Assembly (NCBI GenBank): GCA_030144725.1
Contig: JASKMD010000005.1
Coordinates: 2,225,476 to 2,289,475 of the forward strand
Direction of reading: 5' to 3'
DNA: 64,000 nucleotides
Source of the DNA: Haematococcus lacustris
Lineage: Eukaryota > Chlorophyta > Chlorophyceae > Chlamydomonadales > Haematococcaceae
Of the stretch, positions 1 to 64,000 are shown in pieces. Numbering within the stretch: the first letter of the stretch is position 1; every line of letters begins with the position of its first letter. Made by a program: the position numbers and the translations under genes. The notes beneath the pieces were generated by a model that ran no database searches, was not told the DNA's origin, and was given only the letters and a program-made list of their open reading frames with translations.

Positions 1-682
1 CACATGCTATGTGGCTTCTATGCAACAGAACTCAGGCTGGCTTGAAATGGGCCCAGCTGGTACATGCATTCAAAAGTGTTGGCTAAAACTGTCGGCAACA
101 ACAGATTTCAGCCATCCTTAGGACTGGCCTGTAGAGTTAGCTGTTGGGTTCTGACAGGCGCAGGCTGGCTGATGTAAGCTGATGGGTGACCCTCACCTTG
201 TGTTGTACTCAAACCTGGTCCTCATGCGGCTGCAATGATGAGCAGGATGATGATGGCTTACACCACTTAATCAGAAAGGTAGGCAAGAGCGTAGGGCAGA
301 GCTTGACGCACACAAACTAGATGACAGTGCTGGAGCAGAACATGCAGCAAGGCTGCCGGCAGTTATGGATTGACATCCTGTCCTCGGAGCAGGAGGGCAG
401 CTGCTGGTGGCGTGGCGAGCGGGGTTTTTGATGGTAAACCCCGTACCGCTCCCTCGCGATCTGTTGCACTCAGGACCCCGTGCTGCGCCTGGACCCGGGC
501 TCCGAAGGAGCAACTCAAGCGCGGCGCTTCAACCGCCTTTGAGAGCTGAGCGTTACATCTCCTTGCTCCGCTTTGCCTAGATGTACGGGGCCACCCATCA
601 AGAGAGGTGTGACAGAGGTGTGACTGTGGGCGCGATTTGCAGAAAAGTTTTGGCAGCCTGTTGCCATTGTCACTGACATCGG
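1..682. other. No gene identified (upstream flank)
   Basis: Only short overlapping open frames without family resemblance are visible. The 3' part should hold the promoter and 5' UTR of the gene starting at 683, but I see no recognisable TATA box or other motif that I could defend. Confidence 0.4.
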
Positions 683-3600
683 ATGTGGAATAAACTAGCA
701 CTGGGAGTGGTCGTCGTCCTGCTGCGCTTGCGCAACAGCGTTTGCGCAGTGGGCTCCCCAGTGGAACTGAACCCAGCCATCGCGGTGCTGGGGGCGTACG
801 ACCTAGAGCCGTACCAGCTGGTTCCGCCCTTCACTTCGAGGTAAGCTCAAACGAGGCAAGCCGCTGCTCAGTAGCTGGTCTGACCTATCATTCAACGAGC
901 ACGGAGCAGCTGCAGCGTACATTGCAGCGCTGCCAGCCGCGCTGAGCACTGCGAGGCTCGGTTCGCGCCCCCGACTCTGTCGGGACGCCTGCTGCAGCTT
1001 GGAGCGGTGCTCGGCATGCTAGCAACCCCCAGCGCAGCCGGTTTGTCGCAGCTGCCGCGTTGATAGCCGCGCTGTGCGACGACGCAGTTCGTTCGCTCTC
1101 TCTCCCGCAGCCCTCTCTCCCACAGCCTCTTGCACGCCAGCAGGAGCAGAACAGGCAGCCCTGCTACATGCACAGCTTGCAGCACAGCCTGGAGTTTGTC
1201 GGCAGCAAGCACTGCTCAGCTGCCAGCTGGTATGGCTGCTGGGCATTCGGACCTAGTGGGCAGTACTGCACCAATAAGCAGCCCAAGCAGCCGGCCACCT
1301 CACGCACCACCTGCCCTGTCTTGTAAGCCAGCCTCACGCAGCCCATGAGGCGAGCCAATCAACACCCCCCTCCCCTCCCCTCCCCCAACCTCGATTCATG
1401 GCGGGCTTGCCAATGCCTTTACCAGACTAGCCAACCATCGAAACAACTCAACCCACCCCCCATGTCGCCCCATGCGGCTCTCCTGGGTGTGATGGGTGCA
1501 GATGCACGGACATGGTGGATCGCTCACTGAGTCGGGCGGGAGGGACCAGGCTAGCGTGGATCCCCACCATCTATTGGATGTCCTCCCTGCCGGATAAGTC
1601 TGACGTCATCGGCTACTGCTTCATGATCAACACGGACGGAAAGCCCATGTGCAAGCCCATGGACGAGGTAAGCAGCACACAGTGTCTGGTGGGAGGAGGG
1701 CTGGAGGGGGAGCAGGGGAGGGGGGTTGAGGGTGTTTTGAGGGGGCATCTGGGTGGGTAGGCGAGTGGGTGGGCGGGTGAGAAGGGGGGGCCTGAGTGGG
1801 TTGGGCTGAGAGGGTGGCAGGGGTCAGGGGTGGGAGGGGTGGGGGGTGGGGATGGGTAATGGGTGGGAGGGTTGAGCACAAATGCACAGTGAGGTCTCTG
1901 CTCCCCTGGGCCATGGGCCCTGTGCTAGCAAACCTGTGTGGCCCGCAACCACGTACTAGCTATCAGCAGTGACCCTCACCCGCATGCTTGGTAGCACGCG
2001 CTGTCAGCTACCAGCAGCTAGTAGACCTCCCCTCCCCTGTCTAACCCCCTTGCTGCCTAACCCCCTTGCTGCCTGCCCGCAGGTGCTGATCCAGAAGCTG
2101 GCCTCAGGCCTGGAGTTGTGCATGCAGCTGGCCAGTGACCAGGGTGTGAATGAGCTGGCCATAGTCCCCCACCTGGACGAAAGCAGTCGCTCGTCTGCTG
2201 CCTGGCGCAACAGCATCGTGTTCGACCCCCTGGCCAGGTGACTGGACTGAACCCTGGCCCTGGCCCTGGCCCTGGCCCTGGCCCTGGCCCTGGCCCTGGC
2301 CCTGGCCCTGGCCCTGGCCCTGGCCCTGGCTGCAGGTGGCAGCAACTGACCAGTAGTGTGCCGCTTGTGACATCCAGGGCCACAGCTGAACAGCAGGCAG
2401 GCACAGTAAGTTGCAGTATGCAGTCACGCACAGGTCAAACATGACAGCAGGTAGCTCCAGTCAGGCTGGCTGGAGGCTGCCTGGCTGGTCAAGTGGCCTG
2501 GCACAAGTGACGGTAGCTTCCCAGCACAAGTTTCCAAAAGATGGTGCACCCCACCCCACCCCACCCCACCCCACCATACCCGTGTCCATGCAGGCTCGGC
2601 AACTATACTTACGAGGAGGTGCTGCTAAACCCCATTGCTGATGCTGTGGGCGCAGTGGCCAAGCCATGGACCATCATTCACTTTGCTCTCCAGGCAAGTA
2701 GGGCAGCTCTGCCCACCACTGACAAACCTGACCAGGGTAGTTGCAAGTTCCTGCCGATGCCTCTCTGCCTACCCAGCAGGCCGACCCTCCACACCGTGCA
2801 CGTTTGAGCCGCCCTGCTCACCTGCCCCACATCAGGCCACACCTCGCCTGCTTTGCAGCAGTCTTGCCCCTGCACCTGCATGGCCCCGACCTGGCCATTG
2901 GCCCCCACACCAGCTACTCTTGACTGGAGCACATGTAGACTAGTCCCATCATGATCTGATCTACTTTGATCTGATCTGATCTGATCTGATCTGATCTGAT
3001 CTGATTTAGCATGATCTGGTTTGATCCGACTCGATCTGGCTCCTGTGTGCAGGGAGAGATGAGTGCCACAGTGATGCGCTACCCTAATTCCTACGCGGAG
3101 CTGCTGCCCAGGGTCAGGCAACGCATAATTGCAGCTGCAGCAGCCAAGGGTGTGCTGCTGCCCCCTAATCAGGTGTGATCGGGGTGTGTGAGGGGCTGCT
3201 GCTGCAGAGTCTGGGCAGATGACCTGCCGCTGCACCCCACACAACCAACTTCACGCCTGCTATGCCAGGTCCAAAGTCAAAACCAGCCCTGGCAGGTCCA
3301 TGAACGCCTGTCCTGCAAAATACCAAACACACCCACCCAGCCCCCTACCCACCTCATCACACCCCTCCCTACCCTTACACATTGCCTAGCCTTCAACACT
3401 GACATCGCGTCGCCCCAACCCTGCTCCGCTGCAACACCATCCACCTTCCTCTGCACCCCGCATCAGCCTGCCCCAACTCTGTGCAATGCCCTGGCCTCCC
3501 ATGATCACCCCCCCGCCCTCAACCCCACCCACCCCACCACCACCCCACCCCGTGATGCCTGGGTGCTGCCAGGTGAAGATCGGGCTGTCCTGGAACTTCA

Positions 3601-5628
3601 ACAAAGTCATCCTGGGGGGCCTGCAGCTGCCCCGGGTGGTGCAGGCGCAGGGGCAGGCAAACTTGCCGGGGGAGCTCTCAACTGCCCTGCCCAGCAACAC
3701 CTCAGCTGAGGCCCCTCAGAACACCACAGCTGCTCCCCTCCCTACCCCGCCCTCAGCCCCCCTCCCCTCCCTACCCCTCCCCTCACCCCCTCTCCCTACC
3801 CTCGACACCACGCCAACCCCGCTGCCAGACCCTGCCAATCAGACCCTCAGCCCTCTCAGTGCTGTGCCTGAACCCTCCATTCCTACACCCTCCCCTGCTG
3901 ACCCACTCCTCGCTGCCCCCCTCCCCTCTCCTCTGCCCTCCACTGCTCCCTCCCCCACCACCGCTGGCGATCGTATCGGAAGGCCCCTCAAGCGGTCAAT
4001 GGTGCTGGTCAACAATGTCAGCTTCCCTACGGAGCCGACTCTAGTGGCTGCCAGCAGTACGTTGCCGTTGGGGCGGCGCCACTTGCTCCAGCTTCCCGCA
4101 GCTACCGGGCCCGTGTCCCGCATCACGGTGGAGCGGCCCCCGGTTTCTGTAGGTAAGAGTGACCGCACACGTTGCGGAGTTGTATTCTGGGGAAGTGATC
4201 GTGGGGACGGGGACTGCGAGTTTGCTAGGGTAGTTGACCGGGAACGGGGAGCGTCGAGCACGTCTTAGCTGGAACCGCGGAAGCCTTTGATGCGGAAGCC
4301 TTTGACGCATGAGCTGTCCGCTTGCTTGTGCTGCTGACAGCGATTCCAGGAGATACTGCTGTCCCGATTGAGGTCGTCGACACCGATGGCTTGTCGATTC
4401 CGCGAGCGGACCCAGCCAAAACAGGCCTCATTCACACGGAGTCGCTACCGATTTCTCAAATCCCTCGACCTCCACCAGAGGGGCTCCTGAATGTGACAGC
4501 CGTGCGGGCCCTTCTGGAATCGTGTGACTTCCACGGCATTTCGGCGTACGCCTCGCTGACCGCGGACTTCAAAGTCCAGGAGCTGCAGAACAGCGCGTTC
4601 ACCTTCGCCGCTGATTTCCTTTCTACCACCAGCATCGACATTGCGGCCATCATGAAGGTGTGATGAACTGTGTTTCGCGCGGTGTCGCGGCACGCCTCCG
4701 GCCCGTATCGTCTTTTTGATTTCCTCCAACGCATCGCTGCACGGCGTGTCTTGCGAGGTGCAGGAGCGGAACATCCCCTTACACTACTCGGAGTTCGGGA
4801 TGGGCGGCGGATTGAGCAGCGACGGCACCAAGCCAGCCGACAGCGCGACGCAGGCCGCTCTGCACCCGTTCTTCGGAACATATCCAGCGGTGTACAAGGC
4901 AGCACTCGACCCCTGGCTCAACCCTCCGGTATGTCAATATGGTCGGCAGCTGGTGGACATGCCATAGCCATCCGGTATGGCTGCTTGGCTTTGCCTGATG
5001 ACAGTGCCTGGTGACTGTGATGCTATTCCCCACCTCCCCCTTAGTGTCCCTGTTTGTTTGCAGCATACACTTGCAGTGGTGCCCCGGGCTGCCCCTCAAG
5101 CTCACACCTTTGCTTTCTGCCGGCCTTGCTGCAGCTGCTGCTGCTGTTGCTGAGGTGTCTGCTGCTGTTGTGCTGCTGGCCTGCCCCAGGTGCGCCAGTT
5201 CATGATTCAGTTCTGGGCCAAAGCCATCCTGTGGCTGTCCCAGGTACGGGAATGGCTTGCCCCTGCACCTGCCCCTGGCCCTGGCTCTGGCGTCCCTGAC
5301 ACTGCCCCGGCCCCTCAGTGATGGCTTTGGCATCCCTCACCTTCACAGGCCGCCCCCTCCGCCACCACCCCACACACTCTTAAGCAGGCAGCAGGAAATG
5401 TACTCCATTACCTTAACCACATGCAGTGTCTTTATCATAGCAGGCACCTGAGGAGGCCCATGACTGACAGGTGTATTCCTAGTACCTCGATGACAGCAAG
5501 ACCGTGAGGAGGAGGGTCCACAACAGCCTCTCTCAGCTGCACAAGGGCCCCTCAGGCAGCTCTTGCTGTGGCAGGAGTGGCACAGTATGCTGGTACTGCA
5601 CTAGCACCGATGGTATTCATTCACTCTT

Positions 5629-5659
<31 letters not shown>

Positions 5660-6048
5660 GGCTGCAGGGGGGCGGACCTACCTACCCTGTCAGCCACTGC
5701 TTCTTATGGACTTTGGGGTCGTACGACATCCTGGCCATATACCCAGGTGCGACCCCGGCCCACGCCCCGGACCCCGGCCTCCGCCCCTTCGCCTCCCTCC
5801 TTGCTGTTTACACTGTTACATCCCAGTGTGTAGGTGGTGCCCCTGCCCCTGCCCCTGGCCCCGCCCCCGCCCCTGCCCCTGCCCCTGCCCTTGCCGCCAC
5901 CAGCCCCTGCTTGCTGTCCCCTCTTGCTGCAGAGTCCACCAACCTGGCCACCAACGGTTCCTACTTCCAGCCACAGGTCTCTGAGGCCATCAAGGCATAC
6001 AACAACTTCACAGCCACCGTCAACCGTGAGGCCATGCTGGCCGGCTGA
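683..6048 (+). CDS. Secreted TIM-barrel glycoside hydrolase-like protein, at least 13 exons
   Basis: The first exon (683-840) begins MWNKLALGVVVVLLRLRNSV, a good signal peptide, and ends at a GTAAGC donor. Later exons that join in phase are 1502-1667, 2083-2237, 2594-2693, 3053-3172, 3573-4152, 4341-4657, 4764-4928, 5190-5243, 5483-5503, 5668-5746 and 5933-6048; together they encode 624 codons ending in TGA. The order of motifs suits a clan-A-type (beta/alpha)8 hydrolase: WIPTIYW, then ALQGEMSATV (candidate acid/base Glu), SWNFNK, HGISAYASLT, HYSEFGMGGG (candidate nucleophile Glu) and LWTLGSYDILAIYP near the end. The large exon 3573-4152 carries a Pro/Ser/Leu-rich linker that interrupts the barrel. 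What lies between exon 1 and 1502 is unresolved; exon 1 can join 1502 directly in phase. The intron after 2693 uses a GC donor. I see the fold pattern and cannot name the family or substrate. Confidence 0.6.
2252..2331. repeat. Hexanucleotide tandem repeat (CCCTGG)n in an intron
   Basis: About 13 perfect copies of a 6-bp unit follow the donor at 2238. The repeat lies wholly within an intron of the hydrolase-like gene. Confidence 0.9.
2954..3004. repeat. Pentanucleotide tandem repeat (TGATC)n in an intron
   Basis: A run of TGATC units, slightly degenerate at both ends, sits in the GC-AG intron just upstream of the exon at 3053. A related GATC-rich run occurs at about 31680-31735. Confidence 0.8.
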
Positions 6049-7000
6049 CCCACCACTGACCTTGCAAAGCCTTGCAGCGACACCACGCCCTCCACGCCAG
6101 CCGTCCATGGGCTGCTCTGTCAGCTGGCTTGTTATCTTGATCTATCAGCCCTGGACCCAGCGTGGCATGCCCAGCATGGCGCCTGCATGATTGGCATGCG
6201 CTTTCCATGCAGCATGGCCCTGTTGTGTATGCCTGACCAAAGCTTTGGGCCTGTGCAGTAGCACCACTAGGGCGGCGAGGTCAGAGCACCCCAGCCAGCT
6301 TAGGTTACAGAAAGCACAGCAACATTTGCTTGGCAGCAATAGGGAGTGGAGTGTGCAGCAGGGCATGCTGCTTGCATGGTGAGAATCCTCCAGGCAATGC
6401 AAGGCCGAGCTGGCAGTTTCAGTTGATGCATGGTACGCTTGCATGCTTGTTCTATTGTGCACCCTCCACCTTATTGTTGTCCTTTGCTCACATCGCTCAA
6501 TCTGAGACTTGAAGATGTGGAGTGGAGAGGGGTGGGATGTCCATTGGCTGTGAGGGTGAAGGGAGAGCAGGGCCAAGGGAAGTGGTGGGGGCAGGGGTAG
6601 AACATCCTACCCATCACTGCTCATATAGGCTGCACCATGCAGCTTGGTCATGGCACGAGACATAGAAGTGACTATGGCGGAGCCATATCCACACTGCGTG
6701 TATTGCCCTTCAGTTGTAGAGTAGTGGATGTATGTGGGTGCTGTCAGTGTCGTAGTTGCAAACACCGACCTTGGACCGACTATGTAGAGATGCAGAATTG
6801 TATTAGCGTCCCAGTCATCGATGTATCTACGAAACAGCTCGCATTGTGATGTGTGGACCTTATTTGATTAGTACCGCTGCCTGTGCGCCTCCATTGTTAA
6901 ATCTCTTTTTGCAAAAGATGAAATTCAAGCGTGCCCATGATGCATCCTTCAGTACCTCGTCGCAAACCCTGTCCCGCTGCCTCCTCTGCCGTCGAACTGT
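6049..7000. other. Intergenic, no gene seen
   Basis: 3' flank of the hydrolase-like gene and 5' flank of PEX10. Only short uncorroborated open frames are present. I found no TGTAA polyadenylation signal close to the upstream stop codon. Confidence 0.5.
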
Positions 7001-9526
7001 ATGTCACCACCACAGCTGCGCCTTTTTGGCGCGTCGCAGCCTGACATCGTGAGGTCGACACAAAAGGACGCGCTGTATCTGCAACAAACGATAGACGCAT
7101 GTCACGATGTGGTCCGTCGGTTCGCAGGTCCATTCCCAGCGCTTCAGAATGACAGGTGGGTGTGAGGGAGTGGAGCGGGTGGGTGGGGTCTCCTAGAAAA
7201 CCACAGCGCCCGGCAACGAAAAAGGTACAGGGGAGTTGTCAATGTGCCTGACAACAGTGTCAAGTCCAAGCTTTGCTGTGTCTGGTCAGGCAGAGGGTCT
7301 GGCGTCTGCTTGCTGCAGGGAGACCGAGCTGGTAGCCAGCCTGTTGTACCATTGCCTCACCACAGGCTGCGGGCTGCAAACGCTGGGCGAGGAGTACTGC
7401 AACATGATGCAAGTCAACGGTGCGCCACACATCAGTGTCTCGCAGGGCCAGCGGATAGGCAGGGAGGCGTGTGGGAGGGCAAGAGGAAGCGCGTGATCAG
7501 AAAGCATCTGCCTAGCTGGCCAGCAGTCAGCTGGGCTGCTGCGGAGACCTCTAGGCAGCTCCTCCACGCCTGCTGCCACTGCTTAATCCCTGCTGCCATG
7601 CCAACACCTGTTGCTGATGCCTTGCCCTTGCTGTCGGTGCCTTGCTCCTGCTCCCACACCCACTGCTGCTGCTGCTACCTTACCCGCCCTTGCAGCTTCT
7701 GGCCGCAGCCCAGGCCTCCCCCGCCGCGCCGCCTTAGTGCTGTGCCGCTCTCTAGGCCCTTACCTCACTGACGCCCTGACAGCCCACCTGGCCCGCCTCC
7801 AGCAGCAGCAAGATCAGCAGCAAGATCAGCAGCAGGGGCAGCAGCAGGGGCAGCAGCAGCAGGGGGCAGGTCAGCACCTTGAGGAGCAGTCAGCTCAGGG
7901 TCAGACACGACACGCATCAGGCCAGCACCAGCAGCAGCAGCAGCACCAGCAGCAGCAGCCGGCCCAGGCTCAAGGCAGGGAGGCAGGGCAGCAGGATGAC
8001 CCGGACCCCCAGCACCCCCCTAACCAGCTTGCAGGAGGGGCAGGTGGCAGGCCCCACCCACTAGCAGGCCCCCAGGCCAGCCACCTCCCCCTCCCCTTGC
8101 CCCTTTTGCAAGGGCCAGCAGCCAGGCTGAGGCAGCTGCCCCGCACCCAGCTGGCCCTGGCAGCAGTGTGGCCGCGCCTGCATAGCTGGCTGCTGGGCCC
8201 TGCGGCGCGCTTGCACCTGGCCCTGTTCTACGTCTGGGGGGTCTACTACAACGTGGCCAACCGCCTGGCTGGCGTGCGCTACATCACAACAGCGCAGCCC
8301 ATGGCAGGGTGAGGTGGTGGGGGTGCTTAGGAAGGGGTAGCCACCTGTCACACCTCACACTATTGTTAATTGTCTGCCTGCTCGCCCGCCCACCCGCCGA
8401 TCGACCGACCGACCGACTGACCGACTGACTGACTCGGTTGAGCCCCAGTGAAGCCCTGCCACAGTCCGGCTGCTCCCTCCGCCATGCACCTGCGTGTAGC
8501 AAAGACTAACTTGCTTGCCAGTGGTACGAGGGCAAGGGTTGTCACACTTCATGTCACTCTTGGCAGGCCGTGACCAGTATTTTCCCATGCGGCCCATGCA
8601 GGCGCACCTCCTACCGTGCCCTGGGCGTGTTGCTAATGGTGCAACTGGTGGTATCAGGCTACCTTCAACTTCAGCGCTATGCCCAGGCTTTCACAGAGCA
8701 GCACCAACGGCAGCAGCTGCTTGCGGCTGCCTCACACGCCAAGGCGTCCGTGTCAGGCCCAGCAGCCAGCTGCCCACCAGCTTCCTCCAGACAAGACCTG
8801 AGCGGAGGGGCTGACAAGGGCATAATTGGAAGGCTAGGGACACAGCTGCTGCTGTGGCTAGGGGCCGCCCAGGGATCTGGCGCTGCTCCGGTGCTACAGC
8901 ATGCGCTGCTGCTGCCTGAGCAGGCGCAGTATGAGGGCGCAGACGGAGAAGACAGTGCATGCGCATCACCACCGTCTGCCGCAGCGCCTGCCCTGCAGCA
9001 GTCGCTTGTACCTGTGCTTGGCGCTTGCACAAGCGGTTGGGCGCAGGGAGGGAAGGGGCTGGGAGAGCAGCTGGGGCATGGGCAGGGGCTGGGCCAGCCA
9101 GGGTCGACCAGGCTGTCCAGTGAGAGCAGTGAGGAGCAGGAGGCCGATGATGGGGTCCTCGTACGCCACCCGTCGCGGGCGAACACACACCTAGATTGTG
9201 GGGGCAACGACGTGGGTCAGGGGTCGGAGCGAGGCTCACCGCTGCAAAGAACCACGAGCGGTTACCGGGCAACGAGGCCGCCGCTTGAGCGGTTTGGCGG
9301 GACATCGCGACCATTACCGGTACAAGCCTACGTCCCGGTTGTGTCAGGGCGGCAATGTCCCTTGTGCTTGTCCGCACGGCGTCACCCCACCAGCACACCC
9401 TGCGGGCACGTTTTCTGTTGGCAGTGCGTGGCGCAGTGGTGCACGGAGAAGCCGGAGTGCCCACTTTGTCGAGCGAACGTCATACCTCCCCAGCTAGTGC
9501 CTCTGTATCACACGACGCTGTTCTAG
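7001..9526 (+). CDS. PEX10: Peroxisome biogenesis factor 10 (RING E3 ubiquitin ligase)
   Basis: Four exons (7001-7155, 7319-7419, 7696-8308, 8602-9526) join in phase to exactly 598 codons. The start gives [20 protein letters not shown], matching the PEX10 N-terminal pattern (P-D-I-V-R-x-x-Q-K-D). Further family signatures are TLGEEYC in exon 2, PYLTDAL and [17 protein letters not shown] in exon 3, and a C-terminal C3HC4 RING at about residues 542-579 ([18 protein letters not shown], then FCWQC and CPLCR). PEX10 forms with PEX2 and PEX12 the peroxisomal membrane ligase that ubiquitinates the receptor PEX5 for recycling. At 597 residues it is much longer than human or plant PEX10 (about 330-380), because of a polyGln stretch (about residues 121-177) and a low-complexity segment before the RING. 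Family assignment is firm. Confidence 0.93.
7801..7970 (+). repeat. CAG-rich microsatellite coding for polyGln in PEX10
   Basis: Interrupted CAG/CAA-type runs in frame with PEX10 exon 3 encode Gln-rich sequence between two conserved parts of the membrane region. Expansions of this kind recur across the window in conserved and unassigned genes alike. Confidence 0.8.
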
Positions 9527-9550
9527 ACCTCGAGCTGTTAACATACTATG

Positions 9551-9722
9551 GGGGCCTGCTGAGGGGGGTGGCTGTACCACAACAGGCAGGTGGATGAGCA
9601 GGGGAAGGTTGGGATGGGTCGTATGGCAGGGGGCCAGAGAGGACGTTGGCCAAAAAGAGATATAAAAGAGAATAAAGCGAGGTGAGGAGGAAGAGGTTGA
9701 TAAGTAAGAGGCACAAGGGAGT
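9551..9722. repeat. Interspersed repeat R1, copy A
   Basis: About 170 bp starting GGGGCCTGCTGAGGGGGGTG and ending ACAAGGGAGTG, located directly after PEX10. It matches 12859-13030 with a few substitutions and small indels. It is followed within about 20 bp by the solo Fanzor-end block at 9743. I do not recognise its family. Confidence 0.75.
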
Positions 9723-9742
9723 GTTAGCCTTTAAGCAATTAA

Positions 9743-9915
9743 GCTGTTAGTTTTGATGGGGTGCCCAATGGTCTGTCCCGGGAAAGTGCCATCTACGTGG
9801 GGGCTGCAGTCTTTAAGGGTGCGACCGGGGATGCTACATCATGTTTGTAGTAGCTGAGTGAGATTACCCACAAGCCGACATGTTGTTCCTTGTTGAATGA
9901 GTTTTGTTGGTCTGT
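9743..9915 (+). mobile_element. Solo copy of the block found 3' of the Fanzor gene (candidate right end)
   Basis: These 173 nt align without gaps to 22373-22545 downstream of the Fanzor stop codon, with 13 differences by my count (about 92% identity). No Fanzor coding sequence adjoins this copy, so it looks like a solo end or a deletion derivative. The opposite strand is open, but nearly all differences between the two copies would change the amino acid, which argues against conserved coding. It lies between PEX10 and the convergent methyltransferase gene. Confidence 0.6.
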
Positions 9916-9991
9916 TAACATACTATGCATGAACATCGACATCCACAACCACGCAGTTTCGTCCTCAAGCCCGGTAGAATGAATGAATAGA

Positions 9992-12900
9992 TTAATCGCT
10001 ATCATCAGAGCTGTCATCACGCGCCGCCGCCTTGTGTGCTCGGTGTTGCGCTTTGCGCTTAGCTATGCCGTGGGCTTTCGCCGCAAGCACCTTGCGTTTG
10101 TCGCTGAATACCCATGTTCGACAGGCCTTACCCTCCAGCTCCACGTTCTTCTCTTTGGTAGCGTCCCAGCCGATCGTGCGACGATGTTCATACCCTGCAC
10201 AGGCGCCGCACGCGCCCGCGCTAGCAGCCGACCAATAAAAGCAGCATGGTAGTGAGCCCGACTTAAGCGACACATGCTTCAATTCTGGAGCTGGAGCGGA
10301 TGCGGAACGGATGGTGCATGGCTCTTACGAGCAACACTCTGCACAAGCTGCAGCCAAGTAGCATCTGCATGGCTCTAAATGACAAAAGGCAGGCACCTGG
10401 ATAGGAGGTGTGATTGAAAGGTAGGCAGCCGGATGCAAAGTAGCCAGCAGCCTTGGCCAGCTCCACAATCTTCCACTCATCGTAGGGCAGGCCTGTGGGC
10501 AAGAGCATGCAGCTCGCATAGCAGCCAGTGCCTGCACTGGTTGCACTGCAGCAAACTGATTAATGAAGGAACAAAGGGGGCGAGGTGGTTGGGTGGGACA
10601 AGGCGGCGGATGGACAAGACATGGTGGGGCATGCGCATGGGTGCGAGACGGGCATGGGAAAGAGGGCTGGTGAGGATGAGGATGATGGCTTCCACCCCTT
10701 GAGCCATTAGCTGTTCAGCTGCTTGACAGCAGCAGGGTGGCAGGGTGGCTGCGTGACAGTAGCAGGGTGGCAGGGTGGCAGGGTAGCTAGCTTGACAGCA
10801 GCAGGCTTCGCCGAAGAGTAGGGCCGACTCCCGGGTGAGCTTTGTGGCTGTGCAGGACGAGGGGTGGCAAGGCAGGTGGTGGGTAAGAGCCATGCCTGGC
10901 TGCCGGTGATGAGAGCTGTTGCAGGCTGAAAGGCCTGAGGCAAGGCAAGGCGAGGTGACCCATGTGCGCATTCTACCACACATGGAGCACCACACCTTGC
11001 CGGGGGGGTTGCTGCCTACAGGTACCTGCTCATGATGTAGTGTGACCAGCTCCTCACCTGACTTTAGTGTGACCATCACCTGCCCTGGTGGCGGTGTGAT
11101 GGGTCCTTTGGCTGTGAACAGGGGTCCAGCTGCTGGGGTCGTCAGCAGGGGCCGGGCAGCTGCGAAGAAGCTGGCCAGCAGGCGCTGGTTGGACAGGATG
11201 TTGTGGTCCTGGTCCTTGATGCCAGCGCCTGAGGCCACAAGGGGAATGGCTGAGAGGTCAAGTGAAGGGGAGTTCTGGACCCATCGCAAGCCCAGGCTAT
11301 TGCAGGTTGGGGTCACAGAGTGAATCCAGAGGTCATGCTGAGTAGAAATTGAGACCCACTGCCGGGCCAGGCTCCTGAGGTCAGAGCCCGAGGCCAGTCT
11401 AAGCCTACGCTAAGCTCACTGAACAAGGCTGTGGGGGGATCACTAAACCCCTTCTTATGTCCTAGAGCCACCAATGGCTGTACGCGGGGCGGGGCTAGGG
11501 CTAGGGCACAGTATTTGGCTGGTAGCAAGCATTGGGTAGCATTTGGCTGGTAGCAAGCATTTTACCCCATTGTCTTTTGACGCTGCACAGGCAGCACAGG
11601 CAGCACCAGCAAGCACAGGCAAGCGCCTGGCTGAAGCACTCGCTCCCACCTGCCCTCCCTCGTGAGACAAGAGTCACCACGGCACCTGCCTGCATGCGGG
11701 AAGTTGAACACGACCTTCGTGAAACCAGCGGGGCGGGCCTTCAGCTCCTTGCAGGACATTAACCGCGTGGCGTCCACCCCGTGCAACACATGGCCGCCGA
11801 GGTCTTTAAAGCTGGCCAGGTGGCGCGCGGCGTCCGGGTATTTGTCCGTGACAGCCTGCGCAACGCAAGGATGTGAGCGGGGCGCAGCGCGATGTGCAGG
11901 TTTGTCGGGCAGCTAGCCAAGATTATGACGGCGCGAGGTGGTTTGAGCTTGGTGCCTCAGCCGCGGCCTCAACTTGCTGCCCGGCCAACCCTTGCGACCG
12001 TCACCTGCGCGGTGTCCAGAGACGTGGCTACGACCAGCTCCGCGTCGCCCAGCACCTCCGCCAGCGCTGCTGCGAAGGAAAAGTTGCCTGCGACGGTGGG
12101 AGGAAAGGGGCAGAGAGGTAGCCGGCAGGGCATTGTCAGAGGTGCAAGCCAGGGTGGAAGGGAGATGCAGCGCGGGGCAGGAGCCTGCAGTCAGTTACAA
12201 TCCGACGTGTTGACCTCAATCTGACCCAGATGTAACGACCCAGATGGTATAGGCCCTGCCCCAGGCACCCCTGGCCTAAATCCCTACACTGCACCCCACT
12301 GCACCTTCCTTGCCTCTCCCTGCCCTCCCGCCCCTCCTGCCCCCCTGCCGCCCACTACCACGCTGCCCTCACCTTCCCCCACCAGCAGGATGGTGTCCTC
12401 AGTGCTGAAAGGCACCTTAGCCATCCCCCGCTGAACCTTTGCTTCCCCCTTCACCCATGCAGCCCCTGTGAGCCCAGCAGCCCCTGGCCCCTGCTCTGCT
12501 GCCCTGCTGCTACCCTCAGCTGCTGGCAGCACAGGGATGTGGCAGCTGTCATTGCTGCCGCCACCCCGTCCACCGTCTCCAAGGGCATGTGGCTGCAGCT
12601 GCCCCTGAGGGGAGGTGGGTGCATGCAGGCTCTGCCCCTGCCCCTGAGTGTCCTCAGGCTGCTGTGCCGCCTGGGTCGCAGTGGGTGATGGCGGGTGGGC
12701 TGCTGCGGCCTGGGTCAGGGTCACATTACGCTGCTTAGGGGTGTGGCTTTTGCCTCTGGCTTTCTGGACGCCGCTGGGCCGGGCAGGGCCGGGTTGCTTG
12801 CGTGGCTGACCGTCTGTAGGCCGGGTATGTTTGTTGGCCCTGCAGGCGTGCAAGCAGAGGGGGCCTGCTGAGGGGGGTGGCTGTAGCACAACAGGCAGGA

Positions 12901-13211
12901 GGTGGATGAGCAGGGGGGCGGTGGGATGGGTTGTATGGCAGGGGGCCAGAGAGGACGTTGGCCAAAAAGAGAGAGGAGATAAAGCGAGGTGAGGAGGAAG
13001 AAGTTGCTAAGTAAGAGGCAAAGGGGAGTGAACTGAGAGGTTGTTGTTGCTGGTTGTTCACAAGGTAAGTGTGAAGTGGAGCACTGCATCAGGTGTAAAG
13101 GTGCCGCCATATCTGTCTCTAGCCTCCCTTGCCTTACTTGGCCCTGCTCCCTTTGTTGTACACCTGTTTGCAGCTTTGCTTCAACCGCAGCTTACGCCCC
13201 TTCTTGGCCAT
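9992..13211 (-). CDS. BMT5-like 25S rRNA (uridine-N3) methyltransferase, DUF2431 family
   Basis: Seven exons on the minus strand (13138-13211, 12373-12839, 12005-12087, 11690-11855, 11058-11228, 10397-10492, 9992-10194) total 1260 nt, giving 419 residues and TAA. The start MAKKGRKLRLKQSCKQ is basic, as expected for a nucleolar protein. Family motifs in order are ILLVGEGNFSFAAAL (SAM-binding loop), VVATSLDT, HGVDATRL, VVFNFPHAG, DHNILSNQRLLASFF, GQVMVTLKSGLPYDEWKI and YPGYEHRRTIGWDA. Yeast BMT5 makes m3U in 25S rRNA; the same role is inferred here. Exon 2 carries a long Gln/Ala/Pro-rich insert before the SAM loop. The intron after 11690 needs a GC donor to keep frame. Intron 1 contains repeat R1 copy B. 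The C-terminus is Asp/Ser-rich. Confidence 0.87.
12859..13030. repeat. Interspersed repeat R1, copy B, in intron 1 of the methyltransferase
   Basis: Second copy of the sequence at 9551-9722. It lies fully within the first intron of the minus-strand gene, so it does not touch the coding sequence. Confidence 0.75.
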
Positions 13212-14897
13212 GACGGCCGCTAGTACGCAGAGAGCATACCTGGAGTTTCCCTTTCCTTTGTGCCTTTAAGCTGGCATCGCTGTGGAGTCCGCAGGCTTGC
13301 GCGCTGAGTGGGCCGCCCCACACACCTCGGCTTGCATTCTCCATGCAAGGGAGTGTACATCGAAGGAAAATCGCATTCTACTGCCGACGGGGTGCTGTCG
13401 TTTATGTCACTGACCAAATTCACTTGTTTATTACCAGACAAGGAGAATGAGCAGTGCCACCTGTGTTAGCAGCGTTGCCCTAGCCACACCTTGTCTAAAT
13501 GCATCAAGCTGCTTAACAGCCTGGTTTTGACAGCTATGTGCACGAGAGCTCTGTGTGCGGCCAAAAGGCGACTAGCAGCTAGCAGCCTCCCATCAACACT
13601 CACACGGCTTGCACACAGCTTTGTCCACCCCGCCTCGCCTTGCCCCAGACTTGGTCTGTAGAGATGCACACGGAGGTTTTGTGGGCCTGCTTAATAGTCT
13701 GTAATGGACCTCACTTCCGCCCCACTCCGGTTGCCGGCGCTCCGGTTAGATGCCAACCTCAGGCGTTCCCAACATGGGGTTGGCAATCTTCATGCAACTG
13801 CAGCCCATCTACTCCATCATTTGATGTAACGTTTGCTGCGTCTGCTGCAATGCGATAATGCGCGTTTTGTGTAAGACTGGAATTGCCATCAGAGTCGTTC
13901 GATGCGGGCAGCCACATGTGACCCCGGATGTGTCCCAGTTACAGACCGTGGTTAGCTACACTGGTAAGCTACGTCCTTGGCTATCCGTTAGCGATGCACG
14001 ACATGTCGGTGGCGCACACCACCGAAGTCCGGCAAACATGGCTGCGAGAGCTTCCTGATGGTGCAGGCCGCTTGGCGAGGATGTGACAAAACACGAATCC
14101 GAGTGTGGCAGCGCTATATCGCTGTAATGGTAGGCGGCACAGTAGGGCCTAGTAACCCCCTCCAGCTATTATCCGCTTTATGTTTTGCACCACTGAACAA
14201 ACAACCTGGCCTCACTCGGATTTGTTATACCATACTCAATGACGCGTCCGTGGCACTATGCAACTCAATCATTGGGTCTGTATGTGACAAGATTGACCCC
14301 TTACAAGGTACACATGGTCACCCCCGCCACTGGCTGCACCCCTGATAACTATCCGACTGATCTTTAAGAGTTTTTCAGCGATTCTTGCGCAGGGCGGTGC
14401 AGCTCACCAGCGCGAGGCTAGCGGGCTGCTCGGGCTGATGTGCACCTGTGCCGGGGCGGGCGGGGGTGTTGAGAATTCTGGTCGCGTTGTGCCGGAATTG
14501 GCCTGCTTAGTGGGGCTGTGATCGGCGAATAGCTATCTCGCTCAGCGGCTCAGCTTTTCAAAATTTTGAATTTCTTGTCGGGCGCAGGACCCCCCCGACA
14601 TGTGTTCTAGTGCTAGTGCTAGTGCTGATAATTTGCTCGATAGTGCTAGTATAGCTTGTGCGCTGTCCCTGCGTGCGACTCGTGTCACGTAAGACCATGT
14701 GGAATTTGCATGAAAAGGGCACTTTTCCGGCCGTTCTCACTGTCCAACCAGGGCGGCAGGATGTGAACTGCCAGTTCTGTGCGGCTCCTTGTGTGGGCTT
14801 CTATCATGTAATCAGGACATAAACGCGTTGTGTTCATGTTTGGGCCGTTTGTGATGCTCCTAAGTAGACCCCCATGCACCTTACATAACCAGCCAAA
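13212..14897. other. Intergenic, no gene recognised; scattered element-like fragments
   Basis: Short open frames lack family resemblance. A segment around 13673 (GGTTTTGTGGGCCTGCTTAA) resembles the terminus of the Fanzor-end block, and 13759-13795 resembles 63074-63105 (both contain CCAACATGGGGTTGG). The stretch is probably made of old mobile-element pieces, including the 3' flank of the transposase gene that ends at 14898. Confidence 0.4.
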
Positions 14898-17698
14898 TCA
14901 GCCATATAAACGGTTCACCTCATATTCAAACTCCAGCTGCTCACTCCTTAGGTCCCTCACCACCAAACGACGCAGTTTCCGACGTTCCTTTGGCCTATCC
15001 AAACCCATGTGCTGGCAATATCGTGCACAGTGTGTGTTGGTCAGTTTGCCAAAGCACACCTCATCGTGCAACAAATCGGGATAGAACCACATCAACAATG
15101 CATAACACTCTTCGTCATCATACACCTCCTTCACAGTGTCTTGAAACATGGGCATGGGCTCAAGTGGGGTAGTGGTGTCAGGCTTCATGCATGGCAGGCA
15201 TGGCACATTCATGCACGTGCTGCATGCACAAGCAGCCATGGCCCATTGAGGCTGCTCCCTGTCAGGTGTGAACACCATGCGGTGCATTGCCCTGCACCCC
15301 TCCACCTTATCATGCATGCGCTCCACATCAGCCTCTGGCATACTGCATACACCTGCTTGCCTAGCGTCGTCCAGCACCAGGTAGCGCCGACGCATGATGT
15401 GTCCACGTTGCCGGTGGCTGGCACTGGTGTCTTGTGCATGGCATGGTACAGCAAAATGCTTGTTAGCCCAATCTGTCAGCACAGCAGCCCCACACACTTT
15501 CCCCACCAGTTCAGGATGGACTAACATCTGCTCCCTCCACTCCCTCTTAGCCACCCCACCCTCAGAGTCATGCGTGCTCTTGAAATGCGATGTGGCACCA
15601 TATGACCATTGCACTGGCACCCCAAACCTATTGGCTAGATGCCAATGCAACCTAATGGCCTTGGCCCCCTTGAACTGTGATGCACAACCATCTGACCACA
15701 AACACAGCTGCCTCATGTCCATCTTGCCCACCCACCCCTCTCCATCGTCCCTCCCCTTACTCACTCCATCGGTGTTGCTGGCCTCACCCTGGATGCCATC
15801 CGGGTGCCTCCTGCCTTGCAGCAAACACTCAATCACTTGCACAAGGGCTGTGGTGGAAGCCTCAGCAGACTGGTCACACCTGTCAGCACTCACAAACACT
15901 GACTCCTCCCTGTAGTTGCCCGCCATGTCCTGGTAGTGTGCACATGCCACGAACACTGACATGGTCCTCTGCTTCCAATATGCTCCCTGACATGCTATGT
16001 CTTGGTGGATGGTGAGCTTCTCTGACCAGTCACACGACACGACAACTAGCCCCGGTGTGTTGCGCACAGCGGCACAGTGCGCCCTAAAGGTGGCACGCTG
16101 ATGCCTGGCAAGGTATTGATGCCCTTTGCCCCTCACCATGCCCCTCACCATGCCCCTCACCATGCCCCTCACCATGCCCCTCACCATGCCCCTCACCATG
16201 CAGCCACCCAGCCAACCAGCCTGCAGCAGGCCACCCTACCCATGCAGCCCTACCAGCCCATGCAGCCAGCCTACCCAGCGGTCATGCGCACGTAGTAGCG
16301 CCGCACGTCCTTGTACATGGGTGACGGACTGCTGTGTTCCTCGAAGAAGGTGCGCACGTACTCCAGCTGCTCCTGGCTGAGACAGCGGCGGCCGCGCTGG
16401 AGGGGCGCTGCTGCCCAGTCTGCTGCTGCGCCAGCTGCCAGGTTGGACAAGTGGCTCCTCCTGGCACGCTTGACTGCATGGGGCGTGATGCCCAGCTGCC
16501 TGGCCGTCCTCTTGATGCCATGCTGCTCAATGCCCCTGCCCATAGTCATGATCAAGGCAGTGTTCAACGGCTGCTGGTTTGTTGAGCGCTGCCCACCCGG
16601 GGCGGGCTTGATGCCGGCAAGCACAGGCCTGAGTGACTCCACCATGATGCCCCCCAGCACCTGGTCAGGGGTGGGGGGGACCACGCCAGTAGGCAGGCTG
16701 ACCACAGACCGCATGCGGCGGTGCTGCTGCAGCCTGTCCAGCAGCCCTGCACCCGCCTCCACTGGGTACTTCTGAAACTCATTAAGCAGTGGTTGCAGCT
16801 TCCGCTGCCAAGCCTGGGGGGAGTGGCTGAGGGACTGTGGCTGCTGCTGCTGCTGACGGTGCGAGCGCAAGTCCCACACCGGGCGTGGGGAGAGCGGCTG
16901 TTCGGTGCAAGGCGGGGAAGAGGTTGCAGGGAGGAGAATGCCCATGCCCTTTCCCCTGTTGCCCCTGCCCTTTGCCCCCCCCCCTGCTGCCCCGGCTGCC
17001 TCTGACTCTGCAGCAGCTCTAAGCACAGCAGCCACAGCTGCCGCAGCAATTGATGCTGCCGCTCCTTGAGGCTCATCCAACCTGCACAGCAGCAGCAGCA
17101 GCAACAGCAGGGCAGCTGGGGTGGATGTCTAGCTATGGCTGGTGACAAGCAAGATGGTAGTAGTAGTAGTTGGGGCAACACTCACTTTGCAGGTTGGGAA
17201 GGCAGAATGCCCATGCCCATGCAGCTGGTGTTGCTGCTCAGCCAACTGCTGCTCCCTCAGGTGCATGTCTGCCTGCTGCTGCTGCAGCTGCTGTTGCTGT
17301 TCAGCCACCTGCTGCTCCTTACGTTGAAGTTCATCCTGCTGCAGGTCCTGCAGCTGTTGCTGTAGATGTTGCAAGCGGCGGGTGTCAGTAGCTTGCTGCT
17401 CCCTCTGCTGCAGTTCAGGCTGCAGCTGGTGCAACTGAGCCTCATAAGCACGAGCATCAGCCTGTGCCTGGGCCTCAGCCTCATAAGCACCAGCATCAGC
17501 CTCATAAGCACCAGCCTCATCAGCACCAGCCTCATCAGCCTCATAAGCACCAGCATCAGCCTGTGCCTGGGTCTCAGCCTCAGCAGCACCAGCCTGGGCC
17601 TTGGCTTCAGCCTCAGCAGCCCTGCGCTGTGCCACAACCTCCCTCGCTTTTTGCGCACCGGCACATCTAGCCATCACCCCCCTTTTCTTGGTAACCAT
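14898..17698 (-). CDS. DDE-type transposase-like gene with coiled coil and HTH-like region
   Basis: Three minus-strand open blocks appear to form one element gene. The 5' block starts MVTKKRGVMARCAGAQKARE (17698) and runs into an Ala/Glu/Gln-rich coiled coil, ending at a GTGAGT donor near 17180. The middle block (about 17095-16271) contains GIKRTARQLGITPHAVKRAR, which reads like a helix-turn-helix. The 3' block (16199-14898) carries VVSCDWSEKLTIHQD, WSDGCASQFKG and HFKSTHDSEGG, spaced as the three acidic positions of an RNase-H-fold DDE nuclease, followed by Cys-rich sequence and a stop. The acceptor for the middle block does not keep frame with the obvious donor, so the splicing is unresolved or the gene is damaged. 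I cannot name the superfamily. Confidence 0.5.
16126..16200. repeat. 12-bp minisatellite (ATGCCCCTCACC)n
   Basis: About six copies lie between the middle and 3' blocks of the transposase-like gene. On the minus strand they read as repeated Met-Val-Arg-Gly, so apparent start codons here are repeat artefacts. The repeat may be intronic or an in-frame linker. Confidence 0.85.
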
Positions 17699-19400
17699 GG
17701 CGTTTACAGGCCTGCACAACGGCAAACACTTCTCACAGCTCAGTGTCTGCATGTTTTTCACTAATTCTTGCCGTTCGTGGTTGCTCAGAAGCCACAAGCA
17801 CCAGTAATCAGGAACTCTTGTGCAACCTAAAAATGGCTGCAACATGTGGACTGAACCTGTTTTCAGCAACAATCCACAATCGCGGTCACGCTCCCAACCC
17901 GCAATGCCATCGACCTGCAGAGGCGCCGTTTGATGACAAAAGGTGACACTTTGGAGCGGGGGGCAAGGAAGCAGGCCGGGAAGCAGCAGGTGAGCTTGGG
18001 AGAGGGTCTCGATTCGTGCTAGGACGTTGCAGCACTGATGCGTGCTAACCTGAAAAGTTGGCATGTCCAGTCAGGATGCGCCATTCACGCCGCTCTGGGT
18101 CCAGGCTGCCTAATGCCGTCGCTAAATGTGTCTGCGACGCTCCAGAACACGTCGCGTGTTGAGGCCAGCCACCCGGCAAAACGCTGGGGCTGTCTGCACT
18201 CTATTCGGGCCATCAGCAACTCATCGCACAAATCGGCGGCCTCATCCGTGCAGAAATGAGTTAGAAAGTTATCTCTTGAGCCATGGGGGTGCAGCCAATG
18301 GCGGGGGTGACCACATGCTGATGGCTACAGGTTCACGAGGGGACGACCGAGCTTGTCTTACAACTTCACCACGTGGCCCCACCAACACAACTTAACCCAC
18401 CATCTCCCAACCTCGTCTACTCCGCCCAGCTCCCAGTAGCCCCTCCTCCCAGCAGCCTCTCCAAGTGCCGGCAATTCTTCGTCTCTGAGCAGTGCGTCCT
18501 CCTTAACCCACACCGGCCAGGCAAGACATCCACAGCCCTCATGCTACACCTTGAGTTGTTGCCATCTCCCCCTCAGCAGCAGCTGACACCTGCAGGCACC
18601 ACCCCTGAGCTGGCTGTGCCTGCTGGAGCACCCCCTCAGCAGCAGCGGCAAGCACGTCACGTAAGCGTGAGGCACCTGCAGCTAACAAGTCGAGGGCAGC
18701 AAAGCAAGGTGAGACAACACCACGTACTGCACCTAGCACCTTGTTTCAGCGTAGTAGAGCAGCCGGTAATGCACTTGCGCCAGCAGCAGCACCAAAAGCT
18801 AATAGTGGTATCCAGTCGTCACGACTGCCGTCGTCGCGTCCACATGCCAAAAGCAAAACATTTTCCGACTGCTGCTGCGCGTTGCAGGTGCCCCTCACAA
18901 CAGTGTGGCGAAGCGTGCTAGAGCGGCGCGCCTCGCATGTGGCGAAATCGCATGAATTCAAATGTGTATCTTTGGGCAGGCACTGAGCACCGCTGAGAGT
19001 GAGATAGTTTTTGCTGCGTCTGCCATCTCGTAGCTATGTCTCTCCTCTGTTCAAAGCACTGTTTACATATATTTTTGACTGAGTGGCTGCGGAGATACGG
19101 GCTTCGTATCACAGGGGGGTGGTTTTCAGGTAGTTGGGAACGCCTGAGCCAACCTGATGCACACCCCAACACAGCCACTCCGCTTGGATAATGTAACTAA
19201 ATCCCTGAGATGCCCCCGAGGGCGAAACGCAAGCGCCCCGTCTCTCCCACGCGGAGTGCAGCCGGTAAGCCGAGATGCTCAACGACAGGCTAGACTCCCC
19301 CGAAGTTAACTGACGACGCGACGCAGTGTGCGCCACGCGACATTGCGACTCCGTGCATCAAATCCTGCCGTGCGTGTGCTGTGCTTTCCCGTGTCTGCAG
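17699..19400. other. No confident gene; possible 5' exon of the Fanzor gene
   Basis: On the plus strand at about 18640-18888 there is an open frame with basic, Lys/Arg/Ala/Ser-rich sequence (STSRKREAPAANKSRAAKQG), which would suit an N-terminal nuclear-localisation exon of the downstream Fanzor. I could not find a donor that joins it in phase to the acceptor at 19400, so the link is only a suggestion. The rest shows nothing recognisable. Confidence 0.3.
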
Positions 19401-22327
19401 GTGCCAGTGGCAGTGGGCAGCAAGTCCAGGGGCAGGGGCAGGCTGTCAAGGTAGTAATTGCAGAGAGGCGCCAGGTCATCAAGGCAGCTCTGCGTGGTCT
19501 TGTGGAGGCAGCCCAGCCTGACCTCAGCCCAGCTGAGGTAGACGCAGTTGTGGCAGAGGTCAACAAGCGTATGACCATGGGCAGCAAGCAGTGTGTCCTG
19601 GCAGCAGTCATGAGCCTGACAGTGTTGCTCCTGTCCTTCCTAGGTCAGCCCACTCCAGGGTTCCCAGCAGCAGCAGGTCCAGCCCCAGGTCCCCCTCCCC
19701 CACCTGACCCAGCCCACCCTCCCTATGCCCACCCCCGCATTCCCACACGCAGCTCCCCCCGCACAGCAGCCGCCCCAGCCCAGCTGCCTCCCCCAGTGCA
19801 GCTGGGTATCTGGGACCCACAGCTGCTGGCACAGATCAGGGACGCCATGGAGCTGCTCACTAAAGCCAGCGTGATTGAGCACATGATGCGTGGCCCCCAC
19901 CACCACGGCATCAGGCTGCTGCCCGGTGAGGTGGCTGCCTTTGAGCAGCCCAGCAGTGCCTGGCCGGTGGCCATGCTCCAGCAGCTGGACGAGGAGCATC
20001 TGACAGGGGACGGCAACTCCCTCAATGCCAACGCCACCACCATCATCACCAGCATCCAGGAGTTCTACAGGCACCCAGGGCGTTTCATCCGTTGGTGGTG
20101 CAAGGCGGTTGGGGTAGTGGAGGAGGGGTTCAGTAGGACCATGAAGAAGCAGTTCCCCCAGCTAGTGCTAGGCCGCCTAGACTACAGCCTGCCTGATAGG
20201 CAGCACAAGTGGCGCTTGCCGGCCAACAGTGTGCTGAGGCAGCCTAGGTGGAAGGAAGAGGTGGCAAAGCATCGTAGGCTGCTGGGGCTGCCGGCCACGT
20301 GGCGAGAGGGACAGGACTCCATAGGGAAAGGGGGGCCAGGCAGGCTGCCCTTAGAGAAGAGGGTGCGCTACGCACTGTTCGTCAACCGCAGCCTAGAGGG
20401 CTGGCAGGCAGCCCATGACACCTGCCCACGCCCCTTCACCATGCTCCCCATGGTGGGGGTGCGGGCTCGCCACTTCGTCATTGATGACAGGGTGCTGCAT
20501 GGGGTGTTGACTGACCTGGGCATCACCACCCTCACAAGGTCCCAGCTTGAGGCAGACAGCCTGCCCCATTGGCAGAAGTTTATCCAGTACAGTCAGCTGC
20601 AAAACAGCGGTTGGGAGTTTGCGCGCAGGGTAGAGACAGACGGGGTCAGCATCTCAGTTCACTTTGTCCGCAGCCAGGCAGTCACCGAGCCCGTGGAGCT
20701 GCCCTTCATAGGGCGTAAGCTCACAGCCACCAGCGACTACGACCCTACCACCCACATTGGTGTTGGGGTGGACCCAGGTGTCACCCAGGCCATCAAGGCC
20801 GGGCATGCACAGCGGGACCAAGTCACAGGTCAGGTGCTTAGGCAGTGGGAGTGGGAGCTGAGCAAGGGGCAGCTCAAGCATGACAGCGGGCTTACAAAAG
20901 CCAAGCAGGACACAGCCCGCTGGTCAGCTGCCATCCAGCCACAGCTGCTGCAGCTGGCTAGTGCTACCCCAGCTGGCACGACCCTGGGCGGCCTCCATGC
21001 GCACATCCTGGCCCTCAAGGCCACCTGGGACGCGCTATGGGAGGAGTACCTCAAGCCACGCTGGCGCAGGCAGCGGTTGGCGTTGCACCATGCCCAGGAG
21101 CGCGTTATTGATGCGTTCTGCAAGAAGGTGTGACCCTGACCCTGACCCTGACCCTGACCCTGACCTGTCCTGACCTGACCTGACCTGACCTTACCCGACC
21201 TGACCTGACATGACCTGCAGGTGGTGAATGGGATGAAGTGGGTGTCACGCCACCACTACTGTCCTGACCTGACCTGACCTGACCTGACCTGACCTTACCT
21301 GACATGACATGACCTGCAGGTGGTGAATGGGATGAAGTGGGTGTCACGCCACCACTACTGTCCTGACCTGACCTGACCTGACCTGACCTTACCTTACCTT
21401 ACCTTACCTTACCTGACCTGACATGACCTGCAGGTGGTGAATGGGATGAAGTGGGTGTCACGCCACCACTACTGTCCTGACCTGACCTGACCTGACCTGA
21501 CCTTACCTGACCTGACATGACATGACCTGCAGGTGGTGAATGGGATGAAGTGGGTGTCACGCCACTACTACCACCAGGACAGGGGAGTGGCTGTGTTCCT
21601 GGGAGCGGGCAACTTCAGCCAGGGTGGGTGGAAGGCGGGGGCGGTGCGGGCGGGGTTTCGCAAGGTGGTGGAGCAGCCCAGCAGGCCCAGCGCAGATCCC
21701 AGGCCTGACAGGCTGGTGATCGTGGATGAGTTCCGCACCAGCCGTGTCAGCTCCTCAGTGCATGCCCGCCAGCCTTGTGAGCTGCACCTGCCACCTAACC
21801 AGCCCAGGCCAGCAGACTGGGTACCCCCAGCAGGCCAGGTCAACCCGCGGCTGGTGCGCCCAGCCTGGAGCCTGCGGCATGCGAAGTATGTGCGGGGCCT
21901 GTCGTGGTGCCATCAGGTGCCGCCCAACCCTCCGCCCCCTGCCCCAGCCCAGGCCCCACCCCCCCCACCCCCCGCCCAGGACCCCCCCCCACCCCCAGCC
22001 CAGGCCCCACCTCCCCCTCCCCCAGCCCAGGCCCAGCCCCTCCCTGCAGCACCTTGTCCAGCCCCACCACCCCAGGCCCCCCCAGGGGGCAGGTGGCTGG
22101 ACCGGGACACCAACGGGTGCCTGAACTTGCAGCGCATCGGGGAGAGCAGGCAGCGCCCCATAGAGCTGTGCAGCTGGGATGACCTTGAGGCTCTGCCCCC
22201 CATAGGCAAGGAGTACCAGCAGCGCTACAAACGGGTCAATGACCGGCTGCCCAAAGGCAGGCAGTGGTTGCACCGGGCTGCTGAGTACCGGCGGGGCATT
22301 GATGGTCGGGCCCGCAACAATGCATAA
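19401..22327 (+). CDS. Fanzor (eukaryotic TnpB-like RNA-guided endonuclease), near-intact
   Basis: Two exons, 19401-21127 and 21533-22327, join in phase 0 to about 840 codons ending in TAA. The true start is not located, since exon 19401 needs one base from an upstream exon. Fanzor features in order are a Pro/Gln-rich N-terminal part, MLPMVGVRARHFVIDDRVLH, FARRVETDGVSISVHF, RuvC-I GVGVDPG (Asp codon 20771-20773), VAVFLGAGNFSQGGWK, RuvC-II VIVDEFRTS (Glu codon 21728-21730), and RuvC-III WLDRDTNGCLNLQ (22094-22132). All three acidic positions are present and no internal stop interrupts the frame. The usual CxxC after RuvC-II is replaced by VSSSV, with single Cys residues at QPCE and SWC. A Pro-rich insert separates RuvC-II and III. 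Fanzors cut DNA guided by a structured RNA; activity of this copy is inferred, not shown. Confidence 0.82.
21128..21532 (+). repeat. Fanzor intron made of TGACC repeats with four tandem splice-acceptor copies
   Basis: The intron is built of TGACC/TTACC pentamers. The segment CCTGCAG followed by GTGGTGAATGGGATGAAGTG occurs four times, with exon-like starts at 21221, 21320, 21434 and 21533 (spacing 99, 114 and 99). Only the fourth copy continues into the long open frame; the first three run into TGA within the pentamer repeats. Confidence 0.9.
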
Positions 22328-22372
22328 GGCCCTAGTAGTTTCACACAGGCTGTCAGCCTTACAAAGCATAAT

Positions 22373-22545
22373 GCTGTTAGTTTTGATGAGGAGCCCAGTG
22401 GTCTGTCCCGGGAAAGTGCCATCTACGTGGGGTTTGCAGTCATCAAGGGTGCGACCGAGGATGCTACAACATGTTTGTAGTAGCTGAGTAAGATTACCCA
22501 CAGGCCGACATGTTGTTCCTTGTTGAATGAGTTTTGTGGGCCTGT
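22373..22545 (+). mobile_element. Conserved block downstream of Fanzor: candidate guide-RNA/right-end region
   Basis: It begins 46 nt after the Fanzor stop and matches the solo copy at 9743-9915 over 173 nt without indels. In TnpB and Fanzor elements the omega RNA is encoded at the 3' end of the gene and runs to the element's right end, so position and conservation fit that role. The terminal piece GAATGAGTTTTGT recurs again at 22711. The RNA itself is inferred. Confidence 0.5.
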
Positions 22546-22563
22546 AGAGATGCACACTTTGTT

Positions 22564-22568
22564 TGTAA
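22564..22568 (+). terminator. TGTAA polyadenylation signal candidate
   Basis: TGTAA is the usual volvocine-algal polyadenylation signal. This one lies about 240 nt after the Fanzor stop, just beyond the conserved block, and would include that block in the mRNA 3' UTR. A 5-nt motif can occur by chance. Confidence 0.3.
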
Positions 22569-22636
22569 AGATGCAGACCGGCACACAGCTAGGTCTGTCA
22601 GCCTGAGCTAGAGGTACTGGGCTGGTACTGTGCTGG

Positions 22637-22984
22637 TCAGCCAGCATTGTTCACCTGGTTGTGAGCCGATGTGGTCTCATCTGAGGTGTCATCTGAGGTC
22701 TCCCCTGGTCGAATGAGTTTTGTTGGCCTGCTTAACAGCGGTGTGCTAGATTGAATGTACTGGCGGTGTGCTAGATTGAATGTAAGAACACGAGGGAGCG
22801 CTACACAACTACCTGCTTGCCAGATTTTATCCAGCAGTGCAAAGCGACCGCTCCCGAATTCATGCCCATAGTACTCCTTAATTCCATTCCACAACCACAA
22901 CAAGTTCACAACACAAACTGACGAGTGGGGGGAATGATGATATTGGTTGTAGCGCAAGCATTGAGGGCACCTAGTCATTGACAT
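22637..22984 (-). CDS. Small unassigned ORF, possibly element-derived
   Basis: An ATG-initiated minus-strand frame begins MSMTRCPQCLRYNQ and contains LLWLWNGIKEYYGHEFGSG, which has more ordinary composition than the surrounding shadow frames. The start of its 3' part overlaps a short repeat (GTGTGCTAGATTGAATGTA, twice near 22740-22783) and the Fanzor-end-like fragment at 22711. I recognise no family; a transposase remnant is one possibility. Confidence 0.2.
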   Translation of the reverse strand: MSMTRCPQCLRYNQYHHSPHSSVCVVNLLWLWNGIKEYYGHEFGSGRFALLDKIWQAGSCVALPRVLTFNLAHRQYIQSSTPLLSRPTKLIRPGETSDDTSDETTSAHNQVNNAG

Positions 22985-24460
22985 TGCATCAGGCTGTGGG
23001 TCTGTTTGCTATCACTCAACTGATGGATGCAACAACTACTAATGCACACGACCGGCCACCGAGGAGGGGTGAGAGGGGTGTGTGGCAGCTCTGTCCTGAT
23101 GCCACTTTCAGTTCCCAACGTTGTGGGTGGTAGCCTGCAGTGCATGGACCTGGCCTGGCCTGGCCTGGATCTGCACAGCTGTGCGTGATGAGGCCGAGGC
23201 ATTGATACGGGGGGCTGCAGGCTAGGCTGCAGCTGCTTGCTCACCCCTCCCAGACCCACTCCCGCCAAGGTGGCACAGAGCAGGTCGGCCAGGCCAATGG
23301 CACAGCTGCAGTGTACTACTGCAGGTCAGCATCAATCAGCTGGCACAGGGGCAGGGAGGCGACTGTTGTAGAAGCTGGTAGTGGCAACGAGCCATACCCA
23401 TATACCTTCCCTGCTGCTGTTGGCATGCTCAAGTGCTGCTCATGCACGGTAGTTGTGGTCCCAACATGCAATGCAGTATGCACAAAACATCACATGGCAT
23501 GCGTTTGTTGCAAGCCATGCTACGACCCCGAATATGCCAACTATGATGCCAAGAGTGACCCTTTAGACTGTCAAGAGTGACCCGTGACCCAGCTGCCATT
23601 GAGCACCCTAGCATCGCAGCATGCCATGCAGCACCTAAAGGTTAAGCCCGGCAAGAGGGCCACACAGGGGGCTATCCAGGCTTCACCTCTCCCTCACAAT
23701 CTGCTTGCCCAGCATGCGCATAGTGCTTGCTGCCTTCTTAGCCCCTTCTTTCTGCTCAGGTGCACTCAGCTGACCTGCTGACGTTCTAATCACGAGGTTC
23801 TGGTTCAGGTCGGCGTGGCTGCCTGGCGCTGCGCTTGGTATTAGACATGATGGCCTGCAGGTGTGACAACACTTCAACTGCTGCAGTGCAAGCAACCATC
23901 TCATGGCAGGTGCCCTACAGCACGGGGTGTGCTTGGTGTCTGGCACAACTCGAGATGAGTCTCACAAGGTGCAGACACCTCCTGCCAGCTGAAGTGCTGA
24001 AATCCTCTAGGACAGCAGCCCGCTAACAATGTGGCAGGGTGAGCCAGAGCCGCAGGACCAACAAACCCGAAACGTGCACGTGCACCTCCCTAACTGCTGC
24101 AGGTCGTCAGCGTGGCTGCAGCTGGAAAGCACTGGACAAGCACGGGGCCTCTCTCCATGCCAACCTCTTCTGCAGCCCCCTCGCCAACCTTTTGCCCCGG
24201 GGCTGCACAGTTTAGTTCTGGTAGTACTGTAAGCTAGGTACTGCTGCGCTGCTAGGAGCACTAGGAGCACAGGCTGCAGTCATCGGAATGGCATCGCACC
24301 TGCAGGTCCTCCTGCGGCAAGTGGCAGTCGGCCATAAGAATCATAACTAAACGGGCATCAGCAGCGGTAAGCGCGGGACGGTGCAAGGCGTACCTCGATC
24401 TCGTGTGGCGCTAAGAGGATAGCGAAGAACGGGCGTTTGTAAGGAAGCTGCGGGAGCGGC
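22985..24460. other. No confident gene
   Basis: Several short open frames exist, including a Cys-rich one at 23311-23580 without an ATG. None shows conserved motifs. The 3' end should hold the promoter of the gene that starts at 24461. Confidence 0.4.
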
Positions 24461-26052
24461 ATGGCTGCAGCAGCGACTCCTACGTCCTCACGACGTTTCC
24501 CAGTGCCGGTAGTGCAAGCGTGTGACCAACGAACTCAGAGGCGGTACGTCAGTATTCCCACCACGCCCCCAACCCTCAGCAGCATGGTTGCCAAGCTGCT
24601 CGTAGAGGCCTTGGCCGAATGGCTGGAAGGGCCCGGCCCAGATGCCGACAGCCTGGATGGCAGTGTGGAGACCCTCGGCGCTGAGCAGCTGACTGATGAT
24701 GAAGTGCACAGCCGCATGCTGACACTGCAGGATGAGCTTGAGTTCCAGGCAAGGCCAAGTTGGGAACTGCTTAACATGCACATACAACGGCGCATGGAGC
24801 GGGTTGCGACAGGGAGCGGCTTTACATGCACAGCACATTATTCCCCTACTATAGTGGGCAGGGGCTGTGTTATCTGTAATCCGAACTGCTTGCATGCAGC
24901 AAGCATCCGGCACCAATACCAGATGTCCTACCCCAACCCACTTGCGAAGGCCGGGCAATCTATGTTGGCATGGAACACATGCTCTGATGTAAGCAACAGC
25001 TTCAGCATTGCCTAGTGCACACATGCTATTGTGCTACAGGCTGCTGGGCTTGGGCCTTGGGGGCTCGCTCTCGCAGCTTCCAGAAGCCCAATGCTGGGTA
25101 CTCCTTGCCCTGGGCTGGAAGTCTTCCTCGGTGTGGCCACCTGCACAGCTCCAGTGGGCGCCACTTGCTCTCCCCTGACCGCTGGAGGTTGAGGGCTGCG
25201 TTGCAGTCCCTGTCCACCCATTTGCCAAGCTCCCCAGGGGTGGCCTGGGCCAGCCAAGGGCACCACATGAGCCCCCGCACTGGCGCCTCAAACCACTTGC
25301 TCCAGGCTGACTGCAACAAGCGGTTCTGCACCTGACCCGGCTTGGGCTTCCCGTCCTCAGGCCTGGTGGGCTTGCTGCTATCCAGCTCCTCCTCACAGGG
25401 CTGGGGGCTGTCCAGGATTGAGCTGGGGACCTTGGGTTTGGGCTTTTTGGGCTCATCCGCGCCCTTGCGCTTCTTGCCCTTCATTTCACTCTGTAGTAGA
25501 TAGAGAGAGTAGACGGTATCCACTCTCACTACTCTCACTCTCGCTACTTGGGTTTGCCCGAGCTTTTCACACTCACTGGACTGCTCCCTACTACACACTG
25601 GACTGTTCGCTTTGCATGCACAGCAGCGTCACCTGCACTCATCATGCATGTGCAGCATGTCCCTAACCTAACCTACAGGGTGCCAGCGGCATGCTTGCTC
25701 AGTACTGCAGCACAGCATGGCTCCTCCTTCTGCAGCTGACAGGACCACATGCAGCAGCATGCAGCTCAGCCCAACGGCTTGATAGCGCCTTTGTGCAAAC
25801 CTCATCCTCACTCTCATCTGGAAACAGCCCCACTGATAAGCTTGTACAGGTACCCCACCCTGTCTCCCTCCATGCCCTGCGCCTGCTGCACCCGCACCCA
25901 CTGCCCGCTGCTCTGCAGACGCTGCCAGGCATTGCCCTGTTGCAGCAGCAGCTGCGGCTCAGTGTGCAGCAGGCCCTGGAACGCTGCGGCGCTGTGCCGC
26001 CTCTCACCAGCACCAGCCCAGACCCACACCTCCCCGCGCTGACACCCCACCT

Positions 26053-26085
<33 letters not shown>

Positions 26086-29000
26086 GGGCTCCCACCTCCA
26101 CCCTACCACCTGCCAAGGGAGGCCAGACCCAGGGCACAGCAAGCAGTGGGGTCCAGGGCTGGGTCAGGGGCAGCAGCTGGGTCAGGGGCAGCAGCCACAC
26201 CTTGGTGACAGCAGCCTGTTAGCTCCAGGTACGCTGCACGGCCTGTTGCAAGCGGTGCAGCAGCAGCCAGGGGTGCAAGGGGCGTGGCAGGGCTGGGCGC
26301 AAGCGCTGGTTCAGCAGCTGGAACCCTCGGAAGCCCATTGGGATGAGCAGCCTGAGATCCAGGTAGGGGTGGAGGCTGGTAAGCTTGCTGTTAATTTGCT
26401 GAGTAAGTATGCTGGAAGTTAGGGTAGCCTGAGCTTCAGGTAGGGGTGGGCTGCATGGCAACAGAGTGCAACAGCATGTGCACCCATTCACAAGAACAAC
26501 TGCCAGTGTTCATCATTAAACCCCCACCATGATGTAGCCCATGCAGGATCCAACCACCACCACGGTCCAACCACCACCACCATGATTCAGCCACCACCAC
26601 CATGATCCAACCACCACCATGACAAAGTTCATGCAGGCCTGCAGGACCAGGGTGCGTGCTGTCCTGCCCTGTTCAGGTACCAGGTTCGAATCCTTGTCAG
26701 CCTTGCTCTCATAACCCATTGATACAACCGGCGATACAGGCTCTGCTAGCCTGCGGCATATGAGTCTGGTACCAGAATGCTGCCTGTTGTTGCTGCAACC
26801 TCTCAAACATGAGTCATACAACCACATCATCTAGACCTCACATCACCTGATGCCTCCTCCCCCTGCCTGCTGCCCTCCCCCTGCCTGCTGCCCTCCCCCT
26901 GCCTGCTGCCCTCCCCCTGCCTGCTGCCCTCCCCCTGCCTGCTGCCCTCCCCCTGCCTGCTGCCCTCCCCCTGCCTGCTGCCCTCCCCCTGCCTGCTGCC
27001 CTCCCCCTGCCTGCTGCCCTCCCCCTGCCTGCTGCCCTCCCCCTGCCTCCTGCCCTCCCCCTGCCTGCTGCCCTCCCCCTGCCTGCTGCCCTCCCCCTGC
27101 CTGCTGCCCCTCCCCCTGCTGCCACGTTCCACCCACCCTGTCTTCCCCTGCTGCCCCTGCTGCTGCGTTCCACCCACCCTGCCTACCCCTGCTGCCCCTA
27201 TGCAGCACCTGGGACGCCGGCCCAGCGGCTGTGGTGGAGTGCAGGTGCTGGGACCGCGTCAGCACAGCAGCCGGCGCCACAGCCGCCGCAGCTGGGGCGG
27301 GTGGGATGGTCGGGCAGGGGACGCCAGCGGCGGTGGCAGCGGGTGGGGGGGAGGAGGAGGAGGAGGAGGAGGGGGGCGGCGCTCCCTCAGGCGGCGCACC
27401 AGTCAGGCTAGCCGGGCATCTCTTGGCGCCAGCAGCTTTGCGGAGCTCATCTCGGCTCAGGGCTCGGTGGAGGATCTGTTGGCCAGCAGTGAGGGGGAGG
27501 AGGGGGCCTGCCTGGTGGGGGCATGCCAGCTGCCTGCCCTGGCTCCGCATGGCGGCCACATGGGCAGCGTGGGGCTGGGGCTGGGCAGTGGGGGGGTGGG
27601 GATGGGGATGGGGTTGGAGCAAGCGCAAGGGGTGGGGCAGGGGGTGGGGCAGACATGCAGGGGGGGGGCAGCCTTGGGTGTCAGCAGGCTGGGGGGGGGG
27701 GACACAGGCCCAGCAGCTGGGGGGGTGGGGGGTGGCCTGGGTCAGCAGCAGGGGTGGGGGGCAGGGCAGGGGGGGTCTGCCACAACCCCTGTGGGGACCA
27801 CGTCTGCAGCCAAGCAGACGGCAGCAGCAGCAGCAGGGTTAGTGCAGGCCGATGTTGCTGAGAGTAAGCTACCCTCTGACCAGGAGGCTGAGGGAAGGTG
27901 GGAGGAAGGTGGGGGTGTGGGAGGGGGGAGTGAGGTGTTTGACCTGCTGGACAGCTTCCCACACCTACTAGGTGGAGCAACAGCAGCCGGCCCACCCCTG
28001 CCTCCCCCTCCTCCCCCCGCTGCCGCTCCTGCTGCTGCTGCTGCTGCTGCTGATGGTGACCAGGGTGGCTTTGCTGACATGGCCGTGATGCAGCTGCAGC
28101 TGGGGGAGTGGGAGGTGCCCCATGCAGCCCAGTTTGCACCCCTGGAGCTGGAGCTGCAGCCGGCAGCCAGGGGGGCTGGGGGGTGGGAGGGGCAGCAGCA
28201 GGCTGCCCTGGGCTTGGAGGTCGCAGAGGCTGGCTGGCAGCAAGGGGGGCAACGGCAATGGGGGGAGGGGGGGAGGGAGCAACAGGGAGGTCAGGGGCCA
28301 GGGTCCAGGGTGGGAGGAGGGCGGGGGGGAGCACCCCAAGACTGCTTTGACCTTTTGGCATGGGAGGAGGGGGGGCCAGGGGATGCCAGTGCTGTAGGGG
28401 CAGGGGCAGGGGCAGGGGGAGGAGTAGGAGCAGGAGCAAGGGCAGCGCCAGGGGTGCTGGATGTTGGGCTAGTCCTGCCGGCAGCATTCTCCTTGCCTGA
28501 GGAGTGGTCCTGGTCAGGGCCCCAGACCACCTCCACAGCCAAAGGGCCGTCACACCAGGGTCACGCTGGCTCTGGGACTGCTGCTGACGCCGCAGCTGGG
28601 GCTGATGGCTGGGGGGGTGGGGGGGCCCAGGTGGCAGCAGCAGCAGGCCCAGGCACCCAGGGACAGCAGCAGGGGGGGGCAGGGGGGGCCGAGGGGGGTC
28701 AGGGGGGAGGGGAGCAGCAGCGGGAGCAGCCAGAGGGCCCAGGGGAGGGGGAGGCAGCCCTGCTGCTGCTGGCTCAAGGGGGGGGAGGGTCAGGCGGCCA
28801 GGGGGGGCAGGGGGGGGGGCTTGCAGGCTGGCTGGTCTGTGTTGGGAGCTCTTGGAGCTGTTGGTGGTGGGGGCGGCGGCTTCAATGCCGACACGGTCGC
28901 CACCTACGTCACTCAGTTGCAGGTCGAGTGTCACTCCTGCTCACTCTCCTCTTTGTCACCCTGACCATAGTCTGCTGCTCGCCTTCCGGGCTGCCCTTGC

Positions 29001-32000
29001 CTTTGGCTCAGGCCCCTGGCAGTCAGCTGTGGCCCCCCCCTGACTGACCCCCTACAGCTTGGTTTGCATTTGCCTAGGCCTGGCCCTTGCCTAGGCTGTG
29101 CGGGACAGGCTGCAGCTTTGTGGCAGGGAAGTGAAGGGCTGGGGGTGCCAGGGCCTAGCTGCTGCTGCTGGCCACCTGCGGACCCCCAGACTTCACCCCC
29201 TCTCCCCTGCCCTGACTGCAGTCAGCCCTGCCATCCCACTCACATGCACCCCCCACATCCTCACAGCTCAATGACAAACCACTTCCTCACCCCTCCCTTT
29301 CCCTCCCCTCACCACCCCTCCCCTCTCCTCTTCTCCACCCTCCACCACCCCCCACCCCCCTGCCTGCAATCACCCTTCCCCACCCTTCCCCACCCCTCCA
29401 TCCATCATCACACCTACCCTCCACCCTCCTCTTCCCCCTCCCCCCTTCCCCACCCCTCCCTTGCCCTCCACCCTTCCCCCCCCCCTCCACCCCCCTTCCC
29501 CCCCTGCATGCAGACGTCTGCCAGCACCGCCGCCCTGGTGACTGCCCTGACCACCCTGGCCGGCCGCTCCCCCTCACCCCCCCTCTCCCCGGGACCTGGT
29601 GCCCCCTCCCTCCTAGCAGGCAGCCAGCGGCCCCCCTCCCAGGCCCAGGCCCGGGGCGGCCATGCAGCGCATGGGGCATTCCGGCGGGTCAGCGTGGGTG
29701 GCCGGTCCAGCCTGGGCCATGGCCCCATCCACCCTGAAGATGTGGTCGCCTCCCCCTCCTGGCCGGCCCTGCTGCTGCTGCTCGCCCGTCTGCTGCCTGG
29801 GTTGTCTCGACTCATGGCAACGGCAGAGGGGCAGGGGCAGGGGCAGGGGCAGGGGCAGGGGCAGGGGGCCGAGCAGCAGCAGGCAGGGCCCCCTCAGCCC
29901 AGCAGTGCCCCCCTGCCCCCCCCCCCCCAGGGAGCTGCGCCTGGGCTTGCTGCCATAGTGGGCCTGGAGGCTGCTGACAGCTGCCTTCACAGGCCCCCCC
30001 CAGGGCGCTTCGTCATCCCTGGCTGCTGCTGGCCCCCCCCCTCGGCCTCCCCCGCCAGCCTGCTGCAGGATGTGCCCCGTGTGCTGGCGGCTGCTGCGCT
30101 GCTGGTGCCGGCTCTGGCAGAGGAGTGCATCGCGGCTGCACCCGGCCAGGCGGTTGAGTTGGTTGCGGCGTTGGAGCCCTACCTGGCCATGGCCTTGCAC
30201 CAGGGGGATGCTGCCAGGGTGGCAGGTGGGCGAGAGAGTGAGGGGTGTGATGTTGGGGTGTGAGGGTGTGACTAGTGTGAATGAGGGAATGGGAGGTGAC
30301 AGCACAGCGCTCAGATGCCAAACAGCTGGGGTGAGTGCTCAGCCCATCCACTGTTGAGCCTTGTACCCGGCATTAGGCAATCCTCCTCAACTGCCCCTAC
30401 CTAACCTTAACTACTGACCACCCCCCTGCCCCCTGCTGCTCCAACCCCTGCGCCTTCCTCCCTCCACCCCCCCCCCTACCCCTTTGCCCACCTTTGCGCC
30501 TTCCTTACCCACTCACCCACCCACCCACCCCTCCCCTATGCCTACCCCTGCACCATCTTGCCCCCCCAACCCCCCCTCCCCCTCCCCTCTGCCGCAGACG
30601 AGGTCCAGCGCCACCGCCCCCTGCTGCCCGCCCTGCACGCGCTGCGCCACGGCCGGCCCCTGCACCCCCCCTCCCCCTCCCTGGCCGCCCACCTGCAGCT
30701 GACCCGCGCTGCCCACCGCCTGCTGTCCAGCCTGGCTCAAGACTGGCACTTCCTCGCCCCTGCCCAGCAGCACAGCCTGGCTGCCCTGATCTGCAGCACC
30801 CTACTCTCAGTTCAGGCTGCAGGGGCACCAGCACCGGGACCTGCCCTTGCGCCGCCCTTGCATGCAAGCGCACATGGGGCGCATGGGCCGTGTGGGCAGA
30901 TGGGTGAGGAGGAAATACAAAACAGTCCAGGGAGTGTGACCCCCATGCACCTCATGTTGCTCATGGATCCTGGCATGGGGTGGTTGCAGCGGTTGGCCAG
31001 CTGTGCAAGCAGCGCATCCATCCTGAGTGAGCATGCAAGCATGGCAAAGAGCAAGGTAATCAGAGAAGGGCACACAGCCCACATCCACCCCCCCCCCTCC
31101 TTGCCCCCCTCCCCCTCCCTCCTCGCCAGCTTGGCAGCCTGGCAGTGCCACCTGCCAGCTACCCACCACCTTCCCTCACCTTCCCATCAGCTTCCCCAAG
31201 CCTTGACCCCCCCACCCCCCCACCCATTCCTCCCAGCTGCTGGCACCACCACTGCGGGGGTCCCAGCCCAGCCCCTGCCCCTGAGCCCCCTGCAGCAGCT
31301 GCTGCTGCATGCCGCCACCCTGGCCCTCCTGTGGCTGCCTGACACCGCCTGGGGGGTGGGGGGCTGGGGCCCAGGCCTACTGCCCGACCAGGGGGTCGCT
31401 CCTAGTCCCCAGAGGGGAACTGAGGGGGGGGCAGAGGGGGGGGCAGAGGGGGGGGCAGCAGGTGGGCCAGCTAGGTCCTTGGGCTGTGGCAGGGCGGCAG
31501 GGTTGTCATCAGGCATGGCTGGGGTTGGAGGCTGGGGTGGGGTCACGGCTGCTCAGCAGGTGGTGCAGGCAGTGGCAGGCAACCTATGCTGCCTGCTACA
31601 CGACCTGCACCCCTCCTCCACAGGCCCCTACCAGACCCGGCACACCACCCAGCGTCAGCAGCCAGGGGGACCAGCACAGGCATCAGATCGCAGATCAGAT
31701 CAGATCGAGATCTGGCTACAGATCAGATCGCCCACCTCACCAGATCAGGAAGAGGAGGGCAAAGGTCAGGATCTGGTGGCTGGGTTCAGGGGCGGGCAGA
31801 GCCACTATTTGGGACCGGGCAGGGGCCTCCCTTTGCAGCAGCTGCTGAAGCATCAGCTGGATGCGCTGCAGCAGCTGGCAGGCCAGGCACCGCAGCTGCT
31901 GTCAGGGGGGGCGGCGCAGCTGCTGCTGCTGCACTTGTTGCAAGCGCCCCCTCCACCTCACCTCACCCCCCTCCCAAGGTCACACCGGGCAGCTGCAGAA

Positions 32001-32332
32001 AGTGTGAACCCTGCACACACATCACACTGTGTGGGTGTGGGAAGGGAGGATGAGAGAGCGAGGGCAGGGTGGGCCTGTGTGGCAGCGGTGGTTGAAGCAA
32101 TGGGCAGCAGCACAGAGGGCAGCCAGGCACTGCTGGCTCCTCCTGGTCAGGGGGTGCTGCCCCAGCTGCTGCCTGCATGGCTGCAGACCAGCCCCACTGG
32201 CTGCCGGCTGGCAGACCCGGTGCAAGGTGTGGGACAGGGGCAGCAGGAGGGCACACTGCCTCTGGTCTTCGCTGCAGCACGGCTGGTGGTGGCGGGGGCT
32301 GCTGCCTGGGCACAGGCCGTCACTACGGCTGC

Positions 32333-32367
<35 letters not shown>

Positions 32368-35300
32368 GCACTTCCAATGCTGCACAGTCTGCTGCTGCAC
32401 CAAGTTCAGGGGCAGCAGCAGGGGTAGGGACTGTGTCAGGCCCCCCCTCGCTAGCCCTCCCTCCCCTCAAAGCCCGAAACCCTATGTCACAACCGCGACC
32501 TGCCACCATCCCTTCCACGGCTGCCCTGCCGCCCCAGCTGTCAAGCTGCTGCTGGCCCCCCCTCCCCCCCACCTGGGCTTGGGGCCTGGTCACCGCCACA
32601 GCCTCAGCCTGCACCCACAGCTGCTTAGGCATGCTGCACCAGCAGCGCTTGGCCCTGCACCTGGCCCAACAGCTGGCTGAGGCGCTGCAGCAGCTGCAGG
32701 CGGCAGGGGGACTGCTGCAAGGCCTGATGGCGCCCGAGGGCCTAGGGGAGCCCAGGGCGGGGGGTGGCGCTGGGGCAACACCAGGGGGGGGAGCAGGGGC
32801 GGGGTCCACAGGTGGGCTTAAGGGCTGGGATGGGGCGCCCCCTCTCCACGTCTTTGCCACTACCCAGCAGCTGCTGAGCTGTGTGTGTGCTGAGCTTGCC
32901 AGGCTCTGCACGGCCTGCCCTACTGCCACCGCTTACCTCGCCTGCCACCCACCCACTGCAAGCTGCGTAGCGCAGTGGCTGTCAGACCAAGTTGAGAGGG
33001 GGAGCAGGGGGGGTGAGGGCGGCGCTGCTGCTTGTGTCGCCACTGCTACCTTCCTCGCCCTCAGCTCCACTATGCAGCAGGAGATGGTCAGGGCCGAGCT
33101 GCTGCACACCGGGGTGGTCAAAGCCCTAGCTGGCATAGCTTGCCACGGCGGCGCAGTGGCTCGTTGCCCGGCCCAGGCGGGCTCGCGACTCAGGTTCGAA
33201 CCCTGGCTGGAGCAGTTGTCTGAGCAAGGATTCGAACCCGGGTCTGCAGGGGCGGAGCGAAACTCATTCAGTGCAGGTCAGTACGATCTGAGGCAGGGGG
33301 CAGGGCCTGCACCAGGACCACATCAGGGCAGGACCAACCTCAATGCCGAGCAAAGGTCCCCATTGGGTGTAGGGTCAGGATATAGACCAGGTTTTGATCT
33401 TGGTCCGGATTCAAACATAGAGCCAGGGACATGTCCTCTTCAGGAAACCAGCCCCTAGTCACCCTTGGATGTAGGTCCCGGGAGTGACTGGAAGAGTGAG
33501 GTTCAGTGTGAGGACGTGGCCCTGGCGCTGCAGAGCTGGCCGGCTGACAGTCCCCTGCTGGCACCGCTGACCCAGTCCCAGGCGCTGCTGAGCTGGCACC
33601 AAGGGCTGCAGCACCTGGTGCCCCCTGGGGGCGCTGCCGCACAGGGCTTGGTTGTGCTACAGGCGCGTGGGCGGGGCGGGAGGGGAGAGCAGGGGGAGGG
33701 GGAGACGGAGGGGGGCAAAGGTGAGGTTGGGGCGATAAGGGAGGGAGGGAGCAGCAGGGGGATGGGTGTGGCCTGTGGTGGCCTGTGTAGCAGGGTTGTA
33801 CCAGTAGTGCAGTTCATGTGTGCATGGTGAATTACCCTAGTGTGTATGGTCAGTCTTGCTGGCATACTTGCATCATACAGTGACCATACCTGTGAAAGGT
33901 GTGACCATGACTGCAAAAGGTGTGACCGTACCTGTGAATCTACAGTACAGTGGCTGATGCTGCAGCTGCTTACCTGCACCTGCTATTGTTGCTCTATGTT
34001 GTCAATGCTGGGATCACACCCGCTCTCATGCTTCCACGCAGGCATTGGTCGCCTGGCTGGACCTGTGCCCAGTGCCCCTGGAGGCCGGTGACAGCGAGCA
34101 AACCTCAGCCCACATGCTCCGCCCCCCTCCCACCCCCCTCCTGGCCCCCCGGCAGCGGCAGCGGCAGCAGCAGCAGCAGCAGCAGCAGCAGCCAGGCCCC
34201 CCATGCAACCCTCCTTCCTTCCCTTCCCACAGCACCCTAACAGGCACGCAAGCAGGCCCTGCCTCATCATGGGCCTCTCTGCTGCCCTCCCTTCCCCCAG
34301 AGATGCCGGGTGTCCTCCCTCAAGACCGTGCTCTCATCGCCCTCCGCTGCCTGGCCCTGTTTTCACGACACCCAGCTGCGCTACAGCTCCTGGACCAGTA
34401 CACCAACGCCGCCTGGTACCTTGAGCAGATGGTGCAAGCGGGCTGCGTGCCGGTCGACCCCGCACGCCCGCAGACCGTTGCGGTGCCGGGCGACCCGGGG
34501 GTGATGCCGCCTCCCGACGTCCAAGCACCGGGAAACGGAGCGCGCATATTAGTCGTTGATGCCACGGCTGGCTGTGCGCTGCATCTGCTCTCCTGCCTGC
34601 GGCGGGCCAGAACAGCCCACGCAGCTTTGAGGCCCAGCCCGGCGCCCCCTCCGCACCCAAAACACCATCGCGCGCAAACACCCCTGGCCGGTGTCCAGCA
34701 CCAACAAGCGGCCATGTCACAGTCGGTCACACCTAGCGTTTCAAGCGCGCTGGTCGCGCTCTCGGGAGGCTCCCTAACGGGCTTTACCGGCCGCGCCGCT
34801 CATGGCACGCCTGGTGGCGCCCTACGAGAAATAGTGCATCGCGACTCAGGTATGCGAGATGCCGCAGCCTGGTGGGCCTCCGCGGCCTCCGCCGTGAAGT
34901 CGGACGCAGCGCTGCTGCCGGGACTCCCAGGCGACGCGGTGGCCCTGCTGCTGCAGCGTTTACTCCTCCTTGCGTGGAGCAGCCAGCAGGTGATGACGGC
35001 AGGGTGTGAGAGTGTAACCAGTTTGTTACAGTTGGGGTGTTTTTGGTTGAAGAGGCAACCCTGGAGGCTCCTATCCCCTTTTGCAGCACCTTCACTGTAG
35101 TCCTGCAGCTTCTGCCTCTCCCACTTGCCTACAGGGCACATCAACCCCCAATGGGCAGACTAAGCTGGTGCACACAACCCATTTACACCCTGTGCCTTGC
35201 CCTGCTGTCGAAGGTGGTGCGGGCGGGAGTGGTGGAGGCGTTCTGGAGCAGTGCAGCCTACTCGGCACCCAAGGGCGGTCCAGCACCTGGGCTGCCCGGA

Positions 35301-37626
35301 GCCAGTCTGGGTCTCAGCAGTGCAAGCTGGGGTCAAGGTCTGAATGCGCGTGCACCCTCGTTCTCTAGCGGCAAAGCTGGCGGAAGGCTGGAAGGGAGGC
35401 TGGCGTGGACCCCCCTGCAGCTGCCAGAGGTGCCAGGGGCAGCAGGTCAGTCACTGTCACCGCATGATGCTGCATGTGTCAGGGTTACACTCACTGGAGC
35501 CAAGTTATGAAACAAAGCCGCCAGCCTGCATGTCTTGTTATTGTTATTGTTGATGGTCAACAGGATGAGCCAGTTTAAGCCAAGCTAAGACAAGCTAAGA
35601 CAAGCTAAGACAAGCTAAGACAAGCTAAGACAAGCTAAGACAAGCTAAGACAAGCTAAGACAAGCCAAGACAAGCCAAGACAAGCTAAGACAAGCTAAGA
35701 CAAGCTAAGACAAGCTAAGACAAGCAGGGCACCCTGGGAGTTATTGTTATTATGGAAAAACAACCAGCTTAAGCCAAATCAAGCCGCCAGCCTGGTATGT
35801 CTGCAGGGCACCCTGGGTGTGCCTACAAATGCATGCCTGCCTCCCCTGCAGCTGCTCCGTGCCCGCAGCGATGCGTCACAGTCCAACACACCACCACATG
35901 CCACACCATTACACCGCCACATGCCACACCATCACACCTCCACATGCCATACCGCACATGAGCACACCGCTGCCCACCACTGCTGCCTACTGGACCTCTG
36001 TCCCCTGGGTGGTGTAGGTCCGCCCTCCTCCAGCGCCCTGGCCACAGTGATGGCCACATTGGCCTCCCTGCAGCCCTGCCCTCCTCCTTCCCACCACTCT
36101 CCCAGCCTCAGCCCCACCTCCTCACCAGGCCCCTGCCCCCCTCCCGCTGGCCCCTACCCCACTGCCCCGACCAGCTCCCACCTCCTCTGCTCGCCCCAGC
36201 TTGAGCCCCAGCATGAGCTGCTCGGCGTGCTGCCGGATGTGGAGCTGCCAGCAGCTGCCAGCGCGGCCACCGCAGCCCATGCAGCAAGCATGCACCCCCG
36301 CATGCTGGAGGGTGGGGAGCGGGCGCTATTGCCGCCGCCCCTACCGGCCCTGCAGCACCACCCCGCTGTCATAGCTGCAGTGCAGGAGGCGGTGGCAGCC
36401 TCGTGGGGGGAGGGTGGGGCCATAGGGTCTGCAGTGCTCTCAGGCTGGGCTGACTGCCTGGGGCAACACTTGGTCCTGCCCCCCTCGCCCAGCTGCCCCA
36501 ACCAATCAGCAGGGCAGCAGCTGAGCAGCCAGGCAGCTGAGCATGCATCAGCTGCGGCAGGGTCAGGAAGGGACCGTGGCTTTGATGGAGCGGCCAGGGG
36601 AGTCAGTGCTCAGCCGGAGGCTGAAGTGCAGGGGTTGGCAGTTTTTGTTGACCATGTGTGGGCACACATTGCTGCGATCCAGGGCCAGGCCAACCCACGC
36701 GCCCCTGCCGCCCCTGCTGCTTCTCAGCCCCAGCTGCAACCACAGCCTCCTGGGATGCGACCATCGTCACCAGGGGCTGCTTTGCTGCATGCAGCTGGTG
36801 GTGATTCGTGTCTGGTCCTCTTGGGTGTGCTGCTGGGGGCTGGACGGCCTTGTGCAGGCCGGCAGGCCGGCCAGGCGACAGCGCTGGTGGCAGCGCTGTC
36901 GGCATCGCCAGCGGCCGCGTTTGTGTGGCCAGCATTCGGCGCGGTGGTGCTCGGCGGCGCGGACCTACCCAGGGCGGTACTGTGCACCGCCGTGCTGCAC
37001 GTGCTGAAAGTTCAGGAATCGGAGCTGCTGGCCGCGCTGGGCGGGCCGGCGGGCCTTGGCACCGGCCTGGTTCTGCATTTGGTTGCCCGGTGGTTAGGGT
37101 TCGGGGGGAGCTGCGCGCCAGGGCACGCAGCGGGTCTGGCCTTCGCGGGCATCCTATCAGCCGTGGACGTGCTGAAGGTGTTTGTGCTGGCGCTGACCGC
37201 GGGGCCGGACTGGTTGGTGTACGTAGCCGTGGCGGTGAGCAGGCTATACTCTCATTGTGTACGTGTCACGCTATGTTTGGTACAAGTCCAGCTCTATCAC
37301 CGAAGCTCGGGATGTGTGCAGCACCGCGAGATACAGTGATGTCGCGTGACCTGAAGCGTCGATTAGGCTGAACAGGCGTGACTGCTGTACCGTTCCTGCA
37401 GGTCCTGAAGCACTACGAGGATGGCATCCGGGCCGCGGCAATTCGCGGAGTGCTAGCATCTTGGCTCGCCAGTCTAGACATCGGTGCGGCATTTGATGTT
37501 GGAGGGGCAGTCGGCTACATGGACGGCCTGTGTGCAGCTTGTCGAGAAGAGGTTTTGACATATATTGTATCGTCAGTTGGGTGCAACCCGCCTCTTCAGA
37601 TTGACCTGCAACATGTACAGATATGA
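24461..37626 (+). CDS. Very large multi-exon, helical, low-complexity-rich protein of unknown family
   Basis: The ATG at 24461 opens MAAAATPTSSRRFPVPVVQA. Exons that join in phase include 24461-24748 (GC donor) with 25850-26362 and a Gly/Gln-rich exon from 27206, and 29514-30225 with an exon from 30598. Further coding-like blocks lie near 31.2-31.7, 31.8-32.4, 32.5-33.2, 33.5-33.7, 34.0-35.0, 35.2-35.5 and 36.0-37.2 kb. The last two exons, ending 37234 and spanning 37402-37626, join in phase and end in TGA. Between polyGln, polyAla and polyGly inserts the blocks are Leu/Ala-rich amphipathic helices (LRCLALFSRHPAALQLLDQY; LLSSLAQDWHFLAPAQQHSL), suggesting an ARM/HEAT-type solenoid. I recognise no family and infer no function. 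It may be more than one gene. Intron 1 contains an antisense Fanzor fragment. Confidence 0.5.
25026..25483 (-). pseudogene. Fanzor C-terminal fragment (antisense in an intron)
   Basis: The minus-strand frame reads QPCEEELDSSKP, then APVRGLMWCPWLAQATPGEL, then the RuvC-III motif WVDRDCNAALNLQRSGES and KWRPLELC, ending in a stop at 25026. It starts with a Lys-rich stretch (KGKKRKGADEPKKPKPK). RuvC-I and RuvC-II are absent, so it cannot be an active nuclease. It lies in intron 1 of the large gene, on the opposite strand. It resembles the 49.9-51.4 kb fragment more than the intact copy. Confidence 0.75.
26560..26625. repeat. Short tandem repeat (CCAACCACCACCACCATGAT-type)
   Basis: Several degenerate units of roughly 20 bp lie in an intron of the large unassigned gene. 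Confidence 0.7.
26851..27118. repeat. 18-bp minisatellite (CTCCCCCTGCCTGCTGCC)n
   Basis: About 14 near-perfect copies occupy the intron just before the exon starting at 27206. The unit length is a multiple of three, so long proline/cysteine or Gly/Arg open frames appear on both strands; these are repeat shadows. Confidence 0.9.
35581..35724. repeat. 10-bp satellite (CAAGCTAAGA)n
   Basis: About 14 units, two or more with a C/T change (CAAGCCAAGA). The array is flanked on both sides by related sequence (GCCGCCAGCCTG at about 35518 and 35783), so array plus flank appears to have arisen by local duplication within an intron of the large gene. Confidence 0.9.
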
Positions 37627-37738
37627 AAATAGTTGCATGGGTGCATGCCAGCTGTGACCTCGGAATCTCAAACCAACGGTTGCGTTGGTTGTGGCCGTAA
37701 GGCAGGCTGAAGGCTCAACACCCGCAGTAGCGAGAGAA

Positions 37739-40700
37739 ATGTTCGGCCTGGACGGCATTGACGAACAGTTACCATACGACAATGCTGCGGACGAAGATGT
37801 TCTCAAGCGCGCCTCTGCTCGCATTAGCGAAATCTTACCAAAGTATCGGTCAACGCTTGGTCAACCCCTGGCAGCTCTAAGCAGCCAGGGCCCCGTCATG
37901 ACCACCCACATGGGCCAGCTCCCACACTCCAGCATTGGCGTCTTGCGGCATGTGCAGGCGCCTGCGCTTCAGTGAAGCCTGGGGCCTTCGCCGTGACCTG
38001 GCCATTGCGGCAGCTGAGGCCCAGGGGGTTGGGCAGCGGAAATGTGCTACTGCTGACAGCGACAGCCAGCACCTAAGGGTACGTGTGTCGACAGTCCATG
38101 CCTACATGGGCGTCAATGCCAGCCTGATCCCTGCTGGATGGTGCATGTTGAATGCGACCCTGCAGGTTTTTGTGCGCTTGCGGCCTCAACATGTCAAGGG
38201 CGTTGTTGGAACAGCGGACAGCGTAGCAATCCAAGCATTGTCTGTCACTGAGCTGGTCCTGCACCCTCCTCAAAACGACAAGCGGTGTGTGGCCCCAGCA
38301 CAGCCACAGCACAGCCACAGCCCCAGCACAACACCATTCTTTGCCTCTGCCCTCTCTGGCAGCAGTGTCAAGCTCTCAGGCAACTCTCACGTAGCCTCTG
38401 CCCTCTCTGGTCAGCTCTCTGGCAACATAGCCAGGGCCACACCCTATAAGCAGTATCGCTGGTCATGTTCCTTGTGCAGAGTTCTGAAGCCGTTGCCCTC
38501 AGAGACCTTCGCGTTCACTCGTGTGCTCCCTGCCATCACCTCCCAGCAGGACTGCTTCACTCAGACAACCTTACCCCTGGTGGGCGCCGCTTGTCCGCTG
38601 TAGGAGCAGCACCTCCCTCCTGATGCTGGCTGTGTCCCTGACTGGCTGTGGGGCCTAGAGGGGCTGGCCTTTGGGCACCTGGGGGCACCACATCAGGCCC
38701 AAGCTGGCTGGTCAGCAACTGCCTTGCTAGGGGCTTCCAGCCTGCAGGCTTGGTGGGCTTGCGTTTGTCCAGCTGCTCCTCACAGGGCTGCTGGCCATAC
38801 ACTGCTGAGCTGACCTGGCTGGTGCGAGGTCATCCACTAGCACCACCCTGCCCCGCTGCTGGTCTGTGCCCCTGGGCCTGCACACCAGTTTGCAGCAGGC
38901 TTACAGCACCACGTCAGCACCCAAGCCCCCCCAGGTGCAAATGCCAGCTGCGCCAAAGAAAGCGACCAGCTGCGCGACGCAGTCATAGCGCTTCATGGAC
39001 ACCTCAGCCATCTCCTCCTCCAGCAGCTGCAGTCATACACACAAGGCACACAGGGTGGCTGACATGGTGGCACCAGGTTAGGCATGGCACAGTCAACTTC
39101 TTTGTCACTTTATGCCATCCCACCACCTCCCAGTTCCTTCCGCTTCTTCCAAGGTACCGCTAGGTTCTGGGCTTTTGAACGTTTGTAACTTCTCCAAGCA
39201 ACTTGAGGGTTTTACAATGTCTGGGGTCTGTGGGGTTCATAAGGCACAATGACCTCTGTCCAAGCATCCTGTAGTGTCACTGTCAGAGCAGCAGCCACAG
39301 CACAGCACACTACCACATGTCATAGTGCTGGCAAACATCGTGTTACTCAGCACCATTAGCATGAGTTCAAGAAGCTCAGCAGGGTGGTCCCCATCACGCC
39401 TGCCCGCAGCGGGCCTGTCCCCTCCCCTGTGGTTCCCAGCAGGTGTATGCCTGGTCCACACAGGTCTGCACTGCACATGCCTACGTTGACAAACCGCACG
39501 CAGGTATCAGACCTGACCAGCTTCAGGGCCACCAACAGCGTCATCATGGCCTTTGGCAGCAGCGGGGCAGGCAAGACGCACACTATGCTGGTGGGTGAGG
39601 GCAGGCGTGACTTGGCAGAGCAGGTGACTTCGCGGAGCAGCGCACAAGCCCATTGCCCTCAGCCTGCTGCGTGGCAAGCAGCAAGCCCCTCTCATGCATG
39701 GTGTAGGCAGCTGAGCATGTGCTGTGCATGACAGGCCACCCTGCGTTGCTTGTTGCCGCCGGCCCAGGGTACCGAGGCTGAGCACGGCATCTTGCCCAGG
39801 TCCATCTGCCAGGTCTTCAAGGTGTGGGGCCCAGGTCACCAACATCGCCATCATTGCACCAACTGGCATGCGGCCTGCCTGCATGTCAGCAGCTGCATGT
39901 CAGCAGCTCCCTCACGAGCCTGGCGAGCAACAACCACCAACGCAAAGGCAGATTGATAGTAAACCCTCACTAAGGGTGGATGGAGTTGTGCTGGCATGCG
40001 GTCGACATGTACTGGCATGCGACAAGATCAGCCCCTGCCAGATCTGCAGCAGCTATGTGTGGGTTCACTGGTGAGGGTTGCAGCCAGCACAGTGAGGGCT
40101 GCGGCCTCACCCCTGGGTCAAGGCCAGTCAAGGGTCAAGGCCATGGCCGCATACTGAGATCAGGCACCGCCTGCCTGCTTTGCTGCCCGCCCTTGCCTAT
40201 GCCATCAACAGCTCAAGGCTGCAGGGCGCCACATCACATCAGCTAGGCAACATTGCAACCATCATCAACACTCAGATGATGATGATGATAATGATGGTCT
40301 TTCTTTGAGACCGAGCATCCAACACCAGCACCATGCGTTGTGCCACACTGCTGGGCTTAACAACATCGTAACTACTCATCGGAACTACCGCGACAACACT
40401 ATACTACTAAGATAGTAATGATGATGATGGGGGGACTTTGTTACACGACCAAGATGATGTTGATAAACGTTAAGCAGTCAACCAAGCAGTCAACATAGCC
40501 TACACTGGACATGCATATGCAGCAGCAAGGACCTGAAAGCGTTGCGCCCTGTCATGCTGCCGCCGCGCCTGTGCTGTGTGGTGTGCAGGACTTGCAGGGC
40601 CTGCCGCACAAGGTGCTGGTGTCGTACTATGAGGTGAGGGCAGCAGCACCCAGGGCCCACCCTCAGCTGCCCCACCCTCATGAGGCAACAGCCTGACACG

Positions 40701-43700
40701 GCCAGCGAGCTGAAGCTCACATGCCTGATGGAACAAAGCATCAACAGCCGTGGTATCAGAGGAAGGAGGTGGAGGGGCTGCAGGGCAGGGGCAGCCACAG
40801 CATGTTGTGAAAAGCTGGTCAGCCATGGGCACTGGAGGCCAGCACCTCAGTAGCTGAGGTGACGGTATTGTCACTGTAGGTGACAGCACTGGCCTTGGCG
40901 ATGGCGCCTGGCATGTCAAGGCCTGGGCGGCAACCTGCTGTGTCAGTAGCAGCCCCTGCCAGCTGCCTGTTGATGAGTGGTGCAGAGGTGCCGCCTGATG
41001 TGCAGGCTCCTGGGTGCAGGCCCAGGCAGGTGACACAGCTGCTTGTCAGTGATGCCAAGGAGCAGCCACCCTGGGTGCAGGTTCAGGCAGGGCAGTGTTA
41101 CCTAGGTGTACCTGGGTGCCCAGGCAGGGCAGTGTCATGGCAGCCACTGCATGGCAGTGGAGAGTATGGTTCTGTCATCATCAGTCAGTGGTGCTGAGCA
41201 GCAGCCACCCTGGGGATGGTCAGGCACCGTCACTGCCCTGCAGCTGCCGGGCCAACCATACCTCAGCCTGCCGGGCTTCAGCCAGTGGGTGGCTGCGCAG
41301 TGGGCAAGGTGGGGAGGGGCATGACAGTTGTCAGTGCAAGGGCCAAGGAGCAGCCACCCTGGGTGCAGGCCCGAGGAGAGCACAGTCATGTACATGTGCA
41401 GCATGCCATCATCACCATGCATCGCAAGCCAGCATCACGTCACTTCCAGGGCGGCCTCCAGCGGCTCAGGCACAGCCGCTGTCATGGTGGTGGTGACAGC
41501 AGATGATGCCACTGACTGCCACCAACACCAACATGTGCAAGCCAGTGCTGCTGCAGCACACACCTCAGCAGTTCAAATAGAGGCCAGCACACAGCTTACC
41601 ACTCCAGGTGGCCATCCAGGTATAGGCAGGCTGCAGGTAGAGGTCTCGCAGGCCGCCTTGAGCATGGCCATCATAGCCACTGTGTGCCACGTTGTCCACC
41701 ACCCTTAGGAGGATCTGTGATGTAGGACTTTAGTGCAGGGCAAGGGTGGGTGGATTGCACAAGCAGCCCTGACCCCTGGCTGTGCCCTGTCCAGGTGTAC
41801 AACGACCTGGTGAACGACCTGCTAGACGGCTACAGCTGCAGCCACCACAGCAGGGCAGGCAGCAGTGGGCCCTCGCAGCCCTCTGGCGCCGCATCCAGCT
41901 CCACCAGCCAGCCCACAGCCTCATTGGCTGGGGGGCCATCAGGGGAGCCAGCACCACAGCAGCAGCGCCAGGACCGCTGGCAGGCAGGTGAGTCCGATTG
42001 CTGCTGACTGCCGTGTTGTGGTGACAGGGCCTTCAGTGCTGCCTGCCTGCTGGAGGCTATAGTGTGGACGCTGAGCAGCACCCTGCAGCTGGGTTAGGGT
42101 CGGGGTTAGGGAGATGTAGGGTGTAGGGCTGATGGGCAGCTCAGGCACTGCAGGAACTCTAGCTGGGGATGCACTGAAGCAGGGTGCAGGCCTTGGGGTT
42201 ATGGCTAGGGAGCTGTGGGTTTGCAGTCCCTGGTGGGCAGCTCAGGCGTTCCAGGGACTCCAGCTGTGCAGACACCGCAGCAATGTGCAGGCCACCGCAG
42301 CATGCAGGAAGTGTGCAGGCACTGCTGGGTGGGAGGTGCAGCTGCCTGTCGCTGCCGCCACCGCTGTCCTACTGCCCCTTACCCTAAGCAGGCAAGGCGC
42401 CGCTGCGTCATGCACTGCTCCAGCCACGTGAGCCAGCCCGGCCCGTGCTGCGCATCAGGGAGGACCCCCAAGGCCGGGTGGTCATCCCTCGTCTGTCGGA
42501 GGTGTGTGTTGGGTGGGTGTGTCTGTGTCTGTACTTTGAGCCCGGGCTGCCTGGCCATGACAGGTCTGAGTTCAGAATTATAGCGGCCAGTAGGGTGAGG
42601 GCCAGAGACTAAGTCTGCTGTATTGGGGTCAGTGGAAGGTGGAGGCATGCTGGACTGGCAGCATCGCTTGGTCCTGGCTTGCAGCAGCAGCAGGACTCGC
42701 TACACAAGCACGGGGTAATAAGACGCTGCCCACGACAACACTGGCCTGAAATGCCCAGCCTGACTGCACCAGGTATGGCACTAGGCCTGACTCACAGGCC
42801 AAGTCAGCCCGGCTTACAGGTCTTAACGATGATTACCAGCCTGCTGGGTCCTGACTGCACCAGGACCAGGTCTAGCAAGTTGGCTCACCTTGACAGCAAC
42901 TATTACACCAGTGTGTTGTATGCGGAGGGTTTCTGTAAGTTGTTGGTGTTGTCGTCGCGCCATGGCAGTGACAGACGCGCCGCAGCCGACGTGCATCAGT
43001 GATAGTCGCGCCTGCCATAGGCTTGACCAGCCAATGTGCAGGGTCCTGCGATGTGGTCGCACCACCCCTCATGTTATGCCCTCTAGCGTGCTACTACCTG
43101 TGTGATGCCGTGTGATGTGGGGCTGCAGGTGGTGTGCCACAGTGCGGAGCAGGCCCTGGAGCTGCAGCGCCGCGCCGCCAAGCTGCGTCAGCAGGCCGCC
43201 ACGGGAGTGAACAGCACCTCCAGCCGCAGCCACTGCGTGTTCACGGTCAGTGAGGATGAGGGGTTCAGGTCAGAGTCTAGGCTCAGGGCTAGCTGACCCT
43301 TTACCCTGAGGGTGGCTGTTCCCAATGTCACTGACGATGGTTCATCCCAAAGGCTACAGCCTCAATAGGCAGCAAAGCAGGCAGCAAAGCAGGCAGCAAA
43401 GCAGGCAGCAGAGCAGGCGTTTGCATGAAAGCACAATTTAGTGACCAAAAAAAGATGAGCCATGGGACTTGCTACATGCTCTGCCTGACCCTGCTTTGTC
43501 TGACCAGCTGGCTTGCCCAGCTAGCCAGCCTCTACCCACCCCGCCCAGCCTTGTCACGATGTCTTTGCATTGCCTCCCTGCACAGATCAAAGTGCTGGAG
43601 AGTCCTGCAGGTCCTGGGGAGGGGCCTGGGGCCGCCTGGGGGCTGGGTGCGGGGGCCTGCCAGCCCAGCTTCCGCACTGCGCAGCTGTCCTATGTTGACC

Positions 43701-46700
43701 TAGCGGGGTCAGAACGTGCAGCGCGCACCAAGAACGCTGTGGGGGTGCGCATGAAGTGAGTGGCTAGAGCAGGCTATCATTGTGGATACTTCCCTAATAG
43801 CTGCTGAAACTCTGCTCGAGTACCTCTGTTCAAGCGTCCCACCATTGCCCATGCTCTTTCGCACATGTTTATGCTCACTATGTCTGTGCCCTGTCTTTCC
43901 GGTTGCCCTGTCTTGTCCGGTTCGGCCCGGTTGCAATGTCATGTGGTTGCCCTCAACTTCATGTTGCCCATGTGCCATGTGGTCATGCCGTGTTGTTTTC
44001 CCCAGGGAGTCAGTTTCCATCAACACCTCCCTCATGACGCTGGGACGCTGCCTGGAGGCGTTGAAGGCCAACCAGGCCGCTGGCCCGCAGCGCATCATCC
44101 CCTACAGGGAGAGCAAGGTGAGGGTCCAGGGGCCTGGGCGCCACAGTGCCAAGCTGCGAGCTGCATGGCTATGAGTGATCAGGCCAGCGGGTAGTGCTGG
44201 AGCTGTGCGTAGGTAGGGGCCATACACTGTGACTGTTCCCGCCTCACCCAAGCACAAGCACTCACAAACACCCAAGCACCCAAGCAAAGTCAGCCTCGTA
44301 CTCCAGTCGTTGGTCTATTTATACCATTGTTATGTCTGATGGTTTGAAGTGGTCAGTATCTATCATCGGAGGGTCGATCGGAGTGGTCTGCAGCGGGCGG
44401 TGAGCCGCCTGTGCACCGTCCAGCACATACCAGAGACATCCCAGGGCCAGCACATGCTTGCACACAGCTGTTCCACATGCCGTGGCAGCAGGCCAGGTGG
44501 TGGGGTGGTGCTGGTGCTGATGCTGCAGATCACGCACCTGTTCCGAGACGTGCTGCATGGCTACGGCCATCTGGTGCTGCTGGTGGCAGCCTCGCCCTGT
44601 GCGGTCGACGTGGAGGAGACGCACCACGTGCTGCGATATGCGGCCCTGGCCACCTCCATCAAGTACGCCACCTGCTGCCTCATTCAACAAAGGGCCCAGA
44701 GCAGAGCATGCCGACTGTCGCTGGCGTCAGGGTTGTAGTCAGGGCCAAGCCCATGACAGCCTAAACCCTTGTTCGGACCCTGAGGACCAAGAGCATGGCA
44801 TGCTGAATGTCACTGCTTGTTGTGCATGCGCTGGCGGAGAATGGTGCCTCTGGGGTGGCATTGAGCTTGCCTCTCACCAAGACACCCTGTGTTGAGCTCA
44901 CTGCTGGGATGGTCACCCCTACACCCCCTGCTTACTTCCCCTTGCCTCCCTGCTCACCTTCCTTGTCCTGCCCTTAGTCTGCTGCTTGGCATCCTGTACA
45001 GCACTCCACCCAGCAGCTATGCCACCCATAATGATGCTCACTCAGGACGGCCTCAGGCTGCTTGACCTGAGGTCAATCACGCATTGAGCTTATGTCAATT
45101 TCGTAAGGAAACATGTGCATGCATGGTCTGATGACATGTGCTGACTGGGTGTTGCCGCAGGATGCGGATTGGTGCACCCAGCCAACCATGTGCCCCGCTC
45201 AACAGGTAACTCCTGGCAGGGCCTGCAGGCAACCCTTGACTGCCACTTAGAGAACGCTGCCACCCAGCACCCTGACCTGACCGCTTCTACCACTACCCAG
45301 CCTCCATTTCCACCAGCTGTTGTGGCAGCAGCTGCATGGAGCTCCATGTCTGAGGTGCCCCTTGTCCACCTCCGTCACCCTGCCTCTTTTCCCTGCTGCT
45401 GCAGGCTGCCACCACCTCCCAAAGTGGGTGACAGTGCAGGCAATGTGGGCCCTCCCGCCCCATCACCCTCCGCAGTGGCATCAGACACAGCAACGGACGC
45501 GGCTGTGCAGCAGCTGTCCAGCCGGGTGCAGCAGCTGGAGCAGGAGCTGGAGCGCGTGTGCGGCCAGTTGTCCGAAGCCGAGGCAGCTCTCGCAGCAGCG
45601 GAGGCCGACCTGCGGGACGAGATCGTGGCGGAGATCGAGGAGGTGATGCGCGAGCTGCGCGCTGGGTACGAGGAGCGGCTGGCCAGCAGCGCCACAGCGC
45701 TGGGCACCAGGGAGGCGGAGGTGGCGCTGCTGAGGGCTCAGCTTACCGAGGCGCAACACAGCCACGGCCAACGCAGCCCTCTGCAGGCAGTAGGACGGGA
45801 GACTGGTGAGCAGACTTTGCTGGGCAACCAGGTTCAGGCACAGGCACAACTGACTGCCCAGGTGGCAGGTATGCAGGCCCAGCTTGCTGCACAGCAGCAG
45901 GCGGCTGCGCAGCGGGAGGCCCAGGCTGCGCAGCACCTGGCAGCACTGGCTGCTCAGGTGGCAGCCTTGCAGCAGCAGCTGGAGGCACAGGGCCCCCCGC
46001 TAGCTGCAGAGCTTGTGGGGTCGGCCCCGTTCCTCCCTGCACCTCCTGCTCAGCCATGCACTGGTGGCCATGGGCTGCGGCACACACCAGTGCTGGCAGA
46101 GCCTGCTGCTCCCAGCCTCCTGCCCAGCCCTGAGGGTAGCAACAAGGGCTGCGCAAGGACACTGCCAGCATCTCCACCCAGGCCCAGGCCAGTACTGTGC
46201 CCAGAGAGCCCATCAGGGCACCGCCAGGCCCCCTCTGGGCCTCCTCCACACACCACACAGCCAGGCAGTTCACCAGCAGCTGCCGTGCCCCTCAGCAGCA
46301 GGCCCCTAGCCCAGCAGCCTGCTGGCAGCCCCGACCTGGCCTCAGTGCCCTCCCAGGTGCTGGCTGGTGGAGGGCAGCAGCATGCAAGCCAGGGGTGCCA
46401 GGGGTGCTTGGCAGCCAGGGTTGTTGTTAAAGCTGCAGTTCAAGAGCAGTGCAGCAGCGCATGCCAAGAACCTCAGGCTGGCCAGGTCAGTCTGGCACAG
46501 GATCTATCTACGGGGCTGAGTGCACAGAGGGTGACGCCATCACGAAAGCTGCAGCAGCAGGGCAGAGGCATGGTGGTGGAGGGGTGTGAGGAGCTGCAAG
46601 TGCTGGACCAGGACACTGCCAGCACCGCATGGACCCAGGCGCCCTTGCATCACCCGCATGTGGTGGCCTGTGGTGGGCAGATGCAGCAGGACCGGCAGAT

Positions 46701-46938
46701 GGAAGAGCAGCAGCAGCAGAAAGAGGAGCAGCAGCAGCAGGAAGATCAGCTGCAGCAGCAGCAGCACGTAGGGCTTCACCCACTGCGGGACATTGTCACC
46801 ACACAGGAGCAGCCCACTGAGCCCCAGGCTGGTGCCAGTAGAGCAAGGAAGCGGGCCGCAAGGAAGCACACCCTTGAGGCCACGGAAGCAGTGGAGGGCC
46901 TGCCTGCCAAGCGCTCCCGCAGAGCACTCAGGCGATGA
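37739..46938 (+). CDS. Kinesin motor protein, kinesin-6-like, 14 exons
   Basis: Exons 37739-37848, 37958-38078, 38166-38284, 38480-38579, 39504-39590, 39768-39821, 40589-40633, 41795-41987, 42392-42501, 43129-43245, 43586-43755, 44006-44117, 44529-44662 and 45405-46938 join in phase to 1002 codons. The motor spans about residues 78-490: VFVRLRP start, P-loop GSSGAGKTHTM, VSYYEVYNDLVNDLL, switch I NSTSSRSH, switch II VDLAGSE, and INTSLMTLGRCLEALKANQ with IPYRESK and ITHLFRDVLHG. The last block is closest to kinesin-6 (KIF20/KIF23), which act in late mitosis and cytokinesis. Exon 8 adds a Ser/Gln-rich insert after VYNDLVNDLL. A coiled coil, Gln-rich tail and a basic C-terminus (KRSRRALRR, likely NLS) follow. 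The exon 1 donor (GTCAAC) is weak. Kinesin is certain; the subfamily is inferred. Confidence 0.88.
38590..39080 (-). pseudogene. Decayed Fanzor fragment (antisense in a kinesin intron)
   Basis: The minus strand carries ACCKLVCRPRGTDQQRG, a broken RuvC-II region, and then SSAVYGQQPCEEQLDKRKP, recognisable by comparison with 50977-51408. A TAA stop precedes ACCKL, and a 1-bp deletion next to the RuvC-II Glu (GTGGATGACCTCGCACC at 38823-38839) breaks the frame. The upstream flank (about 39000-39080) also matches 51280-51360. The copy is dead. It lies between kinesin exons ending 38579 and starting 39504. Confidence 0.75.
41059..41370. repeat. Degenerate ~145-bp tandem repeat in a kinesin intron
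   Basis: A core like AGCAGCCACCCTGGGTGCAG recurs at about 41060, 41203 and 41348, each preceded by a TGTCAGTG-like stretch. The units are diverged and show no coding potential. Confidence 0.55.
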
Positions 46939-47468
46939 GACTGCCCACTAACTCTGCATGTTGCACATGGCATCATGGTCGCCACCACCACCCCCAGTGG
47001 CTAACTGGAATAGCTGCGAAACATGGGCAACACCCCCTATAGGGGGGTCTGGGCATTTCTACATCAGAATCCCCATGTGATGCCGGAATGCACTAACACC
47101 TGGTCGCTAACCCTTCGCATGAGCTGTCACCGGCATTCACCACAGCACCTCCCTCATTAGCTCAGCGGGCAACTAGTACCAAAGCAAAGGCAGTATTGGG
47201 TCCCTCTTTTGGACCCACAACTTACGGTTTTTACAATTCATAGGGATTCATGCGTGTCACAGTTGCCCACGCGCTCCACGCTTGTCCATTCTTATTGGGA
47301 CTTTCCTGCATGCCCGCCCCTGTTGCCATGCCTTGTCAATGTCATTCACCACAGCGCATGTCGTTGAACAGCTCATGAATAGGAATATGACCCTCTTGCA
47401 TCCTGTCTTGTCCATTGCCATGATCTTGTCAATGCCAGTCTTACGGGGACGCTGGAGTAGCGTGATCC

Positions 47469-47690
47469 ATGTGTAAAGACACCAGCATGTCCTATCTCCT
47501 AGAAATGATGACGATCATGTATAGGGAGAGCATAACTTGTTTGGGCAAACATCATTATTTGGTTGTATACTATGACGAAAGAGTTAGAGAAGAAGGTGGC
47601 TTACACCGCTTAGGTCTCTTTGCTTCAGTCCCACCAGCAAACTACCCTCAGGGTAAATATACGATATCTCTTGGCACTTTCTCAGGGTAA
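47469..47690 (+). CDS. Small unassigned ORF 1 in the AT-rich island
   Basis: An ATG-initiated frame of 73 residues with mixed, non-repetitive composition (KHHYLVVYYDERVREEGGLH, ASVPPANYPQGKYTISLG). A good splice donor (CAGGGTAAGA) overlaps its end, so it might instead be an exon. I recognise no family. Confidence 0.25.
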   Translation: MCKDTSMSYLLEMMTIMYRESITCLGKHHYLVVYYDERVREEGGLHRLGLFASVPPANYPQGKYTISLGTFSG

Positions 47691-47693
47691 GAA

Positions 47694-47852
47694 ATGGATT
47701 GGGTGGATACTTCGAGGGAAAAACGGTATGAAAAGGCGCAACTTGTATACGATGTTATTGTAACGGGACTCGGAGGTGCATTGGTTCTTACATTCTTGAT
47801 ATCTGCTGGTTCACTTACTCGAGTCCCGAGGAAAGCCCAGCATATCACCTAA
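47694..47852 (+). CDS. Small unassigned ORF 2 with one membrane segment
   Basis: A 52-residue frame starting MDWVDTSREKRYEKAQ, with a hydrophobic stretch (VIVTGLGGALVLTFLISAG) and a basic tail. It starts 3 nt after the stop of ORF 1, a spacing more like organellar, bacterial or viral genes than this nuclear context. The family is unknown. Confidence 0.25.
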   Translation: MDWVDTSREKRYEKAQLVYDVIVTGLGGALVLTFLISAGSLTRVPRKAQHIT

Positions 47853-47960
47853 GCCCAGCATATCACCTTATACTATGTTCACAATGTTCACAATTGTTCA
47901 CATACTATGTTCACAATGTTCACCTTGTTGGTGATACGCTGATTTGGTGAAACCCCAAAT

Positions 47961-48085
47961 CTCGTGCTCAAACAATTGGTGACGAAAAACATATCATGCG
48001 CAAAACATAATGGACAATTGTTTGAGCACGAGTTTGCCAGTTTGTTGACGAAAAACATCTCATGCGCAAAACATAATGGACAATA
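47961..48085. repeat. Inverted repeat with overlapping direct repeats
   Basis: CTCGTGCTCAAACAATTG (47961-47978) is the exact reverse complement of 48015-48032. In addition TGACGAAAAACAT followed by A/C and TCATGCGCAAAACATAATGG occurs at about 47980 and 48047, an offset of 67 bp. Confidence 0.85.
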
Positions 48086-48142
48086 CTCTAGGATGTAAAT
48101 GGCCTTTTGATTTCATACTCAGGCTCTATTACGCAAGGTTGT

Positions 48143-48331
48143 ATGGACACGGCATGGTCTACCCGGCCCAGTCTTCTCGACAGCCGCATCTTCACGATTG
48201 AGAGCCCTTTGATGGAGTACTTCGTCGTGTTGGTCAACCTGGCGAAGCAGGTTTTCGGCTGCGTTATTGGCACGGATGCCACGGACTACGAAGCGGTCAA
48301 AAGGAAGTTTACACTGTTTACTTACCAATAA
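48143..48331 (+). CDS. Small unassigned ORF
   Basis: An ATG frame of 62 residues (MDTAWSTRPSLLDSRIFTIE, then MEYFVVLVNLAKQVFGCVIG) with the high third-position GC typical of genes in this window, unlike the AT-rich DNA just upstream. The opposite strand is also open. I see no known motif; it may be a fragment or an exon. Confidence 0.2.
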   Translation: MDTAWSTRPSLLDSRIFTIESPLMEYFVVLVNLAKQVFGCVIGTDATDYEAVKRKFTLFTYQ

Positions 48332-49121
48332 AACGGTTCGCGGCGCGGTTCCTGCGCATGTCCTCCCAAAAGGGCCTCCTGGCTCCAATGGAGCCAGGCG
48401 CGGAGAACATGGGGCGCTTGGCAGAGATCATAGGCTTGCACAGCACCATCCCACCAAGAGTCGTGTTGCAAACTTGAAAAAATGCAGTCAAAAGGGTCCA
48501 TGCAGCTCCAAGCTCCCAGATTTGGCGCAATGGAAACACCAAATCGGCGCATGGGCCCATGCGGCTCCGCTCCCAGCTCCCAGCTCCCATGCAGCCTATT
48601 GGAAAAGCACTGTAAAACTTGTAAAACTTATAATTCACACTGTTTACTCGTTCGCGGTTTCGCAAGACCAATAAAACGGTTCGCGGAATCGACTCCAAAA
48701 AGAGAGTACGGTAGTGACTCTACGGATTCCCAAGGACTTTTGCAATGCATTTTATGGTTTTGTTATCTATAGGGTAACGTTATGGCTGTGGCAATGACCC
48801 TATGGCATGGTATGCTCATGGCAAGTTACGACGGGTACTGTCCTACACTGTAGGTTCCCTTGCTTCCCTTCCCACCCATCAGTTGGACATATCCTACTAC
48901 AAGCTAGTCGTATGGACTGCTCGCTAATCGTGTATGGTAATGGTTACCCCTTGGTGCAATACAGTCATTATAGACAACTTCGCACTAGTTAATGTACGTA
49001 CAAAAAGTCAAAGTATTAGATTTCGTGTAAACCACCGGACATATACAGCTTGCCGCAAGGCTATGTGTGCCTCCCCGTCGCCTGCTACAGCTGAGTAAAT
49101 CATGACTTGCGGCACGGACTA

Positions 49122-52100
49122 ATGCTATTAAGGGACGGTCCGCAGCACTTGGTTGAAGCGGCTGTTGTAGCGGGATGCGCACCCAATGCATTCTCCGCCG
49201 GGACCTTTTCTGCGGATCAGCGATACACCCCGGCACTGCTGGATGTAGCTCTGGGACCTGCAGCGCAAGGGATGCGACTGCCGCCACACCTGGCCCTGGT
49301 GGGTTTCGGCGCAATGAGAGGGGCCCGGCATATGGTCTACAGCTTACTACAGTCCAGTACAGTACAGTCCAGCGTCAAGCTGTGTTCACTCAGTCCTCTG
49401 GCTGCGCTGTGCATGGCTGCCTTCAGTGCTGCCTGCCGGCTGGAGTGGAGATTGTGGAGCCTGAGCAGCAGCCAGACACGCTGCAGCCCCAACTCTACTC
49501 ACTGGTGCTCACGGGTGGGGCACAGCACCTCCCTCAGCAGATTGACAGCACCTGGCAACATGGGCAAACACCAAGGGCACAGTGATAATAACCCTAACTA
49601 GGGGTGGTGTTTTTACCTGTATAGAGTTATGCTCCCATGCACATGGCATGCACTCCCTCTACCTGCACTACTGCCTTACCCCTGGGACAGGGCTATAGCC
49701 TAGAGTTGGCATGACTGACATGCACTGACTGTGACCTGATGACAGCTCATAAGGGGGCACATTACTGTGCCACAGCCTGCTGCGGCCACTTCTACTGCTG
49801 CTGCTGCTGCTGCTTTGGCTGACCGGTTTGGCAGCTGCTTGTGGCCCAGGCTAGGGTGCCCTCTGCCCCTGCCCCTGCCGACCTGCCGCAGCCCCAGCCC
49901 TGTCTACTGTACCTGCACACCGTACTTGATCACCAGCAGCTGGCGGCTGGCGGCTGGTCATCATGGCGGGGTGCCCAGCACTGCCCAGGATCACCACCTC
50001 ATGCTGGCCCCTGCTAGGGTGCTCTTTGCCCTTGGCTGGCAGAGCTGGCAAACCCAGCCACCAGCACAGCTCCAGCGGGCGCCACTTGCTCTCCCCCATG
50101 CGCTGCACATTCAGCACTACATCACAATCCCTGTTGACCCATCTGCACGGCTGCGGCGCTGATGGGCTGGGCTGAGCAGCCTTGCCCGGCTGGGCTGAGT
50201 AGGCTTGGCTGCCTGCCCAGCCTTGGTGCGCTTGTTGGGCTTGGCTGGTGGAGCAGCGCTCAGCCAAGGCTCTGAGGCAGTGTGGCTGACTGGCTGTTGG
50301 GGGGCCTGGCAGGGTTCAAGGTGGAGGGGCACCTGGGGGCGGCATATCAGGCCCCAGCCTGGCTGCTGGCTGTGTGGCCGCCTTGCGCTGGAGGGGCACT
50401 GCAGCCGCCTGCCTTGCTGGGGGCTGCCAGCCTGCAGGCCTGGTGGGCTTGCGTATGTTTGCCCAGCTGCTCCTCACAGGGCTGCTGGCCATGCCCTGCT
50501 GAGCTGAGGTTGCTGGCAGTGGAGGGCCTCAGGCACCTCAGGGCTCACAGCTCAGCCTCAGCACCCCTCAGCACCCTCCCAGGGAACCCCAACCCCAGCT
50601 GCGCCGGAGACAGGGGAGGGCGTCAGTAGGAGCGGTTGCACTGTTTTACCAGAGCAGCTGGGCAGGGGCAGGGGCGGGGCAGGGCAGGGGAGGGGCAGGG
50701 CAGGGGCAGGGGCAGGGGCAGGGGCAGGGGCAGGCTCCCCAGCATCAGGGTCACAGTGTGATGTGCTGAGAGCTGAGTTGAGGTCCTTGGTCAGCCTGTC
50801 GCCTCCCTTGACAGGGGAGGAGGCGTTGGTGTCCTCGACCCATGACTCAAGGCATGCTAGACAGGCAGCCGCCCAGGCTTTGACCAGGCTTTGACCAGGC
50901 TTTGACCAGTCGGCTCTTTGGTCAACAGCTGAGTTGAGGGCTGGTGCAGCCGTCCTCTATCAGCCTGCTGCGTCCCTTACAGAGAGGCAAGGGCTGGCCC
51001 CTGGCCCCTGGCCCGCTCCCCGGCCATCCCCTTGGCCGGCCCTTGCTGACCATTCACTGCTGAGCTGACCTGGCTGGTGCGGAACTCATCCACTAGCACC
51101 ACCCTGCTCCACCGCTGGTCTGTGCCCCTGGTCCTGCACACCAGCTTGCAGCAGGCTCGCAGCACCAAGTCAGCACCAAGCAGCCCACCCTCCCCGGGTG
51201 CTGACACCAGCTGAGCCAGGGCTCTGACCAGCCCGAGGGACCCCGCGGCAGGTTGCAGTCCTGTGCCGTGCAGCACCTCCAGCCGTCCTCCTCCAGCTGC
51301 TGCAGTCATGCACACAAGGCACACAGGGTGGCTGACATGGAGGCACCAGGTCAGGCAGGCCCCCCCCACCCCCACCCCACCCACCACCAGCAGCATACAG
51401 CAGGCCATGCTGCTCAGGGATGGCAGCTCACTCCCCCACCTGCTGCCTGCCCTGCCGCTGCTCCTGCCGCTGCTGCTTCCTGCAGATGAGAGCGGTGGGC
51501 GCCTGTTCGCCTCCTGCCTGCTATTCTATGAGGAGCTGCCCCCCGCCCTGGCCCTACCCTACACCGCCGCCTGGGGCCTGCATGCCAGCAAGGCGCTGTG
51601 CCTGCTGTCCCGCACCCCCTGCCTGCACAGCCTGGAGCTGCTGCTGCACGGCCTGCACCGCACAGTGTTCGTTACGGGCAGCAAGTGGCCGGTGGCAGAC
51701 CTGGTGCACGCCATCCTGGCCCTGCCTTACCCCGCACAACCGCAGCCCCTGCCGCCATGGCCCCCCCCCCTCCCCCTCCCCTTCCCCCCCCCCCCTGGCC
51801 TCAGCCCTGCCCCCAAGCCTGTACTATCCACCACCACCAGGAGGGGGGAGGGGGTGGGGTCACACCAGTGGGGGCCGTGGAAGCTGGCCAGAAGCTGCAG
51901 CTGGGAGTGCACAGCTTGGAGGGCAGCCTGGTGGGGGGAGGGGAGGCACAGCGCGTCTGCTTCATGCTGGCAGGCAGGCCCTTCCACCTGCCGCTGCTGG
52001 CGCCCGGGCTGGCTGCCCCGGTCCAGGAGCTGCCCCTGAGGCCCCTGGCGGAGAGGTTGAGCCCGGACCGCCTGGTCAGCGCCTGGCTGGCAGGTGAGGG

Positions 52101-54823
52101 GGCGGCGGGGCGGGCCAGCGCCGGGCCAACCCCCCTGCCTCTGCCTGGCCTGCCCGCCAGGCTGTGGTGGCCAACAACGCCTGGGCAGCCCTACTTGCAC
52201 TGCCTCAGAACGAGTCTTATCCGCCAGCACACCACACCACACCACACCCCCACTCCCCCACCCCCACCCCCCCACCCCCACCCCCACCCCCCCCAGCCTT
52301 GCCCTGCCCTACCCTGCCCGCAGTGCTCCTGGAGCGGCGCGTGCTGCTGCTGTCCTCCTCCCCCCGCCTGCTGACCCTGGCCTGCGAGGGGCTGCGCACG
52401 CTGCTGCACCCGCTGCCCCTGCTGCACACCTACATCCCCCTGCTGCCCAGCAGCCTGGTGGATTACCTGGACGCCCCCACGCCCTTCCTCATGGGGCTTG
52501 TGGCGCAGGGGCTGGGGGAGGTGGAGGAGCAGCAGCGGGAGCAGCTGGTGGTGGTGGAGCTGGACAGGTGCGGGGGGGAGGAGGAGGGGGGAGGGGGGAG
52601 GGGGAGGGGGAGGGGGAGGGGGAGGGGGAGGGGGAGGGGGAGGGGGGAGGGGGGAGGGGGGGGAGGGGGAGGGGGAGGGGGGAGGGGGAGGGGGAGGGGG
52701 AGGGCTGGGGAGGAGAAGGGTGGGCTGGGGGAAGGGGCGGTGGGGGTGGGGTATGGGGGGCCAAGGTGGGCGAGGCTGGGGGGCTGGACATGGCATGTTA
52801 GTCCCTGTTGGGCCAGGCAGCAGTCTGAGCTGGACTAGTGGTGGTCAAGGGCTGGGAGGGGAGAGGGGCGCTGGGGAGAAAGGGAGAGGGAGAAGGGGAT
52901 GGGAAACGCGCTGGGGCTGGGGGGGAGGGGGGGTGGGAGGCACCTGCAGCACAGCCACCCCTTGCATAGCCCCCCCCTGCTAGCCCTTTACTGCCCGCCC
53001 CCTGCTTGGCCCCCCCTGCTGCCCCCCTTGCTGCAGGGACCTTGTGCATGTGCCCCCCACAAGACGACCTGCTGCACCACCTGATGCACCCAGTCCCTGC
53101 TGCAGCTCAGGGTGCGGCTAGCCGCCCTCTCCCCCCCCCTCACACCCAGCCTGGCCACACACCACCGCCAGCACAGCCACAGCAGCCAGGTCACCCCCAG
53201 CAGCAGCAGCAGCAGCAGCAGCAGCCCGCACAACCTCTGGCTCATCACTGCTCTGCTCAACCCCCTGTATGGCTTCAGGACCCCCACCCCTGCTGCTACA
53301 GCACAGCAGCAGCAGCAGCAGCCGGCCTCCCCCCCCCTACCAGGGTCGGGGCCCCCCCCCCTCCCCCCTCCCCCTGCACCCCCCCCCCCCACACCTAGAC
53401 CCAGGCAGCCAGGCAGCCAGGCAGGGCGGCAGGGGGCCCTCCCGCGGACCCCCCCACCCCCACTGCTGCTCCTGGTTGCTGGCCAGGGGGGCAGCAGGAG
53501 GGGCAGCAGCTGGACGCTGGCGGCAGTGGTGGCAGCGGCGGCAGCGGCGGCAGCGTGCGGGTGGAGATGGTGGGGGAGGAGGAGGAGGGCGGCCTGGCAG
53601 GCTGAGCAGCAGCAAGCCGCTGCCCTGGTGCTGGCCCCTGGTGGGTCAGGGCGGGGCACCAGGCGGCCCGCTGCTGCTGCCCCCCTGCCCTGGCCTGACC
53701 TGCCCTGCCCTGCCCTGCCCTGCCCTGCCCTGCCCTGCCCTGGCCTGACCTGCCCTGCCCTGCCCTGCCCCCCTGCCCTGCCCTGCCCTGCCCTGCCCTG
53801 CCCTGCCCTGCCCTGCCCTGCCCTGCCCTGCCCTGCCCTGCCCTGCCCTGCCCCGCCCCCCCCGCTCACAGCCTGCCCTGCTGCTCCCCCCCCGACCCCT
53901 GACCCAGGCTGGGGCCACAGTCACGAGGTGCAGCTGCGCCGCCTGTTCCTGCTGGCCTGCTTTGGGCTGCTGCGCGGCTACCACCGCTTCACTGCCACTG
54001 CCACTGAGGCACCCACAGCGCCAGGAGGTGGGCCCAGTAGGGGCAGTCCAGCAGGGAGGGGGAGGGGAGGAGGGGAGGGGGAGGGGGAGGGGGAGGGGGA
54101 GGGGGAGGGGGGAGGGGGAGGGGGGAGGGGGAGGGGGAGGGGGAGGGGGGAGGGGGAGGGGGGTGCAGCAGTAGCTGCTGACGGACTTGCCCCCTGCTAA
54201 CCAACTAACCCTCTTGGGGTGTGACCTCGATCCTCTTGGCCTCTAGTACTGTGTGCTGTTCTGCTGGGTGAGGTACGGTGTGGTGTGGTGTGACCCCGCA
54301 TGTGTGACCCTGCGGTGCTGTGCTGCTCTGCTGCTGCAGGCCCACCAGCAGGCTGGGAGGAGGAGCGGGGGCTGGGGGCAGGGGGGGCAGCAGGAGTTTG
54401 ATGCACCCGCCTTTGTTGCTTGGCAGGAGCTGCGCCTGGGGTGAGTGCCCACCCCACCCCACCCCACCCCACCCCACCCCACCCCCACCCCACCTCACCT
54501 CACCCCACCCCACCCCACCCCACCCCACCCCCACCGCACCCCCTGCACCCCACCTACCTGCCTGGCCAACTGACCCACCCGACCCGGCTGTCACCCCACC
54601 AGGTACCCCCCCCTCCCTGGCTGCCGAGTTGACCCAGACCCAGAGCTTCATGACCTTTGTGGAGCAGCACAGCTCACCCAAACCTCCCCCCACAGCCCAG
54701 CCCCCCTGCCCCTCCCCCGCCCCCCCTCCCCCACCCGAAGCAGAAGCATCACGAGCCCCCCCCAGCAGCCGCCAGTACACCATCTTGGTGGTCCCCCCTA
54801 ACCCCATCCAGCCCCCCCCCTGA
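49122..54823 (+). CDS. DENN-domain protein (Rab guanine-nucleotide exchange factor type)
   Basis: Exon 1 (49122-49356) begins MLLRDGPQHLVEAAVVAGC and carries the uDENN pattern YTPALLD and LPPHLALVGFG. It can join in phase to 51486, which continues ESGGRLFASCLLFYE. The central DENN follows: ASKALCLLSRTPCLHSLELL, then (52324-52567) LLERRVLLLSSSPRLL, YIPLLPSSLVDYLDAPTPFL and VVVELDR. dDENN pieces are VQLRRLFLLACFGLLRGYHR (53908-54027), QEFDAPAFVAWQ (54340-54440) and LAAELTQTQSFMTFVEQHS (from 54604). DENN proteins activate Rab GTPases in membrane traffic; the target Rab is unknown. The frame breaks at poly-C runs near 51760-51800, 53053-53058 and 54606-54613, which look like assembly errors. The end is uncertain; an open frame stops at 54821-54823, and more may lie beyond the gap. 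Intron 1 contains an antisense Fanzor fragment. Confidence 0.75.
49851..51408 (-). pseudogene. Composite Fanzor C-terminal fragment (antisense in DENN intron 1)
   Basis: On the minus strand from 51408 downward come ACCKLVCRTRGTDQRWSR, an intact RuvC-II motif (VVLVDEFRTSQVSSAV), and then, after about 500 bp of intron-like sequence, a second copy of the following segment (GQQPCEEQLGK, about 50510-50450). The RuvC-III motif WVNRDCDVVLNVQRMGES with KWRPLELC follows at 50061-50150. RuvC-I is absent. The duplicated GQQ segment suggests either two insertions or an internal duplication. No full nuclease can be made. Confidence 0.7.
50650..50735. repeat. GGGGCA-type tandem repeat
   Basis: Runs of GGGGCAGG and GGGGCA units occur inside the composite Fanzor fragment region, separating the RuvC-II part from the RuvC-III part. 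Confidence 0.7.
52577..52710. repeat. (GGGGGA)n purine tract in a DENN intron
   Basis: A long G-rich purine tract follows the donor at 52568. A similar tract lies at 54056-54163. Such strand-asymmetric runs can form quadruplexes or triplexes and are hard to assemble correctly. Confidence 0.85.
53696..53853. repeat. (TGCCC)n tandem repeat in a DENN intron
   Basis: About 30 pentamer units, with two TGGCCTGACC interruptions. It lies upstream of the exon at 53908. Confidence 0.9.
54056..54163. repeat. (GGGGGA)n purine tract, second copy
   Basis: It lies in the intron after the exon ending at 54027 and is similar to 52577-52710. Confidence 0.85.
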
Positions 54824-55155
54824 CCTCAGTCTCAGTCCTGAGGGCCGTCACCCCCCCTCCCAGCTGCGGCCCTGCTGCTGCCGCCACTGGCCCTTGCCTG
54901 CCAAGCTGAAGCAGCTGCCCTGCAGCAGCAGCAGCAGCAGCAGCAGCTTCCCCCCAGAGGGGTGTCTGAGGAGCTGCCTGCTGGCCCCCCCCCCCTGCAC
55001 ACCTGGCAGGGCCCCCCCCCAGCAGCAGCAGCAGCAGCATTGAGACACGCAGCAGCCTGGGCAGCTGGGGCTTGGGCTGCGCGGCCGCAGGCCTGGAAGG
55101 ACCCTATGCCTGGTTTGCCGCTGCCTGCCTGGCCCTGCAGCAGGCTGAGGGGGGG

Positions 55156-55655
55156 NNNNNNNNNNNNNNNNNNNNNNNNNNNNNNNNNNNNNNNNNNNNN
55201 NNNNNNNNNNNNNNNNNNNNNNNNNNNNNNNNNNNNNNNNNNNNNNNNNNNNNNNNNNNNNNNNNNNNNNNNNNNNNNNNNNNNNNNNNNNNNNNNNNNN
55301 NNNNNNNNNNNNNNNNNNNNNNNNNNNNNNNNNNNNNNNNNNNNNNNNNNNNNNNNNNNNNNNNNNNNNNNNNNNNNNNNNNNNNNNNNNNNNNNNNNNN
55401 NNNNNNNNNNNNNNNNNNNNNNNNNNNNNNNNNNNNNNNNNNNNNNNNNNNNNNNNNNNNNNNNNNNNNNNNNNNNNNNNNNNNNNNNNNNNNNNNNNNN
55501 NNNNNNNNNNNNNNNNNNNNNNNNNNNNNNNNNNNNNNNNNNNNNNNNNNNNNNNNNNNNNNNNNNNNNNNNNNNNNNNNNNNNNNNNNNNNNNNNNNNN
55601 NNNNNNNNNNNNNNNNNNNNNNNNNNNNNNNNNNNNNNNNNNNNNNNNNNNNNNN
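55156..55655. other. Assembly gap of exactly 500 N
   Basis: The round length suggests a placeholder rather than a measured gap. Open frames drawn across it are meaningless. It falls after the last recognised DENN exon. Confidence 0.99.
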
Positions 55656-56271
55656 CAGCTGCTGCTGGCCCCTGCCTGATTTCCCTCCCCTGGCAGGGGA
55701 GTCCGCCAGCCAGCGCCTGACCAGCCCTGAAGCCCTGCTGGCTGCACTGGCCATGACTGCGACACGCAGCCCCTCCCTCCCTCACACTGTCGACCTACCG
55801 GCATCACACCTCACTCCCACCCCACAGCACAGCTTGGCATTTGCTTGAGTGAGAATCACACTCCCACTCCTTGGTCACACCCTTGCGTGTAACGCATGTC
55901 ACACATTCACACCAACGAGATTTGCTACGTCATGCCCAGGGCTGTCACACACATGCACTGACAATCTGGCTAGCCGCCCTACAGCCCCTTACAAAGACAG
56001 CTACTCCCACAGGCCTCCTCCCCCTCCCCTCCCTCAACCTGCTCATCACACTGCTGCAGCCAGGCAGGCTCGCCATCTCAGCTCAGGACCCGCTCCGCCC
56101 CTCCCCTGCCACCCCTTGCCCCATTGTACAGCCGCTAGCACCTCCCCCTCACACTGCTACCTCCTCTTCTCTCAGCGCCCCTCCTCCCTCCCCTCCCTGC
56201 CCCCCACCTACAGCCCCTGCCCCCCTATCCTGCCCCCTACCCTACGCCCTGCCCTAGCCCCTCCCCTGCCC
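55656..56271. other. Gap-adjacent sequence, no confident gene
   Basis: A short coding-like piece follows the gap (GESASQRLTSPEALLAALA at about 55700-55755) and may be a last exon of the DENN gene or of a gene within the gap. The rest is Pro/Ser-rich frame without motifs. It runs up to the 3' end of the convergent gene at 56272. Confidence 0.35.
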
Positions 56272-58529
56272 TCACAGCACCGCCACATGTAGGCTCACGG
56301 TGTCGGGGTCCAGCCCCTGCCCCGCCAGCCCCTGCTGCAGCTCGCCCAGCGCTGCGGCCTGCCCAGCCAGCCCAGGCGAGCCGGGGGGCACGACCAGCAG
56401 CAGGCGGAAGGCGGGCGGGGCCAGGGCCAGCACCTCACACAGGCAGGAGGCCGGCAGGCCCTGCAGCCAGGCAGGGGGAGGGGGGGAGGGAGGGGGGGCA
56501 GGGGGGGGGGTGCAGGGGTCAAGGGCAGGGCAAGGTGGGGGTGAAGGGGGCGGCAAGGGCACGGGGGGGTGCAGGGCAGGGCAGCAGGGAGGGCTCAAGG
56601 CCCAGCTGGCCCTGCAGCGCAGCTGCCCAGGCTGCAGGCGGGGCAGAGCATTGTGAGCAGGGGATGTGGGGCTGTGCACCTGTGGCGCCTGAGGCTGCAC
56701 TGAGGCTGCTGGCTTGACCCGCTGTGTGCTGCACATCACAACCAGGGTGCTAACCAGGACCTAAGGAGGGCAGGCCCTGCAGCCAGCCAGTCCTGTACAA
56801 CAGCCAATGGATCAGCCAGCCAGCCAGCCAGCCAGCCAGCAGTGAGCCCAGCGTCAGGGCCAGGCAGGCAGGCAGGCGGCACCAGCACAACGCCCCCCGC
56901 CACCCCAGGCCATCACCCCCAGCAGGTCAGGCTGGCGTGCAGTGCGGCTGCAGCGCACCTGGGTGGAGATGTCCTGCGCCACAGTCTGCCCGCACAGCAC
57001 CAGGCTGCACACCCTGCTGGGGTACCCCCCCGCCCTGCCCTCAGACCCCCTAGTGGCGGCCCAGCTGCTGCCCTTGTGGGGGCTTGGTGCGGCCAGCTGG
57101 AAGGGGCTGGTGCGGGGGGGGGTGCTCAGATAGGCCCTCCCTGGCGTCATCGGCGGGCCGGGGCTGGCAGCCGCTGCTGGCGCTGCACTGGGTGCTGAGG
57201 GGGCGGTGCCCGGGGGCATGGTGAGGACCCAGGACTGTGAGCCTGGCCCACGGCTGGAGCGGCTGGCAGCGGCAGGGGAGAGAGGAGCAGCAGCGGCAGC
57301 AGTGGGGCCGGAGGCGGCCGTTGCTGGCTGCTTGGCTACCGGACCTGAGCCACATGCTGCAGTGACGGTCACACTGGGGGGGGAGGCTTCCCCCTGGCTC
57401 GTCCTCTTGCCAGCCGCCTTGCCGCCCTCAGCCCACCCCCCTCGCTTGCCCCCCTCACGGGCACTGGCTGCTGACCCCACCAGCTCGGCCTGCCCGCTCT
57501 GCTGCCTGCCTGCCCCTCCCTCCTCCTCCTCCTCCCACTCCCCATCATCCCCTGCGGTATCAGAGATGCCAGTGAAGGTCCTGGTGGTGAGGGTGTCGGT
57601 GGTGTGGGGGGTCAGGCTGCTGCTGGCCTGGCTGCGGCCCCCCTTGGGGCCTGTTTGAGAACAGCCCACCGGGCAGGCTCTTGCGCTGCTGCCACTGCTG
57701 CTCCCGCTCCCCCCCGCACTGCTGTCGCTGTCGCTGCCGCTGTCGCTGCCGCTGTCGCTGCCACTGCCACTGTCACTGCCACTCTCTTTGTCTTTGCCCC
57801 TGCCCTTCCCAAGCAGCACAGCCTTACCCTTCTCCACACCCGACTGCTGCCCAGGCTTCACCCCCTTGCTGTTGAAGCCGGTCACAGCTCCCCCCCCCTG
57901 CTGCTCTGCAGCCCCCCCCCCCACTGCCACCGGCCAGCTCCCCTCCATTGCTACCCGCCAGCAGCGTTGAAATGTGACCAGGGTTGCTGGAAGTGTGACC
58001 CAGGGTGGCAGAAGTGCGACCAAACATGCCAGAGGGGGTGTGGGTGGGGGTGTGGCGGCGAGCGGACAGGCGGCGCACAGGGCTGCGTAGAGACCACTGC
58101 TGCAGTTGCCACCCCCCTGCCCCTGCCCCAATGCTCAGCCCTGGCTGCAGCTTGTAGCTGGGCGAGCGGTTGATGCGTGGGAGCAAGTGCTTGCGCGCAG
58201 CCCGCAGCAGGGCCCGGGCCAGGGCTTGCCCGGCGTTGCCTGCCTGCCAGGCGCCCATGAGCTGCAGGCGGGGGGCGGCGTCCATGAGCCATGGGGTGGT
58301 GAGGATGCGGGCCACCAGGTTGGCGCTGTCGCTGGTGAACACCAGCAGCGCCTGGAGCTGGGGGAGCAGGGGGGCGCTGCGGGCGGGGTGAAGTAGGCCA
58401 GGAGGGGGAGGGGAGACATGGGTGCAGGGGCAGGCAGGGGGGAGGGGCCGGGTGGCATTGGCAGGTGTGGGGCACAAGGAGGTGCAGGAGCCAGCAGGGC
58501 AGCTCAGCGCAGCAGAGGGCGCCGTTCAT
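56272..58529 (-). CDS. Unassigned Ser/Gly/Ala-rich protein
   Basis: Minus-strand coding blocks. An exon starting at 58357 reads LQALLVFTSDSANLVARILT and continues ALARALLRAARKHLLPRINR. A long low-complexity block (about 57960-56950) contains a Ser/Asp repeat (KESGSDSGSGSDSGSDSGSD) and acidic DGEWEEEEEGG, and ends VCSLVLCGQTVAQDISTQ at a GTGCGC donor. A final exon (to TGA at 56272) reads GLPASCLCEVLALAPPAFRL and DPDTVSLHVAVL. A possible first ATG is at 58529. Frame changes near poly-C/poly-G runs are unresolved. I recognise no domain; the Ser/Asp tract could be a phosphorylation target, which is a guess. Confidence 0.45.
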
Positions 58530-59318
58530 GACATGACATGGACATGTCTGCCTAGCAGCATCCCTCAGTCACAAGGTGGACGCTGTGCACCCCGCACCAG
58601 GCATAGTGCCCATACCCCTGCCCTCGGAGCCACACGACAGATCCTCAGCTCAGGGCCATGGCCCAGGGGCAGGGCTGGCCAGGTCAGGGGTGAGGCACCA
58701 GGCACTGCCCCTATTGCCGTTGGGTCAATAAAGTCTGCCTGACTCTCTTACCTGACTTTCCCATTGTTGATAACTCAACCGTGAGTTAGGTTTGTGATAT
58801 GGCAGGGATGTACGGGCGCAACTAAGGAGAACAAGCGCCCGTAGATAGTCCGTAAACTCCCCCCCGTAACCCCAGTTACGGGGCCCTTGGCCCAGATGGG
58901 TCAAAAGTACGGGCCCCGAATGGATTAGGGGCTTTAGCGATGAGGGGTTTAGGGGGTGAGGGGGTTCAGGGGTTTGATGTCTCAGGGGGGCCAGCGGTTC
59001 AAGGGGTTTAGTGGTTTTAATGGATTAGGGGTTTAGTGATTCAAGGGAGTAAATAGGGCAGACGGCATGCCACAGGGTGACTGGGGTGCCAGGGGGACTG
59101 GGGTGAGGGCGGAAGGGGTTTAGGGTGTCAGGGGTGTCAGGGGTTGAATGTTTAAGACGGTTCAGCGGTTCAAGGAGTGGGGCTAGGGTTAGGGTTACGG
59201 TCAGGAAGTCCGTAGATAGTATGCCAAAGAGTGCCGGGGGCATGATGGGGTGCGGTGGAGGTGGAGGTGGGCTGGGTCAGGGTGTGTAGGTCCGGGCTGA
59301 GGTGTGGCGTGCCGTGAC
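58530..59318. other. Intergenic with telomere-like G-rich repeats
   Basis: From about 58918 to 59205 the plus strand is rich in degenerate GGGGTTTAGGG, GGTTCAGGGG and GGGTTAGGG motifs, like a decayed interstitial telomere-type array. It is bracketed by a shared CCGTAGATAGT (58839 and 59213). A poly-C/GTAACCCC stretch at about 58858-58885 precedes it. No gene is seen. Confidence 0.5.
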
Positions 59319-62201
59319 TCACAGCGCCGCCCCCAGCTCGTCCCGGTCCACAGGGCAGGCGTCCAGGTTGAGCTTGAGGCCCCGGAGGCCCCGCAGCACC
59401 GGCCGACCTGCAGCCAGCAGCCAGCAGCTCTGCCTGACTGCCTGCCTGCCTGCCTGCCTGCCTTGCCACCGCCAGCACAGCAGCAGGGGCCAGCACTCCC
59501 CCTCCAGGGTGCAGCCAGCCGCCAGCAGCCTGGCTCACCACCAGCAGCAGCAGCAGCACAGCAGCAGCAGCACACTGGGCCCAGCACGGCAGCAGCAGGG
59601 GCCAGCCAGCCACTGTACTGCGGTGGAGCCAGCAGCCTCCTCTCGCTGCAGTGGCAGTTTGGTAGGGAGGTGGCGGAGGCAGCAGGGGGAAAGAGGGGTA
59701 CGAGGCAGCAGCAGCAGCAGCAGCATCAGCAGGGGCATGAATGGCAGCAGCCGCATGTGTTGCAGCTCACCTTGACCCTGCCTGGGCGCCTCCCCCTCCT
59801 CCACGGCCTGACCTGCCGCCTCCATCAGCAGACAGCTGTAGCTGCCAGGGTGCGCGGCCAGGGCAGCGGCATCACGGGCCAGGCCGCAGGAGTTTGCCGC
59901 GTGGTACAGGCCCAGCCAGCAGCCCAGCTCCAGGTGGCAGTCCGGGTGCAGCGCCTGGCTGCGCAGGAGGTTGGCCAGGTCGCCTGCGGGCCAGACAGGT
60001 CATGACTCACACTCTCTCGCCACCACCCTCGCACCATTACACCACTCCATGACATCACAATCCAGACATCCCACCCTGGTGATCACACTATATCATACCA
60101 GGCTTACGTACAGTGGAGGGGTTGGGCGCCACCTACAGCCTGCCTGCTCAACCCCTTGAACCTCCCTGCTCATGCTCCTGCCCCCTCACCCCCCACCCCC
60201 CACCCCAGACCGCCCTGACCCCCCCTGTGTCTGGACTCTCCACAGCTTGCCTGCCCAACCCCTCCAACCCCCATACACAAGCTCTTGGCCTCCTGAGCAA
60301 GAAAGAGGACCTTGCTCTGAGGCAGCCCATCACCGGACGAAGTGAGCCACTGAGCCACTAAGCGGCTGTCCTGACGCCCCCCTCAGACCCCACCTGTGGC
60401 CAGGCTGGTCAGCACTGCCAGGGCTCCTGGCCCCCCACCCCAACCCAAGACCGGCCTGACTCCTGGCCCCCCACCCGCCACCCAAGACTGGCCTACCCCC
60501 ACCTGTGGCCAGGCTGGCAGTGAGGGTGAGGCGTCTGACTTGCTGCAGGCAGCCCGGCACCAGCTCCACCAGGCTGCTGCTGTCCAGGGGGCAGGCCAGC
60601 ACCAGGTGACGCAGCGCAGGCAGCCGCCCCAAGCGCTCCAGCTCGCCCGCCAGCAGCAACCCCCCAGCCCCGCTGCCATCCACACCCGCCTGCGGCCCCC
60701 CAGCCAGCCGCGTGGACCCCACACCGCCCAAGATCAGCTGGGTCAGGGTAGCCCAGGCAGGCACCCGGGTGTGGCTGGGGGGGGGCAGCAGCAGGCCGGG
60801 GGGGAGGCGCACCGGGCCAGAGGGGGTGGTGGACAGGCTGAGGCGCTGCAGGCAGGAGGTGCCCAGGCGTGACCACGAGCCGTGTGTGGAGCGGGCAGAG
60901 GACGAGGCCATGCCCGGCGGGTGGGCAAGCGCTGGGTCAGGGGCGGCAGCAGCCACCCACCCCACCCCCTCCCTGCTGGTGCGTCCAGCCTCTGCTAGCT
61001 GGAAGGTGACGGGGCAGGGGCGCAGCATGTGCTGCTTGGTGCGGCGGCGCTGCTGCTGTGCAGCGGTGAGTGGCTGGGCAGGCGGCAAGGTGAGAGCCAG
61101 GGGCAGGCTGACCCCCTGCAGCGCCAGGGCCTGCAGCGCGGTGGAGTGGCTGAACAGCTGCAGCTGGCCGCCATCTACCTCCTGGCGGTCCGGCCAGGTG
61201 GCGGCCACCCCGCACAGCTGCAGCTGCCGCAGCCCCTGCCAGGCGGTGAAGCAGCGCAGCTCACAGTCCCACATGAAGGCACCGGCAGGCACGCCCAGCT
61301 CGTCCACAGCAGTGATGCTGAGGGAGAGCAGGCCGCGCACAGAGGGGGGGTACCCCAGCTTCAGCCAGGCTCCGGCGGCAGGCGGCAGGCCAGGGGGGGC
61401 TTTGTGGCCCAGGGAGATGCCCAGGCCATGTGGGGCGTCGTATCGGGGCCGGGGCGGGGCACTGTCCCCGGCTTGGGACGATGAAGGGGCGCCCAGGTAC
61501 TGAGAGGCCTCTGCCGCGGCCAGGCAGCTGGTGGTGTAGCCCCGGGCCTCCAGGTGCAGGCTGTGCACTCCAGGCAGGCTGGCGGCCACCAGCAGCAGCT
61601 GGGGCGTCAGTTGGGTGCCTAGCAAGCTTAGCTTCACATAATGCAGGTTGGGGCAGCGGCCTTGGCCCAGAGCCAGGCGCAGCTGAGTGATCAAGGCCAG
61701 GCAGGCTGTGGGGTGATCCCCGTCTCTGGCAACGGACAAGGTCAGGCTTCGCAAGCTGTGCAGCCGGGGCAGCAACCTGACCATCAGCGGCCACTGCACT
61801 TGGGCTGTGAGCCGGGAGTGCGCCTGGAGCTTGACACACAGCTCTTGAGATACTGCCTTGTCTACCAGGTCCCGCAGGGTTTTCGACGCAGCCCGTAGGT
61901 TACGCTTGCTGCAAGGCCCGCAGTGGTGCGCGATGAGCACCAAGATGTCTTCAGGAAGTGCACTGAAGCCCTCCGTGTCTCGAGCCCCTCGGAGAGAGGG
62001 ACGACTGTGCTTGCGACCATGCCCTGAAGGCCGCAAGAAGACATCGCATCACCAGACATTGTACATGGTGCGCGGTTTCCCTAATGACGTACAATACCAC
62101 ACAACAATGCAGGGCCCACCTCGTTCGGGCTCTTGGCAGCAGGCCAATGTAAGCTTGTTCAGGAGCCGCGTAAACTTGGAGAATCCTTTATGAACGCCCA
62201 T
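59319..62201 (-). CDS. F-box protein with LRR-like C-terminal region
   Basis: Four minus-strand exons (62120-62201, 60503-62023, 59771-59983, 59319-59407) join in phase to 635 codons. The start gives MGVHKGFSKFTRLLNKLTLA, and exon 1 is needed because the large exon has no usable in-frame ATG upstream of the F-box. The F-box is at about residues 45-90 (FSALPEDILVLIAHHCGPC, then LRAASKTLRDLVDKAV). Leucine-rich segments follow (LLPRLHSLRSLTLSV, LHYVKLSLLGTQLTPQLLLV, LPALRHLVLACPLDSSSL, LRGLRGLKLNLDACP), interrupted by low-complexity inserts. F-box proteins recruit substrates to SCF (SKP1-cullin-F-box) ubiquitin ligases; the substrate here is unknown. An alternative is a plant-type F-box protein with irregular repeats. 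Confidence 0.7.
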
Positions 62202-62909
62202 ACAAGCGCCCCACCTCACGCTGTAATGTCTGGGTAGCTGCGAACGGTCGGCGATGAAGCCCTGCACTGAGCCCACGGAGTATCTTGCATGCGGGATTTC
62301 ATGGTGGTTTCGCGGTGGACACCGTACAAACCCAGCTCGGTCATGGCGGTGGCCTTCGGCGAGGCCCATGATTCTCTTGTTACGCTGAGGTGCTGGTGGG
62401 ACATAGGCGGGGAAGAGAAAGCAGGCATACAACCAGAGCCCTGGCAATCACTAAGCATTAAGGTTCCCAAATAGACATCTCTATGTCCATGTAGTAAATA
62501 GTATAGACTAGAGATAGTAAATAGTGTAGTCTAGTCGACTATTTCGTCACCAAATCAACTCGTTTCAGTCGCAATGGGGCGTACATCAGCCTGCCAGACA
62601 CGTCGTGCTAGTCTTAAGAGCAGTCAGTATCAGTTGCAATTCCGTTGACATGCCGGCCAAAGGATTGCCCGCGTCCGTAGTCGACGAACTCCGATGGCGG
62701 CAGCTGCTGGCCCATCGGGCTAGCATCTACAGCTGCTGGCCCATCGGGCTAGCATCTACAGCAAGCGCTTCTCACTTAAGGTCTATGAGTTTCAAGGACA
62801 AAGCGTTTGCAAAGCCGTTTGCGGCGATTGTGACCAGTCCTACAGCTGCGTGAACATGACTACCACAAATGAACACAAGTGCAGGCCAAAGCGACAGCGT
62901 GTTGACACG

Positions 62910-62965
<56 letters not shown>

Positions 62966-63909
62966 GCTGCCTTTCCAGCGAATCGCGAAGTGCTGGAATG
63001 GTACGGAGCAAATCTGTGTTGTGGAGCAAATCTGGCAGAGATTCCAGATGTTCTTCATAGGTGCAGAGTCAGGCGCCCCCAACATGGGGTTGGTGATATG
63101 CATGCGATTACTTCCTCAATACTGCACCGTTCTCGATAGCGTTTATCACATTGGCATCGGAGGTTTAGTCCGCGTTATCTGACCATCAGCGCTAGCCATT
63201 GGAGTCTTTGCTCGCGTACTGCCACATGTGCCCGCGAACAAATCACATCGGCGAGACGGGTCTCCTTGGCACGGTGAGCCACATCGCTGTGACCCCATCT
63301 ACCTAGCGTAGTAAGCTGGTTGTGCACAAATGGAATGTCCGGCCGACACCCAACGCGATGCCTGCCGGGCGTGCAGGGCACCTGGACGGGGCAACTAAAA
63401 CATCTGGTTGTATTCGCTTCCGCCGAATACATCATTTCGGTCGGCGCACACTAAGGTATCACCGGCTTACACCCCCCCCTCCTCCACTGTGTCCACCACT
63501 GTGTTGCACCCGTTGCACCTATAGGGAAATCGATACAAAGACCTTGTTCTTGACCCATTGGCCCATCTATTGAAACAAATTGCACATCAAACAGCCCAGG
63601 CCTCAATCAGTTTAACACTTTCAAAGTTACATCATGTTCACCAGGCAGGTTCAAGGCCACGGCATGCAACGACCCAGCATGCCCGCCCCCCCTCCACCCA
63701 TCATTGCAGGAGCCCACCTCATCAAGCCTGCCCACCCCCTCCCAGCCCACCCCTCCCAGCCCAACCCCGCCCAGTCCACCCCCTCCCAGCCCAACCACTC
63801 CCAGCCCACCCCTCCAATCCCAACCCCTCCCAGCCTTCCCATCCGCTCCCTTGCTCGCTGCCTGCTCCCCTTCCCCTCCCCCGCCCCCTCCCAGCCCTAG
63901 GCACCACCA
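62202..63909. other. Intergenic, mostly without genes
   Basis: It contains the promoter side of the F-box gene, an 18-unit CAG repeat and a fragment CCCCCAACATGGGGTTGG (about 63076) related to 13760. A frame from ATG 62856 reads through the CAG repeat as polyAla, but nothing else supports it. A short Pro-rich frame at 63634-63900 is composition-driven. Confidence 0.45.
62911..62964. repeat. (CAG)18 microsatellite
   Basis: An uninterrupted trinucleotide run that is open in all frames as polyGln, polyAla or polySer. Confidence 0.95.
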
Positions 63910-64000
63910 TGAGGGGTAAGAGGCTTAGCAAGAAGAAGCGCCAACACCTGCAAGAGCTGAATGCCTCACCCAAGGCAGGATTTAAGTGTTGCCCCAATGG
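63910..64000 (+). CDS. Partial ORF cut by the window end, basic N-terminus
   Basis: The ATG at 63910 opens MRGKRLSKKKRQHLQELNAS and then FKCCPNG, still open at the last base. The Lys/Arg cluster is like a nuclear-localisation signal, and the Cys pair might begin a zinc-binding motif. There is too little sequence to assign. Confidence 0.35.

Follow-up and report, generated by a model that had tools for sequence, protein, structure and literature searches.

A probable Fanzor-derived RuvC protein without a zinc ribbon, encoded in a high-copy element of Haematococcus lacustris

In the green alga Haematococcus lacustris, a spliced open frame with RuvC motifs raises the question of whether it encodes a Fanzor and, if so, what kind of element carries it. 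The locus lies in the window, which here means the whole 64,000-nucleotide stretch that was analysed (contig JASKMD010000005.1, positions 2,225,476 to 2,289,475); coordinates below are those of the window, and the features of the gene and of its element are on the plus strand. A preliminary description had proposed a near-intact Fanzor with a frame of about 840 codons from 19401, three RuvC acidic residues and candidate ends.

When 19210-19264, 19401-21127 and 21533-22327 are joined, a single open frame of 858 codons results. Its 858-aa translation is identical, in an NCBI protein comparison, to the H. lacustris hypothetical protein QJQ45_000689; thus, the NCBI annotators picked the same splices as those used here. 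Exon 1 (19210..19264) starts with ATG, encodes MPPRAKRKRPVSPTRSAA(G) and is followed by a GT donor at 19265; exon 2 (19401..21127) includes the RuvC-I residue D476 (20771-20773) in DPGVTQA; and exon 3 (21533..22327) holds RuvC-II E660 (21728-21730) in VDEFRTSR, RuvC-III D786 (22106-22108) in DRDTN, and the stop codon. The 858-codon frame bears out the earlier claims that the 21127/21533 join is open, without an internal stop, and that the three acidic residues are present with their motifs in order. The frame of about 840 codons began at 19401, where intron 1 has its acceptor, and the 5′ exon had been missed. A comparable start exon is found at the N-terminus of 7 of 223 fetched proteins, QJQ45_000689 counted in; this set, also used below, pools two protein searches, with the best 120 of each list. 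A basic stretch in the start exon, such as KRKRP, could be a nuclear signal.

That the copy is near-intact, as had been proposed, is fair for its frame, but intron 2 (21128..21532) holds pentamer repeats together with three decoy acceptors, with exon starts at 21221, 21320 and 21434. In effect, the exon-3 acceptor and the first codons after it are present four times, and solely the last leads to the full protein; each decoy gives a 612-aa product without RuvC-II and RuvC-III. Among 30 loci, the present one alone has more than one copy of this acceptor, with a single copy in 27 and none by exact pattern in two. Thus, although the frame is intact, this copy may express poorly. Taken further, it would be a relic whose frame is open and whose transcripts are mis-spliced, a reading that we consider quite possible, though not probable, and that also draws on a transposon nested between the left end of the element and the gene (see below). 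Nevertheless, the last acceptor does give the full product and was used for the NCBI protein, and dN/dS of the present copy against 23 other intact copies is 0.19-0.73, which also speaks against a relic.

According to the available text of Yoon et al. (2023, PMC10711439), two features serve as molecular fingerprints of Fanzors: a DPG, and a glutamate placed six residues ahead of the zinc finger. The former is found at RuvC-I as D476-P-G, and its D is kept in 143 of the 150 motif occurrences in the 223 proteins. The alternative glutamate is in register, with E660 followed by FRTSRV and then by residues 667-670, and E is present in 197 of 197 motifs; the zinc-finger register itself lacks cysteines, although the spacing of the glutamate fits. 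Similarly, the motif D-X(125,275)-[TS][TS]XX ... RD of Bao and Jurka (2013) is found in all its parts except the C4 zinc finger: 186 residues lead from D476 to T663-S664-R-V, and RD is at 785-786. Of the three catalytic residues, D786 carries the least weight, since the active GtFz1 is described as having N at the third position (PMC11423790, in the text available).

Structure prediction, which had been suggested for this protein, gave the Spizellomyces Fanzor structures as the best PDB matches, but from a poor model. With this model as the query, a Foldseek search of 350,542 PDB chains placed SpuFz chains at ranks 1-4, and the eight top matches were Fanzor and Cas12 proteins. The VIA-align matches cover residues ~454-663 and are uninformative on the remaining parts of the model. 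For P0119, from a second paralogue group, the predicted structure had a mean pLDDT of 39.9. Sequence profiles, by contrast, do not place the present copy. Neither Fanzor nor TnpB was matched significantly by the translations of exons 2 and 3 in Pfam and NCBIfam, by the exon 2 translation or a 24-member family profile among PDB sequences, or by the whole 858-aa protein in Pfam, where PF07282 (the TNB domain) gave no match to it. Among paralogues, a Pfam search found PF07282 weakly in 4 of 24 (best E 0.026), and it lies above its curated cut-off in two of five that were chosen, P0215 and P0035. Searched across the whole genome, PF07282 gave one match among six candidates, with an E of 0.53, below the cut-off; the same search also gave matches in 9 of 14 control genomes.

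Taken together, the fingerprint, the order and spacing of D, E and D, and the Foldseek ranking support kinship of the predicted protein with Fanzors. The Fanzor assignment of the preliminary description therefore stands on these grounds, but without the C4 finger and without placement by sequence profiles. It is highly improbable that the protein is no Fanzor but another transposon protein with an RNase H fold and a chance resemblance in its motifs, as the DPG, the alternative-glutamate register, [TS][TS]xx, RD and the spacing all coincide, the top eight Foldseek matches are Fanzor or Cas12 proteins, and PF07282 passes in two paralogues.

The C4 zinc finger is part of the founding Fanzor definition, where it is treated as strictly conserved (Bao and Jurka 2013, PMC3627910), and it is carried by many Fanzors, not all, according to Yoon et al. 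(PMC10711439), both as far as the accessible portions of these papers go. By the stricter definition with this finger, QJQ45_000689 is not a member. Where the zinc ribbon would have its first CxxC (21749..21760), residues 667-670 are SSSV. No CxxC is in register in any of the 197 readable RuvC-II motifs of the 223 proteins, which instead have SSAV in 122 cases and SSSV in 60, and none of any kind lies between E and RuvC-III in the 104 proteins that have all three residues in the order D-E-D. Of 30 exon-3 loci examined, 29 were readable and every one of these has SSSV, and, across 24 copies, codons vary at three of its four sites while the amino acids are constant. These motif counts, with residues that stay the same despite codon change, suggest that the ribbon was lost before the present expansion and that its replacement is conserved; a few lower-ranked copies may have cysteines. 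In a literature search that covered few subscription papers, neither a Fanzor family lacking the zinc finger nor a Haematococcus Fanzor was found described among the papers listed.

The expansion itself is considerable. Fragments included, the element is present hundreds of times in Haematococcus: exon 3 has at least 200 genome matches, though some copies account for two of them, and, at E 1e-3, the two protein searches gave overlapping lists with 352 and 658 entries. The assembly used here is 308 Mb, while one published assembly of H. lacustris is put at 151 Mb in the part of its report available, so that some alleles may have been taken for separate copies. All relatives among the best 120 of 352 and the best 120 of 658 are from H. 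lacustris, and the lower-ranked remainder may thus include other algae. Of 40 stretches in IMG/VR that fit a pattern, none encodes a relative. Two paralogue groups can be told apart, that of the present copy (VDEF, SSSV) and a second one (VDEH, SSAV), the latter 37-47% identical to P0001. Fragments of the second group (VDEHRT...SSAV) are also seen in the window, on the minus strand at 25056-25424, 38646-39084, 49995-50144 and 51010-51357.

For 24 frame-intact exon-3 copies, the median dN/dS is 0.33 (0.06-0.87 across the 271 pairs whose dS exceeds 0.03, which are not independent and come from copies preselected for intact frames), with a median dS of 0.18 and dN of 0.062. The ratio is unchanged when two near-identical duplicates are dropped (22 copies, 229 pairs). 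Thus, the family multiplied under purifying selection while lacking the ribbon, and its copies are natural variants for testing the need for a zinc ribbon.

Nuclease-dead relatives of TnpB act as silencers or regulators. Like these or Cas12m, a Fanzor-derived family that no longer cuts could be an RNA-guided binder in such a role, which the loss of the zinc ribbon from the TNB domain would fit; Cas12m2, in the available account of it, protects by silencing and has a non-canonical RuvC triad, yet keeps an HCCC zinc finger. Nevertheless, the present family conserves its three acidic positions with very few exceptions and a mere binder would not need them, which makes silencing an unlikely role.

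The preliminary description had also named candidate ends. Ends were indeed found, but the true start of the element, near 13.7 kb, had gone unseen. A 16-nt target-site duplication, CTGTAGAGATGCACAC, is present at 13656..13671 and, as an exact copy, at 22542..22557, directly beyond the conserved right end (22522..22541), whose family sequence is GAATRAGTTTTGTTGG. This right end is common to the copies, with CTG about one base further on in most. The conserved left end (TGTAATGGACC..., 13700..13757) was recognised by alignment to the left ends of other copies with a nested insert left out; it is 90-95% identical over 109-113 columns to those of L008, L013, L016 and L011, and 77-81% identical to those of L015, L021 and L025. 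The insert, at 13758..19148, is a 5.4-kb DNA transposon rather than part of the Fanzor element, and lies in the 5′ noncoding part of the latter. It has perfect 16-nt terminal inverted repeats, CTCAGGCGTTCCCAAC, at 13758-13773 and 19133-19148, and a short duplication, CCAAC/GCCAACC, so that its exact borders depend on whether 5 or 7 nt are counted. At the thresholds used, Pfam matched none of its minus-strand frames at 14898-16235 (445 aa), 16271-17128 and 17129-18070. The 16-nt duplications, together with the left-end match once the insert is left out, indicate a complete copy of ~3.45 kb, into which the transposon inserted later, upstream of the gene. A 5′ truncation of the present copy at 19148 was considered as well, and was rejected in view of the 16-nt duplication and the nested transposon.

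Between the left duplication and the conserved left end are 28 nt (13672..13699) that contain GTTTTGTGGGCCTG, a 14-mer that recurs around the right end. This stretch may be a junction of a right end with a left end, and a right-end 14-mer beside the left duplication hints, in this one case, at head-to-tail copying. Two further observations concern ends in the window. A 5′-truncated copy at 9535-9927 consists of 196 bp of the 3′ end of the element (9722-9915) and a 175-bp piece of another repeat, which is also found at 12859-13030, and the whole is flanked by a 16-nt duplication, CTGTTAACATACTATG. In addition, a second right end, GAATGAGTTTTGTTGGCCTG, is located at 22704-22730, 186 bp past the first, and is followed by CTTAACAG, which resembles CTTAATAG at 13690.

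Duplications are not restricted to the present copy. An exact repeat of the flank of at least 11 nt was found upstream of 10 of 34 right ends, compared with 11 of 272 control positions, and one of at least 13 nt upstream of 7 of 34, compared with 4 of 272. The upstream limit was 5 kb, so the partner of the present copy lay beyond it; L001, L003 and L005 (the window itself and near-identical duplicates) were dropped, and L002 and L012, which share one flank, were both kept. The duplication of L019 among the ten is probably due to chance. Nine right ends and the window copy provide ten duplications of 11-16 bp, in which CTG is at the start of the repeat or at most 2 bases from it, preceded by T in six, A in three and G in one; none of the ten duplications follows TTTT. 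With many copies that have readable ends and duplications, an insertion-site motif, and from it a candidate TAM and a candidate guide, become predictable.

The best explanation for these observations, and a likely one, is a full-length, duplication-flanked, high-copy element with a single recognised gene, which encodes a RuvC protein of Fanzor origin that lacks a zinc ribbon and has a putative function in RNA-guided cutting. By analogy with known Fanzors, the protein would bind RNA made from the 3′ region of the element, the flank that follows in this RNA would pair with target DNA, and the RuvC site would cut the target; such cutting might favour the spread or retention of the element. The noncoding sequence 3′ of the gene, as far as the right end (22328..22541), is a candidate guide-RNA scaffold by its position, and, if the TnpB/Fanzor layout applies, the first bases of the right duplication would be the guide. 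Within these 214 nt, the median distance is 0.126 over 276 pairs, below the median dS. A structured guide RNA in this region was also considered, and neither covariation (compensatory changes in 1 of 64 pairs) nor folding energy, which is ordinary with a z-score of 0.18, supports it; Rfam returned no family above the gathering score. A more specific version, in which a ribbonless Fanzor lineage has kept a working RuvC and is an active RNA-guided nuclease with a zinc-free TNB domain and a guide ending in the CTG flank, so that each insertion programs the cutting of its own empty site, is rather doubtful.

How the element spreads is a separate matter. Apart from the Fanzor gene, the element is too short to hold a transposase gene, and the machinery for spread would thus be supplied from elsewhere. 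The copies have a constant 3′ end, frequent 5′ truncation and, at part of the right ends only, variable target duplications; internal deletions and extra 5′ sequence are also seen. These traits would fit a copy-type, 3′-anchored spread by other machinery, as in the Fanzor1 elements CRe-1 to -3 of Chlamydomonas, which have been assigned to one-ended Helitron2 transposition (Bao and Jurka 2013, PMC3627910, in the text available). Instead of such a Helitron2-like route, the element might move by target-primed reverse transcription on LINE machinery, a possibility to be taken seriously even though we lean against it. Variable-length CTG duplications, 5′ truncation and the fixed 3′ end would agree with this, as would chimeric 5′ segments, with LINE pieces in L016 among them, and the fusion of some of the 223 proteins to pieces of one LINE-like reverse-transcriptase gene. 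Introns, however, are kept. None of 13 internal deletions is bounded by GT-AG (0.013 for random intervals), which gives no sign of spliced RNA-derived copies, although the test is weak, given that the alignments of 7 of these junctions contain more than 20 mismatches. Nor was a 3′ end common to LINE and Fanzor element found, the LINE ending in CAT repeats. Both results speak against the LINE as the carrier, although an unspliced RNA would be compatible with them.

The LINE-like family itself (L031-L038) is young, with open frames of up to ~1180 aa in many copies and 150 matches to a 97-aa query, at 97-100% identity among the matches listed. The right flanks of the Fanzor copies L019 and L032 lie at one and the same point in one LINE (CTGCAGCACCTAG), and the LINE piece in L016 ends there. 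Five of the 223 annotated proteins (P0024, P0136, P0002, P0005 and P0108) have a Fanzor fused to parts of the LINE gene, presumably the endonuclease part in P0024 and P0136; they are either gene-model fusions or nested insertions. In any case, the locus and its relatives offer many insertions for studying how transposase-less Fanzor elements copy themselves in green algae.

A close parallel, by published description, is provided by CRe-1, -2 and -3 of Chlamydomonas reinhardtii, which are likewise non-autonomous elements with a multi-exon Fanzor gene. They too have a 3′ end that is mostly intact, copies that are often truncated on the 5′ side and shortened by internal deletions, duplications of varying length and, at some 5′ ends, additional sequence (PMC3627910, as far as available). 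Their duplications are ~7-19 bp, compared with 11-16 bp here, and follow TTTT or T-rich tetranucleotides, whereas those in Haematococcus hold CTG at or near the start; CRe ends match Helitrons. Abundance also has a counterpart in a green alga, Auxenochlorella, where a Fanzor element is the most abundant repeat (PMC12633428, in the portion available).

Among characterised proteins, SpuFz1 of Spizellomyces punctatus and other Fanzor1 proteins share with the Haematococcus protein the D-E-D order and the best PDB fold match, and are also transposon-borne, with many copies per genome (PMC10432273, from which the terminal repeats of SpuFz1 and the zinc fingers of SpuFz1 and ISDra2 TnpB given below are also drawn, to the extent available). 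The distance from E to D differs, at 126 residues here and 65 in SpuFz1 (E541 to D606). The ends of SpuFz1 are 30-nt inverted repeats, in contrast to the Haematococcus element, in which the two terminal stretches compared have no exact inverted match of at least 6 nt. TnpB and Cas12f (PF07282, Cas12f1-like TNB domain) likewise have a RuvC split into three and a TNB domain in the same position, but the motif usual in TnpB is DPhiG, together with the canonical E (PMC10711439, in its available text). Finally, SpuFz1, in its NUC domain, and ISDra2 TnpB both carry a CCCC zinc finger where SSxV replaces CxxC in Haematococcus. A family that keeps D, E and D without the ribbon shared by these two thus poses the question of whether RNA-guided cutting needs it.
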